A stretch of DNA of 64,000 nt from Candidatus Binatota bacterium (GTDB lineage: Bacteria > Desulfobacterota > Binatia > UBA1149): assembly GCA_012960245.1 (NCBI GenBank), contig DUBO01000056.1, forward strand, positions 104,859-168,858, given 5' to 3'. The notes beneath the pieces were generated by a model. The model was not told the DNA's origin. It saw only the letters and a list, made by a program, of their open reading frames with translations, and did not search any database. Shown here one piece after another: positions 1 to 64,000 of this stretch. The position numbers and the translations under genes were made by a program. Every line of letters begins with the position of its first letter. Position 1 is the first letter of the stretch.

Positions 1-268
1 CGTGACCGCCTTCTTCTTCTATGCGCCGTCTCAGTTCAGAGTTGAAGTCGCTCCAGCTCATCTCCGCGCGCTCGAGCCGTGCCCACGGGCCCTCGTTGTC
101 ACCGAATATCTGGAGTCGCAGGCGATCCCAGGTCTCCTCGTCCAGGCCCGTACGGCTGCCGAAGGCCCTGGGGCCGGCGGGGCCGCCCACGTTGATCAGT
201 ACGCCACCGAGATCGAATACCGCGGCGCGTACTCTCAGCGGGTCCAGTGTGTCGATGAGCGCTGGCAT
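1..268 (-). CDS. HAD-superfamily hydrolase, partial (C-terminus off window)
   Basis: The minus strand reads an N-terminus beginning MPALIDTLDPL and reaching FDLGGVLINVG around residues 18-28. This is HAD motif I in the D-x-G-G-V form common in phosphatase/dehalogenase subfamily I. A helical cap-like segment follows (TGLDEETWDRL, then RLERAEMSWSDFNSELRRRI). Only about 89 codons lie in the window, so motifs II-IV cannot be seen and the substrate cannot be guessed. I chose the ATG at 268 because it sits about 16 codons before the motif I strand; no strong ribosome-binding site is visible upstream. It follows the HupE-like gene in the same direction with about 64 bp between them. Confidence 0.75.
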   Translation of the reverse strand, partial: MPALIDTLDPLRVRAAVFDLGGVLINVGGPAGPRAFGSRTGLDEETWDRLRLQIFGDNEGPWARLERAEMSWSDFNSELRRRIEEEGGH

Positions 269-332
269 AGCCGCGGATTCTTGCCGAAAAAGTCGTCCTA
301 AGCCAGTAGCGGCGGCCTCCACGGTCCGCTTT

Positions 333-1472
333 TCAGGCCAACAGGGCTGCGCTTCGTTCAAGCAGCCATGCGCTGCCGGCTGCGAGCGCGAACCATGAAA
401 GCGCCGTGCGCAGCGGTAGCCGGCTGTGCCTGCTCAACAGCGCCAGCAGGGGAAGCAGCACGGCGATTACAGCGAGCTGCCCCGCTTCAACGCCCAGGTT
501 GAAGCCCAGTAATGGCGCCAGAAAAGCACCGTTGCCTATACCTGCCTGCTTGAGCACGCCGGCAAAACCGAAGCCGTGCAGCAGCCCGAACACGAAGGTC
601 ACCAGCCAGCGGTGGCCGCCGGGCCCGCGCCAGATATTTTCGGCAGCCACGTAGACGATGCTCGCCGCGATGGCGATCTCGACCGGGACAGGCGGCAGCA
701 CAACCGCGCCCAGGGTGGCCAGCGCCAGTGTGATGCTGTGGGCGATGGTAAACGAGGTTACTATACCGGCCAGGCGGCCCAGCGTGCCACCAGGTATGAG
801 CAGCGCGAGCAGGAACAGCAGGTGGTCGTAGCCTTCGAGTATGTGCTCGAACCCGAGCAGGGAGAATCGCCAGAAACCCGAACCTTCAGACGTGGATTCG
901 CCACGTCCGGCAGAGCTGCTGAAGCTTGGCCCCAGCGACAGGCGGTTGTTGTGGCGGTCGAAGACCCAGCTGCGGTTTTCGCCCGATAGTGACTTGAGCG
1001 AGACCATGTTGCGGTAGTCCGGCAGCAGGTCGTCAAAGAGATGGAAGTCCACCGAGAACGAATCGCTGGGCCCCGGGCAGGAGTAGCGGAGCGTGATCTC
1101 GATGTCGGCCTGATGATCGGGGCCGATTATGTCCGACACCGAGGGGCTGCAGCGGCCGGCCGGTACTTCGACGATCAGCTGCCGTTGAAACCAGCGATCC
1201 AACAGCTTGTCGACAGCGAGTACTTCCTGCCTGCTGGGGTTCTCTGGCTTTACGGCCTGGAGGCCGGGCAGGAGGTGGGCGGCAAAACGTAAGCGGTAGT
1301 CAACGAGATCTGCTCGCGCCACCACCGTGGAGTAGCTCACAGATCCCATGTGGGCCTGGGCGTGTCCGGAGGTCGTGGCGAGCAGTGTTATCGAGGCCAG
1401 CGCGGTCGCCGCAGCAATAAGCGCGGCCGTGACGAGTCCGGGTGGTCTAGCTGGGAGCTGGCGCAGCCGCAT
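333..1472 (-). CDS. HupE/UreJ-like membrane protein with N-terminal extracytoplasmic domain
   Basis: About 379 residues. A signal-like hydrophobic segment (residues about 12-32, ending near GHAQAHMG) is followed by a roughly 170-residue soluble, beta-rich region. The C-terminal half has about six hydrophobic helices with the HupE/UreJ_2 pattern: EGYDHLLFLLALLIPGG, a TSFTIAHSITLALA helix, FGLLHGFGFAG and GFNLGVEAGQL. The conserved His and Asp residues in these helices are typical of HupE/UreJ proteins, some of which handle nickel or cobalt. The two-domain form is widespread but not characterised, so a transport role is inference. A GTG at 1502 would add ten residues; ATG 1472 gives the better signal sequence. 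The stop of the upstream cysteine-repeat gene lies only about 46 bp away, so co-transcription is possible. Confidence 0.8.
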   Translation of the reverse strand: MRLRQLPARPPGLVTAALIAAATALASITLLATTSGHAQAHMGSVSYSTVVARADLVDYRLRFAAHLLPGLQAVKPENPSRQEVLAVDKLLDRWFQRQLIVEVPAGRCSPSVSDIIGPDHQADIEITLRYSCPGPSDSFSVDFHLFDDLLPDYRNMVSLKSLSGENRSWVFDRHNNRLSLGPSFSSSAGRGESTSEGSGFWRFSLLGFEHILEGYDHLLFLLALLIPGGTLGRLAGIVTSFTIAHSITLALATLGAVVLPPVPVEIAIAASIVYVAAENIWRGPGGHRWLVTFVFGLLHGFGFAGVLKQAGIGNGAFLAPLLGFNLGVEAGQLAVIAVLLPLLALLSRHSRLPLRTALSWFALAAGSAWLLERSAALLA

Positions 1473-1518
1473 CGGGCGATGGTAGCCGCGCCGGCAACTC
1501 ACGCCAAGTCGCGCTCGC

Positions 1519-3330
1519 TCAGAGCGTGGTGGTCGTGGTCGAAGAGGTGGTCGAGGTGGTCGTAGTGGTCGTGGTCGAAGAGGTGCTCGTGGTGGTGCTG
1601 GTGGTGCTCACGCTGTTTATACTACAGGTGTCCGAGCAGGCGTCGCTGGCCACCGTGTTACCGTCGTCGCACTGCTCGGGCCCGCTGTCGGGACCGTGGA
1701 TGCATGAGGCGTCGCTGCATAGAAACCCGTCGCCACAGGTAGCCGACAGGCAACTGTTGAGGCAGGAGTCCAGGTTGGCGTTGTTGCCGTCGTCGCAGCT
1801 TTCACCGCTGTCGGCCACGCCGTCGCCGCAGGAAGCAACGAGACAGTTGGAGCGACAGCTGTTGGGGAGCAGGTCGCTGTTGGCGTTGGCCGCGTCGCAG
1901 GTTTCGCCCGAAGCGGGGTCAGTCACTCCGTCCCCGCACCAGGGGTCGCGGCAATCTGAACGACAGGCATCCGCGTTCACGTCGGAGTTGCCGGCGCCGT
2001 TGTCACACTGTTCGAGTAGGCCGGCCTGGATGATGCCGTCGCCGCAGAACTCGGTAATACAGGTATCCGAGCAGCCGTCGCTGGCCACCGTGTTACCGTC
2101 GTCGCAGGTTTCGGGAGCGCAGATTGCGCCGCTGCCGCAGCCGCTTGGCTTGCAGGTACTGTCGCAGCCGTCGCAGTCCACTGTATTGCCGTCGTCGCAG
2201 GTCTCGTCGAGCCCGGCCTGTACCACGCCGTCGCCGCAGCTCTCGGTTATGCAGGCAACATTGCAGCCGTCGCTGGCCACGGTGTTGCCGTCGTCGCAGG
2301 TTTCGGGAGCACAGGCGGCACCGTTGCCACAGGCAGGTAGCGCGCAGTTGCGGTCGCAGCCGTCACAGCTCAGGCGATTGCCGTCGTCGCATTGCTCGTC
2401 CAGGTCGACCACTCCGTCCCCGCATTCGGGTCCACCGGGAAATACAGCCGAAGCCGCGCTGGCGAGGGCCTGCGCGAGCTGGTCGTTGATGGTGTGAAAA
2501 AGATCACTGCTGGTAAAGGTGCCGCCGGTGGGGTCGGTGAGAACCAGGCCGAAGCCCATGGCGTTGACATCACCCGAACAGGAGTCGGTTATCTCCTGCA
2601 ACAGGGTCAGTGAGGGCCTGGTCATCCTGGAGTCCAGCTTGGTGTCGCCCGTGCTGGCAGTCGTTCCCGGCCAGCCGGTCACGGCGTAACAGTTGAGTCC
2701 AGCAGCGGGATCCTTGCCCAGAGCCGAAAAACATTTGCCCGTCAGGGCCAGTCCCCGTCCGAGCGATTTGCGAAGCCTCAGCGCCAGCTCCGTGCGGCAA
2801 GCTGCTTCCTCGGCTCCAAGTGTGCCGGCGGCAGGTTTGTTGATGGTCGCAGCGAGGTTGTCGCCAATGGTTTTGCCCAGGTCGGCCGCGCAGGCATCCA
2901 GGGCTTGCCACTCAGCCTCGGTGGTTCGATTTTCGCTGCTCCGCAGCGTAGCCACGGCGGCGCACAGTCCGTCAACGCTTATGGCAGCGGCAGTGACGCT
3001 GGCATTGCAGCGCTGTTCAAGTTTTCCGCGATAATCGATGGCCTTGCCGAGCTTCTTGTCCACGAGGGCGCTGCCGGTGCCAGGGCCCGAGGGGGCGGGG
3101 TCGAGAAGACAGTCTACGGTAGGTGCAAATTTGCCAGAGGCTTTGCCGCGCACGCATTTTCCGCGCGCCTTGAGCAGCAGCCTGGCCGATCGCCGGGCGG
3201 TAGTCGCAACGCGATCCCGGCAGCTGTTTTCATGGCGGCTGAGTGCAGCCGAACTGCTGGGCAGCGCAAGCGGAAGCAGGGCTGCGGTGGCCAGCGTCAC
3301 GAGAGTTATTAGGGAAGCCAGCTTTGTCAT
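1519..3330 (-). CDS. Secreted cysteine-repeat protein (DUF4215/Myxococcus Cys-rich repeats) with Thr/Ser tail
   Basis: About 603 residues. A signal peptide (MTKLASLITLVTLATAALLP, cleavage near SSSAA) leads into a Cys-poor helical N-terminal half. That half holds two copies of a Cys module: C37-x21-C59-x14-C74 at 3109-3222 and C-x21-C-x13-C at 2689-2799. From about residue 320, roughly eight units of the CGDGxxxxxExCDDGNxxxxDGCxxxC type follow, the Myxococcus cysteine-rich repeat (DUF4215), probably disulfide-knotted. The protein ends in a run of about 28 Thr/Ser residues with no membrane anchor or MYXO-CTERM motif. The ATG at 3330 is chosen because it starts the signal peptide; the reading frame extends 22 codons further upstream without a signal-like sequence. 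Function unknown; a cell-surface or extracellular role is inferred. Confidence 0.85.
   Translation of the reverse strand: MTKLASLITLVTLATAALLPLALPSSSAALSRHENSCRDRVATTARRSARLLLKARGKCVRGKASGKFAPTVDCLLDPAPSGPGTGSALVDKKLGKAIDYRGKLEQRCNASVTAAAISVDGLCAAVATLRSSENRTTEAEWQALDACAADLGKTIGDNLAATINKPAAGTLGAEEAACRTELALRLRKSLGRGLALTGKCFSALGKDPAAGLNCYAVTGWPGTTASTGDTKLDSRMTRPSLTLLQEITDSCSGDVNAMGFGLVLTDPTGGTFTSSDLFHTINDQLAQALASAASAVFPGGPECGDGVVDLDEQCDDGNRLSCDGCDRNCALPACGNGAACAPETCDDGNTVASDGCNVACITESCGDGVVQAGLDETCDDGNTVDCDGCDSTCKPSGCGSGAICAPETCDDGNTVASDGCSDTCITEFCGDGIIQAGLLEQCDNGAGNSDVNADACRSDCRDPWCGDGVTDPASGETCDAANANSDLLPNSCRSNCLVASCGDGVADSGESCDDGNNANLDSCLNSCLSATCGDGFLCSDASCIHGPDSGPEQCDDGNTVASDACSDTCSINSVSTTSTTTSTSSTTTTTTTSTTSSTTTTTL
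2071..2310. repeat. 192-bp tandem duplication inside the cysteine-repeat gene
   Basis: Bases 2071-2118 and 2263-2310 match at 46 of 48 positions and are exactly 192 bp (64 codons) apart. The intervening sequence is also recognisably similar to the following unit. A third, shorter match lies near 1634-1680. The two-repeat block (CDDGNTVASDGC plus CDDGNTVDCDGC) was therefore duplicated in frame, so repeat number is likely to vary between strains. Confidence 0.75.
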
Positions 3331-3496
3331 GTGGGGTGGGGGCCGCGCGCACGGTCCCCACGTACTAAGGTAACTGGTGAAACAGGCCTGCGGCAACCAC
3401 TTTATGTAGAGAAATAGAACTTGAAGGGACAGATACAGGCTTTTTTAGACGGCAGGGCTGCCCCGATCGGGGGGGAGCGCAGGCGTGGCTTACCGC

Positions 3497-4384
3497 TCAG
3501 ACGGCGTGCAGATGACCGACGGGCTCTTCTACGTCCGGGCGGTTGACCGCCCGCTTGGCGTCCCGGTAGCCGGCCGCGAGCAGGCGCTCGGCTTTTTCCG
3601 GGCTGGAATGGAAGAGCAGGCGCAGCCCCGCTCCGCTGAATTCTTCGCCCGGCTCTATGACAGTTATCGGCACGCCGTGAAAAAGCCCGTCGTCGAGACT
3701 CGCGTGAATTCGCCCCACGTTGCCGATGGTCCTGAACAAGACGTCGGCCAACCGGCGCAGGTAAGCCACCCGCCCAGCCACTGGCGGCAGGTAGGGGAGG
3801 GTGCTGCTCACCGGGGCCAGCACGTAGATCTCGGTGGCTTCCAGTTCGATGGCGTAACCCAGGGGTACGTTCCACGCCAGGCCGCCGTCGACAAATTGCT
3901 GGCCCTGGAACTCCACCGGTGGAAAGAGCGGGGGGATGGAGTAGCCCGCCCGCGACAGGGTGCGAAGTTCGCGCCAATCGCGGCAGTGGCGTTTCGACCA
4001 CATCTCGCCGCGGCCGGTCGAGAGGTTGAGCAGTATGAACTCCAGGTCAATGCTGCTGTCCATCAGGCCGGGAAAGTCGATGAACTCTTCTATGCCCGAC
4101 GCCAGTCTTTCGATCGACGACAGCGCCAGCCCGGTAAAGGGGTTGTCGCGCAGGGTGGGGTAGAACATTCGCGGGAAGGCTTGGAATTCTTTCCAGGCCT
4201 GCACCACTCCCTGCGCTCCCACCGAGGCGTACACGCAGGAGTTAACCACGCCGATGGAGCTGGCGATGAGCACGTCGGGCTTGATGCCTTGCTCGTCGAG
4301 GTACTGCAGTGCTCCAGCCTGGTGGGCACCGAGGGCCGCGCCGCCGCCCATCACGAAGATTCGTTTGCGGTCGCCGTGGCTCAC
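3497..4384 (-). CDS. Patatin-like phospholipase
   Basis: 295 residues, patatin fold. The glycine-rich oxyanion loop GGGAALGAHQAG is at residues 13-24. The nucleophile region reads IASSIGVVN, with Ser43 in A-S-S-I-G where G-x-S-x-G is usual. The dyad aspartate lies in FVDGGLAWNVPL. The family hydrolyses acyl esters of phospholipids or neutral lipids. The gene starts at GTG 4384, whose GTGA overlaps the stop of the acyltransferase gene, so the two are translationally coupled. Third gene of an SDR-acyltransferase-patatin operon, which suggests lipid turnover or remodelling. No signal peptide, so it probably acts in the cytoplasm or on the inner face of the membrane. Substrate unknown. Confidence 0.88.
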   Translation of the reverse strand: MSHGDRKRIFVMGGGAALGAHQAGALQYLDEQGIKPDVLIASSIGVVNSCVYASVGAQGVVQAWKEFQAFPRMFYPTLRDNPFTGLALSSIERLASGIEEFIDFPGLMDSSIDLEFILLNLSTGRGEMWSKRHCRDWRELRTLSRAGYSIPPLFPPVEFQGQQFVDGGLAWNVPLGYAIELEATEIYVLAPVSSTLPYLPPVAGRVAYLRRLADVLFRTIGNVGRIHASLDDGLFHGVPITVIEPGEEFSGAGLRLLFHSSPEKAERLLAAGYRDAKRAVNRPDVEEPVGHLHAV

Positions 4385-5292
4385 AGAAAGATGCTCGTGC
4401 GCTCGGCCAGTCCACGTCTGAGCATGGACTGGATGGAGTCCTTCACTTCATCCACCTTGTGGCTGATGGTGTCGTCTTCGTCGTTGTGGTCGCCTTCAAA
4501 GTGCATGGCTTGCCCGAACTCGATGTGGTAGCGCACCGGCAGCGGCAACATCCCCAGCGGCCCCAGCAGCGGCCAGGTCAGCGTAACGGGAAAGGCCGGC
4601 ATGTTGAGCATGGCGGCCACCGATTCGAGGTTGGCGATGCCCGGGGCCTGCTCCTCGGAGCCGACCACGGCAAACGGCACTATCGGGGTGTTGGTCTCCA
4701 GTGCCAGCCGCATGAAACCGAGACCGAAGTCCTGCAGCTGGTAAGCGTCTGCGTAGACCTTGTTCATGCCGCGAACTCCCTCGGGAAACACCAGCACGCA
4801 CTCGTCCCTGTTGAGCATCTCGGCGCAGGTCGATGGCGTGCCGATGGAGTGGCCCATGCGGTCCAACAGGACGTTGAGCCAGGGCAGGGTCGCCAGCCAG
4901 TACTCGCCCATGCCGCGAGCCAGCCGCGGTGGCGAAGCCTCGAGCAGCATCGCCGTGGCCACCATCATGCCGTCAAAGGCGATCTGCCCGGCGTGGTTTC
5001 CCACCAGCAGCACGCGGCCGGGCGGCAGCCTGTCCATGCCGACGGAAACGACTCTGAAATAATGGCGGTAGAGAATGGCAGCCGTCATCATCGAGGTCTT
5101 GAGTACATCGGGGTTGAATCCCCAGGGGTCGTAGCCGTATTCGTTGAGGTCAATGGGCAGCTGGTCGATCTTGTCGGACAGCTCGCGGGACAAGTCGGCG
5201 AACGGCAAGCCGGGAAGCGAGGACGAAGAAAGGGACAGCCCCGACTGTATGGCGCTGGCTGCCAGTTCGGCCACCTTGTTGAAATAGAACAT
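4381..5292 (-). CDS. PlsC-type lysophospholipid acyltransferase family protein
   Basis: 303 residues. The acyltransferase block I is GNHAGQIAFDG, with the His and Asp separated by six residues as in a subfamily with the NHxGQxxxDG form rather than the classic H-x4-D. Block III, which binds phosphate, is FPEGVRG, followed by a PIVPFAVVG block IV. The expected activity is acyl transfer from acyl-CoA or acyl-ACP to a lysophospholipid or similar acceptor at the inner membrane. The start ATG 5292 shares its A with the SDR stop (TGATG) and the 3' end overlaps the patatin start by four bases. Pairing of an acyltransferase with a patatin lipase suggests a deacylation-reacylation cycle; this is inference. 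Confidence 0.88.
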   Translation of the reverse strand: MFYFNKVAELAASAIQSGLSLSSSSLPGLPFADLSRELSDKIDQLPIDLNEYGYDPWGFNPDVLKTSMMTAAILYRHYFRVVSVGMDRLPPGRVLLVGNHAGQIAFDGMMVATAMLLEASPPRLARGMGEYWLATLPWLNVLLDRMGHSIGTPSTCAEMLNRDECVLVFPEGVRGMNKVYADAYQLQDFGLGFMRLALETNTPIVPFAVVGSEEQAPGIANLESVAAMLNMPAFPVTLTWPLLGPLGMLPLPVRYHIEFGQAMHFEGDHNDEDDTISHKVDEVKDSIQSMLRRGLAERTSIFL

Positions 5293-6206
5293 CAGGCCAC
5301 GCTCGCGAATACGTCTCTAAGTGAAAACAAGGGTTTGAAACCCGTGGCTTCTACGAAACTGCTGCCGTCAACCGTACACGGGTATTTTATGAAGTCCATG
5401 GCCGCGGGCGGGAAGTCGTAGACGCGGAAGCGAAAAAGCTCGCGGATGATGAGATGGGCCAACGGCTCCGGCACCGATATGCGCCGCCGTCCGATTTCGT
5501 GTATCGCAGTTTTCAAGGGCACCGCGCCCGGCCCGGCCACGTTGAACACGCCACGCAGCTGTTTTTCTATGGCCAGCGCGAGCGCCTCGCACACGTCTTC
5601 TTCGTGTATGAATTGCAGCATGGGGTTGAAGCCGGTCACTGTCGGCACAATATCCAATCCGAGGTAGCTGCCGATGGCACTGTGCACGTAGTAGCCCAGC
5701 GTGTTTACCGGCCGCAGGATCGACGTCGAGATTTCCGGGTACCTCCACAGGAAACTCGAGACCAGGCCTTCCACCTCGGCCAGGTCGCGGATGTCGGGAA
5801 AATTGCGTGCCACGTTCAGAGGGCTGTCCTCGGCCATGTACATGGGGTTTTCAGGCAACGCGCCGTAGACGTAGGCGCTCGAGAGCACGACCACCTGCTT
5901 GACCCCGTAGCGGGCGCAGGAGTTGAGCAAGCGGCGCGTCCCACCGACGTTGACCTCGTGGCGCAGCTCGTTGCTGCCGCGAAAGTGACGCACGAAGGCA
6001 AGGTGCACCACGGCGTCCGGGCGGTTTTTGCGCAGCACGTCTTCGAACTTTTTCTTGCGCAGGTCGAGCGTTTTTACGTCAACATATTCGGGTGCGCCCT
6101 CCCATGGGACGCGGTCCACGCCGGTGATCTGCCAGCCCTCTGACAGCCTCTTGGCGAGCAGCCGGCCCTGTCCGCCCGAGATCCCTGTTATGAGTAGTCT
6201 TTTCAT
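5292..6206 (-). CDS. NAD-dependent epimerase/dehydratase (extended SDR-like)
   Basis: 304 residues. The N-terminal Rossmann motif TGISGGQG follows MKRLLI immediately. The strand LSSAYVYGALP matches the SDR serine region. The usual Y-x3-K is not evident at the expected place (YMAED follows), so this may be an atypical SDR without classic catalysis. The ATG at 6206 is preceded by an AGGGCGA ribosome site and starts right at the first beta strand; an upstream in-frame start would add 13 residues with no support. It heads the lipid operon and may act on a lipid-linked sugar, sterol or fatty-acyl substrate. Its start is divergent from the next gene across 54 bp. Confidence 0.85.
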   Translation of the reverse strand: MKRLLITGISGGQGRLLAKRLSEGWQITGVDRVPWEGAPEYVDVKTLDLRKKKFEDVLRKNRPDAVVHLAFVRHFRGSNELRHEVNVGGTRRLLNSCARYGVKQVVVLSSAYVYGALPENPMYMAEDSPLNVARNFPDIRDLAEVEGLVSSFLWRYPEISTSILRPVNTLGYYVHSAIGSYLGLDIVPTVTGFNPMLQFIHEEDVCEALALAIEKQLRGVFNVAGPGAVPLKTAIHEIGRRRISVPEPLAHLIIRELFRFRVYDFPPAAMDFIKYPCTVDGSSFVEATGFKPLFSLRDVFASVA

Positions 6207-6260
6207 TCGCCCTGCGTTTATTGCAAAAGAAACAGTTACTGGCAATGGGAAGCTCTGCTG

Positions 6261-7235
6261 TTGACTGATTTAAGTGAAAGTTCGTTCGAGGGATGCCTGG
6301 TCGGCATGCTTGTTGGCGAGGCCATGGGCGCGCGCGTTGAAGGCCTGAACCGAGAGGCTATAGCCCCGCGTTTTGGTGGGGTAGCGGGCCTGGCCAAGCT
6401 CATGCCGGGCGCCCCGGGACCCGCCGCGCTGTCGACTGCGGCCGTGGCAGCCTCGCTGGTCGTGGCTCCGGATTTTGATGGCGAGGATCTTGCCCTGAGG
6501 ATGTTGACCGCCTGGGATCCGAAGCAGAGTTGGGGGCAGGGCAGCGACGCGGCCCTGCGCAGACTGCGCGATGGCGTGCACTGGAATGAAGCCGGGCATT
6601 CGGTTGGTGGCAGGGAATCATTTGGCAACGGCGCTGCGTTGAGGTCTGCGCCGGTCGGCCTGCTGCTGTCCGACGATGCCGAGACCTTGCGCTGGTTGGC
6701 CGAGGAGGCTGCCGGGCTTACCCACCAGCACTTGTTGTCCGGCGAGGGCGCCGTACTCCACGCGATGACGGTGGCGCTGGCCCTGCTGGCTTCCGGCGAG
6801 GCCTTGTCGGGGGCTGGACTGCTCGAGACCCTCGCGGGCGAGACCCGGACGAGGGAGTTCGCGTCTCGCTTGAAGGCCGCCGCTGCCATGGTCGGGCGTT
6901 CGCGCAGCGACGCGACGGTGGTTGAGACACTTGGTAACAATTCTTCGGCACTGGGGTCGGTGGTTACCGCCACCTGGTGTTTTGCAGAGCACAGCGAGAG
7001 CTACACCGACACGGTATGCCGGGCTATGTCGCTGGGAGGTTCGGTGACCTCGATAGCCGCGATGGCGGGCGCCGCCTCCGGGGCCTTCCTGGGTCTCGAC
7101 GCTATACCCGCTCGTTGGCGCGACGCTGTTTCCCCCGGGGGGGTCAGCGTGGCCAAGATGGTGGAGCTGGCGCGTGGCCTGTTCGACGTCGTTGCCGGCC
7201 CGGGAGAAGCAACGACAGACTACGACCGGGCCTGA
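6261..7235 (+). CDS. ADP-ribosylglycohydrolase-fold protein lacking metal ligands
   Basis: 324 residues with the full ARH/DraG fold pattern: FEGCLVGMLVGEAMG at the start, FGNGAALRSAPVGLL, a THQH motif and GGSVTSIAAMAGAASGAFLG near the end. In active family members the last motif is G-G-D-x-D-T and binds the two magnesium ions. Here those positions are Ser261, Thr263 and Ser264. The N-terminal T-D-D-T motif is also replaced, reading ALST at residues 56-59. It is therefore probably a pseudoenzyme or has a different chemistry. Start is TTG 6261, with GGGAAG eight bases upstream; the next ATG (6305) would cut off the first helix. Single gene, divergent from the lipid operon. Confidence 0.82.
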   Translation: MTDLSESSFEGCLVGMLVGEAMGARVEGLNREAIAPRFGGVAGLAKLMPGAPGPAALSTAAVAASLVVAPDFDGEDLALRMLTAWDPKQSWGQGSDAALRRLRDGVHWNEAGHSVGGRESFGNGAALRSAPVGLLLSDDAETLRWLAEEAAGLTHQHLLSGEGAVLHAMTVALALLASGEALSGAGLLETLAGETRTREFASRLKAAAAMVGRSRSDATVVETLGNNSSALGSVVTATWCFAEHSESYTDTVCRAMSLGGSVTSIAAMAGAASGAFLGLDAIPARWRDAVSPGGVSVAKMVELARGLFDVVAGPGEATTDYDRA

Positions 7236-7271
7236 AGGCGACCAGCCGGCCCGGACGAAAGGAGCCGCAGC

Positions 7272-8810
7272 TCAGGAAGCCAGCTTGTTCTTCCAGCTCG
7301 ACCGGTACAGCAGGTTGAGAACCTTGCGCAGGACACCGGCCAGCGCCTTGGGTGCCGGGTACCAGATGGGTTCTTTGTTCGTACCGAAGCGATCGATGAC
7401 AATGGTTTGCTGACTGCAGAACTTGCGTATGCCTTCTTCGCCGTTGCGCCGGCCTATGCCCGATTCCTTGATGCCGCCCATGGGCACTTCGGGTATGAGC
7501 ATGTGGATCATGTGATCGTTGATGCAGACGGCGCCGGCTTCCACGCGGCGCGCTATGTTGGTGGCCCCTTCCTTGTCGCGCGACCAGACCGAGGCTGAAA
7601 GACCAAAGCGCGAATCGTTGGCCAGGCGGATGGCCTCGGCGTCGTCTTTTACCTTCTGTATCGCGATCACCGGCCCGAAGGTTTCTTCCTGCATGATCTC
7701 CATGTCGTGGTTGACGTCGACCAGTACCGTGGGCTGGTACCAGCAGCCTTCCAGCTGGGGCCGGGCTCCGCCGGCGAGCACGGTAGCGCCGCTGGCGCGG
7801 GCTTTGTCGAGCTGGTCTTCGATGATGTCGCGCTGGGGCGGGTGTATTATTGACCCCACGTCGGCATCTTCGCCCAGTCCCTGGCGTATCTGGCCTACAA
7901 CGTTGACCACCTTGTCGACGAATTCGTCGTATATGTCCTCGTGGGCGTAGACCCTCTCGATAGACATGCAGACCTGGCCGAGATTGACCATGCTGCCCCA
8001 CACGCAGCCGTTGGCGGCCCGGTCAAGGTTAGCGTCGGCGCACACGATGGCCGGGTCCTTGCCGCCCAGCTCCATGGTCGTGGGCTTGAGTTGCTCGGCG
8101 CAGCGCATCTGCACCTTGCGGCCGGTCTCTACGCTGCCGGTGAACGACACCATGTCGACAAAATCGATGAGCGTATCGCCGGTGCCACCCCGCCCGGTGA
8201 CGGTGGCCAGCAGGCCCTCGGGCAGCCCCGCTTCGTCGGCCAGTCGGCAGCACAGTTCGGCGCACAGCGGTGTTGCCGACGCGGGCTTTATGACCACGCC
8301 GTTACCCGCCATCAGCGCGGGGATGGCCTCGCCGATGGTCAACGTCAGCGGAAAGTTCCACGGGGTGATCATGCCGATGACGCCGCGGGGCTTGTAGGTC
8401 GAGATCGCCTTTTTTGTTTTGAGCAGGTGGGTCGAAACCTGCCGGTCGGCCAGCAGGCGGGCCGCGTTGCGACCCCAGTAGCCTATGCCATCACAGATAT
8501 AGAAAAGCTCGGTGGCAAACACGTCTACCCGGGGTTTGCCGGTTTCTGAGATGACCACGTCGGCGATCTCTTCCTTGCGGGAGACGAGCAGATCGCGGTA
8601 GTCGCGCAACATCCTTGCGCGCTGGCTGAAGCTCAGTGCCGCCCAGACCGCCTGGGCCTCGCGGCAGCGCGCGACCACGGCTTCCACCTGCCCGCGGTCC
8701 ATCTGCGGCAGGTTGCCGACGACCTGGCCGCTCACGGGGCTCAGGATGTCGAAGGTCGGGGGGTTCGTGTCCAGGGTATCGGTCGTGCTTGCTGTTGCAG
8801 GCTGGGCCAT
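7272..8810 (-). CDS. Aldehyde dehydrogenase family protein (NAD(P)+-dependent)
   Basis: 512 residues, full-length ALDH. Visible motifs: TPWNFPL, KPASATP, the FTGSVETG cofactor loop, ELGGKDP with the general-base Glu, NLGQVCMS with the catalytic Cys, and EETFGPV. The C-terminus has an extra, basic roughly 50-residue tail (YPAPKALAGVLRKVLNLLYRSS) that could be a membrane-associating helix; such tails occur on fatty-aldehyde dehydrogenases. ATG 8810 follows an AGGAGG site at good spacing, so the frame that continues upstream is not used. It is the last gene behind 3-hydroxyacyl-CoA dehydrogenase and an MDR dehydrogenase, which suggests oxidation of a fatty or aliphatic aldehyde to the acid. Confidence 0.92.
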   Translation of the reverse strand: MAQPATASTTDTLDTNPPTFDILSPVSGQVVGNLPQMDRGQVEAVVARCREAQAVWAALSFSQRARMLRDYRDLLVSRKEEIADVVISETGKPRVDVFATELFYICDGIGYWGRNAARLLADRQVSTHLLKTKKAISTYKPRGVIGMITPWNFPLTLTIGEAIPALMAGNGVVIKPASATPLCAELCCRLADEAGLPEGLLATVTGRGGTGDTLIDFVDMVSFTGSVETGRKVQMRCAEQLKPTTMELGGKDPAIVCADANLDRAANGCVWGSMVNLGQVCMSIERVYAHEDIYDEFVDKVVNVVGQIRQGLGEDADVGSIIHPPQRDIIEDQLDKARASGATVLAGGARPQLEGCWYQPTVLVDVNHDMEIMQEETFGPVIAIQKVKDDAEAIRLANDSRFGLSASVWSRDKEGATNIARRVEAGAVCINDHMIHMLIPEVPMGGIKESGIGRRNGEEGIRKFCSQQTIVIDRFGTNKEPIWYPAPKALAGVLRKVLNLLYRSSWKNKLAS

Positions 8811-8888
8811 GTGTGGGGCCTCCTCGCGTTGGAATACCGTGAGGCTATTACCCCGCCCGGGGTGTGTCAAAAAAGCTGCCTGGCCTCT

Positions 8889-9773
8889 TCAGGGGAGGTC
8901 GGGGTTGGGCACCGGTGGACGCTCGGAGTAGTCGTAAAAGCCCAGCTTCGACTTGCGCCCGAGCTTGCCTTCTTCGACCAGGCGTTTGAGCAAGGGGGTC
9001 GGTGCCATGGTGGGTTCGCCGAAGGTCTCGTGCAGGTTTTCAGCCATGGCGCAGACGATGTCCAGCCCTATGTAGTCGGCCAGCGCGAGCGGGCCCATGG
9101 GATGGTTGGCTCCCAGCTGCATGGCCGCGTCTATGCCGGCGATGTCGGCCAGTCCCGCTTCCAGGCAACGGATGGCGTCGACCATGTAAGGGGTGAGCAG
9201 TCGGTTGACGATAAACCCGGTGGCGTCCTTCACCCGTACCGGTGTCTTGCCGATCTGTTCGACGAAAGCCACGACCTCGTCGAGCACCGCGGCGTCGGTG
9301 GAGTCGGTGCCTACTACCTCGACCAGCTTCATCATCGTGGCCGGGTTGAAGAAGTGCAGGCCGATGAACCTGTCTTTTCTCGACACCGCGTCCTGCATGT
9401 CGGAGATAGACAGGGTCGATGTGTTACTCGCGAGTATGGCCCCCTCCTTGAGGATGCCGTCCGCCTCGGCGAAGCGCGTTCTTTTGATTTCGAGGTCTTC
9501 GACAATGGACTCGATGAGCAGGTCGGCGTCGGCGGCCTGCGACAGGTCGTCGGTAAAGTTTATACGCGCTAACACCGCGTCGGCGTCTGCCTGCTCGAGC
9601 TTGCCCTTGTCGACCCGTCTGGCCAGCCCCTTCTCGATCCCGGCCCTGGCCGCGTCCGACGGACCCGGGGTCGCCTTGACGAGCACGACCTCTACGCCAC
9701 GCGAGGCTATGGCCTCGGCTATGCCGGCACCCATCTGCCCGCCACCCAGTACTGCTACTTTTGAAATCGCCAT
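8889..9773 (-). CDS. 3-hydroxyacyl-CoA dehydrogenase
   Basis: 294 residues, single-domain HBD/FadB-dehydrogenase type. The NAD-binding loop is LGGGQMGAGIAEA at the N-terminus. The catalytic His lies in GLHFFNPATMMKLVEVV, followed by TGFIVNRLLTPY and NHPMGPLALADYIGLD of the C-terminal dimerisation domain. It oxidises (S)-3-hydroxyacyl-CoA to 3-oxoacyl-CoA in beta-oxidation, or runs in reverse in butyryl-CoA-type synthesis. ATG 9773 is preceded by GAGGAAAAA; the longer reading frame upstream is the overlap with the MDR gene in another frame. The chain length handled cannot be read from sequence. Confidence 0.93.
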   Translation of the reverse strand: MAISKVAVLGGGQMGAGIAEAIASRGVEVVLVKATPGPSDAARAGIEKGLARRVDKGKLEQADADAVLARINFTDDLSQAADADLLIESIVEDLEIKRTRFAEADGILKEGAILASNTSTLSISDMQDAVSRKDRFIGLHFFNPATMMKLVEVVGTDSTDAAVLDEVVAFVEQIGKTPVRVKDATGFIVNRLLTPYMVDAIRCLEAGLADIAGIDAAMQLGANHPMGPLALADYIGLDIVCAMAENLHETFGEPTMAPTPLLKRLVEEGKLGRKSKLGFYDYSERPPVPNPDLP

Positions 9774-9813
9774 TTTTTCCTCGCTTGCTCCGTGGGTTTC
9801 AGCCCGGGGCGCT

Positions 9814-10968
9814 TCAGTCGTTGATGCGGTAGACCGGGAACCATCCCGTGTTGCCCGCGTTGTAGTCCTTGAAGAGGTCGGGCACTTCGTCCCAGCCGTA
9901 AACGTGCTCGTCGGCAGGCGGCAGCCAGCCGTGCTCTTCGGCAAAGGCCACGGCCGCCACGCCCTGGCTGTAACGCGCGTAGTGCGTGTGCACGTGCTGG
10001 TGGCGGGCGATACACTCGCTGGCTCGCACCAGCTCAATCATCATGCCCTCTTTCCAGCCCGCCGTGGTCACCACGCCCTCACGCGCCAGTGCCTTGAGCG
10101 TGGCCCTGAACACCGGCGCGCCGACGAAGTCGATGAAGATGTTCACCATGTCGCCGTCGGTAATGTCGCGCACCTTGGCGAGAAAGGTCTTCTCGGCCGC
10201 GGTGTAAGCCTTGGTGTAGTCCTCGTCCTTGCGAAAACGTGACTTGTCAAAATACAGGTCCTTGAACTCGCGGCGGTCAACCGGGCGAATGCCCTGGGCC
10301 TCTATCATGGCCAGGCGGTCGTCGGTGGAAGCCACCTGGGTGACATCACAGCCGGCGTGTTTTGCCAGCCCGAGCTCGCCCATGGTGACGCCGCCACCCC
10401 AGCCCCACACCCGCGGCCTGGGCAGGTCGGTTTCGTTGAGGAGCAAGCGCAGGGTGCCGTAGGCCAGCTCCCAGTTGGACCACGCCGTTATGTAGCGCAG
10501 CGAGAACGCGGCCCACTGCTCCAACGAGTACTTCGTGTTGCTGGGCAGGGGGATGAGCTGCGACTGGCCAAAGCGGCTTTGCTTCGCGAGCATGCCCACG
10601 CTGCCCTCGGCGTCGTAGGCAAAGATTCTCTCGGGGTAGCCGTGGGCATCGGCCTTTCCGTTGCAGAAGAGAATGGCGGTGTCGCCTTCCTTGACGGTGC
10701 TGACCTCGTCCCCAACCTTGCCCACGCGCACCACGCCGGCGTTGCCTATGACCACGCGGTCTTCGCCGCGGGCCAGGCAGATATCTATCGGCCGCCGCTC
10801 GATGGCGTGGCCCATGTTGCCTTCCATGCAGCCAATAAGCGGCTCCACCAGGGCTTCCTGCGGGCCGGGCTCGTCGAATTCAAAAGTTTCGCGTACCAGC
10901 TCGGTGCTCACCGGGCTGCCGCCTTTTTCGCCTGCGTGTAGTACCCAGGCCTCGGTTTTTACTGCCAT
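9814..10968 (-). CDS. MDR-family (zinc-type alcohol dehydrogenase-like) oxidoreductase
   Basis: 384 residues. The N-terminal GroES-like half contains VIGNAGVVRVGKVGDEVSTVKEGDTAILFC. The Rossmann half has VWGWGGGVTMGELGLAKHAGCDV, a variant of the G-x-G-x-x-G nucleotide loop. The Cys/His ligands of the catalytic and structural zincs are not evident, so it resembles zinc-free quinone/enoyl reductases. The closing WDEVPDLFKDYNAGNTGWFPVYR resembles the C-terminus of crotonyl-CoA reductase relatives. First gene of an apparent three-gene operon with 3-hydroxyacyl-CoA dehydrogenase and aldehyde dehydrogenase, so an enoyl-CoA or aldehyde substrate is plausible but unproven. Confidence 0.8.
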   Translation of the reverse strand: MAVKTEAWVLHAGEKGGSPVSTELVRETFEFDEPGPQEALVEPLIGCMEGNMGHAIERRPIDICLARGEDRVVIGNAGVVRVGKVGDEVSTVKEGDTAILFCNGKADAHGYPERIFAYDAEGSVGMLAKQSRFGQSQLIPLPSNTKYSLEQWAAFSLRYITAWSNWELAYGTLRLLLNETDLPRPRVWGWGGGVTMGELGLAKHAGCDVTQVASTDDRLAMIEAQGIRPVDRREFKDLYFDKSRFRKDEDYTKAYTAAEKTFLAKVRDITDGDMVNIFIDFVGAPVFRATLKALAREGVVTTAGWKEGMMIELVRASECIARHQHVHTHYARYSQGVAAVAFAEEHGWLPPADEHVYGWDEVPDLFKDYNAGNTGWFPVYRIND

Positions 10969-11193
10969 GCTTTGCCTGCTCCGCTGAGTCTTGTCGCGCC
11001 GCCCCGGGGCCGGTCACCGACGAATCGAGAAAACTAACGGTCTCTAACGGCCGGGGCAAACCGCGCGCCGGGATGCGGTTGGGGCCGCTGTTTGCTGTTG
11101 CCCTTAGAAAGAGCGGGTGGTACCGTCCCGCTGCCGCTGGCGTCGCCCGTATAGCCTGAAAGGCATACCCCTTACGGATCGACTTACACTTAT
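10969..11193. promoter_or_regulatory. Divergent intergenic region with two inverted repeats
   Basis: 225 bp between the MDR start (minus) and the large flavoprotein start (plus). It holds GCGGG-N9-CCCGC at 11113-11131 around a GGTACC core, and GTATAGCCT-GAA-AGGCATAC at 11149-11168. Either could be an operator or part of an mRNA leader. I find no convincing -35/-10 pair. Regulator unknown. Confidence 0.3.
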
Positions 11194-14100
11194 ATGCTGC
11201 AACTCAAGATCGATGGATTCTCTTACCAGGACCTCTTCGACCCGGCCCGCCTGGCCGAACTGAGCGAGCGCTTCTACTCCTGGTTGGCGGCGGCCGACGC
11301 CGGGCTAGCGGCCCGTTTTGAGCAGTACCGCTCTGGTGCCGAGATCTCGGCCGTAGACGAGAGCAACCTGTTGGTCGAGATGGCCAGCAGCCAGTCGACC
11401 TTCGTTGCGCAGCTTTTCGGCATAGAAGCGGCCGTTGGCGAGCTGGCCGAAGGCGTCAAAGAGCTGGGCCCGCTGTGGCAGTTCAAGAAGCAGTTTCTCG
11501 GCAAGCGTGTAAAGAAAATCACCGACGATGATCTGCAGGGCTTCGACGCCGACGCTTTTGACCAGGTCGTGCTCGACCTCGCATCAGGGGCGGGGGCCAC
11601 CACGGCCCACGCTGAGCTCGTTTTTTCTGCCCTCGTCTGTGACCTGCTGGCCGATCCGGATGACTCGCCGGCCCACGGCACCATCGACGCGCTGGACTCC
11701 TGGTCATCCGGGGGCGCCGAGGGTGAAGCGCTGGCCGATAAGTTTCTCGGCGATGCGGCCCTATGGTGTCGCGTTCGCTCCAGCCAGGGCGATCAGCAAT
11801 CGCTGACCTCGGGCTGGGCCAGCTTCAAGACCCCCGAGAAAATCGACTTCGACCAGCTCGTGGAGCTCGAGCATCCGGACCCCGAGCGGCCGTGGCTCAT
11901 GGAAGGCCCCGCCGACAGCATGCGTCGTCGCGACGGCTTTGAACTCACCGACCGTCGCTACGATCGCAAGCAGGTCATGTCCGAAGTCGACTACTGCATA
12001 CTTTGCCACGCCCGCGACAAGGACTCCTGCAGCAAGGGCGTGTTCGGCAAGGACGGCCACTTGGCCAGTAACCCGCTTGGCATAGAGCTCGGCGGTTGCC
12101 CGCTGGACGAAAAAATCTCGGAAATGCACGCCTGCCAGGCCGAGGGTGACAGTATCGCGGCCCTGGCGTTGATCATGATCGACAACCCCATGGTGCCGGG
12201 CACCGGTCACCGTATATGCAACGATTGCATGAAGGGCTGCATCTACCAGAAGTTTGAGCCGGTCAACATCCCCCAGATCGAAACCCGCGTGCTCACCGAC
12301 GTGCTCGACCTTCCCTGGGGCTTCGAGGTATACAGCCTCCTGAGCAGGTGGAATCCCATCAACCGTCGCTGCCCGCAGACCAAGCCTTACAACGGGCGCA
12401 ACGTGCTCGTGGTGGGGCTCGGGCCCGCCGGTTACACTCTTGCCCACTACCTGCTGACAGAGGGTTTCGGCGTGGTCGGTGTCGACGGCCTCAAGCTCGA
12501 ACCCCTGCCCAAGGGTCTGGGTGGGCCGGCGCCGGAACCGGTAGCCGATTTTTCGGAACTCTACGAGGAGCTCGACGAGCGTCCGCTCATGGGTTTCGGC
12601 GGCGTGGCCGAGTATGGCATCACCGTGCGCTGGGACAAGAACTTTCTCCAGGTCATGCGTGCGTGCCTGTCGCGGCAACCGAGGTTCAGGGCTTACGGTG
12701 GGGTGCGTTTTGGCGGCACCCTGATGATTGAAGACGCCTGGGAGCTCGGCTTCGACCACGTCGCCATAGCCACCGGCGCGGGCAAGCCGACGGTGCTCAA
12801 GATGAAGAACAATCTCATCAGGGGCGTGCGTAAGGCGTCTGACTTCCTGATGGGGTTGCAGCTGACCGGTGCCCAGAAGAAATCATCGATGACCAACCTG
12901 CAGGTGCGCCTGCCAGCGGTGGTGGTGGGTGGAGGCCTGACAGCAATAGACACCAGCACCGAGGTCATGGCCTACTACCCGGTGCAGGTAGAGAAGACGC
13001 TGGACCGCTACGAGACCCTTGTTGAAGAAAACGGTGAGGAAGCCGTACGCGCGTTATATTTTGGTGATGAAGAGCCGGCCATACTCGATGAGTTTCTCGA
13101 GCACGGCCGCGCGATCCGAGCCGAGAGAGGCCGCGCCGAGGCTGCCGGTGAGCTGCCCAATTTCGTACCACTGCTGAGGTCCTGGGGTGGCGTGACGATG
13201 GCCTACCGCAAGGGCCTGGTCGATTCGCCGGCCTACAGGCTCAACCACGAAGAGGTGAGCAAGGCGCTGGAAGAAGGCATCTGGTACGCCGAGACGCTCA
13301 GCCCCACCGAGGCGCTGCAGGACGAGTACGGCGCGCTTGACGGGCTGTTGTTCGAGCAGCAGGAAGGGGTTGACGGTCGCTGGGCCGGCACGGGAGAGAC
13401 CGTGAAACTACCCGCCCGCGCCCTGTTTGTCGCCGCCGGCACTTCGCCCAACGTGGTTTACGAGCGCGAGCATCCGGGCAGTTTCGAGATGGATGAACGC
13501 GGCAGGTTCTTCAAGCGCTTTCGGATAGAGAAGGATAGCGCCAGCCAGAACGGTTCAGGCCAGGACGGGCCGTCTCCCTACCCCGTGGTCGACGAGCCGT
13601 TCGAGGGCAAGCCCGGGGTGTTCACCTCGCATACGTCCGGCGCCGAAGGTGGCCCGCAGCGGCTGGTTTCTTACTTCGGCGACAACCATCCCGACTATGC
13701 CGGCAACGTGGTCAAGGCCATGGCCTCGGCCCGCGACGGTTACCCGCAGATAGTCAATCTTTTTGCCGACGAGATAGCCGGACTCGATGCCGCCGACCAA
13801 CCCGTCCGCGAGAGCGAGTGGGACACTATGGCCGCTCGGCTCGAAGAAGGTCTGATGCCGCGCGTGCACGAAGTCATAAGGCTCACCTCCAATATCATCG
13901 AGGTAGTGGTCAAGGCGCCTTTTGCCACCCGGCACTTTGAGCCCGGGCAGTTCTACCGCCTGCAGAACTACGAGACGCTTGCCCCCGAGGTCAACGGCAC
14001 CACGCTTGCCGCCGAGGGCATGGCACTCACCGGGGCCTGGGTCGATCGAGAGCAGGGACTGCTCTCGACCATAGTGCTCGAGATGGGGGGCAGCTCGCGA

Positions 14101-14829
14101 CTGTGTGCCACCTGGGAGCCGGGCACCCCGCTGGTGCTCATGGGACCCACCGGCGCGCCTACCGAGATACCCACGGGCGAAACCATAATCCTTTTCGGCG
14201 GTGGCCTTGGCAACGCTGTGCAGTTTTCAATCGGCCGTGCCATGCGCGAGCGCGGCAACAAGGTCATCTATTTTGCGGCCTACAAGAGCCCCGACGATGT
14301 TTACCACGTGGACGACATCGAGGCTGCCGCCGACGTGGTGGTGTGGTCGGTCGACCAGGGCGAGCCTATAAAGCCCCGCCGTGACCAGGATCGCAGCACG
14401 GTGGGCAACGTGTTGCAGGCTCTCGAAGCTTACGCCAAGGGCGAGATGGGTGAGCCGCTCATCGATGTTGCCGAGGCCTCCAGGCTTATAGCCATCGGCT
14501 CGGATCGCATGATGTCGGCCGTGGCGCAGGCGGTGCGTGGCAGCCACGCGAAGTTCCTGTCGCCCGACCTGCTGGCCCTGGGGTCTATCAACTCCACCAT
14601 GCAGTGCATGATGAAAGAGATCTGCGCCCAGTGCCTGCAGAAGCACATCGATCCCGAAACCGGTGAAGAGCTGCCGCCGGTGTTCTCCTGCTTCAACCAG
14701 GACCAGCGACTTGACCGGGTTGATTTTGCCAACCTCAACGATCGCCTGCGTGCCAACGGCGTGCTCGAGAAGCTCACCAACGCCTGGCTGACCCACCTGT
14801 TCATCGCCGGCGACATCGCCCGCGCCTGA
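11194..14829 (+). CDS. Multidomain FAD/iron-sulfur oxidoreductase, NfnL-NfnS-like fusion
   Basis: 1211 residues in one chain. Residues 1-250 are a helical region I do not recognise. Cys clusters follow: CILCHARDKDSC near residue 268, further Cys near 303-315, and CNDCMKGC near 342-349, as in glutamate-synthase-like [4Fe-4S] domains. A GltD-type FAD/NADPH module comes next, with VLVVGLGPAGYTLAHYL near 404 and a second dinucleotide loop VVVGGGLTAIDTSTEV near 572. From about 880 the protein resembles dihydroorotate dehydrogenase electron-transfer (PyrK/NfnS) subunits: FEPGQFYRLQNYE, IILFGGGLGNAVQ near 1000, and a C-terminal CMMKEICAQC...C cluster for [2Fe-2S]. In Nfn these are two subunits that bifurcate electrons among NADH, ferredoxin and NADPH; here they are fused. 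Actual electron carriers are inferred. The gene stands alone. Confidence 0.75.
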   Translation: MLQLKIDGFSYQDLFDPARLAELSERFYSWLAAADAGLAARFEQYRSGAEISAVDESNLLVEMASSQSTFVAQLFGIEAAVGELAEGVKELGPLWQFKKQFLGKRVKKITDDDLQGFDADAFDQVVLDLASGAGATTAHAELVFSALVCDLLADPDDSPAHGTIDALDSWSSGGAEGEALADKFLGDAALWCRVRSSQGDQQSLTSGWASFKTPEKIDFDQLVELEHPDPERPWLMEGPADSMRRRDGFELTDRRYDRKQVMSEVDYCILCHARDKDSCSKGVFGKDGHLASNPLGIELGGCPLDEKISEMHACQAEGDSIAALALIMIDNPMVPGTGHRICNDCMKGCIYQKFEPVNIPQIETRVLTDVLDLPWGFEVYSLLSRWNPINRRCPQTKPYNGRNVLVVGLGPAGYTLAHYLLTEGFGVVGVDGLKLEPLPKGLGGPAPEPVADFSELYEELDERPLMGFGGVAEYGITVRWDKNFLQVMRACLSRQPRFRAYGGVRFGGTLMIEDAWELGFDHVAIATGAGKPTVLKMKNNLIRGVRKASDFLMGLQLTGAQKKSSMTNLQVRLPAVVVGGGLTAIDTSTEVMAYYPVQVEKTLDRYETLVEENGEEAVRALYFGDEEPAILDEFLEHGRAIRAERGRAEAAGELPNFVPLLRSWGGVTMAYRKGLVDSPAYRLNHEEVSKALEEGIWYAETLSPTEALQDEYGALDGLLFEQQEGVDGRWAGTGETVKLPARALFVAAGTSPNVVYEREHPGSFEMDERGRFFKRFRIEKDSASQNGSGQDGPSPYPVVDEPFEGKPGVFTSHTSGAEGGPQRLVSYFGDNHPDYAGNVVKAMASARDGYPQIVNLFADEIAGLDAADQPVRESEWDTMAARLEEGLMPRVHEVIRLTSNIIEVVVKAPFATRHFEPGQFYRLQNYETLAPEVNGTTLAAEGMALTGAWVDREQGLLSTIVLEMGGSSRLCATWEPGTPLVLMGPTGAPTEIPTGETIILFGGGLGNAVQFSIGRAMRERGNKVIYFAAYKSPDDVYHVDDIEAAADVVVWSVDQGEPIKPRRDQDRSTVGNVLQALEAYAKGEMGEPLIDVAEASRLIAIGSDRMMSAVAQAVRGSHAKFLSPDLLALGSINSTMQCMMKEICAQCLQKHIDPETGEELPPVFSCFNQDQRLDRVDFANLNDRLRANGVLEKLTNAWLTHLFIAGDIARA

Positions 14830-14861
14830 GCCCTAAGGGTAGCGGTCCGGAAAACACGAGC

Positions 14862-14900
14862 AAAGAAAAACCCCCGCAGCGGGTTGGTCCACTGCGGGGG
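14862..14900 (-). terminator. Rho-independent terminator of the first tandem secreted-protein gene
   Basis: Read on the minus strand, a nine-base stem (CCCCCGCAG / CTGCGGGGG, 14871-14900) with a 12-base loop is followed by TTTTTCTTTG. It lies about 50 bp past the stop at 14952. A second hairpin, TCAGCCCC/GGGGCTGA, sits between them at 14911-14932. Confidence 0.85.
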
Positions 14901-14951
14901 CGTCGTTCGTTCAGCCCCTTTCGGGGGGCTGACGCTCAATAGAGCCGGGCG

Positions 14952-17039
14952 TTACGGGCAGTTCGATCCCCCCGGCGCTTCGAAGGCGGTCACGCCGTCG
15001 TCGCAAATTCCGTGGTAGTCGAAGTTGATCGTTACCCTGCCTGCCCCCGGTAACCCGCCGGCGTTGTTCACGGCCGGGCTGGCGGTAGGCGGCACACAGA
15101 ATATGGCTCCCATGTCGCCGCCGTAGGGGCTGGGGTCACCCGCTGCCTCGATAGGATCGAGGTAGCAGTCACGACCCTGCACCAACGTGCAGTCGCCGCA
15201 GTCGCCTCCGTCACACTCCGAATCGAGCACGTCGCAGTCAGCATCGCTGGAGCAGGGAATAAGACCCTTGCCGCTGGCACGCAGTTGAGCGTCGCAGAAA
15301 GTAACCACGTTAGCAGCATTGGTGCAGATCCCTTCCTGGCCACTGGGGTCGTCCGGGTCAACTCCGCACACCCCGTCTGCGGCGCAGCCGTTGGGGAGGC
15401 GCCCAGCGCCGCCACCGTTGCTGTCGCAGGTGCCGGCACCCAGGGCCGTGCACTCGGCGTCGGAGTTACAACCAACCGTGCTGTCGCCGCTGCATACTGC
15501 ACAGGCGCAGCTGCTGGCTGCCAGCGGTGCGTCGCACTGCGTGCCAAACGGCAAGCTGGCCACTCCGTGGTTCAGGTTGAGCGCGATCGACAGGTCGCTG
15601 ATCTTAGAGCCCGCGTCGGGGGGGCACTCTATGGCACCGGGTCCGAAGTCGGGGTGAGTGGCGTCCACGGTGCAGGCCAGGCCGTCACGGGGCCCGCCGC
15701 TGCAGGTACCGCCCTCACAGGTCGGGCATGGCTTTGTCTGGCCTATGCCCTGGTGCAGGCGCGAAGTCAGCCCGATCTTGCAGTCGCCAGTGCACTCGCC
15801 GGTGATCCCGTCGCAGTTGCAGTCCAGCGGCCCGGTGATCTCGTTGATCACGCAGACCGGGGTGCCCGAGCTCGACAGCGCCAGCGGTGGGCCGAAGAAG
15901 CAGTTGCAGGTGTCGCCGCCGCAATCATCGGCGTCGGCCACGAAGGGCTCGTCGCAGGTGGTGGTCAAGTCGTTATCGCAACGGCAGTAGCCCGGTGACG
16001 GGTCCTCGGTGACCACGCAGTTGGCGCAGTCGCCGTCGCAGGCGGTCAGCACCGCGCTCTGGAAGGCGTCAACGATGTCCACGTCGTGGGCGCCACCGTT
16101 GAATCCCGAATCCAGCTCGGAGTTGGTGAGCTGGGCGCCGTAGCCGGCGTTGAACAGCACGGGGAAGCTGGCCGGACAGTTGCCGGGCAGTTCGAAGGCC
16201 ATGGCCACCGTGCCGCCACCGTTCGTTATAGCCACGTCGGCGGTCACGCAGGCCTGCAACTGGGCAACAGTGTCACCGCAGGAATCGATCGCGTCCAATT
16301 CGGCCTTGGACAGGGCGCAGGCCTTGGCGATACCGTCGTTGGTCTTGCCCGCCGTACTGGCGATTTTTCCCTTGGGATCGGCGCTGCCGCAGACCCAGGA
16401 AATGGGCCCCAGCGACTTGTCGGTGCCCGCCTGGCACTTGCTGCGCTCCTTGCCCACTGTCGCGACCAGCTTGCCCGCGTTCTTGGCAATGGCGCCACGG
16501 CACTTGAGCTGGTCCTTTGACAATCCGGTAGGATTGTCAGGCAGGCCGTTGATCTCTTTAGATGCCATCTCAACCGTGGCGTCGGCCAGGCCGATGAGGC
16601 AATCCGAGAGTTCGGCGAAGTCGTCGATGCCGTCGCCAGCACCGCCGTCGTCGGTGGCCTGGGCCGGTGAGGGACAACGTCCGTACTGGTCCAATACGTT
16701 GGTGAACGGGTTACCAGTGGTCTTGTCAGCGCACTTGTCTTTTGCGCCGCCTATCGAAGAGCGGAGCTTGGCGGCCGCCTTGGTGAGTTTACCCTTGATA
16801 TCGGCCTGGCCCAGGTCGTTGCAGTCGGTGCCCGCACCCACTTTGCCCTTGTCGCGGCTTTTGTGGCAGCCGCCGACGGCCTTCCACGCGGTAGCCACGT
16901 ACTTGGTCACATTCTTGCCAATCGTGCCTCGGCACTTGGCCTCGTCCTTGGTAATCTGGGCATCCGCTGTCGGTACCCCCAACGCCAGTACCAGTGCCGC
17001 GATTGCCGCTGCAGCTACTCCTGTCCATTTGCTTGACAT
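14952..17039 (-). CDS. Secreted Cys-rich protein A (paralogue of the next gene upstream)
   Basis: 695 residues. A signal peptide (MSSKWTGVAAAAIAALVLAL, cleavage near TADA-Q) is followed by two exact C-x21-C-x14-C modules at C36-C58-C73 and C180-C202-C217, each starting K-C-R-G-x-I. The central and C-terminal parts are very Cys- and Asp-rich, for example CSGDSTVGCNSDAEC and CSSDADCDVLDSECDGGDC, which suggests disulfides and perhaps calcium sites. The protein ends FEAPGGSNCP with no anchor. It is collinear with the 696-residue protein at 17352-19442 along its whole length, so the pair arose by tandem duplication. An AGAGGAGAG ribosome site precedes ATG 17039. I recognise no named domain and cannot assign a function; it is probably extracellular or on the cell surface. 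Confidence 0.85.
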   Translation of the reverse strand: MSSKWTGVAAAAIAALVLALGVPTADAQITKDEAKCRGTIGKNVTKYVATAWKAVGGCHKSRDKGKVGAGTDCNDLGQADIKGKLTKAAAKLRSSIGGAKDKCADKTTGNPFTNVLDQYGRCPSPAQATDDGGAGDGIDDFAELSDCLIGLADATVEMASKEINGLPDNPTGLSKDQLKCRGAIAKNAGKLVATVGKERSKCQAGTDKSLGPISWVCGSADPKGKIASTAGKTNDGIAKACALSKAELDAIDSCGDTVAQLQACVTADVAITNGGGTVAMAFELPGNCPASFPVLFNAGYGAQLTNSELDSGFNGGAHDVDIVDAFQSAVLTACDGDCANCVVTEDPSPGYCRCDNDLTTTCDEPFVADADDCGGDTCNCFFGPPLALSSSGTPVCVINEITGPLDCNCDGITGECTGDCKIGLTSRLHQGIGQTKPCPTCEGGTCSGGPRDGLACTVDATHPDFGPGAIECPPDAGSKISDLSIALNLNHGVASLPFGTQCDAPLAASSCACAVCSGDSTVGCNSDAECTALGAGTCDSNGGGAGRLPNGCAADGVCGVDPDDPSGQEGICTNAANVVTFCDAQLRASGKGLIPCSSDADCDVLDSECDGGDCGDCTLVQGRDCYLDPIEAAGDPSPYGGDMGAIFCVPPTASPAVNNAGGLPGAGRVTINFDYHGICDDGVTAFEAPGGSNCP

Positions 17040-17160
17040 GGATTTTCTCTCCTCTCTGTTAATTCCCCATTACCGGGAAGGGTTGTTGTAGTGTGAGCGC
17101 GGGATTCCTGTTTCCGCCGTGTGAGCAGTCTTCTCGGAGACATGGGCACTGCGCGAAACT

Positions 17161-17185
17161 AGTCTATTAGGGGGGGGGGTGTCAA
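17161..17185 (-). promoter_or_regulatory. Candidate promoter with C10 tract after a TTGACA box
   Basis: On the minus strand a perfect TTGACA (17180-17185) is followed directly by ten C residues (17170-17179) and then TAATAGACTAG. The best -10-like hexamer, TAGACT (17161-17166), is only 13 bases from the -35 box, shorter than the usual 16-18. Change in length of the C tract would change this spacing. The transcription start is not proven. Confidence 0.35.
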
Positions 17186-17281
17186 TGGCGAAACCCCCCC
17201 AACAGGGTGGGGAAAGTTGTGGTGAAGGCCTTTTTTTTTGAATTGGCCGCGAGGCGGATCCGATGATCCCTGTTACGCAAA

Positions 17282-17316
17282 GAAAAACCCCCGCGGTGGA
17301 GTAACCACCGCGGGGG
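17282..17316 (-). terminator. Rho-independent terminator of the second tandem secreted-protein gene
   Basis: A perfect 12-bp stem (CCCCCGCGGTGG at 17288-17299 with CCACCGCGGGGG at 17305-17316) and a five-base loop. On the minus strand it is followed by TTTTTCTTTGCG. It lies about 36 bp past the stop codon at 17352. Confidence 0.9.
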
Positions 17317-17351
17317 CCATGTGTCGAGTCGGGGCGCTGTCGATCCGCCAG

Positions 17352-19442
17352 TCAGGGGCAGTTAGATCCGCCCGGTGTCTCAAACTCTGTGACTCCATCA
17401 GGACAGTACCCGGTGAAGTCGAAACGCACGTCCAGGCGACCCGGACCGGGTGAGCCGCCGGCGTTGTTGACCGCCGAGTTGCTGGTGGGGGGCGTGCACC
17501 AGGTTGCAACCAGGCTCGAACTGTTGAGCCCGGGGTCGCCCGAGACAGTGATGGGATCGAGGAAGCAGGATCGCAGGGCAGCACCGCCGCAGTTTCCACA
17601 GTCCCCGCCGTCGCACTCCGGGTCAAGGGCGTCGCAATCAGCGTCGCTGGAGCAGGGTATGTAACCGTCGCCGTTGGCGCGCAGCTGGCCGTCGCAGAAC
17701 TGGCTGGTCGGGCTCGTGTCGCAGACACCGTGCACGCCGTCGCCCGAGTCACTGCACACGCCATCGAGGCAGGCATTGGGAAAGCGCGCCGAGCCGCCGC
17801 CGTTGCTGTCGCAGAGCCCTGCGCCTACGGCCGCGCACTCGGCGTCTGAATTACACGCCACCGTGCTGTCCCCGCTGCACACCGCGCAGGCACAGGCAGT
17901 GGCCGCGAGCGGTGGGTCGCAGGTGAGGTCGAAGCCCAGGGAAGAATTCTCCGTGGTGGTGTTGAGTACCGTCTTTACGGTGCCCGGGATGCGCGTGCCC
18001 GGGTCCGGCTGGCAGTCAAAACTGCTGTTGCCGAAGGTCGGGTGTACGGCGTCTACCGCGCAGGCCAGGCCATCCCGCGGTCCTCCGTTGCAGGTGCCCC
18101 CGTCACAGGTGGGACACGGCTGGGTCACGGTGATGCCCGTGTACACGCTGCTCTCGCCCTGTATCGTCGTGTTGGCCAGGGCCGTGCCGGCGTCGGCGCT
18201 GCCGGTGAGCTCCTCGGCAATCTGGGTCAGTACGCACACCGGTACTCCGGCACTGGACAGGGCAAGGGGTGGTCCGAAACGACAGATGCACTCGTTGCCC
18301 GCGCCACAGTCGTCTGCGTCCTCGGCACTGAAAGGCTCGTCGCAGCTTATGGTGGGGTCGTTGTCGCAGCGGCAGTTACCCATGGACTTGTCTACCGGCA
18401 GTATTGACACTGCGCAGTTGTCGCAGTCCGTGTCACAGGCCAGGTTGGCTTCGCCTACCCAGCCGTCGAGGATGTCGACGCCGTGGGCAAGTCCGGTCCA
18501 GCCCAGGCTGAGCTCGGTGGAGGTGCGCTGCTGGCCAAAGCCGGCCAAGGTGGTCACCTGTACTCCGCTGGGGCAGACGCCGGGAAGCTCGAAGAGCATG
18601 GCTGTCATGCCGTTGCCCACCTTGGCGGCTATGGTGTCCACGAGGCAAGCCTGCAGCTGGGCGGGGGTGTCGCCGCAGGAATCGAGCGCGTCGAGGGTAT
18701 CCTCGTCGCCCAGGCAAGCCTTGGTTATGCCGTCCTTGAACTTCTGACCGGTGCTGGCGATCTTGCCCTTGCCGTCAAAAGAGCCGCAGGTCCAGTCTAT
18801 GTTGCCGCCGGCCTTGTCGGCCCCGGCCTGGCACTTGCCTCGTTCCTTGCTGATGGTTGCCATCAACTTGGCCGTGCTTTTTCCGATCGTGCCCTGGCAC
18901 TTCGCCAAGTCCTTGCTGAGCGAGGCGTGATTCGGGTCACCCATGACCTCGCTGGCCGTGAGGCCGATGAGACTGTCCGAGACCGCGATCAGGCAGTCGG
19001 CCAGTTCAGAAAAATCGTCTATGCCGTCCGTGGCGCCGCCGTCGTCGGTGATTTCACCGGGCGAGGGGCAGCGGCCATAGACTGCCAGTACGTTGGATAG
19101 CGCGTCTCCAGTTGTCTTGTCAGCGCACTTGTCCTTGGCTCCACCCAGCGAATCGCGAATCTTGGAAGCAGCCTTGCCCAGCTTGCCCTTGATGTCGGCT
19201 TGTATGGGGTCGTTGCAGTCAACGCCGGCACCGACCTTGCCCTTGAGCTTGCCCTTGTGACATCCCGCCACGGCTTTCCACGCACCGGCCTGGTACTTGG
19301 ACGTTGTCTTGAAGATCGTGCTGCGGCATTTGGCCTCGTCTTTGGTCATGGCCGCGTGGGCCTCTGACGCGAGCAGGCCCGAGCCGAACAGGCCCGTCAA
19401 CGCGAATAGTGTGGCAAGTGAGAGTGCTTTTATGGTTCTCAT
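17352..19442 (-). CDS. Secreted Cys-rich protein B (paralogue of the gene at 14952-17039)
   Basis: 696 residues. Signal peptide MRTIKALSLATLFALTGLFG, cleavage near SEAHA-A. Two exact C-x21-C-x14-C modules lie at C39-C61-C76 and C182-C204-C219. Between and after them the order of Cys-rich segments matches paralogue A, including YGRCPSP, DDGGxxDGIDDFxEL, CRCDND, CPTC-GGTC-GGPRDGLAC, CAVCSGDSTV-CNSDAEC and the last residues PGGSNCP. Long stretches are identical between the two proteins, but the middle (residues about 380-470) differs. AAGGAG lies 12 bases before ATG 19442. It has its own promoter and terminator, so the two paralogues are expressed separately. Function unknown; no catalytic motif is seen. 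Confidence 0.85.
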   Translation of the reverse strand: MRTIKALSLATLFALTGLFGSGLLASEAHAAMTKDEAKCRSTIFKTTSKYQAGAWKAVAGCHKGKLKGKVGAGVDCNDPIQADIKGKLGKAASKIRDSLGGAKDKCADKTTGDALSNVLAVYGRCPSPGEITDDGGATDGIDDFSELADCLIAVSDSLIGLTASEVMGDPNHASLSKDLAKCQGTIGKSTAKLMATISKERGKCQAGADKAGGNIDWTCGSFDGKGKIASTGQKFKDGITKACLGDEDTLDALDSCGDTPAQLQACLVDTIAAKVGNGMTAMLFELPGVCPSGVQVTTLAGFGQQRTSTELSLGWTGLAHGVDILDGWVGEANLACDTDCDNCAVSILPVDKSMGNCRCDNDPTISCDEPFSAEDADDCGAGNECICRFGPPLALSSAGVPVCVLTQIAEELTGSADAGTALANTTIQGESSVYTGITVTQPCPTCDGGTCNGGPRDGLACAVDAVHPTFGNSSFDCQPDPGTRIPGTVKTVLNTTTENSSLGFDLTCDPPLAATACACAVCSGDSTVACNSDAECAAVGAGLCDSNGGGSARFPNACLDGVCSDSGDGVHGVCDTSPTSQFCDGQLRANGDGYIPCSSDADCDALDPECDGGDCGNCGGAALRSCFLDPITVSGDPGLNSSSLVATWCTPPTSNSAVNNAGGSPGPGRLDVRFDFTGYCPDGVTEFETPGGSNCP

Positions 19443-19509
19443 AACAGTTGATTTCTCCTTAGCTTTTTCGTTGTTGTAAGCCTTGCTTTCGCCGCTTACA
19501 GAAGACGTG

Positions 19510-19536
19510 ATTATGTTCTCGACCCAGCGATGTCAA
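19510..19536 (-). promoter_or_regulatory. Sigma-70-like promoter of the secreted protein B gene
   Basis: Minus strand: TTGACA (19531-19536), 15-base spacer, CATAAT (19510-19515). The -35 is perfect and the -10 matches five of six. It would start transcription near 19503, giving a leader of about 60 bases before ATG 19442. Confidence 0.5.
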
Positions 19537-19689
19537 GGGTTAAGGCGGGCCTTTGAACAGGTTTTCTTACCACGATTTAGACCGGGCAGTGGATCTATCG
19601 GGGCGGGGTCAAGTGGGAAGAAGACGGCTGGCCCAGCTGTCGCTAACAGCCCCCGGGCCGGGCCCTGAATACCTGGCAGAACCGGCCTC

Positions 19690-20376
19690 TCAGCCGGCTA
19701 CGCCCATCATCGAGAGGAACTGCTGCAGGTTTTCAAAGCGCATGAAAACATTGGACTTCTTCTCGGCGCCTATGGTCGAGCTGCTGTCCGTCGCGTAGTT
19801 GTGGCCGGGGTAAACGACGGTGTCGTCGGGCAGGGCCGACAGCTTCTGCTTGAGGCTGTAGTAGAGGTCTTCGGGGTTGCTTCCGGGCAGGTCCACCCGC
19901 CCGCAGGCACCGATGAAAAGCGTGTCCCCCGATACGACGTTGCCGTCCACGAGGAAGCACTGCGAGCCCGGCGTGTGGCCGGGAGTGTGCAGAAAACGAA
20001 CAGGAATCTTTCCCACGTCGAGGGTGGTCTCGCCATCAACCGCCACGTAGTCGCTGCTCTCAAGCCCGGTGGTCTGGGCCACGTAAGGCGCCTCGGCTTT
20101 GTGGATATAAATCTTCACTGGCCGTTTTTCCAGCAGCGTGTCGAGGCCCTCGATGCTGAGGCCCATCATGTCGCCGCCGATGTGGTCGGGGTGGTAGTGG
20201 GTCGCCAGGGCGCCGACCAGTTCCATGTCGTCCTTGTCGAGCTGTTCGAGTATGGCGTCTATGTCCCACGCGGGATCAACCACCACCGCTTTGCGCTCCG
20301 CCTGGTCGCCGATCAGGTAGACGTAGTTGGCCATGTCGCCGATCGCGAGTTGCTTGAAGTAGAGGCCCTCTTTCAT
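19690..20376 (-). CDS. MBL-fold metallo-hydrolase (glyoxalase II/persulfide dioxygenase-like)
   Basis: 228 residues. The metal ligands of the glyoxalase II clan are all present: THYHPDH, HTPGHTPGS, GDTLFIGACGRVDLPGS and VYPGH. Compared with glyoxalase II the C-terminal glutathione-binding domain is short, so the protein may act on another thioester or on persulfides. It starts at ATG 20376, only six bases after the adenosyltransferase stop, and is the third gene of an operon with the adenosyltransferase and a PAS-receiver protein. Substrate undetermined. Confidence 0.85.
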   Translation of the reverse strand: MKEGLYFKQLAIGDMANYVYLIGDQAERKAVVVDPAWDIDAILEQLDKDDMELVGALATHYHPDHIGGDMMGLSIEGLDTLLEKRPVKIYIHKAEAPYVAQTTGLESSDYVAVDGETTLDVGKIPVRFLHTPGHTPGSQCFLVDGNVVSGDTLFIGACGRVDLPGSNPEDLYYSLKQKLSALPDDTVVYPGHNYATDSSSTIGAEKKSNVFMRFENLQQFLSMMGVAG

Positions 20377-20382
20377 GCTGCG

Positions 20383-21006
20383 TTAGTCTTCCTTGCGGCT
20401 GTCTTCGAGGCCGTGTTGCCACAGCGTTTCCTCGATGCCGGATTTCCTGGCCGCCCAACGCGACATGACGAAGAGCAGGTCGCTCAGCCGGTTGAGGTAG
20501 CGCACCGGGCCAGCGGGCAGGGTGTCGTTGTGGGCCATGCCGATTACTTTGCGCTCGGCCCGTCGGCAGACGGTACGCGCCAGGTGCAGTCGCGCCCCGG
20601 TTTCGCCTCCCCCGGGCAGCACGAAGGATTTCAGTTCCTCGAGGTCTTCCTGCAGCTCGTCCATCTGCTGCTCGAGCCAGGCAATGTGCTCGTCGCCGAT
20701 GCTTTTGGAGCCGGGTCGCGAACTCGAGGGCGGCGTCGCCAGTTCGGAGCCGAGGTCGAACAGCTCCTGCTGCAGCCGCCCGAGCAGCGACTGCAAGCGG
20801 GCGTTGTCTGCTTCGGGCATGCCCGAGCCGTTCTTTCCGGTGCTGCCCAGCGACGCGCGAACCAGGCCGAGTACGCTGTTGAGCTCATCTACTTCGCCGT
20901 AGGCGTCCACCCGCGGGTGGTTCTTTGAAACCCGGTCGCCACCTACCAGCGAGGTCAGTCCATCATCCCCTGTACGGGTATAAACGCGGTTTATGCGTAT
21001 CGCCAT
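20383..21006 (-). CDS. PduO-type cob(I)alamin adenosyltransferase
   Basis: 207 residues. The N-terminal ATP-binding motif TRTGDDGLTSLVGGDRVSK is diagnostic of the PduO/MMAB family. VDELNSVLG and the C-terminal block with RRAER, YLNRLSDLLFVMSRWAA follow it. The enzyme transfers the 5'-deoxyadenosyl group of ATP to cob(I)alamin, giving coenzyme B12 for mutases such as methylmalonyl-CoA mutase. About 20 residues between the first and second helices (GSTGKNGSGMPEAD) are a low-complexity insertion. No cobalamin riboswitch is visible, and no B12-dependent enzyme lies in this window. Confidence 0.93.
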   Translation of the reverse strand: MAIRINRVYTRTGDDGLTSLVGGDRVSKNHPRVDAYGEVDELNSVLGLVRASLGSTGKNGSGMPEADNARLQSLLGRLQQELFDLGSELATPPSSSRPGSKSIGDEHIAWLEQQMDELQEDLEELKSFVLPGGGETGARLHLARTVCRRAERKVIGMAHNDTLPAGPVRYLNRLSDLLFVMSRWAARKSGIEETLWQHGLEDSRKED

Positions 21007-21035
21007 CGCGGCGACAGGTTTACCCCCGGCGGCGT

Positions 21036-22115
21036 TTAAGCGCGAACACGGGCGTCGATGAGCTCGACGAGACGGTCGGGGTCTATCGGTTTCTTGAAGA
21101 TCACGTCCTTCAGACCGACCGCCCGGGACCGCTTGAGGACGTGATCCTTGTCGTAGTAATAGGCGGTCATGAGCACCACCGGCAGGTCGCTGTGGCGGGC
21201 GTTGAGCTCCTGCAGCAAGTCGTAGCCGTCCATGTCGGGCATTACCACGTCGCTGAGCACGAGGTCGATTTTTTCTTTGCCGACCTGCTTGAGCGCATCG
21301 AGCCCGGAGCTGGCAGTGAGCACGTGGCAGCCCTCGGCTTCGAGCAGGTGGGCCATCGAAACAACCAGCTCTTCGTCGTCGTCCACCACGAGTATATGCC
21401 GGCCCGTCAGCCTGCTCTTGCCCGTGTTACCGTTGATGGAGGGAGCCTCCTGCCGCATGCCGAGGTCGGTCATGGTTCGACCGGGCAGGTACTCGGTGGT
21501 GCCGTACTGCCCGCTGGCGGCCATCTCGCCCACGCGCTCTACTATCGACTGGATTCTCCTCAGCGCGCGGTTGATGGAGGTAACCCGTTCATGCTCGGCC
21601 TTGTAGTCGTCCTCCTGCGCCTTATCGTGCAGGTAGCGGTCGAGCATGGCCGACTGGTTTACGACTATTTCCAGCGGCGTGTTTATTTCGTGGGCGAGGC
21701 TCACCGCCAGTTCGGCCAGGGTGTGCAGCTGCTCGTTGTGAATGAGGGCCGAGATGTCCTTGGCAAAACCTATGCTGCCGCGTTCGCGCTGACGTCCGTC
21801 GTAAATGATCGAACCCGATATCGCCACGGGTACCTTATGGCCGCTGCTGTCGACAAACTCCGTCTCGAAGTTTCTCACCAGTCCGGCACCACCGTGGTCG
21901 TCCGAACGCAAGGCGTCCATGACCGCGTGCGAGTGCTCGGAGTCGGGGTAGAGCATGGCCACGTGCTCGCCCATGACTTCGCTGGCCTCGTAGCCCAGCG
22001 TCTGGGCGGCGCCGTCGTTGTAGAAGATTATCGTGCCCTGCTTGTCCACCGCTATGACGATGTCGGGGGCGTTTTCGAGTAGTTGTTCGAAGTAGACTTT
22101 TGGCAGCTCTTTCAA
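21036..22115 (-). CDS. PAS - histidine phosphoacceptor-like - receiver protein without ATPase domain
   Basis: 359 residues. PAS domain at about 8-120 (ENAPDIVIAVDKQG, FYNDGAAQTLGY). The helix at about 130-200 carries an H-box, LAELAVSLAHEINTPLE, with His142. The receiver domain at 240-358 has ILVVDDDEE, phospho-acceptor Asp289 in LSDVVMPDMDG, and KKP. The HATPase_c catalytic domain that should follow the H-box is absent; only a roughly 35-residue linker links it to the receiver. It therefore cannot autophosphorylate as a normal kinase and may accept or relay phosphate from another kinase. TTG 22115 is the only sensible start before the PAS domain. First gene of the operon with the adenosyltransferase. 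Confidence 0.85.
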   Translation of the reverse strand: MKELPKVYFEQLLENAPDIVIAVDKQGTIIFYNDGAAQTLGYEASEVMGEHVAMLYPDSEHSHAVMDALRSDDHGGAGLVRNFETEFVDSSGHKVPVAISGSIIYDGRQRERGSIGFAKDISALIHNEQLHTLAELAVSLAHEINTPLEIVVNQSAMLDRYLHDKAQEDDYKAEHERVTSINRALRRIQSIVERVGEMAASGQYGTTEYLPGRTMTDLGMRQEAPSINGNTGKSRLTGRHILVVDDDEELVVSMAHLLEAEGCHVLTASSGLDALKQVGKEKIDLVLSDVVMPDMDGYDLLQELNARHSDLPVVLMTAYYYDKDHVLKRSRAVGLKDVIFKKPIDPDRLVELIDARVRA

Positions 22116-22242
22116 GGTTGTCCACCCCCGCTCACGAGCGATGCTATCGCGGGCTTGATCACCTAGAGGTTAAGCCCGCTCCCGGACGGGGTCAAGGACT
22201 TTTCATGGAGAAATCCAACGACTATGGCTAGTATCTGGTACG

Positions 22243-22698
22243 GTGTCGGGGGCAGTGAAAGGGCGAACGGGGGCTTACGTAGTCCTGCTGCTGTTGCTGG
22301 CGACGGTGGCGTCCTGCTACTGGACCCGCTACCCGGAACTGGTGGAGACCCACCTGGGCTTGCTCGAAGGGCTGGCGGCCGACGGCCGCGACATGGTGCA
22401 GGCCGGCTATGGCAGCAGGTTGCATACCGGCGAGATAGAGCGTTTTGATTACCCGCTCGAACGAGCGCAGCAATTCGCAGAAATAAGTCGCCGCAGGTGG
22501 CCCGATCGGGGGTCACTGAAGCTTTTTGACGAGGTACTGGCCGAGTACGCGGTAGTTCTCAAACTGCTCAGGGAGGCTTCGGCCGACCCGTCCGAGAGCG
22601 TGAAGCTCTCCATTGCCGTGGCCGTAGGGCGGCTGGAGATGGGGGCGGCGGGGACCCGGATGGAATTGCTTCGCGAAAGCAGCGAAAGCCAGCGTTAG
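22243..22698 (+). CDS. Small predicted lipoprotein, unknown function
   Basis: 151 residues. The N-terminus has basic residues, a Leu-rich stretch (AYVVLLLLLATVASC) and a V-A-S-C lipobox near residue 25, so it is probably lipid-anchored. The remainder is a helical domain with charged surface (ERFDYPLERAQQFAEISRRRW) and no motif I recognise. Start is GTG 22243; no ATG lies upstream in frame near the signal. It is divergent from the PAS-receiver operon across about 127 bp and convergent with the aldolase gene. The reading frame has the base composition of its neighbours, which supports a real gene. Confidence 0.65.
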   Translation: MSGAVKGRTGAYVVLLLLLATVASCYWTRYPELVETHLGLLEGLAADGRDMVQAGYGSRLHTGEIERFDYPLERAQQFAEISRRRWPDRGSLKLFDEVLAEYAVVLKLLREASADPSESVKLSIAVAVGRLEMGAAGTRMELLRESSESQR

Positions 22699-22714
22699 AC
22701 GGAGGGTTTTTCGC

Positions 22715-23359
22715 TCAGCCGGTGAGCTTGCGGTGGTCAGCCAGGAAGCGCTCCAGGCCGAGATCGGTCAGCGGGTGTTTCATCATCTGTCGTATGACCG
22801 ACCCGGGGCAGGTCGCCACGTCGGCGCCCATGCGCGCGGCTTCCACCGCGTGAAAGGTTCCCCTCACGGACGCGACCAGGACCTCGGTGGCGAAATCAAA
22901 GTTGGAGAAGATCTCGACGATCGAGGCGACCATACCCATGCCGTCTTCGCCTATGTCGTCCAGTCGCCCCACGAAAGGACTCACGTAGGCCGCGCCGGCC
23001 TTCGCTGCCAGCAGGGCCTGGGCGGGCTGAAAGATGAGGGTGACGTTTACCCGCGTGCCTTCTTCGGACAGGCAGCGCGTGGCCATCAGCCCATCAGCGG
23101 TCATGGGGCACTTGACGACCACGTGCTCGTGCATGGCTGCCAACTTGCGGCCCTCGGCGATCATGCCGTCGGCGTCGGTCGCGATGACCTCGGCGCTTAC
23201 CGGTCCGTTGACGAGTTCGCAGATTTCTACCAGCGATTCTTCTACCGGGCGGCCGGTCTTGGCCGCAAGGCTCGGGTTGGTGGTGGCGCCGTCAACTATT
23301 CCCCAGGACATGGCCTCGCGAATCTCGCCCATGTCGGCACTGTCGATAAAAATTTTCAT
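22715..23359 (-). CDS. fsa: Transaldolase/fructose-6-phosphate aldolase (TalC/FSA family)
   Basis: 214 residues, the short transaldolase form. [16 protein letters not shown] and [11 protein letters not shown]-type start (here [14 protein letters not shown]) are diagnostic. The Schiff-base Lys lies in [12 protein letters not shown], and [20 protein letters not shown] and [13 protein letters not shown] follow. It is either a transaldolase of the pentose phosphate pathway or an F6P aldolase; sequence alone does not separate the two well. ATG 23359 lies ten bases after the folK stop, so the two are probably co-transcribed. Confidence 0.92.
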
Positions 23360-23369
23360 GTTCGCTCCG

Positions 23370-23897
23370 CTAGCGCCGGGCCGTGTTCGGCGGCCGGTAA
23401 AGAACTACTTTCTTGTCATCTTCTGCAGCGACCAGAAGCGAAGAGATCGTCTCCTCGGTTACTGGGTGCCTCAGTCCGGGGGCCAGTTCGGCCAGGGGGA
23501 GCAGCACAAAACGCCGGGCGGTGAGCTCCCGGTGGGGGATCGTCAGCTTCCGCGTTTTCATCACCACGGCATCGAAGAGGAGTATATCGAGGTCGATCTC
23601 GCGCGACACGCTCTGGTTCTTAGTGGCCTTGGTTTTTGCTCCGCGCCTGCGGCCCACGGCGGTTTCGACGGCCAGCAGCTCCTTGAGCAGGTCCTTGGCT
23701 TCGAAGCCGGTTATGATCTCGACCACCGCGTTAAGAAACCAGTTGCGGGCACGGCCGTGGGGTTCGGTTTCGTACAGGGAGCTGCGGCCGGTGATCCTGG
23801 TGTCGGGCAGCTCGGCGATGGCAGACAGTGCCGCCGAAATGTGGTTTTCTCGGTCGCCGAGGTTGCTGCCGATGGCGATGTAGACGCGATGTTCCAT
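23370..23897 (-). CDS. folK: 2-amino-4-hydroxy-6-hydroxymethyldihydropteridine diphosphokinase
   Basis: 175 residues. [13 protein letters not shown] at the N-terminus, [10 protein letters not shown], the loop [10 protein letters not shown], and the catalytic motif [11 protein letters not shown] followed by [21 protein letters not shown] are all FolK hallmarks. It transfers pyrophosphate from ATP to the pterin in folate synthesis. ATG 23897 is placed just before the first strand. No other folate gene is adjacent. Confidence 0.95.
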
Positions 23898-24104
23898 TAA
23901 CGCACGCGGCTGTAGAGGGGTGAAACTCGCTGCGGTTCTACGGTGGCCTGTGACGGGCGGCCCATGATAACTCCGTGTTTACCAGCAGTTACAGCCAAGG
24001 GCAGGGTTTATCTTGAATCGGTACAGCCTGCAAATCGGCTGTTCGGGTGCCGGGCTGGTTATTCAGGGCTTTCCGGGGGGGCCGACCAACGTCCGCTCCT
24101 GTTC
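23898..24104. other. Intergenic region after dapB
   Basis: 207 bp between the dapB stop and the folK start. It contains one hairpin, ACAGCC/GGCTGT at 24023-24042, with no T tract on either side. No other feature is clear. It probably separates the dap/arg transcript from folK-fsa. Confidence 0.4.
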
Positions 24105-24920
24105 TCAAGCCGGCTCAAGGCCGCAGACCTGCCGCATTCCGTACAGGCCTGGCTGCCGTCCGGCTACCCATAGCGCTGCCCTGAGCGCGCCGCCAGCCAG
24201 GCAGTCACGCGACGCGGCCCTGTGCGTAAGTTCGAGTCTTTCGCCCGTTCCCACAAGCATGACGGTATGATCGCCGACCGCGTCGCCGCCGCGAAGTGCG
24301 ACCACGCCTATTTCGTTGTCCGGCCTTTCGCCGATCATGCCCTCCCTGGCCGTTGCCAGGGAGACCGGCAGCTCCAGCCCTCGGGCGGCGGCAGCGGTAG
24401 CGGCCAGCGACAGCGCAGTTCCGCTGGGGGCGTCCTTCTTGAGGCGGTGGTGCAGCTCCAGGACTTCGCAATCAAAACCGGCCCCGAGCGCTTTGACCGC
24501 TTGTTCGACAAGGCTGTCGAGCACCGTGATGCCCACGCTCATGTTCGATGCCATTACGGTGGCCGTGCGTGCGGCGAGCTCTTCAGCGCGCGCGCGCTGT
24601 TCCGAGTCGAGCCCGGTCGTGCCCACTACTACCGGCGCGCCGTTGCCGGCCGCGAACTCGAGCTGGGCCAGCGTAGCGGCGGGTGAACTGAAATCGACTA
24701 TCACTGCGCCCTTGGTCCACGAGGCCTTCAGGTCATCGCCGATGGTGACGCCGCTGGCCGCGACCCCGGCCGCGAGGCCAGCGTCCTGGCCCAGGGCCGG
24801 GTGGCCCGGTGCCTCCAGCGCGCCCGTAACCCGCAGTCCGTTCTCTTCGGCCAGCGCTATTATCCGTCGGCCCATACGTCCGCCGGCTCCGCACACCGTT
24901 ATGTTTACCAGCTTGCCCAT
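24105..24920 (-). CDS. dapB: 4-hydroxy-tetrahydrodipicolinate reductase
   Basis: 271 residues. NAD(P)-binding loop CGAGGRMGRRI, VDFSSPAAT, VVGTTGLD, and the catalytic block ELHHRLKKDAPSGTA with the active His and Lys. It reduces the DapA product toward tetrahydrodipicolinate for diaminopimelate and lysine. ATG 24920 lies 12 bases after the dapA stop, last in the lysA-dapF-dapA-dapB run. Confidence 0.96.
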   Translation of the reverse strand: MGKLVNITVCGAGGRMGRRIIALAEENGLRVTGALEAPGHPALGQDAGLAAGVAASGVTIGDDLKASWTKGAVIVDFSSPAATLAQLEFAAGNGAPVVVGTTGLDSEQRARAEELAARTATVMASNMSVGITVLDSLVEQAVKALGAGFDCEVLELHHRLKKDAPSGTALSLAATAAAARGLELPVSLATAREGMIGERPDNEIGVVALRGGDAVGDHTVMLVGTGERLELTHRAASRDCLAGGALRAALWVAGRQPGLYGMRQVCGLEPA

Positions 24921-24932
24921 TATCCTTTCACC

Positions 24933-25811
24933 TTATCCCTGCAGCAGGTCGTAGCCGCGCATGACGGCTTCGAGCGCCGAGCTGTTCTCGGCCGTCATGG
25001 GGGTAAGTGGCAGTCGCATCTCGGCCGAGCAACGGCCGGCAAGTTGCATGGCTGTCTTGACCGGTATGGGGTTGGTCTCCAGCGACATTGCCTGCATGAG
25101 CGGGAGAAGCTCGCGGTGTATGTTGCGCGCGTTCTCCATCTGTCCCGCGGCAGCCGCGTCCACCAGCGCCTTCATGCGCGCGGGCAGCAGGTTGGAAACC
25201 ACGGCTATGACCCCGCCGGCACCCAGGGCCATCAGCGGCAGGGTGAGCGAGTCGTCACCCGAGAGCACCGTCAGGTCGTCGCCGGCCAGCTGCATTGTTC
25301 GCATGGCCTGGTCCATGGACCCGGCGGCGTCCTTGAGCGCCACGATGCCAGGTATCGCGGCCAGCTCGGCCAAGGTCTCGGGCAGCAGGTTGACGCCCGT
25401 TCTGCCAGGGATGTTGTAGACCACCAGCGGCAGGTCGGCGGCCTCGGCCACCTCGCGGTAGTGAACCACGTGGCCGGCCTGGGTGGGCTTGTTGTAGTAA
25501 GGGGATATCAGCAGCGCGCCGTCGGCACCGGCGCTGCGAGCAAAACGCGTCAGCTTCACCGACTCGGCGGTGGAGTTGGAGCCGGTGCCGGCCAGCACTT
25601 TGAGCCGGCCGTCGGCGGCTTCGATGACGGCGCTGATCACGCGCTCGTGTTCGTCGTGGCTCATGGTGGCCGACTCGCCGGTGCTCCCGCAGGGGACGAC
25701 GCCATCGACGCCCGCCTCGGCCTGCAGGTCGACCAGCCGGGCGAGGGCCTCGGCGTTGATCTCGCCGTCGCTAAAGGGGGTTACCAGTGCTGTCCAGGTT
25801 CCTTCAAACAC
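24933..25811 (-). CDS. dapA: 4-hydroxy-tetrahydrodipicolinate synthase
   Basis: 292 residues. Motifs: GTWTALVTPF at the start, CGSTGESATMS (family usually GTTGE), YYNKPTQAGH, the Tyr in VYNIPGRTG, and the Schiff-base Lys in IVALKDAAGS. It condenses pyruvate with aspartate semialdehyde, the first step of the diaminopimelate branch. Start is GTG 25811 with AGGA upstream. The Thr-to-Ser change in the GTTGE loop keeps the hydroxyl needed for catalysis. Confidence 0.96.
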   Translation of the reverse strand: MFEGTWTALVTPFSDGEINAEALARLVDLQAEAGVDGVVPCGSTGESATMSHDEHERVISAVIEAADGRLKVLAGTGSNSTAESVKLTRFARSAGADGALLISPYYNKPTQAGHVVHYREVAEAADLPLVVYNIPGRTGVNLLPETLAELAAIPGIVALKDAAGSMDQAMRTMQLAGDDLTVLSGDDSLTLPLMALGAGGVIAVVSNLLPARMKALVDAAAAGQMENARNIHRELLPLMQAMSLETNPIPVKTAMQLAGRCSAEMRLPLTPMTAENSSALEAVMRGYDLLQG

Positions 25812-25835
25812 GCTCGTTGTTCCTATTGCTCTGAT

Positions 25836-26678
25836 TCATCCAGGCACGCTCACCGTGCCACGAAAACTCTCTTCGACGGGGCCTGTCATGAACACCCGGC
25901 CATCCCCGCGCAGTTCTATGTACAGTTGTCCGCCATTAAGCACCACCGTGGCGGTACTGTCGCATCGACCGGTGCGGTGGGCGGCCACCACCACGGCGCA
26001 GGCCCCGGTGCCGCAGGCCTCGGTTTCGCCCGAGCCGCGCTCCCACACCCGCATGGTGAGCTGCCCGCGGTTGTCTACGCGCACAAACTCGGTGTTGACG
26101 CCCGAGGGAAAGAACTCGTGCTTGTCGAAGGCCGGGCCTATGCGTTCGAGGTCAAGGCCTTCGGGATCTTCGTCGAAGGTCACGCAGTGGGGGTTGCCCA
26201 TCGACACGCAGCTGACCGTCCAGCTTCGCCCGTCTACCAGCAGCGGCACATCGAACTGCTCGCCATCAGCGTTGACCGGCACCTGCCTTCCCTCGAGAAC
26301 GGGCGGCCCCATGTCCACGGTCACCGATTCGACCTTGCCGTCGGTCACGTGCAACTCGAGAGCCTTGTTGCCGCAGTCGGTCTCGACCAGCAGGCTGTTG
26401 GACGTTCCCGCCAGCCCGCGTTCGTAGACGAACTTGGCCAGCCCCCTGATGCCGTTGCCGCACATGGCACCGCGACTGCCGTCGGCGTTGTACATTTCCA
26501 TGCGGAAGTCAGCCTTCTCCGACGGGCAGACCAGGATCAGCCCGTCGGCACCGAGTCCTCCCCTGCGCTGTGACAGGCGGCGGCTGAGCTCGTCGGGGTT
26601 TTCGAGCGGAGCCCGGGTGCAGTCGACGAACAGGTAGTCGTTGTGACAACCGTGGATCTTGGCGAGCTCGAGTTGCAT
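25836..26678 (-). CDS. dapF: Diaminopimelate epimerase
   Basis: 280 residues. Both catalytic cysteines are in place: MCGNGIRGLAKFVYE (first half) and EACGTGACAVVVAA (second half), with the pseudo-symmetric GNPHCVTF and ERGSGET segments. It interconverts LL- and meso-diaminopimelate for peptidoglycan and lysine. ATG 26678 follows the lysA stop by 13 bases. Its presence implies that LL-diaminopimelate is an intermediate here, so the dehydrogenase shortcut is not the route. Confidence 0.96.
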   Translation of the reverse strand: MQLELAKIHGCHNDYLFVDCTRAPLENPDELSRRLSQRRGGLGADGLILVCPSEKADFRMEMYNADGSRGAMCGNGIRGLAKFVYERGLAGTSNSLLVETDCGNKALELHVTDGKVESVTVDMGPPVLEGRQVPVNADGEQFDVPLLVDGRSWTVSCVSMGNPHCVTFDEDPEGLDLERIGPAFDKHEFFPSGVNTEFVRVDNRGQLTMRVWERGSGETEACGTGACAVVVAAHRTGRCDSTATVVLNGGQLYIELRGDGRVFMTGPVEESFRGTVSVPG

Positions 26679-26691
26679 GGGCCTCAGTGAG

Positions 26692-27951
26692 CTATTCTCC
26701 CGACAGGTGGCCCGGGATGGCCTCGCCCGCGAACAGCGACTCCACGGTTTCTCTTTCGCGCACCAGGTCCCACTTGTCGCCGTTGACCAGTACCTCGGCC
26801 GGCCGAGGCCGGGTGTTGTAGTTTGAAGCCATCACGAAACCGTATGCACCGGCGCTCATGATGGCCAGCAGTCCGCCTGCTTGGACGTTGGCCACCAGCC
26901 TTTCCTTCGCAAAAAAGTCGCCGCTCTCGCATATGGGACCGACCACGTCGGCGGTGATCGTGCCGTCGCAGTCCTCGACCGCCTCCACGTCGTGGTGCGC
27001 CGAGTACAGCGAGGGCCGGGCAAGGTCGTTCATGCCCGCATCTACTACGACGAAGTTCTTCTCCTGGTTGCCCTTGTGAAACAGCACGGTGGTGAGCAAT
27101 ACACCGGCGTTGGCAGCTATGGAGCGACCCGGTTCCACCACGATGGTGAGCCCGCGGCCCTTGAAGACGCGCAGCAGGGTGGCCGCCCACTCGTCGGGGC
27201 TCGGCGGTGACTCGTCCTGGTAGGTCACGCCCAGGCCGCCGCCCATGTCGACGTAGCCTATCGGTATTCCCGCACTGTCCAGGCGGTCGAGCAGGGAGGC
27301 TATGCGCGTGGCGGCTTCTTCTATCGGCGAGCTGCTCACCAGTTGCGAGCCCACGTGGCAGTCGACGCCCAGCACCTCTATTCCCTCCAGTTCGGCAGCC
27401 CGGTGGTAGTGCTCCACGCATTGGTCTGCGGCTACGCCAAACTTGCTGTCGGCCAAGCCGGTGGCGATGTAGGGATGGGTCTGGGGGTCGACGTCGGGGT
27501 TGACGCGCAGGGACACCGGGGCCGTGGTTCTCATTTCAAGGGCGAGCTGGCTTATCAGCTCGAGCTCGGCCAGCGACTCGACGTTGAACATCAGGATGCC
27601 GGCATCCAGGGCGGCGCGGATCTCCCAGGCCTGCTTGCCTACTCCGGAGAACACCACGCGGGATGCCTCGCCGCCGGCGGCCAGCACGCGGGCCAGCTCG
27701 CCACCCGAAACGACGTCAAAACCGGCACCCTCGTTGGCCAGCGATCGCAGTACCGCGAGGTTGGAGTTGGCCTTTACCGAGTAGCAGACGAGGTGGGGGT
27801 GGTCGCCGAAGCCTTTGCGCCAGGCGCCCAGCTGGGTTCGGAGCGCGGCCAGGCTGTACACGTAACAGGGCGTGCCTACCGCCCGGGCCAGCTCGGACAG
27901 GGCTACGTCTTCGGCGTAGAGGCTGCCGTTCCTGCGGTTGAAAAAATCCAT
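26692..27951 (-). CDS. lysA: Diaminopimelate decarboxylase
   Basis: 419 residues, PLP-dependent fold-type III. The PLP Lys lies in CYSVKANSNLAVLR. GFDVVSGGEL, HVGSQL, the glycine-rich phosphate loop DMGGGLGV, EPGRSIAANAG, and CESGDFFAKER with the Cys from the partner subunit are present. It removes CO2 from meso-diaminopimelate to give lysine. About 77 bp separate it from fabD upstream, so it may have its own promoter in addition to read-through. Confidence 0.96.
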   Translation of the reverse strand: MDFFNRRNGSLYAEDVALSELARAVGTPCYVYSLAALRTQLGAWRKGFGDHPHLVCYSVKANSNLAVLRSLANEGAGFDVVSGGELARVLAAGGEASRVVFSGVGKQAWEIRAALDAGILMFNVESLAELELISQLALEMRTTAPVSLRVNPDVDPQTHPYIATGLADSKFGVAADQCVEHYHRAAELEGIEVLGVDCHVGSQLVSSSPIEEAATRIASLLDRLDSAGIPIGYVDMGGGLGVTYQDESPPSPDEWAATLLRVFKGRGLTIVVEPGRSIAANAGVLLTTVLFHKGNQEKNFVVVDAGMNDLARPSLYSAHHDVEAVEDCDGTITADVVGPICESGDFFAKERLVANVQAGGLLAIMSAGAYGFVMASNYNTRPRPAEVLVNGDKWDLVRERETVESLFAGEAIPGHLSGE

Positions 27952-28028
27952 CTCAAGGCACTGGCCGGGGGGGGCGACCGCGCGAACTATAGTCGCGGCT
28001 ATTCGGGAAGGCCAGTCAGTCGCTGCTT

Positions 28029-28973
28029 TCAGTCGGAGAGCAGCTCGCGTGCGATTTTCAGCGTGCTCACCGACAGCACCTTTACGCCTATGCTGCGAAA
28101 GAAGCCGCGCAACGGGCGGCCAGGGCCGATTTCTATCACGCGCTCGGCGCCAGCGGCGAGTAGCGGCATGTTTTCGTTCCAGAGTACGGTCGAGCAGACC
28201 TGCATGGCCAGGCCGTCTACGATCCTGGCCGCGACCGCCTCGTAGAAGCCCCCGCTGTGATTGCTCGTCACGCTGCTCGCGTGTGCGGGTTGCCAGCGGT
28301 CAGCCGAATCTTCGAGCAGTGGGCGCAGGCTGTCGGCCACCGGGGCCATCAGCCGGGAATGAAACGGCGCCGATACCCTCAGTTCAACCAGCCTGGCGCC
28401 CGACAGGGCAGGGTGCGCGGCTATCCTTTCGCCAGCCTCGGCCACCGCGCTGGTCTCTCCGGCGATGACCGCCTGCTGCGTTGAGTTTACGTTGGCGATG
28501 TCAACGCCGAGCTCGGTCACGAGCTCGAGCAGTGCCTGTTGGTCGAGCCCGCGCGCGGTGACGGCCAGCATGGCGCCGGTAACAGTTGTCCCGCCGTCCG
28601 CGGCAAGGCAGTCCTGCATCAGCCGGCCTCGTTGCCGGCACAGGCGCAGGGCCTCGGCGGTGGGCAGTACACCGGCGGCCACGAGCGCCGCGTACTCGCC
28701 CAGGCTGTGGCCTCCCCAGCAGCTGTCGGCCAGGTCGAAGTGCGCGCGCAGTGACTCCAGCATCGCCAACTCGACGGTGAGTATGGCTGGCTGCTGAAAC
28801 TCGGTCTGCTGCAGCCGCGGGTCTTCTTCAAAACAAAGAGCCCGCATGTCGAGGTCGAGCGTGTCAGACGCGAGTTCGAAGACCCGTCGGGCCTGCTCAA
28901 ACTCGTCGTGGAAGTCTCGGCCCATGCCGGTTTTCTGGCAACCCTGGCCCGGGAAAACCACGCTCGTGGTCAT
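28029..28973 (-). CDS. fabD: Malonyl-CoA:ACP transacylase
   Basis: 314 residues. VVFPGQGCQKTGMG at the N-terminus, QQPAILTVELAML, the nucleophile in WGGHSLGEYAALVAAG, SAPFHSRLMAP with the catalytic His, and IEIGPGRPL near the end. It loads malonyl groups onto acyl carrier protein for fatty acid synthesis. ATG 28973 forms an ATGA overlap with the stop of the lipoprotein gene, so I prefer it over GTG 28985. No other fab gene is near, which is an unusual place for fabD within an arginine-lysine block. It could instead serve a polyketide-type system elsewhere. Confidence 0.9.
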   Translation of the reverse strand: MTTSVVFPGQGCQKTGMGRDFHDEFEQARRVFELASDTLDLDMRALCFEEDPRLQQTEFQQPAILTVELAMLESLRAHFDLADSCWGGHSLGEYAALVAAGVLPTAEALRLCRQRGRLMQDCLAADGGTTVTGAMLAVTARGLDQQALLELVTELGVDIANVNSTQQAVIAGETSAVAEAGERIAAHPALSGARLVELRVSAPFHSRLMAPVADSLRPLLEDSADRWQPAHASSVTSNHSGGFYEAVAARIVDGLAMQVCSTVLWNENMPLLAAGAERVIEIGPGRPLRGFFRSIGVKVLSVSTLKIARELLSD

Positions 28974-29413
28974 CTGTTGAGACACTTGAGCGGCGATCCC
29001 CTCTGCCCGTCTTCGAGAAACGGCGTCACTCTGAAATCGGGGATACCCGGCGGGGCGGTCGTGTCGGTGTGCGACCAGCTGCTACGCGGGCGGATCCGCT
29101 TGGCGTCGGTGACCGCCAGCGTGGCTATGACTTCCCATTCGCCGTTGGCCGACAGCCGCTCGATCTCAAAACCGGCGAGGTCGTCGAGCCTCTTTCCGTC
29201 CACGCTTGTTCCTGGTCGTTTCCAGCTCAGGGTAACGCTGCCGTCGCCGTTGCGGGTGGCCAGGGCCTGGCCGGTCATCAGCGGGGCTGTGTTTTCCGGG
29301 GGCCGCGGCGGGGTGCGCACCCCGCAGGCGCCAAGCAGCAGCACGGCCGACAAAAGCAGGGCCGACAAAAGTTCAGCCCGGCTCAGCATCGCTGGCAGCG
29401 AGTTGTTTTTCAA
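28970..29413 (-). CDS. LptM-like lipoprotein with fibronectin III-like domain
   Basis: 147 residues. A signal of lipoprotein type (ELLSALLLSAVLLLGAC) ends in the lipobox L-G-A-C, and the mature protein begins CGVRTPPRPPE, close to the CGxxGPxxxP signature of LptM/YifL. The rest (VTLSWKRP, AGFEIERL, WSHTDTT) looks like one fibronectin III-type sandwich. In enterobacteria LptM assists assembly of the LPS translocon; whether this longer form does so is inference. Its start overlaps argH by four bases (ATGA) and its stop overlaps fabD by four. The site next to argH and lysA is typical of LptM genes. Confidence 0.8.
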   Translation of the reverse strand: MKNNSLPAMLSRAELLSALLLSAVLLLGACGVRTPPRPPENTAPLMTGQALATRNGDGSVTLSWKRPGTSVDGKRLDDLAGFEIERLSANGEWEVIATLAVTDAKRIRPRSSWSHTDTTAPPGIPDFRVTPFLEDGQRGSPLKCLNR

Positions 29414-30873
29414 CGGTCCAGCGCGCGCAGCCGCTTGGCCACGTTGCTGCCGGCGGTACCCGGCCCGGCCTTACGGCGCGCCACGGACTTGTCCGGGTCG
29501 AACACGTCGGTGATGTCGTCGGCTATGACACTGGAGTAGGCCTTGAGCTCATCGCTGGACAGCGAGGCCAGGTCTACGCCGCGCTCGAGACAGTCGGCCA
29601 CTACTCGTCCGGTGACCTCGTGGGCCTCGCGGAAGGGGAGCCCGCGGGCCACCAGGTACTCCGCAAGGTCGGTGGCCAGCAGCATGCCGTCGGAGGCCGC
29701 CTCCCGCATGGCGTTGGTGTCAAAGGCGAGTGACCGCAGCAGCGCGGTCATGATGCGCAGCGACCGCTCGGCGGTATCGGCGCTGTCGAACAGCGCTTCC
29801 TTGTCTTCCTGCAAGTCGCTGTTGTAGGCCAGCGGTAATCCCTTGACCACGGTCAACAAGGCCACGAGGTTGCCGTAGATACGTCCCGATTTGCCCCTGA
29901 CCAGTTCGGCTATGTCGGGGTTCTTTTTCTGCGGCATCATTGAGCTGCCGGTCGAAAAAGAATCGTGCAGGCCCACGAAGCCGAACTCGCTCGAAGCCCA
30001 AAGCGTGATCTCGGTGGCCAGGCGCCCCAGGTGGCTGAACATTATGGCGGTGGCCGAGAGAAACTCGATGATGAAATCCCTGTCCGATACCGCGTCGATG
30101 CTGTTGGTCGCAACCCGTCCGAATCCCAGCTCGGCGGCGACCAGTTTCGGGTTGAGCGGCAGCGTGCTGCCCGCGAGCGCGCCGGCTCCAAGCGGCAGCA
30201 CGTCGACCCGCGCCAGGCAGTCGGCCAGTCGTGCAGAGTCGCGCTCAAGCATGTCGTGGTAAGCCAGCAGGTGGTGTCCGAGCAGCACCGGTTGCGCCCT
30301 TTGCAGGTGGGTGTAGCCGGGCATGATGGCGCCCTCGTTGTCCTTGGCCACCTGCCGCAGGCCAGCCTGCAGTCCGGCGATGGCGTCGCTGAGCCCGGCG
30401 ATGGCGTCCTTGACGAACAGCCTGACGTCGGTAATGACCTGGTCGTTGCGGCTGCGCCCGGCGTGCAGGCGCGCGCCCACGGAGCCGATCTTTTCGACCA
30501 GCCGCCGCTCTATGGCCATGTGGATGTCTTCGTCGGCCACCGAGGGGACGAAGCTGCCCTCGTCGAGTTCGCCGCCGATCTGCTTGAGCGCTCGAACGAT
30601 CCGTGTCGAATCGGCGATGCTGATTATTTTCTGCGCGGCCAGCATGCGCGCGTGGGCCGTGCTGACGCGTATGTCGTAGGGGTACAGCCGGATGTCGAAA
30701 CCAATAGAGGCGGTAAACGCCTGCGCGTCCGGGTCGGTGGACTCACCGAAGCGGCCACCCCAGCTCTTGCTGCCCGCCGGAGCGGTTTTTTGCCGGGCTG
30801 GTTTCTTAGCGGCAGCTTTCTTCCGAGCTGGTTTCTTCTGCGCTTTGGGTGTTGTTGTTTTTCGAGTCGTCAT
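29410..30873 (-). CDS. argH: Argininosuccinate lyase with Lys/Ala-rich N-terminal extension
   Basis: 487 residues against about 455-465 in most bacteria. The core begins at SWGGRFGES (residue about 37). It has RSRNDQV, TVGYTHLQ-type (here GYTHLQRAQP), and the signature GSSMMPQKKNPD with the catalytic Ser loop. It splits argininosuccinate to arginine and fumarate. The first 36 residues (MTTRKTTTPKAQKKPARKKA onward) are almost all Lys, Ala, Pro, Thr and Arg, like bacterial histone H1-type tails. No later start codon exists before the core, so the tail must be translated unless an unusual start is used. Confidence 0.95.
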   Translation of the reverse strand: MTTRKTTTPKAQKKPARKKAAAKKPARQKTAPAGSKSWGGRFGESTDPDAQAFTASIGFDIRLYPYDIRVSTAHARMLAAQKIISIADSTRIVRALKQIGGELDEGSFVPSVADEDIHMAIERRLVEKIGSVGARLHAGRSRNDQVITDVRLFVKDAIAGLSDAIAGLQAGLRQVAKDNEGAIMPGYTHLQRAQPVLLGHHLLAYHDMLERDSARLADCLARVDVLPLGAGALAGSTLPLNPKLVAAELGFGRVATNSIDAVSDRDFIIEFLSATAIMFSHLGRLATEITLWASSEFGFVGLHDSFSTGSSMMPQKKNPDIAELVRGKSGRIYGNLVALLTVVKGLPLAYNSDLQEDKEALFDSADTAERSLRIMTALLRSLAFDTNAMREAASDGMLLATDLAEYLVARGLPFREAHEVTGRVVADCLERGVDLASLSSDELKAYSSVIADDITDVFDPDKSVARRKAGPGTAGSNVAKRLRALDR

Positions 30874-30909
30874 GCTTGTTACGTTGTCATGTATTGAGCG
30901 CTGCTCTCT

Positions 30910-32124
30910 TCAGCCTGGCTTCGATTGTGCCAGCTTCTGCCTGATCTTCAGCCTCAGTGCGTTCAGTCGGATGAAGCCGCCCGCGTCGGCCTGCGAGTAG
31001 ACGTCGTCCTCTTCAAAGGTAGCCAGTGAGGGGTCATAAAGAGAATAGTCCGAGCGCCGTCCCACGACCTGGGCCGATCCCTTGTACAGCTTCATTCTCA
31101 CCGTGCCGTTCATCTGGGCCTGGGACTGGTCGATGGCGGCCTGCAGCATCTCGCGCTCGGGCGCGAACCAGTAGCCGTAGTACACCATCTCGGCGTAGCG
31201 CGGGATGAGCGAATCTCTCAGGTGCATGACCTCGCGGTCCATCACCAGGGATTCCAGCGCCCGGTGCGCCGTCGTGAGCAGGGTTCCACCCGGGGTCTCG
31301 TACACCCCTCGTGATTTCATGCCCACGTAACGGTTCTCGACGATGTCGGCCCGGCCCACCCCGTTGCGTCCCGCCACCGTGTTGGCTTCGCTCAGCAGTT
31401 CAAAGGGGGACAGGCGCTTGCCGTCGATGGCCACCGGGTTTCCCTGCTCGTAGTCGATCTCCACGTACTCGGCCTTGTCGGGGGCCTGCTCGGGAGACAC
31501 CGTGGTCAGGAACATGGCGTCGTCGGGCTCCGACCACGGATCCTCGAGGTCGTGGCCCTCGTAGCTCACGTGCAGGACGTTGCGATCCATGCTGTAGCTT
31601 TTTTCTTTTGTACCCGGCACCTCGATGCCGTGCTTGTCGGCAAAGGCAAAAAGCTTTGTTCTCGAGTTGAGGTCCCAGGTTCGCCAGGGCGCCACCACCG
31701 CGAGCTGGGGCGCGAGCGCGGCGAAGGTGAGCTCAAACCTGACCTGGTCGTTGCCCTTGCCCGTGGCACCGTGCGACACGGCGTCAGAGCCGGTCTCTTC
31801 GGCTATCTCGACCTGTCGCCTGGCTATGATCGGCCGCGCTATGGAGGTGCCCAGCAGGTAGGTCCCCTCGTAAACCGCACCGGCCCTGAGCATGGGGAAT
31901 ACAAAATCGCCCACGAACTCCTCGCGCAGGTCTTCCACGTAGACCTCGCAGGCACCGGTGGCCATGGCTTTCTCGCGCAGGCCGGTGAGCTCCTTGCCCT
32001 GGCCCACGTCGGCGGCGTAGGCTACCACCTCGCAGTCGTAGGTCTCCACGAGCCACTTGAGGATGACCGATGTGTCGAGCCCGCCGCTGTAGGCCAGTAC
32101 GATTTTTTTGATGGACTCGTTCAG
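30910..32124 (-). CDS. argG: Argininosuccinate synthase, apparent CTG start
   Basis: 404 residues. The PP-loop AYSGGLDTS lies 10 residues from the proposed start. [27 protein letters not shown], and EKSYSMDRN follow. It joins citrulline and aspartate using ATP. In frame there is no ATG, GTG or TTG between the argF-overlapping region and the PP-loop. The first plausible codon is CTG at 32124-32122, overlapping the argF stop as CTGA and preceded by GGAGG at seven bases. The next ATG is inside the enzyme. Upstream extension of the frame is only the shadow of argF. Confidence 0.93.
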
Positions 32125-33050
32125 GACCCTGCCTCCGTTGCTTCGAGCAGCCACACGAGCAGAGCCTTCTGCGCGTGCATGCGGTTCTCGGCCTGCCTCA
32201 TAACCACCGACGCGGGGCCGTCGATCACCTCGTCGGTGATTTCTTCGCCCCTGTGAGCCGGCAGGTCGTGCATAACAATAACCCCGTCGGCCGCTTTGTC
32301 GACCACCGACTGGTTGAGCTGGTAGGGCGCGAAGGCCTGCAGCCGCATCGCGGTTTCTTCTTCCTGTCCCATGCTCGTCCAGACGTCGGTGTAAAGAACG
32401 TCGGCCCCATCGGCTGCCTGGTCTATGTCGTGGGTGATGGTGATGCTGCCCGTAGCAGCCGCACACGCGCGCTCGAGCACGCCGGCGTTGGGCTCGTATC
32501 CCGCTGGACAGGCCAGCGTGAAATCAAAACCCAGCTTCGACGCGGCCACCAACCAGGAGTTGACCACGTTGTTGCCGTCGCCGAGAAAGGTCACCCGCAT
32601 CTCGTCCAGGCTGCCCCTGCTCTCCTGTATGGTGAGCAGGTCAGCGATTACCTGGCAGGGGTGGGCGAGGTCGCTCAGCGCGTTGATGACCGGCACCGAG
32701 GCTTCGGCGGCCAGTTCTTCTACCGTCTGCTGCGCGAAGGTGCGTGCGGCGATGACGTCTACCCACTGCGACAGCGCGCGGGCGACGTCGGTCACGCTCT
32801 CGCGCTTGCCGAGGCCTATGTCGTCGGGTGCCAGGTAAACAGTGTGGCCACCCAGCTGGAACATGCCGGTTTCAAAAGTCACCCGCGTACGGAGGCTGGG
32901 TTTCTCGAACACCAGCACCAGCGTTCGCCCGGCCAGCAGCGGGTGGGCCTGCCCCTGGGCGAGTTGCTGCTTGAGCCGCGCGGCCAGCGCAAGCAGGCTC
33001 CGCAGTTCTTCGGCCGAAAGGCCGTCAAGTGTGACAAGGTCTCGTTTCAT
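32121..33050 (-). CDS. argF: Ornithine carbamoyltransferase
   Basis: 309 residues. The carbamoyl-phosphate motif is [13 protein letters not shown] (Leu where many enzymes have Thr). [13 protein letters not shown] is the HPCQ motif, and [10 protein letters not shown] and [11 protein letters not shown] near the C-terminus bind ornithine. It makes citrulline. ATG 33050 follows the argD stop by nine bases; its own stop overlaps the argG start. Confidence 0.96.
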
Positions 33051-33059
33051 TTCTTCAGT

Positions 33060-35163
<2,104 letters not shown>

Positions 35164-35204
35164 TCATCCGTACAGCCGGGCTGCGTTCGCCCGGCCGGCC
35201 GGAG

Positions 35205-36553
<1,349 letters not shown>

Positions 36554-36557
<4 letters not shown>

Positions 36558-37081
36558 GGGAGTTCCTCGATGGCTATGTTATCGTTGGTGTACACGCAGA
36601 TACGGCCGGCGATTTTCATGGCCTCGCGCGCCGTGTCGGCCGCCGACAGCTCGGAGTGGGCCAGCAGCGCTCTTGCGGCGGCCAGCGCGTAGCTGCCACC
36701 CGAGCCGATGGCGATTACCCCGTCGTCGGGTTCTATGACGTCGCCAGCTCCCGAAATCAGTAACGAGGCCTCGCTGTCGGCGACGATGAGCATGGCCTCC
36801 AGCCTCCGCAATACGCGGTCGCTGCGCCAGTCCTTGGCCAGCTCCACGGCCGCGCGAACGATCTGGCCGTTGTGCTGATCGAGCTTGGCCTCGAACTTTT
36901 CAAACAGGGTAAATGCGTCTGCCGTGGCCCCGGCGAAGCCGCCCAGCACCTTGCCGCCATACAGCCGGCGGACCTTGCGGGCCGAGTGTTTCATGATCGT
37001 GTCGCCGGTGGACACCTGCCCGTCTCCGGCCATGGCTACCCGGTCGTCGCGGCGGACGGCGATAATGGTCGTTGCGTGCAT
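36554..37081 (-). CDS. hslV: ATP-dependent protease subunit HslV
   Basis: 175 residues, proteasome-type Ntn hydrolase. [13 protein letters not shown]: the nucleophile Thr would be Thr4 after removal of [36 protein letters not shown], and [14 protein letters not shown] are family signatures. It forms the proteolytic double hexamer capped by HslU. First gene of the hslVU-arg-lys run, 94 bp after xerC. Confidence 0.96.
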
Positions 37082-37175
37082 CGCCGCAGAGGTTGCCCTG
37101 TTCGCGGCTAAGAATCCAAGCAGGCCCCCGTTTTCAGGGGCAGGGGCAGGGGCCAGGCGGGTGGGCAGGCTGCGT

Positions 37176-38192
37176 TCAGGCCCGCGGGTGGGCGCGGTCG
37201 TAGACCTCCGAGAGGTGCTTCATGTCCAAGTGGGTGTACTTCTGTGTGGTCGAGAGTGAAGCGTGCCCGAGCATCTCCTGTATGGACCTGAGGTCGGCCC
37301 CGCTTTCGAGCAGGTGGGTGGCAAAGGAGTGGCGCAGCGAGTGGGGTCCCACGCGCGCGCTCAGCCCCGACTCGAGCAGGCGCCGGTCGAGCACGCGCCC
37401 GGCGCTGCGCGAGCTCAGTCGCGACCCCGACCAGTTGACGAACACCGCGTCGACGTCGCTCCGCTTTCGCGTCCAGCCGTGGCGGTAGTGGGCCAGCGCG
37501 TCGAGCGCGCGGCTGCCCACCGGCACGATGCGTTCCTTGTTGCCCTTGCCCATCACCCTGACCACCCCGAGTTCCTGGTTGACGTCGGTCCAGTCCATGC
37601 CCACGCATTCGGAGGCACGCAGGCCACAGGAGTAAATGACTTCGAGCAGGGCGCGGTCCCTGAGCGAGCCGTCGTCGCTGCCCGCGGTCGACTCCAACAG
37701 GGTGTCGACGTCCTCTACCGACAGGCAGGGTGGCAACACGGCGGGCACGCGTGGGGACTTCATGCCCTCGCCCGGGTCGGCGAGCAGGCCGTCCCTCGAA
37801 AGAAAACGGAACAGGGTTCTGAGCGACGACAGGTTGCGGGCCAGGGTGCTGCGACGGCAGTCGGGCAGGCGCGAGGCGAGCCAGGACTTCACGGCCCCCG
37901 AGCCGGTGGCCACCAGCTCGTTGCAATCCGGCGACCGGCCCTGCATGAAGCCGCGCTCGTAGAGAAATATCACGTAGCGGCCTATGTCGCCCATGTAGGC
38001 GCGCACGGTGTTGGCCGAATGCCCGCGCTCGACGTGAAGGTAGCGGGCAAAGCCGAGCAACTCGCCCAACAAGGGCGCGTCGCTGGCTAGACCGGCCGCT
38101 TCGCGCGCCTGCTCCAGCCTGCGATGGGCGGTGGTTTCCCAGCCTGTGCCCGATCGAGATGAGTCTGCCTGTTCCACGACCACTGCTGACAT
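37176..38192 (-). CDS. xerC: Tyrosine recombinase XerC
   Basis: 338 residues. N-terminal SAM-like DNA-binding domain ([25 protein letters not shown]). The catalytic domain has Arg in [13 protein letters not shown], a Lys in [46 protein letters not shown] with the nucleophile Tyr. It resolves chromosome dimers with XerD at dif. About 35 N-terminal residues ([20 protein letters not shown]) precede the usual start of the family, but ATG 38192 is the only plausible start. The frame continues far upstream only as a shadow of the divergent hydrolase. Confidence 0.93.
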
Positions 38193-38207
38193 GGTAACAA
38201 TACTGCG

Positions 38208-39008
38208 GTGAGCCGACAAAGCATTAGTAACAGGCAGCGGTTTCTCCGCGGGGAAAGGGTCGAATTTGCCGGTCGCCGGGGCAACATCCTGGTGGGCGAC
38301 GTTCATCGTCCCTCGAGTGAACGCTGCCCGTGGCTGCTGCTGTGCCACGGCATGGAATCCACCCGCGGCGGTACCAAGCAGCTGGCCATGGTCGAAAGAT
38401 TCCTGCCCCTGGGCGTTGGCATACTGCGTTTTGACTTCAGCTACGTGGGCGATTCGGAGGGCAACTTTGAAGACCTGACGCTGAGTGGTGAGGTGGAAGA
38501 CGCCCTGGGTGCGATGGATTTTCTGCTCGGCTTCGAGCCTGGTCTCTGCGTCATGGTGGGCTCGAGCCTGGGCGGAATGGTGGCGCTCAAGGCGGCCACG
38601 ATCCTGGGCGGACAGTTGTCGGGTGTCGCAACGCTGGCCGCCGTGGCCGAGTCGTCGCTGTTTCTGCGTGGCGTGTCGGAGGCCGACCGCGAGCAGTGGC
38701 GCAGCAGTGGCAGTCGGCCCTGGGGTGACGCGAGTTTGCGGTCGAGTTTTCTCGACGACGCCGAGGGTTTTGAACTGCTCACCCGCCTGCCTTCGTTGCA
38801 ACTGCCCACCCTCATCATGCACGGGGACGCCGATACCGTGGTGCCGGTGGAGCAGGCCCACAGCCTGGCGGCAGCCGCGGCCGGGCCAGTGCGCGAAGTA
38901 ATATTTCCCGGCGTGGGGCATCGTTTTGAAGAGCCCGGTGCCCTCGAAGAACTGCTCGACACGCTGCAGGACTGGCTGACCGGGAGCGTGGGGTTCGAGC
39001 TTGCCTGA
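38208..39008 (+). CDS. Alpha/beta hydrolase
   Basis: 266 residues. LLLCHGMESTRGG (oxyanion loop), FDFSYVGDSEG, the nucleophile elbow MVGSSLGGMVAL, the acid in LIMHGDADTVVP, and the His in FPGVGHRFEEPG make a complete triad. Similar proteins are esterases or peptidase-like hydrolases. Start GTG 38208 lies only 15 bp from the divergent xerC start, with no clear ribosome site, so each promoter must lie inside the other gene. It overlaps the next small gene by eight bases. Confidence 0.85.
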   Translation: MSRQSISNRQRFLRGERVEFAGRRGNILVGDVHRPSSERCPWLLLCHGMESTRGGTKQLAMVERFLPLGVGILRFDFSYVGDSEGNFEDLTLSGEVEDALGAMDFLLGFEPGLCVMVGSSLGGMVALKAATILGGQLSGVATLAAVAESSLFLRGVSEADREQWRSSGSRPWGDASLRSSFLDDAEGFELLTRLPSLQLPTLIMHGDADTVVPVEQAHSLAAAAAGPVREVIFPGVGHRFEEPGALEELLDTLQDWLTGSVGFELA

Positions 39009-39300
39009 GACGCGCCGGGTAAGTTGCCCGGCCTGCTCGGCCGTGTACGAGTGGGAGGGGACCATGGGACGGCAGACCTGTTGCCCGGCCTGTTCGGCCT
39101 GGTTGCACTGCTGCATGGCCTGTCGCTTTTACGATACCAGTCGCTTCAATGACTGCGGCGAACCGACCGCCGACAGGGTGGTGGACAAGGATGTGGCAAA
39201 CTTCTGTGACTACTGGGAGGCCAGCGCGGCGATTTCGCCGGGCGACGATACGGGGGGAGCAACGAGTGAACTCGAAAAACTGTTCAAGGGCGGCAGCTGA
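39001..39300 (+). CDS. Small zinc-ribbon-like Cys-rich protein
   Basis: 99 residues with several Cys pairs: SCPACSAVYEW, CCPACSAW, CCMACRFYD, then DCGEP and VVDKDVANFCDYWE. The last part, C-x2-C-x-F-Y-D followed by D-K-x-x-A-N-F-C-D-Y, recurs in short proteins I have seen in deltaproteobacterial genomes, but I know no function. Pairs of C-x2-C suggest one or two zinc sites. The TTG at 39001 is needed to include the first C-x2-C; the next ATG (39064) would lose it. It overlaps the hydrolase stop and the next lipoprotein start. Confidence 0.7.
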   Translation: MPETRRVSCPACSAVYEWEGTMGRQTCCPACSAWLHCCMACRFYDTSRFNDCGEPTADRVVDKDVANFCDYWEASAAISPGDDTGGATSELEKLFKGGS

Positions 39301-39814
39301 GCCTGCCGTAAATGGCCCGGCTACCGGGCGCCCGGTTGCCCGGGGAGTGATGGGTCTGTGCTTGCCACTGCTATTGGCCGCGGCCTTTGCGGCCTGCGGG
39401 CCGGCAGCGGGAACACCTGAGGCCGCGGCGAGAGACTTTCTCGATGCGCATTACCTGCTGGCCGACCTGCAGTCCTCCAGCCTGCTGACCACCGGCCTGG
39501 CGGCCAGCAAGGTGGGCGAAGAAATACGCCTGACCGAGGGGTTTGAGCGTGGTACTGACACCCGCATGCCGCGTATCAACTACCGGCTGGACCGGCAGTT
39601 CGCGGGTAGCGCTGGAGCCGTGGCTGGAGACGCGCCCGGAGTCGGCGCCGGCGACTCAGCCAGCGACGCTCAAGCGGTGATGATGGTGTACCGCCTCACC
39701 GTGTCGCCGGTGGGAGCCGAGCCCTTCGACAAGCAGGTGCTGCTGCGGCTTGAAAAGAGCGAGGGCAAGTGGCTGGTCAGCAACTACTCGGAGTCGGACG
39801 TCAGCGACCAGTAA
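39266..39814 (+). CDS. Predicted lipoprotein, unknown function
   Basis: About 182 residues from GTG 39266, which has GGGGGAG nearby; ATG 39350 would give 154 residues. A hydrophobic signal (MGLCLPLLLAAAFAAC) ends at a lipobox-like F-A-A-C. After a Cys-Gly-Pro start, a roughly 110-residue alpha/beta domain follows (AARDFLDAHYLLADLQSSSLLTT, then LLRLEKSEGKWLVSNYSES), reminiscent of NTF2-like or DUF4878-type lipoproteins, in which a helix precedes a beta sheet ending in W-x-V. A Gly/Ala-rich stretch interrupts it. Third gene in line with the hydrolase and zinc-ribbon genes. Confidence 0.65.
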   Translation: MNSKNCSRAAAEPAVNGPATGRPVARGVMGLCLPLLLAAAFAACGPAAGTPEAAARDFLDAHYLLADLQSSSLLTTGLAASKVGEEIRLTEGFERGTDTRMPRINYRLDRQFAGSAGAVAGDAPGVGAGDSASDAQAVMMVYRLTVSPVGAEPFDKQVLLRLEKSEGKWLVSNYSESDVSDQ

Positions 39815-39829
39815 ATATCCAGGCGAAGA

Positions 39830-40636
39830 TCAGTGGCCCTCGAAGCGCGGCGGTCGTTTTTCCATTATCGCTTTCATCCCCTCACGGGCATCGTCGGTAT
39901 TGAAGGTCATGGCCTGGGTGGTCGACTCGAGCTCCATGGCTTCGTCGATGCTCCTCTCCCAGGTTCCGGCCAGGGTTTCCTTGACCGCCCGCACAGCCAC
40001 CGGGCCGCTGCCGGCCACGCCCGCGGCCAACGAGGCTACCACCTCGTCGAAGTCTTCGCCCGCAGTGCGGTTGACTAGTCCCATCGCCAGCGCTTCGTCG
40101 GCAGTAACCAGGCGGCCGGTGTAGAGCAGCTCGGCGGCAACGGCAGGGCCCACCAGTCGCGGCAGCGTCCACGTGGCCGCCATTCCCGGGTGGATGCCCA
40201 GCTTTACGAAGGTCATGCCCACCTTGGCTTTCTCGTGTATCACGCGCAGGTCGGCACCCAGGGCAAAGCACAGCCCGGCACCTATGGCGTGACCGTTGAT
40301 CGCGGCTATCGAGGGTACGCGCAGCGCGGTTATTGACAGAAAAAGCCGGTAGAAGCTCGATCCACCTCCCAGGCCGCTGCCGTCGCCGGCCAGGCCGGCC
40401 TCGTGGGCCAGGCTCTTGAGGTCGCCACCGGCGCTGAAGGCCCGTCCGCTGCCCCTTATGATCACCACGCGGCAGTGGGGGTCGGCGTTGATGCTCTCGA
40501 CCGCCTGCTGTATCTCCCTCCCCATGGCGACGTTCATTGCGTTACGCTCATCGGGCCTGTCCAGGAGTATGGTTGTTACTCCCTGGTCGGTGCTGCTGAG
40601 TTCTATGGTTTCATACGACAAGCTTTCGTCCGACAT
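39830..40636 (-). CDS. Crotonase-family (enoyl-CoA hydratase-like) protein
   Basis: 268 residues. The oxyanion loops RGSGRAFSAGGDLKSL and INGHAIGAGLC are present. The two catalytic Glu of classic enoyl-CoA hydratase (rat E144 and E164) fall at Cys123 and Phe143 in my alignment (GAGLCFALGAD and VGMTFVKLG). The protein therefore belongs to a crotonase branch with different chemistry, for example an isomerase, thioesterase or decarboxylase. ATG 40636 follows GGAGGAG. Divergent from the AsmA-like gene. Acyl-CoA binding is expected; the reaction is not known. Confidence 0.85.
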   Translation of the reverse strand: MSDESLSYETIELSSTDQGVTTILLDRPDERNAMNVAMGREIQQAVESINADPHCRVVIIRGSGRAFSAGGDLKSLAHEAGLAGDGSGLGGGSSFYRLFLSITALRVPSIAAINGHAIGAGLCFALGADLRVIHEKAKVGMTFVKLGIHPGMAATWTLPRLVGPAVAAELLYTGRLVTADEALAMGLVNRTAGEDFDEVVASLAAGVAGSGPVAVRAVKETLAGTWERSIDEAMELESTTQAMTFNTDDAREGMKAIMEKRPPRFEGH

Positions 40637-40737
40637 CGTTGCTCCTCCGGGCGCCACCACGGGCATGGTTGTGGTTAGCGGCACGGGTGAACACTGTCAA
40701 CGCGGCGCTGGTTGCTGCGGTACGGGTTGCTGGGCCG

Positions 40738-42804
40738 ATGCGTAAGCTGCTGATAGCCGCCTGCGTCGCGCTTGCGGCGTTGCTGGGTTTTTCTCTTTCG
40801 TCGCTGCGCACCCGCATCGTGACCGACTTCGGGGTCTTCGCTGCCCGCGCACAGGAACTGCCCGGGGTGACTGCCAACTACGGCGCCGCGGGCCTGGTTT
40901 TCTTTCCTAGTCCGGCCGCCGAGATCAGCGACGTGGTCGTCAGCGTACAACGGGGCAAGCAGCCGGCCGTTGAAGTGGTCACGGCGGAGTCGGTGCGGAT
41001 ACGTCCGCGCCTGCTGCCCTTGCTCATGGGCAGGGTGGAAGCCGTCGGCGTAGAAGTTGTAGCGCCCACGCTTCGCCTGGAGATCGACAGGAATGGCGGG
41101 CATCTTTTTTCGGCCGGGAAACCCGGGCAGCATTCCGGCGAGCTCGTGTTGGCGCTGCTCGGACAAGTGCGATCGGTGATCGACGGTAGCGTTCAGCTGC
41201 TGGACAACAGCTATGATCCCCCGCTGACCCTGGAGCTCGGGGAGCTGGACGGCGAATTCTGGCGGGCCGCGAACGGTGGACTGGCGTTCACTGTAAAGGC
41301 TTCGCCCGCAGCTGGTGGCAGTGTGGTTTCTTCGGGCAGCCTGTTGCCGGGGGCCGGCCCGACAGGTGGGCACGGCCTGGATTTTGAGGTCGCCGTGAGC
41401 GGTGCCTCGCCGCAGTTACTGCGGGGTGCCATCGGAGACTGGTTGCCGCCGTGGCTGGTTGGCGAGCTTGATCTCGATATCAAGGGTGGCGGCTTCATTG
41501 GCGAGCGTGGCAACGATGATATGCCTGCCGAGCCGCTGCTGTTCGGCGTCACGGGTTCGGTGGGGCTGGACATGTACGATCGCCGCGATCGCCTCGAGCT
41601 GCAGTCGACCATGTCGTTGGACGATTCCCGGCTGCGCGTAAAGAGAGCCTCGCTCAGCGCTTACGGACAGGACTTTACCGCCCTGGGCTGGCTGAGCCGA
41701 CGTAGGTCGGCGGAGGCTTCGATGAGGGTGCAGGCCGAGGATGTGGAGCTGGCCGCCCTCCTGGCTGACTTCGGACTGGAGGGGGAGCTGGTGCCGCAGA
41801 CCACCCTGACGGGAACCCTCAAGCTCACCGGCACGCCCGAGGCCGCGGCGCTGCGCTACGAGGTGACCGCCGACTCGGTGGATCTCTCGCCTCTGCCCTG
41901 GTTGCAGATGCAGGCCACCGACACGAGCTTTGCGGGTGCTGTCTACAGCGTTAACGCCGACCTTTCGGTTTCTTTCAAGGCCCGCGAGTTCACGGCCGGC
42001 CCGGTGACGCTCAGCGACGCGCGCTCGGGGCTGGTGTGGTGGAAGGATGTATTCCGCCTCAACGCCATGAACATGGCCATCTGGGACGGCACGCTGTCGG
42101 TGGGTGGCGCAATACCGTTGGACAGCGGGGTATCGTTAGACAAGGGGGGCGAGAACCCCGAGGGCAGCGATATCCGGCTGAGCGTTGTCATCAACGACGC
42201 TGATGTTGAGGCGTTGCTCGTCGACGTCAGCGGCCTGGAGGGTTTGCAGGTAAGCGGCTCACTTGACGCCATGGCCGACCACGGTGGCCCTACCCGCAGC
42301 GAGCTCAAGTCTGCGGGCCGCCTGGCCCTGCACGACGGCGTGCTGGCTGGTGTGGACCTGATGGCTGTCGCCAGGGCAGCGCTGGAGGGTAGGCCGGTCG
42401 ACGTTGCTTCCGGTGCCGCTGCAGCCACGGCATTTGACCGCCTGGCGATGGACTTCGTCAGCGACGGTGACGGCGTTCGCATAGCTAACCTGGACGTTCG
42501 TCTTGAGGGTGGCCGCCTTAGTGGTGGTCGCCTGTCAGGCTCCGGTCACCTGGCCGTTAGCAACAGGGATACAGCCAGTAAGAAACCGGCCAGCCTCGAG
42601 CTCGACTGCTTGCTGGAGCTGGGTGTAGACCGGAACCTGCGTGTGCCGTTGCGCATCAGTGGCCCCCTGTCTGCCCTGCGCGTGGAGGTGGACCAGGATT
42701 TTATCAGCCGTTACCGGGTAGGTGTCACCCCGCCCGTGGCGGACCTGCCGAGCGAGGAGATCCCCATGGAACTGCCGTCGCTCTACACACACTTCGGGCG
42801 CTGA
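40738..42804 (+). CDS. AsmA-like envelope protein
   Basis: About 688 residues. A single N-terminal hydrophobic helix (MRKLLIAACVALAALLGFSL) is followed by a long, repetitive beta-rich region typical of the AsmA/TamB/YhdP superfamily. Examples are GLVFFPSPAAEISDVVVSV, VEVVAPTLRLEIDRNG and the C-terminal block VDLMAVARAALEGRP, a common AsmA segment ending in a low-complexity tail. Members bridge inner and outer membranes and move phospholipids. GTG 40687 and TTG 40639 are alternative starts; ATG 40738 gives the best membrane anchor. The next two small genes follow with almost no gap. Confidence 0.8.
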   Translation: MRKLLIAACVALAALLGFSLSSLRTRIVTDFGVFAARAQELPGVTANYGAAGLVFFPSPAAEISDVVVSVQRGKQPAVEVVTAESVRIRPRLLPLLMGRVEAVGVEVVAPTLRLEIDRNGGHLFSAGKPGQHSGELVLALLGQVRSVIDGSVQLLDNSYDPPLTLELGELDGEFWRAANGGLAFTVKASPAAGGSVVSSGSLLPGAGPTGGHGLDFEVAVSGASPQLLRGAIGDWLPPWLVGELDLDIKGGGFIGERGNDDMPAEPLLFGVTGSVGLDMYDRRDRLELQSTMSLDDSRLRVKRASLSAYGQDFTALGWLSRRRSAEASMRVQAEDVELAALLADFGLEGELVPQTTLTGTLKLTGTPEAAALRYEVTADSVDLSPLPWLQMQATDTSFAGAVYSVNADLSVSFKAREFTAGPVTLSDARSGLVWWKDVFRLNAMNMAIWDGTLSVGGAIPLDSGVSLDKGGENPEGSDIRLSVVINDADVEALLVDVSGLEGLQVSGSLDAMADHGGPTRSELKSAGRLALHDGVLAGVDLMAVARAALEGRPVDVASGAAAATAFDRLAMDFVSDGDGVRIANLDVRLEGGRLSGGRLSGSGHLAVSNRDTASKKPASLELDCLLELGVDRNLRVPLRISGPLSALRVEVDQDFISRYRVGVTPPVADLPSEEIPMELPSLYTHFGR

Positions 42805-42807
42805 GTC

Positions 42808-43125
42808 GTGTTTTCTGCGCTCGGGTTGGCGCTCATCGTGGCGCTCTCGTTCGCCGGCTGGAGGCTGGCCAGGCGTCGGCTGCTCGCCCGCAAGCTCAGG
42901 ATGTTGCCCGGGGGCAGCTCTGACACCGCGAAGAAGGTCGGCGGGTTCAAAGAGATCGACGCCGAAATCGAGCGCCGGCGTTGCCACTGCGGCGGCCGTA
43001 TGAAGAGCCTGGGCGAAGGCACCGCCGGTGGCGAAGACAGGCGCGTGCGCGTGGTGCGCGTGGAATGCGACGGCTGCGAAGAGCAGGGGTACCTCTACTT
43101 CGACGTGACCGCGGCCTACCACTGA
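42808..43125 (+). CDS. Membrane-anchored zinc-ribbon protein
   Basis: 105 residues from GTG 42808. One hydrophobic helix (residues 2-17, ALGLALIVALSFAGW) and a basic stretch (RRRLLARKLR) are followed by a Cys-x-Cys (RRCHCGGRMK) and Cys-x2-Cys (ECDGCEEQGYLYFDV) pair that could bind one zinc. It lies three bases after the AsmA-like gene, and its stop shares a base with the next start (TGATG). I know no named family. Confidence 0.65.
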   Translation: MFSALGLALIVALSFAGWRLARRRLLARKLRMLPGGSSDTAKKVGGFKEIDAEIERRRCHCGGRMKSLGEGTAGGEDRRVRVVRVECDGCEEQGYLYFDVTAAYH

Positions 43126-43469
43126 TGGCGGATCTGGTGAAAGACGGCCCGCCGCCCTCGTGGCCTGCCGATGCTTATAACGAGCGCCTGGGCCTGTACC
43201 TGCTGTTTGTCGAGCTGCCGCGCTGGGAGTGCGTGCATCTCAAGGTCCTGCTCGAGTCCTACGAGGGCGCCGGCGTTATCAGGACCGCGCTGCCGCACTA
43301 TCGCGAAGGCCGGGCCCTCGTGGCCTTGCTGGCGGTGCCGGGTTCCTGTCAGCAGGTAGTCGCGGTGCTGGCCGACATAGACGACGTGTTGTTGGTGTCC
43401 GCGTCCGAGCTGCCGCCCGCGCTGGTCGAGTTGCAGTCCAGCGATCTGCTCGACGAACTGCGCGACTGA
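43125..43469 (+). CDS. Small cytoplasmic protein resembling DUF4911
   Basis: 114 residues. The central part GLYLLFVELPRWECVHLKVLLESYEGAGVIRT, then REGRALVALLAVPGSCQQVVAVLADI, resembles the short DUF4911 proteins of deltaproteobacteria: a beta strand, a G-type turn and an acidic helix. This match is from memory and not verified. ATG 43125 overlaps the stop of the zinc-ribbon gene by one base, so the three genes from 40738 form one unit. Function unknown. Confidence 0.6.
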   Translation: MADLVKDGPPPSWPADAYNERLGLYLLFVELPRWECVHLKVLLESYEGAGVIRTALPHYREGRALVALLAVPGSCQQVVAVLADIDDVLLVSASELPPALVELQSSDLLDELRD

Positions 43470-43489
43470 TCGGTCGGCAGCGACGGAGG

Positions 43490-44257
43490 TCAGTCGTCGT
43501 TGCCTATATCTGAATTGTCAGTGTCGGCCTTGCGGTCGTGGCCGAAAGCCCAGGCGACGCCTATAGAGAGCAGGTACAGCAGCAGCAGCGGCAGCACCAT
43601 CAGCATCTGCGACACGGCGTCGGGTGGCGTCAGTATGGCGGCCACCACGAACATGACCAGCACCGCGTAGCGTCCTTTCTGCAGCAAGGTTACATGGGTG
43701 ACCAGCCCCGTTCTGGCCAGGAAGAAAGTCACGATGGGCATCTCGAAGGTGAGGCCGAAGGCCAGCAGCATGCGAGAGGTGAACGACAGGTACTCGCTGA
43801 TGCGCAGGGTTGGCTCTATGCCTATGCGGCTGTACTCGGCCAGGAAGAAGGGCAAGCCGACGGGGAATACCACTCGGTAGCAGAACACGCCGCCGGCGAC
43901 GAAAAAAATCGATCCGAAGAACACGAAGGAGCGCAGGTAGCGGATCTCTCCCAGGCGCAGCGCCGGCAGGATGAACAGCCACAGCTGGTAGAGGATGACG
44001 GGCAGGGCGACGAACAGCGCTGCTACCAACGCCACCTTCAAGCGCGTGAAAAAAGCCTCGGCCACGCCCGTGCCGATGAGTTTTACCCCCGGTGTTCCCT
44101 CGGCAGCGCTGAACAGCGGCGCCGTGAGCAGGTCGAAGAAGAACTCTGAACCGGGGTAGCACAGGGCGAAGGCCGCCAGCGTAGCGACCGCGGCGATGCC
44201 CAGCCTGCGCCTTAGTTCTTCGAGGTGGCCGCTGAGCGGGAGCTCGAGCTCGGCCAT
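43490..44257 (-). CDS. tatC: Sec-independent protein translocase TatC
   Basis: 255 residues, six hydrophobic segments. The N-terminal signature LSGHLEELRRRL contains the conserved Glu that contacts the twin-arginine signal. FILPALRLGEIRYL and FGLTFEMPIVTFFLARTGLV are also typical. It forms the receptor core of the Tat pathway for folded proteins. The start shares a base with the tatA/B stop (TGATG). The C-terminus is slightly extended, with a charged tail. Confidence 0.95.
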   Translation of the reverse strand: MAELELPLSGHLEELRRRLGIAAVATLAAFALCYPGSEFFFDLLTAPLFSAAEGTPGVKLIGTGVAEAFFTRLKVALVAALFVALPVILYQLWLFILPALRLGEIRYLRSFVFFGSIFFVAGGVFCYRVVFPVGLPFFLAEYSRIGIEPTLRISEYLSFTSRMLLAFGLTFEMPIVTFFLARTGLVTHVTLLQKGRYAVLVMFVVAAILTPPDAVSQMLMVLPLLLLYLLSIGVAWAFGHDRKADTDNSDIGNDD

Positions 44258-44601
44258 CAGTCGTCGTTCCGCTTGTCGCCGTCGCCGTCTTTGTCGTCGT
44301 CGGTATCGGGCTCAGCCTTGCCAGTCTCGGAACTCTCAGCTTCGGAACTATCAGCCTCGGAACTGGCGGGCGTGCGTTTCTTGTCTATGTTTTTCTCGTG
44401 GGCGCTGGCGGCCTGTTCCACCTGGTCCTGCACAACGATGCGCGCGTTGTCGAGCTCGGTGGTGATGTCGGAGGTGGCCCGTCGGAACTCGGCCAGTCCC
44501 TTGCCCAGCGACTTTGCCAGGTCGGGTAGCTTCTTCGGGCCTATCACCAGCAGGGCGATGACCAGTATTACAATAAGTTCCGTGGGTCCTATGCCGAACA
44601 T
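44257..44601 (-). CDS. tatB: Sec-independent protein translocase TatA/TatB subunit
   Basis: 114 residues. [36 protein letters not shown] is the TatA/B membrane helix, the P-K-K-L-P hinge and the amphipathic helix. The rest is a very acidic, Ser/Glu/Asp-rich tail. The Glu in the N-terminal F-G-I-G-P-T-E-L and the gene order with tatC favour TatB, but TatA is possible; no other Tat subunit lies in the window. The tail contains 15-bp tandem repeats (44326-44355). Confidence 0.85.
44326..44355. repeat. 15-bp tandem repeat in the tatB tail
   Basis: Units 44326-44340 and 44341-44355 differ at two positions, and a partial third copy follows. Each encodes five residues of the acidic tail (S-S-E-A-x). 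Confidence 0.6.
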
Positions 44602-44713
44602 CGTGCAGGGCTCACGCTAGGTGCGGTGCCTGTGGCTGTCAAGGTAGAGGTCGAGCCGGTTGACAGCGAGCTGCCTGCTGGCCCGGGTCAGCTATCCGGG
44701 CTAGACCGAGGTC

Positions 44714-45733
44714 GTGGCTATCACTGGTTTGCTTCGCGACGACAGGTTCCGTCTCCACGACCCCGGGGCGGGGCATCCCGAGCGCGCCGAACGCCTGGCG
44801 GCCCTGGACCTGTTGTTCGACGAGCCGAGGCACTCGTCGCTCGTGCGCGTCGAGGCCCGCGAGGCCAACGACGCGGAGCTGCTGGCGGTGCACGACCAGC
44901 AGCACGTTTCGCTGGTGGCCGGTAGCGCCGGCTCCGCGCTCACCCGCTTCGACGCCGACACGGTTGCCTGCAAGGATTCCTTCGAGGCCGCCCGCCTGGC
45001 CGCGGGCGGGGCCATGGCCCTGGCCGATGCCATAGTAGAGGGCCGCGTAGACAACGGTTTTGCTGCTCTCAGGCCGCCGGGGCACCACGCCGAGCGCGAT
45101 CACCCGATGGGGTTCTGCCTGTTCAACAACGTGGCCGTCGTAGCCCAGCACCTGAGACGGGTGCACGGCGTGGAGCGCGTGCTGATCGTGGACTGGGACG
45201 TCCACCACGGCAACGGCACCCAGCACCGCTTCTACGACGACCCCGGCGTTATGTACGTTTCGTTGCACCAGTACCCCTGGTATCCGGGCAGCGGCGCTTG
45301 TGGAGAAACCGGCCAGGGCCCGGGCGAGGGATTTACCGTCAATCTGCCGATGGCGGCCGGCGCCGACTGGGCCGGCTATGAGTCGGCCTTCAGGGAGGTG
45401 CTGCTGCCGGTGGCCTCTGCGTTTGATCCTGACTTCGTACTCGTGTCCGCCGGCTTTGACGCCCACCGAGACGACCCCCTGGCACAGGTTGGCCTGGACG
45501 AGCACGACTTTGCCTGCATGGCCTCGGACCTGCTTGAGCTGGCAGACAGCTCGGCCGACGGGCGTGCGATGTTGCTGCTCGAAGGCGGCTACGAGCTGGG
45601 CGCGCTGAGCCGTTCGGTGGACTCGGTGCTGGGCGTGCTCGGCGGCCAACGCGTCCGCTGGCCGGGACAGGCCGAGGCCGGCCCCGACACAGAAAAAACC
45701 AGGCAGCTTCTCGCAGCGACCTGGGGCCTGTAG
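44714..45733 (+). CDS. Histone deacetylase-family (acetoin/polyamine deacetylase-like) protein
   Basis: 339 residues, complete arginase-deacetylase fold. RPPGHHAERDHPMGFCLFNN with the catalytic His pair, DWDVHHGNGTQ with zinc ligands Asp and His, and SAGFDAHRDDPL with the third ligand. Bacterial members remove acetyl groups from polyamines, acetoin or proteins; the substrate cannot be told from sequence. Start GTG 44714; the frame begins near the natural N-terminus. Divergent from tatBC across about 110 bp and convergent with the PBP1A gene. Confidence 0.92.
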   Translation: MAITGLLRDDRFRLHDPGAGHPERAERLAALDLLFDEPRHSSLVRVEAREANDAELLAVHDQQHVSLVAGSAGSALTRFDADTVACKDSFEAARLAAGGAMALADAIVEGRVDNGFAALRPPGHHAERDHPMGFCLFNNVAVVAQHLRRVHGVERVLIVDWDVHHGNGTQHRFYDDPGVMYVSLHQYPWYPGSGACGETGQGPGEGFTVNLPMAAGADWAGYESAFREVLLPVASAFDPDFVLVSAGFDAHRDDPLAQVGLDEHDFACMASDLLELADSSADGRAMLLLEGGYELGALSRSVDSVLGVLGGQRVRWPGQAEAGPDTEKTRQLLAATWGL

Positions 45734-45745
45734 GCGTTTCCCGTT

Positions 45746-48067
45746 TCAGGGCAGCAGCGGAAAAATTTCAAGCGAGGCCGGCGCCAGCTGCTCGAGGTCG
45801 AGTTCCTCGGAATCGGCTTCGTCGATGTCCAGCCACGTCTGGTCTTCGTGCTCGGGCTCGCTGCCGCTGCGAAAACACTCGAGCCGTGGGTCTGTGTCTT
45901 GCAGGGACGCGCGCTCGCCGGTCTCGTGGTTGATCTGCACGCAGGTTATCCCCGGCGGCATTTCGAACTCCCTTACCGGCAGGCCCTCGTGCGCGCTGGT
46001 CATGTAGTCGAGCCACACCGGCGCCGCCACCCGTCCGCCGGTGCCGCGGGTACCGATCTCGCGGCTGTCGTCGTAGCCCACCCATACGCCCGTGAGCAGG
46101 TCGGGCGTGAAGCCAACGAACCACGCGTCGCGTTGCTCGTTGGTGGTGCCGGTCTTGCCGCCCGTCGGCCGTCCCAGCGCGCGCACGCCGCGCCCGGTTC
46201 CGTTTTCGACCACGCCCCTGAGCAGTCGCGACATCAGGTAGGCCGTCTGCTCGGTGAGCACGCGCACGGGCTCGGGCAGGTTTTCTTCGAGCACGTAGCC
46301 GCGTGAGTCTTCAACCCTGGTTATGAAAACCGGCTCGTGCAGGATGCCGCCGTCGGCAAAGGGCGTGTAGGCTCGCAGCAGGTCCTTGAGCGAAACCTCC
46401 GAGGTGCCCAGGCCTATGGACAGGTTGCGGCCTATCTTGTTGGTGAAACCGAAGCGCTTTACGTAGTCGACCACGGTGTCCACGCCCAGGTCCTGTACCA
46501 CTCGCACGGTGACCACGTTGCGCGATTTCTCCAGCGCGCGCCTGAGCGTGGTGGGCCCGTAAAAGCGGCGGCTGTAGTTCTGCGGCCGCCATACGCTCAG
46601 GTGGTCTACGTACTGTATGGGTGCGTCGAGAATGACGCTGGCCGGCGTGTAGCCGTTGTCCAACGCGGCAGCGTAAACAAAGGGCTTGAAGGCCGAGCCC
46701 GGCTGTCGCCTGGCCTGGGTGGCGCGGTTGAACTCGCTCAGCGCGAAGTCAAAACCGCCGACCATGGCTTTTACCTGTCCCGTTGATGGCTCGACCGACA
46801 ACAGCGCGAGCTGCACCTGCGGTTCCTGCCGCAGCAGCAGGGTGGGCTTGTCGTCGTGCACCTCGGCTACCAGTTCAACGAGGTCGCCCACGCGGAATCC
46901 GCGCGGCGAAACGCCGGGTTTCCACTCCAGCCCGGCCACGTCGATGGCCGACTGCTGGGGACCCACGGCCACCCTGATGATGTCGCCGTTGACGGCCACG
47001 ACCACGCCCTCGTAGTCTCCGTTTTCGTTGAGCGTCTCCAGGGATTCGTCGGCGCGGTCGGCGGCCAGGCGCTTATCGAGTTCGTCGGCCTCCAGGTGTC
47101 CCACCGGCCCGTGGTAGCCCAGCAGCACGTCGATGTTGTAGGCGCCGTCGCGCACGGCCCGTTCGGCCGCCGCCTGCATGTCCAGGTCCATGCTCGTGTA
47201 GACCTCGAAACCCTTGTGGTAGGTAGCTTCGCGCCCGTAGGCTTCGGCCAGGTAGCGGCGCACGTACTCGGTGTAGTAGCTGCCCACCTTGCCGGCCCGC
47301 TTGCCCCTGGGCTGGACCTCGGCGTGGTGGCTGCTGGCCGAAGCGTAGGTGCGCGTGTCGATAAAACCTTCTTCGTGCATGCGCCTGAGCACGTAGAGTT
47401 GTCGCTTGCGCGCGCCCTCGGGGTTGCGCGTGGGTGAGTAGCGGCTGGGAGCCTGCGGCAGCCCGGCCAGCAGGGCCGCTTCGCCGGCGTTGAGCTCGGC
47501 TACTTCCTTGCCGAAGTAAGAACGCGCCGCTGCGCCCACACCGTAGTTGCCGTCGCCGAGGTAGATCTCGTTGAGGTAGAGGTAGAGGATCTCGTCCTTG
47601 CTCAGCTCTTTCTCGAGCCTGAGCGAGAGCATGATCTCGCGCAGCTTGCGGCGGTAGCTGCGCTCGGGAGACAATACCAGCGATTTGACCACCTGCTGGG
47701 TTATGGTGCTGCCGCCCTGTACGACGGTGCCCGCCTTGAGGTTGGCAAGGAAGGCCCGCGCGATACCACGCGGGTCGATGCCACGGTGGCGTCGGAAGTC
47801 GGAGTCCTCGGCTGCAATGAAGGCGTTCTGTACCAGCGGCGTGATGTCGTTGACGGCCACCAGGTAGCGTTTCTGAAAATAAAACTCGTCGACCAGGCGC
47901 TTGTCGTGGGTGTAAACGCGGGTCGCTACCGGCGGGCGGTAGTCGAGCAGGCCGTCCATGGGTGGCAGCTGCGTCCAGTACTGCTGGTATAGTATCGACC
48001 CCAGCACGCCGGCAGCTCCGCCCAGGGTTATGGCGAGCAAGGCAAGAATCCATCGTAAACGTTTCAC
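45746..48067 (-). CDS. mrcA: Penicillin-binding protein 1A (bifunctional)
   Basis: 773 residues. N-terminal membrane anchor (RWILALLAITLGGAAGVLG). Glycosyltransferase GT51 domain with catalytic Glu in EDSDFRRHRGIDPRG, GGSTITQQVVK and RKLREIMLSLRLE. The transpeptidase domain has the nucleophile Ser in RQPGSAFKPFVYAAAL and the KTGTTNEQRDAWFVGF motif. It polymerises and crosslinks peptidoglycan in the periplasm. GTG 48067 is chosen: the membrane anchor begins there, and further upstream the frame is only a shadow of thiD. Confidence 0.94.
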   Translation of the reverse strand: MKRLRWILALLAITLGGAAGVLGSILYQQYWTQLPPMDGLLDYRPPVATRVYTHDKRLVDEFYFQKRYLVAVNDITPLVQNAFIAAEDSDFRRHRGIDPRGIARAFLANLKAGTVVQGGSTITQQVVKSLVLSPERSYRRKLREIMLSLRLEKELSKDEILYLYLNEIYLGDGNYGVGAAARSYFGKEVAELNAGEAALLAGLPQAPSRYSPTRNPEGARKRQLYVLRRMHEEGFIDTRTYASASSHHAEVQPRGKRAGKVGSYYTEYVRRYLAEAYGREATYHKGFEVYTSMDLDMQAAAERAVRDGAYNIDVLLGYHGPVGHLEADELDKRLAADRADESLETLNENGDYEGVVVAVNGDIIRVAVGPQQSAIDVAGLEWKPGVSPRGFRVGDLVELVAEVHDDKPTLLLRQEPQVQLALLSVEPSTGQVKAMVGGFDFALSEFNRATQARRQPGSAFKPFVYAAALDNGYTPASVILDAPIQYVDHLSVWRPQNYSRRFYGPTTLRRALEKSRNVVTVRVVQDLGVDTVVDYVKRFGFTNKIGRNLSIGLGTSEVSLKDLLRAYTPFADGGILHEPVFITRVEDSRGYVLEENLPEPVRVLTEQTAYLMSRLLRGVVENGTGRGVRALGRPTGGKTGTTNEQRDAWFVGFTPDLLTGVWVGYDDSREIGTRGTGGRVAAPVWLDYMTSAHEGLPVREFEMPPGITCVQINHETGERASLQDTDPRLECFRSGSEPEHEDQTWLDIDEADSEELDLEQLAPASLEIFPLLP

Positions 48068-48154
48068 GGGGGCAACGTGTAAAGGGTATCCACGGTGGGC
48101 CCTTTGGTCAACGAAGGGCTTGCGGTCTCGGTCGTCCGGGGACAGGTTCAGCCC

Positions 48155-48991
48155 GTGGGCAATCGAAATCATTTCGTGCTGGCACTGGGTGGATTCGACC
48201 CCAGCTGCGGTGCCGGGGTGCAGGCCGACCTGCGGACTTTTGAGGCCATGGGGGTGGCCGGGGTCACCGTGGTGACGGCCGTGACCGTGCAATCGGGCGG
48301 GCCGGTGCTGCGGGTTGAACCCGTGGCCGCTGATCTAGTTGCCGAACAGTTCGATGAGCTGGCCCGCTGCCTTGAGCTGACGGTGGTCAAGTGCGGGCAA
48401 TTGCCCCTGCCCGAAACCGCCGAGCTGCTGGCCTGTCGCATAGAAAGGCTGGGCCTGCCGCTTGTGCTCGACCCGGTATTTGAAGCGGGGCAGGGCGGGG
48501 CGCTGGCCACCGGGCCGGCTCGCGAGGCGGTGGTCGAGAGGCTGTTTTCGCTCAGCACCGTGCTTACCGTGAACGCGCCCGAGGCGGCGGCCTTTACGGG
48601 CGCAAAAGTCGATGACCTCGACCAGGCCGAGCGCGCCGCCGAGGCCCTGCTGGCGCGAGGGCCCCAGGCGGTGGTGGTCAAGGGGGGGCACCTGGCCGGC
48701 GACCCCGTAGACATACTCGCCACCGCGACAGGCGTATTGCGATTGCCTAACGGCCCACGACGCGGGGCGGCGTTGCACGGAACGGGTTGCGCCTTTGCCA
48801 GCGCCCTGGCGGCGGCGCTGGCGCTCGGGTTGGCAATAGAAGACGCGCCCCTCGAAGACGCAGTCCTCGAAGACGCAGTGCGGCAGGCGCAGGCCCACGT
48901 TCGCAGCTTGTTTGACGGGGCTGTCGAGCTCGCCGGCGGGGGTTCGATACGGCGGCCTCCGTCTACTACCCCCGGTTCGCAGATGGGGTGA
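48155..48991 (+). CDS. thiD: Hydroxymethylpyrimidine/phosphomethylpyrimidine kinase
   Basis: 278 residues. LALGGFDPSCGAGVQADLRTFEAMG is the ThiD substrate and nucleotide start motif, in a variant form. VVKCGQL, VLDPVFEAG, VNAPEAAAFTG, VVVKGGHL and the anion hole in HGTGCAFASALAAALALG confirm the ribokinase fold. It phosphorylates HMP and HMP-P for thiamine synthesis. GTG 48155 with AGG eight bases before it is preferred to GTG 48095, because the core strand starts there. No TPP riboswitch is seen. The C-terminus holds a 15-bp tandem repeat (L-E-D-A-V twice). Confidence 0.9.
   Translation: MGNRNHFVLALGGFDPSCGAGVQADLRTFEAMGVAGVTVVTAVTVQSGGPVLRVEPVAADLVAEQFDELARCLELTVVKCGQLPLPETAELLACRIERLGLPLVLDPVFEAGQGGALATGPAREAVVERLFSLSTVLTVNAPEAAAFTGAKVDDLDQAERAAEALLARGPQAVVVKGGHLAGDPVDILATATGVLRLPNGPRRGAALHGTGCAFASALAAALALGLAIEDAPLEDAVLEDAVRQAQAHVRSLFDGAVELAGGGSIRRPPSTTPGSQMG
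48851..48880. repeat. 15-bp tandem repeat in thiD
   Basis: Bases 48851-48865 and 48866-48880 match at 14 of 15 positions and encode L-E-D-A-V twice, in a helix near the C-terminus. Confidence 0.65.
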
Positions 48992-51453
48992 TTGTAAGCT
49001 GCCCTGCGGCTGTTGTATATTCCGCGCGGCGGGGCGTGGGCGGTTCCAGTAAAAAAAGTGGTCAAGGAAAACGTCGGCATGGTGCCGGCGAGAGTGCCCA
49101 GCTGCGCCTTCTCGAACGCATCACCGTGTTGGTCGGGCGCACCGAGGACACCCACGAGGCGCTCGAAGGCGTGGTCAAGCTGGTGGCGTCGCACATGGAC
49201 GCAGAAGTCTGCTCGCTTTACAGCCACGACGTAGAAAGCGGCAACCTGACCCTGGCCGCTACCCAGGGCCTGCCGGCCCGCAGCATAGGTAGGGTGAGCA
49301 TGGCGCGCGGCGAGGGGCTGGTCGGCCTGGTGGTCAAATCCAGCGAGCCGCTGCGAGTTGAAGACGCACTGGCCCACGAAGCCTTCAAGTTTTTTCCCGA
49401 ACTCGGCGAGGAGAAGTACCACTCCTTTCTTGGCGTGCCCGTGGGGGACGGCAGTGGCATGCTGGGCGTGCTGGTCGTGCAGTCACGGCGCCGCCGCAGG
49501 TTTACTGATGACGAGGAGCGCCTGGTTCGCGCCGTGGCCGGACACGTACATGCGGTCATGGTCAACGCCCACCTGGCCGATCAACTGCAGCGCGAAGAGG
49601 CCGAGCGCGAGCGTTATCGCAGAGGCATGGCGCGGGCCATCAAGAGGCTCGAAAGCTTCGAGAAGCAGGCCGTTGCCACGGCCGAGGAAGATGACGGGGA
49701 GAGCCCCAGGCATCTCAACGGGCAAGGTGCTTCGCCCGGTTTCGGCATGGGCCGGGCCTTCTGTGTACGCGAGCCGGCCGACCTCGAGCTGGTCGAAGAC
49801 AAGCCCGGCGGCGGCGAGTCGGTGGAGCTCAAGCGCTTCAGCGAGGCCTTGGACCGCAGCGCCGGCGAGGTGGAGCAGTCGCGCGTGCGCATGCGCATGC
49901 TGGTGCCCGAAGTGGGCGGAGCCCTTTACGAGGCCCTGAAAATGGTGCTCGAAGACCCATCTTTCTCGCGCAAGGTGGGTGAGCAGATATCCGAGGGCAT
50001 GGCCGCCGAATCGGCGCTCAAGCGGGTTATTAACGAGTATAGCGAGAGTTTCAGGAACATGGCCGACGAGTACCTCAGGGAGCGGGTGGCCGAGGTGCGC
50101 GACGTGGGCCAGAGGGTGCTGCGCAACCTGATGGGAGTACGCAGCGTGCTCGACGCCGTGAGCGACGACGCGATACTGGTGGCCCACGAACTATCACTTT
50201 CGGATCTCGCCATGGTCGATTACACGAGGCTGCGCGGTATCGTTACCGCCAGCGGTGGCACGACCTCGCACGCGGCCATACTGGCCAAGTCGCTGGAGAT
50301 ACCCACGGTGGTGGGCGTAGAGGGAGTGCTCGAGGCTTGCGGCGATGGCGATCCGATCATCGTTGATGGCAACTCGGGTGCGATCTACATACGCCCCACT
50401 GACGAGGTTGACGCTGAGTACCAACGCCTGGATGGCAACTACCGGGCCTTCCAGGAGGAGCTGTCCGACCTGCGCGACGAGCCCGCCGAGACACTGGATG
50501 GCTACAGGATATCGCTGATGGCCAACGTGGGTCTGCAGGCCGACCTGGATTTTGCCCGCGAGCATGGAGCCGAGGGCGTGGGCCTGTACCGTACTGAGCT
50601 TCCGTTTCTCTCCTACCGTGATTTTCCGGGCGAAGATGAGCAGGTAGCGCTGTACCGCAGCGTGTTCGAAAAGATAGACCCCCAGCCGGTGACCATACGC
50701 ACACTTGATCTCGGAGCCGACAAGTATCCATTCAGCGGCGAAAGGTCGCCCGAGGCTAACCCCTTCCTCGGCTGGCGGTCGATACGGATATCGCTCGAGG
50801 TTGAGAGCCTGTTCCAGGAACAGTTACGGGCCTTACTGCGCGCGGGCAGGGGCTACTCGCTGCGCGTGTTGTTTCCCATGATAACCAGCGTCGAAGAACT
50901 GCGCCGGGCCAGGGAGATCTACTCTGAGTGCGTGGCCGATCTTGAATCCGAAGGCGTGGGCCTGCCCGACGACGTTGAACTGGGTGCAATGATCGAGGTG
51001 CCGTCGGCCGTGCTGAGGGCCGACACCATCGTCAGGGAAGTCGATTTCGTGTCTATAGGCACCAACGATCTCATCCAGTACACCCTCGCCGTCGACCGCG
51101 ACAACCGCCGCGTCGCATCAATGTACCAGTCCCTGCACCCCGCCGTGCTCGAATCGGTGGCCAAGGTGGTGCAGGCGGCCCATTCTGCGGGGCGTCGGGT
51201 GGCGATGTGCGGGGAGATGGCGGGTGATCCCCTGTGTACGCTTTTTCTTCTCGGTACGGGCATCGACGAACTCAGTATGGGGCCGATTTATATCCCCGTA
51301 GTGAAGAAGCTCATACGGGCCGTCAAGCGCGAAGACGCGGAAGTAGTGGCCAAAGAGGTGCTTCGCTACGACACGGTAGAAGAAATAAAGGGATATTTGT
51401 TCTCTTCGCTGCGAGATCTCGGCCTTATAGAACTTGTCGAGACTTTTTCGTAA
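48988..51453 (+). CDS. ptsP: Phosphoenolpyruvate-protein phosphotransferase PtsP (GAF domain form)
   Basis: 821 residues. GAF domain at about 35-190 (LLERITVLVGRTEDTHEALEG, SLYSHDV, FLGVPVGDGSGMLGVLVVQS), then a helical linker. The PEP-utiliser domain has the phosphorylatable His in SGGTTSHAAILAKS near residue 427. The PEP-binding TIM barrel runs from about 510 to 800 with EGVGLYRTELPFL, GTNDLIQYTLAVDRDN and CGEMAGDP containing the catalytic Cys. PtsP drives the nitrogen-type phosphorelay. No HPr or EIIA gene is near. Start GTG 48988 overlaps the thiD stop as GTGA. Confidence 0.93.
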   Translation: MIVSCPAAVVYSARRGVGGSSKKSGQGKRRHGAGESAQLRLLERITVLVGRTEDTHEALEGVVKLVASHMDAEVCSLYSHDVESGNLTLAATQGLPARSIGRVSMARGEGLVGLVVKSSEPLRVEDALAHEAFKFFPELGEEKYHSFLGVPVGDGSGMLGVLVVQSRRRRRFTDDEERLVRAVAGHVHAVMVNAHLADQLQREEAERERYRRGMARAIKRLESFEKQAVATAEEDDGESPRHLNGQGASPGFGMGRAFCVREPADLELVEDKPGGGESVELKRFSEALDRSAGEVEQSRVRMRMLVPEVGGALYEALKMVLEDPSFSRKVGEQISEGMAAESALKRVINEYSESFRNMADEYLRERVAEVRDVGQRVLRNLMGVRSVLDAVSDDAILVAHELSLSDLAMVDYTRLRGIVTASGGTTSHAAILAKSLEIPTVVGVEGVLEACGDGDPIIVDGNSGAIYIRPTDEVDAEYQRLDGNYRAFQEELSDLRDEPAETLDGYRISLMANVGLQADLDFAREHGAEGVGLYRTELPFLSYRDFPGEDEQVALYRSVFEKIDPQPVTIRTLDLGADKYPFSGERSPEANPFLGWRSIRISLEVESLFQEQLRALLRAGRGYSLRVLFPMITSVEELRRAREIYSECVADLESEGVGLPDDVELGAMIEVPSAVLRADTIVREVDFVSIGTNDLIQYTLAVDRDNRRVASMYQSLHPAVLESVAKVVQAAHSAGRRVAMCGEMAGDPLCTLFLLGTGIDELSMGPIYIPVVKKLIRAVKREDAEVVAKEVLRYDTVEEIKGYLFSSLRDLGLIELVETFS

Positions 51454-51535
51454 GTTACAGCGTTCGCCGGGGCCGCGGGAAGGCGAAGTTCAGGGCTGAA
51501 GAGCACACTTTAGCCCGCATAATCACAGGCAGAAC

Positions 51536-51563
51536 TTGACAGTCGGCCGACTCTCACTAAGCA
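51536..51563 (+). promoter_or_regulatory. Candidate promoter of the HU/IHF-family gene
   Basis: A perfect TTGACA at 51536-51541, then a 16-base spacer to TAAGCA at 51558-51563. It would start transcription about 35 bases before the ATG at 51606. An AAGGGG ribosome site is at 51594-51599. Confidence 0.5.
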
Positions 51564-51605
51564 TGGAGCTACTAAAAAAACACGCCCTAGGTGAAGGGGA
51601 AAATC

Positions 51606-51884
51606 ATGACAAAGACACAATTGGTAGAAAAACTCGCAGACGCCACCGACTTATCGAAAGCACAGTCGGCCCAGGTGTTGGAAGAACTGTCCCAGATAAT
51701 CGTTTCGGCGGTTAAAGCTGGGGACCCGGTCAAGCTGCCGGGCCTGGGAACCTTCAAGAAGAGGGAGACCAAGGCCAGGCAGGGTCGTAATCCGCAGACC
51801 GGTGAGCCGATTCAGATCCCGGCTCGCACGAAGGCCGCTTTCAGTGTGGCCAAGGCCTTTAAAGAGGCCGTTCTCGGAGCCTGA
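51606..51884 (+). CDS. HU/IHF-family DNA-binding protein
   Basis: 92 residues. Two N-terminal helices (TKTQLVEKLADATDLSKAQSAQVLEEL), GDPVKLPGLGTFKKRETKARQGRNPQTGEPIQIPARTKAAF with the conserved Arg-Asn-Pro at the arm tip, and the C-terminal helix KAFKEAVL. It bends DNA as a dimer. HU and IHF subunits cannot be separated with confidence from this alone. ATG 51606 has AAGGGG upstream; GTG 51591 would add five residues. A hairpin terminator follows the gene. Confidence 0.95.
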   Translation: MTKTQLVEKLADATDLSKAQSAQVLEELSQIIVSAVKAGDPVKLPGLGTFKKRETKARQGRNPQTGEPIQIPARTKAAFSVAKAFKEAVLGA

Positions 51885-51890
51885 TCGATT

Positions 51891-51916
51891 GTCCCCCGGG
51901 CTCATGCCCGGGGGAC
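51891..51916. terminator. Hairpin between the HU/IHF-family and RND genes
   Basis: An 11-bp perfect stem, GTCCCCCGGGC at 51891-51901 with GCCCGGGGGAC at 51906-51916, and a four-base loop. No T tract on either side, so intrinsic termination is not certain. It lies between two convergent genes and could act in both directions. Confidence 0.6.
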
Positions 51917-51927
51917 ATATCGTGTGG

Positions 51928-54900
51928 TCAGCCTCCAGGCTGGCGTTTCTGCTTGCGGGAACGAAATCGCTCGACGATTCTATCTGTGGCCCGGTAGAAT
52001 ACCGGGACCACCATCAGCGTCAGCACCGTTGACAGGATCATTCCTGTCACCACGGCCACGCCCAACGGTCGCCTGCTCTCGGCGCCTGGACCACTGCCCA
52101 ACGCTATGGGCAGTATCCCGAATATCGTAGAAAACGCTGTCATCAGTATCGGCCGCAGGCGCACTGCTCCGGCTTCGAGTATGGCTTCGCGTATTTCTAC
52201 GCCGCGCGCACGCAGGATGTTTATGTAGTCGACCAGCAGTATCGAGTTCTTGGTCACCAGTCCCATGAGCATGATGATGCCGATGAAACTGTACATGTTC
52301 AGGGTCATGCCGGTGACCAGCAGTCCCGCGAGGGCACCGAGCACCGCCAGCGGTAGCGCCAGCATGATGGTGATGGGCTGGATAAAACTTTCGAACTGGG
52401 CGGCCAGTACAAGGTAGATGGCCATCACCGCGAACAGGAAGGTCAGCGATAGTCCGCGCGAGCCACGGGTATACTCGCGTGACTCCCCGGCAAGATCGGT
52501 GGTGAAGCCCTGCGGCAACAGGTCAGCGGCGAGTTGGGAAGTGCGTTCTATGGCCTGCCCCAGTTCCAGGTCCTCCAGGTTGGCCTCCACCACCACGGCC
52601 CTCTTGCGGTTGTAGTGTATGACTTCGCTCGGTCCCACGTCTTCGGTCACCGTGACCACGTTTTCAAGCGTCACCAGCTCGCCGCTGCTGGTCCTGACGT
52701 AGATGCCCGACAGGTCGCCGGGCGACAGGCGGTGCGCGGCTTCGAGCTGAAGGATCACGTCGTAACGCTCGTTGCCCTGCCTGAATCGCGAAACGTCGGC
52801 GCCACCGAGCAGTATGCGCAGCGAGTCGGCTATCTCCAGCGGCGATATGCCCAGGGCTGCTGCCTTTTCGCGGTCTATCTCCACGTTGAGCTGGGGCTTG
52901 TTCATCTCGAGGTCGGTGTCGACGTCGATGAAGCCGGGCTCGTCTTCGAGCGCGGTCTTCATCACCAAGGCCTGCCTGGCCAGCTCGTCAAAGTCGTTGT
53001 GCTGGATGACGAACTGCAGCGGTTTACTGCGGCGGCTGCGCTGCAGTGCGTTCGAAGTAAGAAAATACGCGTCGGCTCCGGCTATCGAGGCGGCTCTTCC
53101 CCTGAGCTCGCCCAGCACTTCGGCCATGCTGCGTTCGCGTTGGTCATGGGGCTGAAGTCCGACGAACATTATGCCGCTGTTCACCTTTCCCGGTCCGCCG
53201 CGGGTTATGGCGAGAATGGAAAAGTAGGTTGCCACTTCGGGAGTAGTGTCGAGCAGTTTTTCAACCTGTCGCTGGTAACGATCCTGGTAGTCGAGGGTCG
53301 ATCCTTCAGGGGTGCTGATAACGGCAACAAAATACCCACGGTCGTCCTGGGGCAGGAACTCTTTGCCCACTAACTTGAACAGCAGCCCGCTCACCACTAT
53401 CGCTAGCAGCAGCAGCGCCGCCAGCCAGCGTCCGTGGTTGAGCGCCCACTCGAGCGCGCGTCGGTAGCCTCTTGAAAGGGCCTCGACGTCGGAGTCGAAA
53501 CGCCGCGCCATGCTGCCCAGCACGCCCTCCCTTCGCGTCGTGCTGCCCACCGAAAGGAACCTCGAGCAGAGCATGGGCGTGAGCGTGAGCGCCACGAAAC
53601 TCGACGCGCTGACGGCCACCGCAACTGCGATGCCGAACTCGTAGAAGAACCTGCCCACCACGCCCGACATGAAGGCAATGGGCACGAATACTGCGAGCAG
53701 GGTGAGGGTGGTAGAGATGACCGCGAAGGCTATCTCACCGCTGGCAGTGATGGCCGCCTGTATGCGCGTGGCCCCGTTTTCCATGTGGCGGTATATGTTT
53801 TCCACGACGATGATCGCGTCGTCTACCACCACGCCTATCACCAGTGTCAGGGCCAGCAGGGTGAGGTTGTTTATTGAGAAATCGAGGAAGTAGAGCATCC
53901 CGAACGCGAACATGATGGCCACCGGCATCGTTATGCTCGGGATCAGCGTGGTGCGCATGCTTTGCAGGAACACAAATATGACCAGCAGCACCAGCACACC
54001 GGCCACGACCAGCGACTGCTTTACCTCGCGCACCGAGTCCTCGATGAAGCCCGACTGGTCGTAGGCGATGTCGAGTTTGTAGCCTTCGGGCAGTTGGCCG
54101 TCGAGCCGTCGGTGCAGGTCTTTTACACCCCCGGTTACCGTGAGCGTGTTCGACCCCGACTGCTTTACTATGCCCAGTCCCGAGGTGGGCGTGCCGTTGA
54201 ACCTGGCCCGGGTGCGCTCGTTGTTAAATCCGTAGCGGGCCTTGCCCACGTCACCTACTCGAACCGGGCGCCCGTTTCTCGTCGCGACCACCAGCTCCTC
54301 GAACTCTTCGGGCGAAGAAACCTCGCCGTGCGTCCGCACTACGAACTCGCGCCATTGGCCTTCCACGCGGCCCGAGGGAAGCTCGACGTTACGGGTCACC
54401 AACGCGCGCTCCACGTCGCCCACCGTGATGCCATGCGCGGCGAGCCTCGAGCGGTTCAGTTCTATGCGTATGGCCTTGCGGTTGGACCCACCCACGAGCA
54501 CGCTGCCCACGCCGGGCACACCCTGGGCCAGCGGCTTGATGACCTTGTCGACCATGTGCATGCGTTCAAAGGGGTTGCGGGTACTCGAGTGCAGGGCGAG
54601 CCACATGATGGCCTGTGCGTCGATGTCGACCTTGGATACGCGGGGCTGCTGGGCGTCTTCGGGCAGCCGCCTGCGCACGCGCGAAACCTTGTCGCGCACG
54701 TCCTGGGCGGCGGAGTCTATGTCGCGGTGGAGCTCAAACTGCAGGGTGATGCTACTGACCTGCTCGGTCGATACCGAGCGGATGAACTGCACGCCTTCTA
54801 TGCCGTTGAGTTCTTCTTCGAGCACCTCGGTGATCTCGGTTTCTACTACCTGCGCACTGGCGCCGGGCAGCACCGTGGAAACCGAGATGACCGGAAAGTC

Positions 54901-55020
54901 GACGGCGGGTAGTTCGCGGACCGGCAGGCGCGAGTAGCCAACGAGTCCTACCGCGAGCAGCGACAGCGACAACACGGTGGCCAGGACGGGGCGCTTGATA
55001 CAGATCTCGGGCAGGAACAT
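51928..55020 (-). CDS. RND-family efflux pump permease (HAE1-like)
   Basis: 1030 residues. N-terminal MFLPEICIKRPVLATVLSLSL and the 12-helix RND layout with two large periplasmic loops. The proton-relay Asp pair in GVVVDDAIIVVENIYRHME (helix 4), and a Lys in GLVTKNSILLVDY (helix 10), match HAE1 pumps such as AcrB and MexB. It exports drugs or lipophilic compounds by proton exchange. Substrate unknown. ATG 55020 lies four bases after the adaptor gene's stop, so they are one operon. No outer-membrane channel gene is nearby. Confidence 0.94.
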   Translation of the reverse strand: MFLPEICIKRPVLATVLSLSLLAVGLVGYSRLPVRELPAVDFPVISVSTVLPGASAQVVETEITEVLEEELNGIEGVQFIRSVSTEQVSSITLQFELHRDIDSAAQDVRDKVSRVRRRLPEDAQQPRVSKVDIDAQAIMWLALHSSTRNPFERMHMVDKVIKPLAQGVPGVGSVLVGGSNRKAIRIELNRSRLAAHGITVGDVERALVTRNVELPSGRVEGQWREFVVRTHGEVSSPEEFEELVVATRNGRPVRVGDVGKARYGFNNERTRARFNGTPTSGLGIVKQSGSNTLTVTGGVKDLHRRLDGQLPEGYKLDIAYDQSGFIEDSVREVKQSLVVAGVLVLLVIFVFLQSMRTTLIPSITMPVAIMFAFGMLYFLDFSINNLTLLALTLVIGVVVDDAIIVVENIYRHMENGATRIQAAITASGEIAFAVISTTLTLLAVFVPIAFMSGVVGRFFYEFGIAVAVAVSASSFVALTLTPMLCSRFLSVGSTTRREGVLGSMARRFDSDVEALSRGYRRALEWALNHGRWLAALLLLAIVVSGLLFKLVGKEFLPQDDRGYFVAVISTPEGSTLDYQDRYQRQVEKLLDTTPEVATYFSILAITRGGPGKVNSGIMFVGLQPHDQRERSMAEVLGELRGRAASIAGADAYFLTSNALQRSRRSKPLQFVIQHNDFDELARQALVMKTALEDEPGFIDVDTDLEMNKPQLNVEIDREKAAALGISPLEIADSLRILLGGADVSRFRQGNERYDVILQLEAAHRLSPGDLSGIYVRTSSGELVTLENVVTVTEDVGPSEVIHYNRKRAVVVEANLEDLELGQAIERTSQLAADLLPQGFTTDLAGESREYTRGSRGLSLTFLFAVMAIYLVLAAQFESFIQPITIMLALPLAVLGALAGLLVTGMTLNMYSFIGIIMLMGLVTKNSILLVDYINILRARGVEIREAILEAGAVRLRPILMTAFSTIFGILPIALGSGPGAESRRPLGVAVVTGMILSTVLTLMVVPVFYRATDRIVERFRSRKQKRQPGG

Positions 55021-55024
55021 GGCT

Positions 55025-56116
55025 TCAGTCGTCGAGGCCGGTGGCCACGGGGTCTCCGTCGGCCAGGCGATGCTGGCCCGCAATTACCACCTGCTCGCCG
55101 GCCTCCATGCCCGCGCGCAGCTCGACTCCCCCGGGAAGACGCTCGCCCAGGGTCACGGACCTGCGCAGGGCCTTGCCGTCGGTGACCACGAACACCCAGT
55201 GCTCTCCACCTACGCCCAGGATGGCCTGTTCGGGGACAACCACGCTGTCGGGGCGTGACTCGAGCACCAGGCTCAGCTCCACGAACTGTCCGTCTCGAAG
55301 CAGGCCGTCCTGGTTGCTGACTTCGGCCTTGAGTCTCAGCTGCCGGGTTTCGCTGTCCACGGCGGGGTCTATGAAATTGACCATGCCCTGCACGACTTCG
55401 GATCGTCCGGGTACCGTGACACGAACGGGTGTGGACTCCTTGACCAGGGCCGCGTGCTTGTCGGGAACGCCAAAGCTTATTTCCACCGGCGTGGAGTCGG
55501 TGACAACGACCAGGGTCGCGCCTGAGCGAACAAAGTTGCCGATGTCGTAGTGCCTGTATCCTGACTCGCCATCGAAGGGGGCCAGCAGCCGGTACTCTTC
55601 GAGCCCGCGGGTGGCGAGGTCGAGTGAGGCTTCGTTCTCGCGCACGGATGCCTGCGCCCCGAGGTGGTCGGCCCGGGCGGCCTCGAGTTCTTCGACCGAT
55701 ACCAGCTCGTCGCCGAAAAGCCGCTCGATTCTGGACTGCCGTTGCCTGCTGACCACGGCGCGGGCAACGGCGTTGTCCAGCGCCGCGCGGGCCACGTTGA
55801 CCGACGCGCGGGCCTTGCTGTCGTCGAGTTGCACGAGCATCTGGCCCCGGGAGACGGTAGCGCCTTCTTCGAATCCCAGCCCGGTGATGACGCCGTCGAC
55901 CTGCGGGCTTATTTCGGCCCTGAGGCTGGCCTTGACGTTGCCCACCGCGTCAAAGCGCACTTCGACCATGCGGCTTTCGGCTTCCGCGAGGGTGACGGCA
56001 GCGCGCCGTTCGGGCCGCGAAGAATCGTCGTCCGAGCAGCCGCAGGCCAACAGCACGAGCGTGCAGCAGGAGGTCAGTACGATGAGCCGACGTGCGGATA
56101 AATTAAGGTCGAACAT
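55025..56116 (-). CDS. RND efflux periplasmic adaptor (membrane fusion protein), lipoprotein
   Basis: 363 residues from ATG 56116. The N-terminus has a signal with Cys after it (LLACGCSDDDSS), so it is likely lipid-anchored in the inner membrane. The biotinyl-lipoyl-like halves are GNVKASLRAEISPQVDGVI and RLLAPFDGESGYR; an alpha hairpin sits between them (ARASVNVARAALDN...EASLDLATRGLE). VVVPEQAILGVGGEHWVFVV belongs to the membrane-proximal domain. It links the RND permease to an outer-membrane channel. GTG 56143 is a possible earlier start; neither has a good ribosome site. Confidence 0.92.
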   Translation of the reverse strand: MFDLNLSARRLIVLTSCCTLVLLACGCSDDDSSRPERRAAVTLAEAESRMVEVRFDAVGNVKASLRAEISPQVDGVITGLGFEEGATVSRGQMLVQLDDSKARASVNVARAALDNAVARAVVSRQRQSRIERLFGDELVSVEELEAARADHLGAQASVRENEASLDLATRGLEEYRLLAPFDGESGYRHYDIGNFVRSGATLVVVTDSTPVEISFGVPDKHAALVKESTPVRVTVPGRSEVVQGMVNFIDPAVDSETRQLRLKAEVSNQDGLLRDGQFVELSLVLESRPDSVVVPEQAILGVGGEHWVFVVTDGKALRRSVTLGERLPGGVELRAGMEAGEQVVIAGQHRLADGDPVATGLDD

Positions 56117-56274
56117 GGCAACGATAGAAGATTGAGGGGGCACCGCGCCAGCCGTGCAGCAGCCCAGTGTCCGAGATTAGCAGGCACAGGGCAAACAGGT
56201 AGGGGTAAAACAGCCGCCACGGGGGTCGTTCGCCCCCTCACACGGGGGGGTAGGCCCGGTTGTGCGCGTTGGTG

Positions 56275-57093
56275 TCAGCCTAGGTGATTTGAGAGCCAGT
56301 CGATCAGGGCCTTGGTGGCGTCGGGGCGCAGTCCGAGACCCGGCGAGCCCTTGTCCGATACTTCCTGCATCAGCGAAGAGTCGCTTCCCTCGATGCTGAC
56401 GAGCGTGGTTTCAAGCTTCGAGCCCTCATTGTGTTCGCGGGCGTCGAGCACGAAACGCCCGCGCTGGTACAGGTCATCGGGGTACTTGTCACCCACGACC
56501 AGCAGCAGCGGCGAAGTGAGCGACAACGCGAGTCGCTCGCCCACCTGGTTGCCCAGCAGGGCGACTCCATTCAGGGGGTTAATATTCTCAAAACGCTCAA
56601 ATATGGCGCCTATGGTTGCGGTGCCACTGCCGTGTCCGACCAGGAACACTCGCCCGGTGTCCACGCGGGCGTGGTCGATGGCCCGCGTGTAGGCCTCCAG
56701 CGCGTTGGACCTGTCTGTGGCCCAGTGTCCGGGGCTGCTTCGGCCCGCGCCCGGCGCGTCAAAGCGGAAGACCGCGTAGCCCTTGTCTACCAGCAACTCG
56801 GCCAGGCGCTCATACACACCCTTGCCGAGTTCAAAGTCCGCTCCCGGCGGCCAGCCGTTTCGGTCCACGCGTCCACCCGGGGGAATGATGACCACCAGTG
56901 GCGCCAGCCCCGCTGACGGAAAATCCCACTGCGCGGCGAGCACGGCGTCCACGCTTTTGAACGTGGTCTGCACCGTGGACGGGCGCTTTTCGATTTCGCC
57001 GCCACCCCCTGTGACGGCCGCCGTCGCTGTGCCTGTCGCCAGCAGCAGGCCGAAAGCCAGTGTTGCTAGAGCTTTCGTTTTGCGAAGTACCAA
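56275..57093 (-). CDS. Exported alpha/beta-hydrolase-like protein
   Basis: 272 residues. Signal peptide (KTKALATLAFGLLLATGTATA). The fold elements are IIPPGGRVDRNGW (oxyanion loop), FRFDAPGAGRSSPG, and the elbow strand VFLVGHGSGTATI. In classic members the nucleophile Ser sits at the third position of G-H-S-x-G; here that position is Gly155, and Ser156 is one residue later. It may therefore be inactive, or the elbow is shifted. A possible acid is Asp in LLLVVGDKYPDD; no clear catalytic His is seen, although the C-terminus is intact. Start TTG 57093 lies inside the 3' end of the peroxiredoxin gene, a 28-bp overlap. Confidence 0.75.
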   Translation of the reverse strand: MVLRKTKALATLAFGLLLATGTATAAVTGGGGEIEKRPSTVQTTFKSVDAVLAAQWDFPSAGLAPLVVIIPPGGRVDRNGWPPGADFELGKGVYERLAELLVDKGYAVFRFDAPGAGRSSPGHWATDRSNALEAYTRAIDHARVDTGRVFLVGHGSGTATIGAIFERFENINPLNGVALLGNQVGERLALSLTSPLLLVVGDKYPDDLYQRGRFVLDAREHNEGSKLETTLVSIEGSDSSLMQEVSDKGSPGLGLRPDATKALIDWLSNHLG

Positions 57094-57725
57094 TCGGTGA
57101 CCTCCAGGCCGGTGTCCTTCGTCCGTTGCTCGGCATCGCTCACGGTCAGCGGTGGCGGTTGGATGACGTCATCGCCTTCCTTCCATCCCTCGGGTGTAGC
57201 CACCGCGTGCTCGGTCGTGGTCTGCAGCGACACAAGCAACCTGAAAATCTCGTCGACGCTACGACCGTTGGTGAGCGGGTAGTAGACCATGGCGCGCAGC
57301 AGGCCCTCGGGGTCGATGACAAACACGCAACGAACGGTGGCCGTGTTGCTCGCGCCCGGGTGCAGCATGCCGTAGGCCGTGGCCACAGTGGTGTCGAGGT
57401 CGGCGATCAGGGGAAAGGGTATCTCGACGTCGAAGTTCGACTTGATGTTCTGCACCCAGGCGATGTGCGAGTAGATGCTGTCGATGGAAAGTCCGATGAG
57501 CTGCACGCCCCTGGCGGCAAACTCGTCGTTGCGGCGGGCGAACTCCATCAGCTCGGTGGTGCAGACCGGGGTGAAGTCGGCGGGATGTGAGAACAGCACC
57601 ACCCACTTGCCCTTGAAGTCCTCGAGCTTGATAGGTCCGTGTGTTGATACGGCCTCAAACGCGGGCGCGGGCTCAAGCAGCCTGGGCAGGGACGTTACTG
57701 CCTGTTCGGTAGTGTTTTCGCTCAT
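57066..57725 (-). CDS. 1-Cys peroxiredoxin (Prx6/AhpC-TSA family)
   Basis: 219 residues. The peroxidatic Cys is Cys55 in the motif SHPADFTPVCTTEL, followed by FPLIADLD and a long C-terminal domain with LVSLQTTTEHAVATPEGWKEGDDVIQPP, characteristic of the Prx6 group. It reduces peroxides, usually with glutathione or a thioredoxin-like reductant. ATG 57725 fits the family start. The next gene downstream, an exported hydrolase, overlaps its end. Confidence 0.95.
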   Translation of the reverse strand: MSENTTEQAVTSLPRLLEPAPAFEAVSTHGPIKLEDFKGKWVVLFSHPADFTPVCTTELMEFARRNDEFAARGVQLIGLSIDSIYSHIAWVQNIKSNFDVEIPFPLIADLDTTVATAYGMLHPGASNTATVRCVFVIDPEGLLRAMVYYPLTNGRSVDEIFRLLVSLQTTTEHAVATPEGWKEGDDVIQPPPLTVSDAEQRTKDTGLEVTDWYFAKRKL

Positions 57726-57863
57726 GTCGTGTGTCTCCGGTCCAGCGGCGGCCTGCCGCGGGCTCGGGCCTAATGTGCTGCCCGGGTGGCTGTCTTGTCA
57801 AGGCGCGGCAGCCCGGGCGGGCAGCGCCGGCCCTTGCTTATCGGTCGTATGCGCTCGGCGGGC

Positions 57864-59342
57864 TCAGAACTGTTCGTCGTCAAGCGGGCGGTACTGAAGT
57901 GCTTCGGACAGGTGCGCGCAGCTCACTTCGCTCTCGCCGCCGAGGTCGGCGATGGTCGACGACACGGCCTGCAGGCTGCGAGTTGACCGAGCCGACAGGT
58001 CCATGGCCTCGCTGGCCTTGCCCAGGAGTTCTTCTGCTGCCGAGGAAAACGGCAGGCGAGTTCGGCCGCGCAGGTGGCGGCGCCCTGCCGCGCTTTGTAC
58101 ACGTTTGCGGACGGTAGCCGAGTTTTCAGGGCTCGTGCCCGGATCCATTTCGGCAAAGCTGATCCTGGGCACGTGTATGTGCAGGTCTATGCGGTCGAGC
58201 AGCGGGCCGCTAATGCGATTCCTGTAACGCCGCAGTTGATGGTCGCTGCAGCGACACTCGCGCCCCGTGCAGCCCCTGAAACCGCAGGGGCAGGGGTTCA
58301 TGGCGGCAACGAGGAGAAAGTCGGCAGGGAAGGTCACGCTGCCCGCTGCGCGACATATGGTGAGCTCCGCTTCTTCCAGCGGCTGCCGCAGCTGGTTGAG
58401 CACGGCCGGCGAGAACTCGGGCAGCTCGTCGAGGAAGAGCACGCCCCGGTGCGCCAGGCTGATCTCTCCAGGTCGTATGCCTGGCCCGCCTCCGCCCACC
58501 AGGCCGGGGCCGCTCACCGCGTGGTGGGGTGCGCGAAAGGGCCGCTCGGTCACCAGGGCGCCACCGGCCACGCCCGCCACGCTGTGCACGGTGGTGACCT
58601 CCATGGCTTCGGCCACCGAGAGTGCCGGTAGCAAGCCGGGTAGCCTGCGTGCGAGCATGGTTTTGCCTGCGCCCGGTGGACCGCTCATGAGCATGTGGTG
58701 GCGGCCGGCGGCGGCGATCTCCAGTGCCCGGCGCGCCGATTGCTGACCGTGTACGTCGATGAGGTCGGAATCGGTGTCGGCTCGCTGGGCCAGCAGCGCC
58801 TCGGCGTTGACCACTACCGCCGCCGCCTTGAAGCCCGAGCGCAGCAGCGAGAGGGTTTCCCCGAGGCTGTCGACACCGTACACGGCGAGGCCGCCGGCAA
58901 GCGCGGCCTCTTCGGCGTTGGCGCGCGGCAGCACCAGTCGCTCGAGCCCGCGGCGCGAGGCGCACAGGGCGGCCGGCAGGGCGCCGTTTACTGCGCGCAC
59001 CTGCCCGTCCAGGCCGAGCTCTCCGAGGAAGGCCGTGCCACGCACCTGCTCGGTGTCGCTCAGCCCGGCGGCCGTAAGCAGGGCGATGGCGATCGACAGG
59101 TCGAAGGCCGAGCCCGCCTTGCGCCGGGACGCCGGCGACAGGTTCACAAGGCCACGCCCGCGAGGAAAGTCAGGGGTGGTGGCCCTTATGGCCGACCGCA
59201 CGCGCTCGCGGCCCTCCCTGACGGCGGTATCGGGCAGTCCTACGAAGGTGAGCTGGGGCAGGCCGGTGGAAACGCTGGCCTCCACGCGGACCAGGTAGCC
59301 TTCGACGCCTTCGTGCGCACAGGTATTGGTACTAGCCAGCAC
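57864..59342 (-). CDS. comM: YifB/ComM family Mg chelatase-like AAA+ ATPase
   Basis: 492 residues. N-terminal Lon-S16-like domain (VSTGLPQLTFVGLPDTAVREGRERVRSAI). Walker A MSGPPGAGKTMLARRLPGLLP, Walker B GVLFLDELPEF, and a C4 zinc knuckle CPCGFRGCTGRECRCSDHQ, all typical of ComM. ComM is a hexameric branch-migration helicase that helps integrate incoming DNA during natural transformation. GTG 59342 is the likely start. It is divergent from the amidotransferase gene; dprA lies about 1.3 kb away. Confidence 0.93.
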   Translation of the reverse strand: MLASTNTCAHEGVEGYLVRVEASVSTGLPQLTFVGLPDTAVREGRERVRSAIRATTPDFPRGRGLVNLSPASRRKAGSAFDLSIAIALLTAAGLSDTEQVRGTAFLGELGLDGQVRAVNGALPAALCASRRGLERLVLPRANAEEAALAGGLAVYGVDSLGETLSLLRSGFKAAAVVVNAEALLAQRADTDSDLIDVHGQQSARRALEIAAAGRHHMLMSGPPGAGKTMLARRLPGLLPALSVAEAMEVTTVHSVAGVAGGALVTERPFRAPHHAVSGPGLVGGGGPGIRPGEISLAHRGVLFLDELPEFSPAVLNQLRQPLEEAELTICRAAGSVTFPADFLLVAAMNPCPCGFRGCTGRECRCSDHQLRRYRNRISGPLLDRIDLHIHVPRISFAEMDPGTSPENSATVRKRVQSAAGRRHLRGRTRLPFSSAAEELLGKASEAMDLSARSTRSLQAVSSTIADLGGESEVSCAHLSEALQYRPLDDEQF

Positions 59343-59450
59343 CCCGCTAATCTGTCAGGTCGGCGCGTGGTTACTCAACGCATTGGATGTAATATAACGG
59401 TGACTGGGCCGTGAGACAGTGATATTGAAGAGCCGGATAAAGAGAAGCCT
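59343..59450. promoter_or_regulatory. Divergent promoter region between comM and the amidotransferase gene
   Basis: 108 bp between the comM start and the plus-strand amidotransferase. It is less G+C-rich than its surroundings (TAATATAACGG near 59390), as expected for promoters. I cannot fix the -35/-10 pair for either side with confidence. Confidence 0.35.
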
Positions 59451-60038
59451 ATGCTTGTGATGGTAGACAACTACGACTCGTTCACCTGGAACCTCGTCCA
59501 GTACCTTGGTGAACTCGGTGCCGATGTGGTTGTTCATCGCAACGACGAGGTAACTCCGGAAGAAATAGAGCAGGCCGGGCCCCGCGGGGTGGTGGTGTCG
59601 CCTGGCCCGTGCACGCCGCGTGAGGCGGGTATCTCGGTGGAAGTCGTTCGTCGCTTCGCCGGCAAGCTGCCCGTGCTGGGGGTCTGCCTGGGCCACCAGT
59701 GTATCGCCAGCGCCTTCGGTGGCAAGGTGGTGAGGGCCGACAGGCTGATGCACGGCAAGACCTCGCCCGTGGAGCACGACGGCCAGGGTGTCTTCAAGGA
59801 CCTGCCGCAGGGTTTTATCGCCACGCGCTATCACTCGCTGGTGGTCGAGAGAGAAAGCCTGCCCGCCGAGCTCGAGGTCAGCGCTTGGACGGCCGAGGGC
59901 GAGATCATGGGCATACGCCACAAGCAGTTGCAGGTTGAAGGCGTGCAGTTTCATCCCGAGTCGATACTCACCAGCGAGGGCAAGGCGTTGCTCGGCAACT
60001 TTCTCGGCATGGTCACCGGCGGCGAGTCGGGTCCATGA
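59451..60038 (+). CDS. Glutamine amidotransferase, TrpG/PabA type
   Basis: 195 residues, class I GATase. [20 protein letters not shown], oxyanion [14 protein letters not shown], nucleophile Cys in [17 protein letters not shown], and the His-Glu pair in [11 protein letters not shown]. Such subunits supply ammonia to anthranilate synthase (TrpE) or aminodeoxychorismate synthase (PabB). No synthase partner is in the window, so TrpG and PabA cannot be told apart. ATG 59451 follows AGAGAAG; the stop overlaps the lipoprotein start (ATGA). Confidence 0.93.
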
Positions 60039-60592
60039 AGAGTCGGCCCGCGCGCGCTCTCGGGCTGGCGTTGATGGCGCTGCTGGTTGTTGTCGGCGGC
60101 TGTGGCCCGCGCCGTGCCCCCGGACCATCCGGCGGCGGCTCTTCGGGGCCGGCTTCGATCAGCCGAACGCCAGGCGGGGTGGCCGTACCCTCGGGCTACC
60201 AGGCCGCCGTCAGCCTTGGCTCGGCGGCCGATGGGTGGGTCGTACTGCTGGCCGACCGGCTGCGCGACGGTGATTTTCGCTTGGCCCGGATGGGCAACAG
60301 GGTAAAGGCCAACCGCAGGGTCACGCTCGAAGACGGCAACAGCGTAACCCTGCTCGGACACAGCTACCCGGTAGAAAGCGCCGACGGTGCCGGTCCTTTC
60401 GTGTTGCGGCTGGAAGCCGAAGTTTTCAATCGTGACGGCGGTGCCCTGCTGGCCCTTTCCTGGAGCAGCCCGGGGCTCGAGTTTTCGCTCGACACGCTCG
60501 AACGTTTTCTGCGCGATGTCGCAGTCGACACCAACGCTTCCGACACCAACGCTTCCGACAGCGCTGCGGCCGGCCCACCCGACATCCATTAA
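60035..60592 (+). CDS. Predicted lipoprotein, unknown function
   Basis: 185 residues. A positive start and hydrophobic stretch ([17 protein letters not shown]) end in the lipobox V-G-G-C. A Gly/Ser/Pro linker follows, then a beta-rich domain with a [17 protein letters not shown] start and [19 protein letters not shown]. The C-terminal tail carries two copies of a 15-bp unit (DTNAS repeated). I know no family for it. The start overlaps the amidotransferase stop by four bases. Confidence 0.7.
60527..60556. repeat. 15-bp tandem repeat in the lipoprotein tail
   Basis: Units 60527-60541 and 60542-60556 are identical and encode D-T-N-A-S twice. A third, partial copy begins at 60557. Confidence 0.7.
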
Positions 60593-60632
60593 CTCCAAGG
60601 CATTGCAGACCGGGGTCGCTCGGTAGTAGGCA

Positions 60633-61739
60633 ATGGGGGTGAGTATTCCCCCCGACGACGAACTGTTGTGCCTGGTCGCTCTTTCCGACATGCGCGGAGC
60701 ATGGGGTGTACCCTGGCGACGCCTGGTGGCCGATTTCGGCTCGGCACGGGCGTTGTGGGCGGCTTCTGATGCCGAGCTCGAGCGGGCGGGCTTCAACGAG
60801 CGTGGACGGCGTCGCCTGCGCAACTTCAAGGCCTGGGAAATTCTGCGCCGCCGGCTCGACGGCTGGCGCCGTCAGCGGGTCGAGGTCTGCGGCCTGGGCG
60901 ACACCGCTTACCCCGCCGCCCTGCTCACGGTGGAAGACGGCCCACTGGTCCTCTACTACCGGGGTGCCACTCCCTCTGTCCACCGCCTGGCCGTAAGCGT
61001 GGTGGGCGCGCGCAAGGCGAGCGACTACGGTCTGCGCACGGCCCGCCGCCTGGGTCGCGAAGCGTCGGCTTGCGGGCTGGTGGTGGTGAGCGGCATGGCG
61101 CGGGGGATTGACGCCGAGGCGCAGCGCGGTGCACTCGAAAACGGAGCGAGCGTGGCCGTGCTCGGTTGCAGCCCCGAGCGGCCTTACCCGGAGTCGAGCA
61201 GTCGGCTGTACCGGCAACTGCTTGAGCGGGGGACGGTGCTGAGCGAGTTTCCCCCGGGAACCGAGCTGGCCGCGTGGCAGTTTCCCCGGCGCAACCGGAT
61301 TGTGACGGGCATGTCGGCGGCGACCGTGGTCATCGAGGCCGGCGAGGGCAGCGGCTCACTGATAAGCGCAAAACTGGCCCTGGCCCAGGGGCGGGAGTTG
61401 CTGGCAGTGCCCGGTCCGGTCGACTCGCAGGTGTCGCGCGGCAGCAACGCGCTTATACGCGATGGCTGCACACCTTTACTCGAAATTACCGACCTTCTGG
61501 CCGCGCTGGGCATGCATCCAAGCGGGTCCCAGGGGCTGGAAGTCAGCGCGAGGACAACCAAATGCAGCCCAGCCGAACAAGGATTGTTAGACCTGCTTGC
61601 GACCGAATCTCTGCACATTGATGACGTGGTGAGAAGGACCGGGCTTGACCGTGCGGCGATATTGGCGTTGATAACGTCGCTTGAACTTATCGGTCTGATC
61701 AAGCGTCAGTCCAGTGGCAGCTACGCCCGCGTGGCGTGA
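60633..61739 (+). CDS. dprA: DNA-processing protein DprA
   Basis: 368 residues. Rossmann-like DprA domain with SVVGARKASDYGLRTARRLG, VVSGMARGIDAEAQRGAL, SEFPPGTELAAWQFPRRNRI and VPGPVDSQVSRGSNALIRDG. The C-terminal winged-helix (about residues 300-365, IDDVVRRTGLDRAAILALIT) is of the DprA_WH type. DprA loads RecA on single-stranded DNA taken up in natural transformation. ATG 60633. Upstream of topA with about 61 bp between them, the usual dprA-topA pair. Confidence 0.94.
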   Translation: MGVSIPPDDELLCLVALSDMRGAWGVPWRRLVADFGSARALWAASDAELERAGFNERGRRRLRNFKAWEILRRRLDGWRRQRVEVCGLGDTAYPAALLTVEDGPLVLYYRGATPSVHRLAVSVVGARKASDYGLRTARRLGREASACGLVVVSGMARGIDAEAQRGALENGASVAVLGCSPERPYPESSSRLYRQLLERGTVLSEFPPGTELAAWQFPRRNRIVTGMSAATVVIEAGEGSGSLISAKLALAQGRELLAVPGPVDSQVSRGSNALIRDGCTPLLEITDLLAALGMHPSGSQGLEVSARTTKCSPAEQGLLDLLATESLHIDDVVRRTGLDRAAILALITSLELIGLIKRQSSGSYARVA

Positions 61740-61800
61740 CGGTGATGATTGCATGTTGCCCACGGACGCAAGCCCAGGCCGTTTGGTATAAGAGAGAATT

Positions 61801-64000
61801 ATGGCTCGTACCCTCGTTATCGTTGAGTCGCCTACCAAGGCGAAGACCCTGGGGAAGTTCCTCGGCGAGGACTACATCGTAGAGTCGAGCGTCGGCCACG
61901 TGCGCGATCTGCCCGCCAGCGCGTCCGACATTCCCGACGCGGTAAAGAAAGAAAAGAAGTGGGCCACGCTGGGCGTGGATGTCGAAAACGATTTCGAGCC
62001 GCTGTACCTGGTGTCGCCCGAAAAGAAGAAGGTCGTCGCGGCGCTCAAGCGTCAGCTCAAGGGCTGCGACCGTCTGCTGCTCGCAACTGATGAAGACCGC
62101 GAAGGCGAGGCCATCAGCTGGCACCTGCTCGAGGTGCTCAAGCCCACTGTCCCCGTTAGCCGCATGGTCTTTCACGAGATCACCCGCGACGCGATTCTCG
62201 CGGCCCTCGACCAGACCCGCGAGCTCGACAATAACCTGGTACGTGCCCAGGAGGCCCGGCGTATAATAGACCGCCTGGTGGGCTACGAGCTGTCGCCGGT
62301 GTTGTGGCGCAAGATACTGCCCCGGCTGTCGGCCGGTCGCGTGCAGAGCGTCGCCATACGCTTGATAGTGGAACGCGAGCGCGCGCGCATGCGTTTCAAG
62401 GAGGCCAGCTGGTGGGATCTCGTCGCCTCCTTGAAGGCTGACGAGGGCGGCGAGTTCTCGGCGCGCCTGGTATCGATCGACGGTACCCGGCTTGCGGGCG
62501 GCAAGGACTTTGATCCCGACACCGGCAGGATTTCGCGCGACAAGGTCTACCTGCTGGGCGGCGAGGAGGCCGCAAAACTTCGTGCGGCTGCGGCCACGGC
62601 TTCCTACTCGGTCCTGAGCACCGAGGAGAAACCTTTCAAGCGTTCGCCGGCTCCACCATTTACGACTTCTACCCTGCAGCAGGAGGGCGGGCGTAAGCTC
62701 GGTTTTGACGCGCGGCGGACCATGCGCGCGGCGCAGCGGCTCTACGAACTGGGTTTTATTACTTACATGCGAACCGACTCGGTGGCGCTGGCCCCCGACG
62801 CGGTAAAGGCCGCGCGGGCGACCATAGGCAAGCTCTACGGCAAGGACTTCGTGCCAGACAAGCCGAGGACCTTTGCCAACAAGGTCAAGAACGCCCAGGA
62901 GGCCCATGAAGCGATACGCCCGTCGGGAGACACCTTTGCCCCGGTGGACGAGCTGCGCTCGAGACTGGGCGACGACGAGGCGCGCCTGTACGAGATGATC
63001 TGGAAGCGCACCATGGCCTGCCAGATGACCGAGTCCCGCGGCCGCCGAATGGTGGTCAAGGTGTCCGCGCCCGTGAACGACCAGGAGCTGTTGTTCCAGG
63101 CCAACGGCAACGTTGTCGATTTTCCAGGCTTCCTGCGCGTGTACGTAGAGGGCAGCGACGACCCGGAGGCCGCCCTTTCGGACCGCGAGGTTGTGTTGCC
63201 GTCGGTAAAAGAGGGAGACAGTCTTGCGCTGGCCGGCCTCGACGGCGACGAGCACAGCACCCAGCCACCAGCCCGCCTGACCGAGGCCTCGCTGGTCAAG
63301 CTCATGGAAGAGTCGGGCATTGGCAGGCCCAGTACCTACGCCAGCGTGATAGCCAACATCGAGCGGCGCGAGTACACATTTAAGAAAGGTACGGCGTTGG
63401 TGCCCACCTTCACGGCCTTCGCGGTGGTGCAGCTGCTGCAGGAGCATTTTTCGCACCTCATCGACACGTCGTTCACCGCCGGCATGGAAGACCGTCTCGA
63501 TTCCATAGCCAGGGGCGAGGGCGAGGCCATTCCCTACCTGCACGAGTTTTATTATGGCAACGGCGACCCGGGTCTGCGCCCACTGCTCGACGAGAAGATC
63601 GAGGACATCGACCCCCGCAAGGTGTGCTCGATTCCTATGGGGAGCGATGAGCAGGGCAGGGAATACGTAATCCGCGCCGGTCGTTACGGCCCCTACGTGC
63701 AGCGGGGCGAAGAAACGGCTTCGCTGCCCGACGACGTCTGCCCCGACGAAGTTACCCTGCCGTGGCTCGACGAGTTGCTGGAGAAATCCGCTGCCGGCCC
63801 CGTGCAACTGGGCGAGGACCCGGAGACCGGCAAAGCGATATACATGATGGAGGGCCGCTTTGGCCCCTACGTGCAACTGGGCGACCAGGAAGAAAAGGGC
63901 GACAAGCCACCGAGGGCGTCCCCGCTGCCGGGCATGGACCCCGCCACGCTCAGCCTGGAGCAGGCGCTGCAGTTGCTGGCCCTGCCCCGGACTGTGGGTG
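61801..64000 (+). CDS. topA: DNA topoisomerase I, partial (3' end outside the window)
   Basis: About 733 residues visible without a stop. TOPRIM domain at the start (MARTLVIVESPTKAKTLGKF, LLLATDEDREGEAISWH) and the type IA core with the catalytic Tyr322 in ITYMRTDSVAL, HEAIRPSGD and MEESGIGRPSTYASVI. After residue about 610 two GRYGPYVQ-type C-terminal repeats appear (GRYGPYVQRGEE and GRFGPYVQLGDQ) instead of zinc fingers. It relaxes negative supercoils. ATG 61801 lies a few bases after AGAGAG; a TATAAG is at 61787-61792 without a convincing -35. Confidence 0.95.
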   Translation, partial: MARTLVIVESPTKAKTLGKFLGEDYIVESSVGHVRDLPASASDIPDAVKKEKKWATLGVDVENDFEPLYLVSPEKKKVVAALKRQLKGCDRLLLATDEDREGEAISWHLLEVLKPTVPVSRMVFHEITRDAILAALDQTRELDNNLVRAQEARRIIDRLVGYELSPVLWRKILPRLSAGRVQSVAIRLIVERERARMRFKEASWWDLVASLKADEGGEFSARLVSIDGTRLAGGKDFDPDTGRISRDKVYLLGGEEAAKLRAAAATASYSVLSTEEKPFKRSPAPPFTTSTLQQEGGRKLGFDARRTMRAAQRLYELGFITYMRTDSVALAPDAVKAARATIGKLYGKDFVPDKPRTFANKVKNAQEAHEAIRPSGDTFAPVDELRSRLGDDEARLYEMIWKRTMACQMTESRGRRMVVKVSAPVNDQELLFQANGNVVDFPGFLRVYVEGSDDPEAALSDREVVLPSVKEGDSLALAGLDGDEHSTQPPARLTEASLVKLMEESGIGRPSTYASVIANIERREYTFKKGTALVPTFTAFAVVQLLQEHFSHLIDTSFTAGMEDRLDSIARGEGEAIPYLHEFYYGNGDPGLRPLLDEKIEDIDPRKVCSIPMGSDEQGREYVIRAGRYGPYVQRGEETASLPDDVCPDEVTLPWLDELLEKSAAGPVQLGEDPETGKAIYMMEGRFGPYVQLGDQEEKGDKPPRASPLPGMDPATLSLEQALQLLALPRTVG

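Follow-up and report, generated by a model that had tools for sequence, protein, structure and literature searches.

The closest described systems to the locus reported here are ordinary sigma-70-type promoters and two phase-variable promoters of Neisseria, i.e., the poly-C promoter of opc (Sarkari et al. 1994, as cited in PMC3447861), in which the gain or loss of a single C (11 to 12) changes expression (PMC3447861), and the phase-variable spacer promoter of porA (van der Ende et al. 1995, as cited in PMC5084427). A locus of similar appearance was analysed in a member of the phylum Binatota (order UBA1149, described in PMC8262859), the host assembly comprising 2.82 Mb in 60 contigs. Within the window (the whole stretch of 64,000 nucleotides that was analysed), a minus-strand TTGACA is directly followed by ten C residues (C10) and preceded by a run of seven G residues, exactly as described in the original prediction, which had proposed a phase-variable promoter. 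No second place in this genome has C10 joined directly to TTGACA. The minus strand around the locus reads 5'-...TTGGGGGGGTTTCGCCATTGACACCCCCCCCCCTAATAGACTAGTTTCGCGCAG..., and the stretch that separates the upstream paralogue's terminator from the ATG of the gene at 14952-17039 reads CTTTCCCCACCCTGTTGGGGGGGTTTCGCCATTGACACCCCCCCCCCTAATAGACTAGTTTCGCGCAG. The comparison covered three species, i.e., this genome and its closest relatives, two genomes of the same genus (G001 and G002) with loci that match the records for UBP10 bacterium UBA1149 and NIOZ-UU50; the region had no match among plasmid records. The following elements were distinguished:

17352-19442, minus strand: upstream paralogue, 59% identical, with its own promoter at 19536-19508
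17318-17286, minus strand: intrinsic terminator belonging to the upstream paralogue, with a stem of 14 pairs and a T run behind it
17231-17239, minus strand: A9 tract, nine A in all three species
17205-17212, minus strand: CCCCACCC, left arm of a palindrome upstream of the -35 box, possible operator
17200-17194, minus strand: G7 run, right arm of the palindrome (partner 17205-17212), CCCACCC-N4-GGGGGGG kept in three species
17185-17180, minus strand: -35 box TTGACA, 6/6 match to the consensus, invariant in three species
17179-17170, minus strand: C10 tract, bases 1-10 of the 18-bp spacer, CCACCCCCAC in both relatives
17161-17156, minus strand: -10 box TAGTTT, pattern TANNNT with an 18-bp spacer, TAGGTT/TAGATT in the relatives, pattern enriched genome-wide, homologue TTGACA-18-TAGCAT
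17149-17150, minus strand: predicted transcription start, 6-7 nt past the -10 box; the block conserved in three species stops at 17149
17049-17052, minus strand: ribosome binding site GGAG, 9 nt ahead of the ATG (at 17039)
14952-17039, minus strand: gene with this promoter, secreted Cys-rich protein of 695 aa, orthologues 87% and 85% identical

Gene order around the promoter was kept in both relatives. The aligned spacers read TTGACA CCCCCCCCCC TAATAGAC TAGTTT in this genome, TTGACA CCACCCCCAC TAATAGAC TAGGTT in G001, and TTGACA CCACCCCCAC CAGTAGAC TAGATT in G002. Neither relative has a pure C10: CCACCCCCAC stands in its place and is continued by (T/C)A, the longest C run there being five. The interrupted form is likely ancestral because the A's at two positions are shared by both relatives, and C10 would then be a private change of this genome by two A-to-C changes. 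Spacer length is identical in the three species and the alignment is free of gaps over 68 columns (17213 to 17146), 53 of which are identical throughout; an invariant length, which the original prediction itself had named, for many isolates, as speaking against a switch, was therefore found between species. GACTAG and TTCGCGCAG are invariant, and conservation reaches as far as CGCGCAG, right past the predicted start, before the sequences diverge. Taken alone, the 68-column block gave a max-window permutation p of 0.10 because the nearby terminator region is conserved too, so that the weight of the argument lies with the specific boxes and not with the block. The original description holds in that TTGACA is a real, conserved -35 box and that the C tract is placed between it and the -10 box.

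Promoter rules of this genome were derived from 337 upstream regions in samples totalling 864 kb, with the C10 locus left out. TTGACA (with up to one mismatch) was paired with TANNNT 8 times at a spacing of 17 and 11 times at 18 (about 1.3 expected at each from shuffles), i.e., 19 observed versus 2.6 expected for TTGAC(A)-N17/18-TANNNT combined, and exact TTGACA accounted for three pairs at 17 bp and three at 18 bp (about 0.1 expected). These two spacings were the only strongly enriched ones, nearly all others being near background, and TAGNNT was common among the matches (TAGGTT, TAGCTT, TAGGCT). Among homologues of about 43-45% identity, TTGACA-18-TAGCAT is present in this genome and in G002, and TTGACA-18-TATTTT in G003 (another family). 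From the spacing statistics and the boxes of the homologues, the best -10 is TAGTTT at 18 bp; a point against it is a match to TATAAT at only 3/6 positions, albeit the same three that are used in TANNNT. The weak -10-like words at 10-13 bases on which the original prediction had relied do exist (TAATAG at spacing 10, directly after C10, and TAGACT at spacing 13), but with TAGTTT, which had been missed, they are superfluous. A default consensus promoter scan of 14.8-20.0 kb returned no promoter because its -10 rule is stricter than TANNNT.

The protein encoded at 14952-17039 has a signal-peptide-like start and matched no family in Pfam; in this genome its gene has many relatives, full or partial, and forms a family with them. 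The upstream paralogue has, as previously stated, TTGACA (19536-19531) and CATAAT (19515-19510) separated by 15 bp; TARTCA, located 17 bp from the same TTGACA and conserved in two relatives, may be an alternative -10. The motif ACAACAAC is common to the 5' UTRs of gene and paralogue (17040-17351 and 19443-19689) and rare in other upstream regions (4 matches in the sample). The A9 tract at 17231-17239 lies about 45 bp upstream of the -35 box.

Taken together, the gene at 14952-17039 is very probably driven by an ordinary conserved sigma-70-type promoter, TTGACA-N18-TAGTTT, with a C-rich 18-bp spacer. The sequence itself, the conserved -35 box, the conserved TANNNT at the spacing preferred by this genome, and the fixed spacer length are observed; promoter activity, transcription start, and operator are predicted from these features. 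Sigma-70-type initiation would take place near 17149-17150 and leave roughly 110 nt of 5' UTR. The C tract would form the upstream part of a spacer that keeps its length across the genus but not its exact bases; here, C10 arose from CCACCCCCAC by two A-to-C changes. The conserved C-rich/G-rich palindrome CCCACCC-N4-G7 just upstream of the -35 box may be a regulator site. Pairing of G7 with C10, as had been suggested, would be impossible in the mRNA of this gene because both runs lie upstream of the predicted start.

Among the alternatives, it is very unlikely that sequencing or assembly error accounts for part of the pure C10, with interruptions like those of the relatives in the actual sequence. 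Compared with the relatives, the plus strand shows T-to-G changes beside a G, a kind of error that two-colour Illumina chemistry is reported to make (PMC13218037), and poly-C junk adjoins N gaps and contig ends in related assemblies; however, this error has a low per-read frequency and would be expected to lose out in the consensus, and neither gaps nor contig ends are near the C10 site. The poly-C in question is long and messy (L073, L085, L086, and L100) and looks like sequencing or assembly junk.

C/G tracts were also surveyed in this genome and across the genus. Distinct tracts of at least ten C numbered 17 in the 2.82 Mb genome, mostly intergenic, and C/G runs of at least 10 were observed twice in a 28.8 kb intergenic sample versus 0.27 expected under a second-order Markov model; C10 is uncommon, yet not unique in this genome. 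In intergenic DNA (864 kb sample), C-first palindromes of the form C5-N3-6-G5 were found 42 times versus 1.65 expected, while enrichment of G-first palindromes was far weaker (9 versus 2.25 expected). The excess of C/G runs is partly tied to these C-first palindromes, which may be terminators or operators; a few of them stand shortly upstream of a TTGAC word. A CCCCCC-GATC-GGGGGG palindrome (L036 1501-1521, G000:C40 near 10832) upstream of another homologue of the gene is conserved in both relatives, its flanking C run varying from 6 to 10. Two distant C tracts (L022 and L034) have flanks that resemble each other by eye, AAAATTGT..ATCCTCA..CCGGTTGGGTG, and might belong to a dispersed repeat. 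Tracts that are long in this genome have shorter or interrupted orthologous tracts in the relatives. Since this first set had been chosen as long in this genome, a reverse test was started from the tracts of the relatives and gave the same kind of outcome. Elsewhere in the genus, C/G tracts lengthen, shorten, or gain interruptions in both directions, and tract turnover is therefore general.

A phase-variable promoter, in which slippage in C10 alters the -35/-10 spacing and modulates expression in this one species in the manner of opc and porA, is very unlikely. For it speak the presence of a pure C10 (a homopolymer of at least nine in or next to a promoter) between the boxes of a real promoter, the opc precedent, in which a single C more or less suffices, and the C/G tract length differences seen between species of the genus at other sites. 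Between species, though, the proposal is unsupported, as spacer length is equal in three of them and the homopolymer is absent from two. A set of such loci is also lacking, the C10 at 17179-17170 being the only one of 23 own C/G tracts of at least nine bases checked that has a promoter-like spacer position. Furthermore, slippage from C10 to C9 would give a 17-bp spacer, the other favoured spacing, which makes a mild change likelier than an on/off effect. With the site equally long but interrupted by As in the two related species, there is no sign of C10 as an evolved on/off switch. It is highly improbable that a recent purification of the C-rich spacer to C10 gave this one Binatota species a new slippage-prone promoter for a secreted Cys-rich protein, which, if true, would be a contingency locus at birth. 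The idea that tracts of at least ten C mark promoters of secreted proteins was rejected, as the 22 other tracts checked in this genome lie outside promoter-like spacers and orthologous tracts are shorter or interrupted.

The promoter favoured here illustrates how an eye-catching homopolymer next to a perfect -35 box may be no more than the spacer of an ordinary promoter, and how a comparison with two sister species suffices to recognise this. As a by-product, an empirical promoter model was obtained for an uncultured Binatota lineage (TTGACN-N17/18-TANNNT, often TAGNNT). Compared with known systems, the locus shares with opc and porA a homopolymer within the promoter, located in the spacer in the case of porA, and differs from both in that length does not vary across three species, the tract is interrupted in sister species, and the genome has no wider set of such promoters. 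With ordinary sigma-70-type promoters it shares the boxes, the 17-18 bp spacing, and the position ahead of a gene that has a ribosome binding site, whereas its spacer is unusually C-rich and a pure C10 in this genome only.
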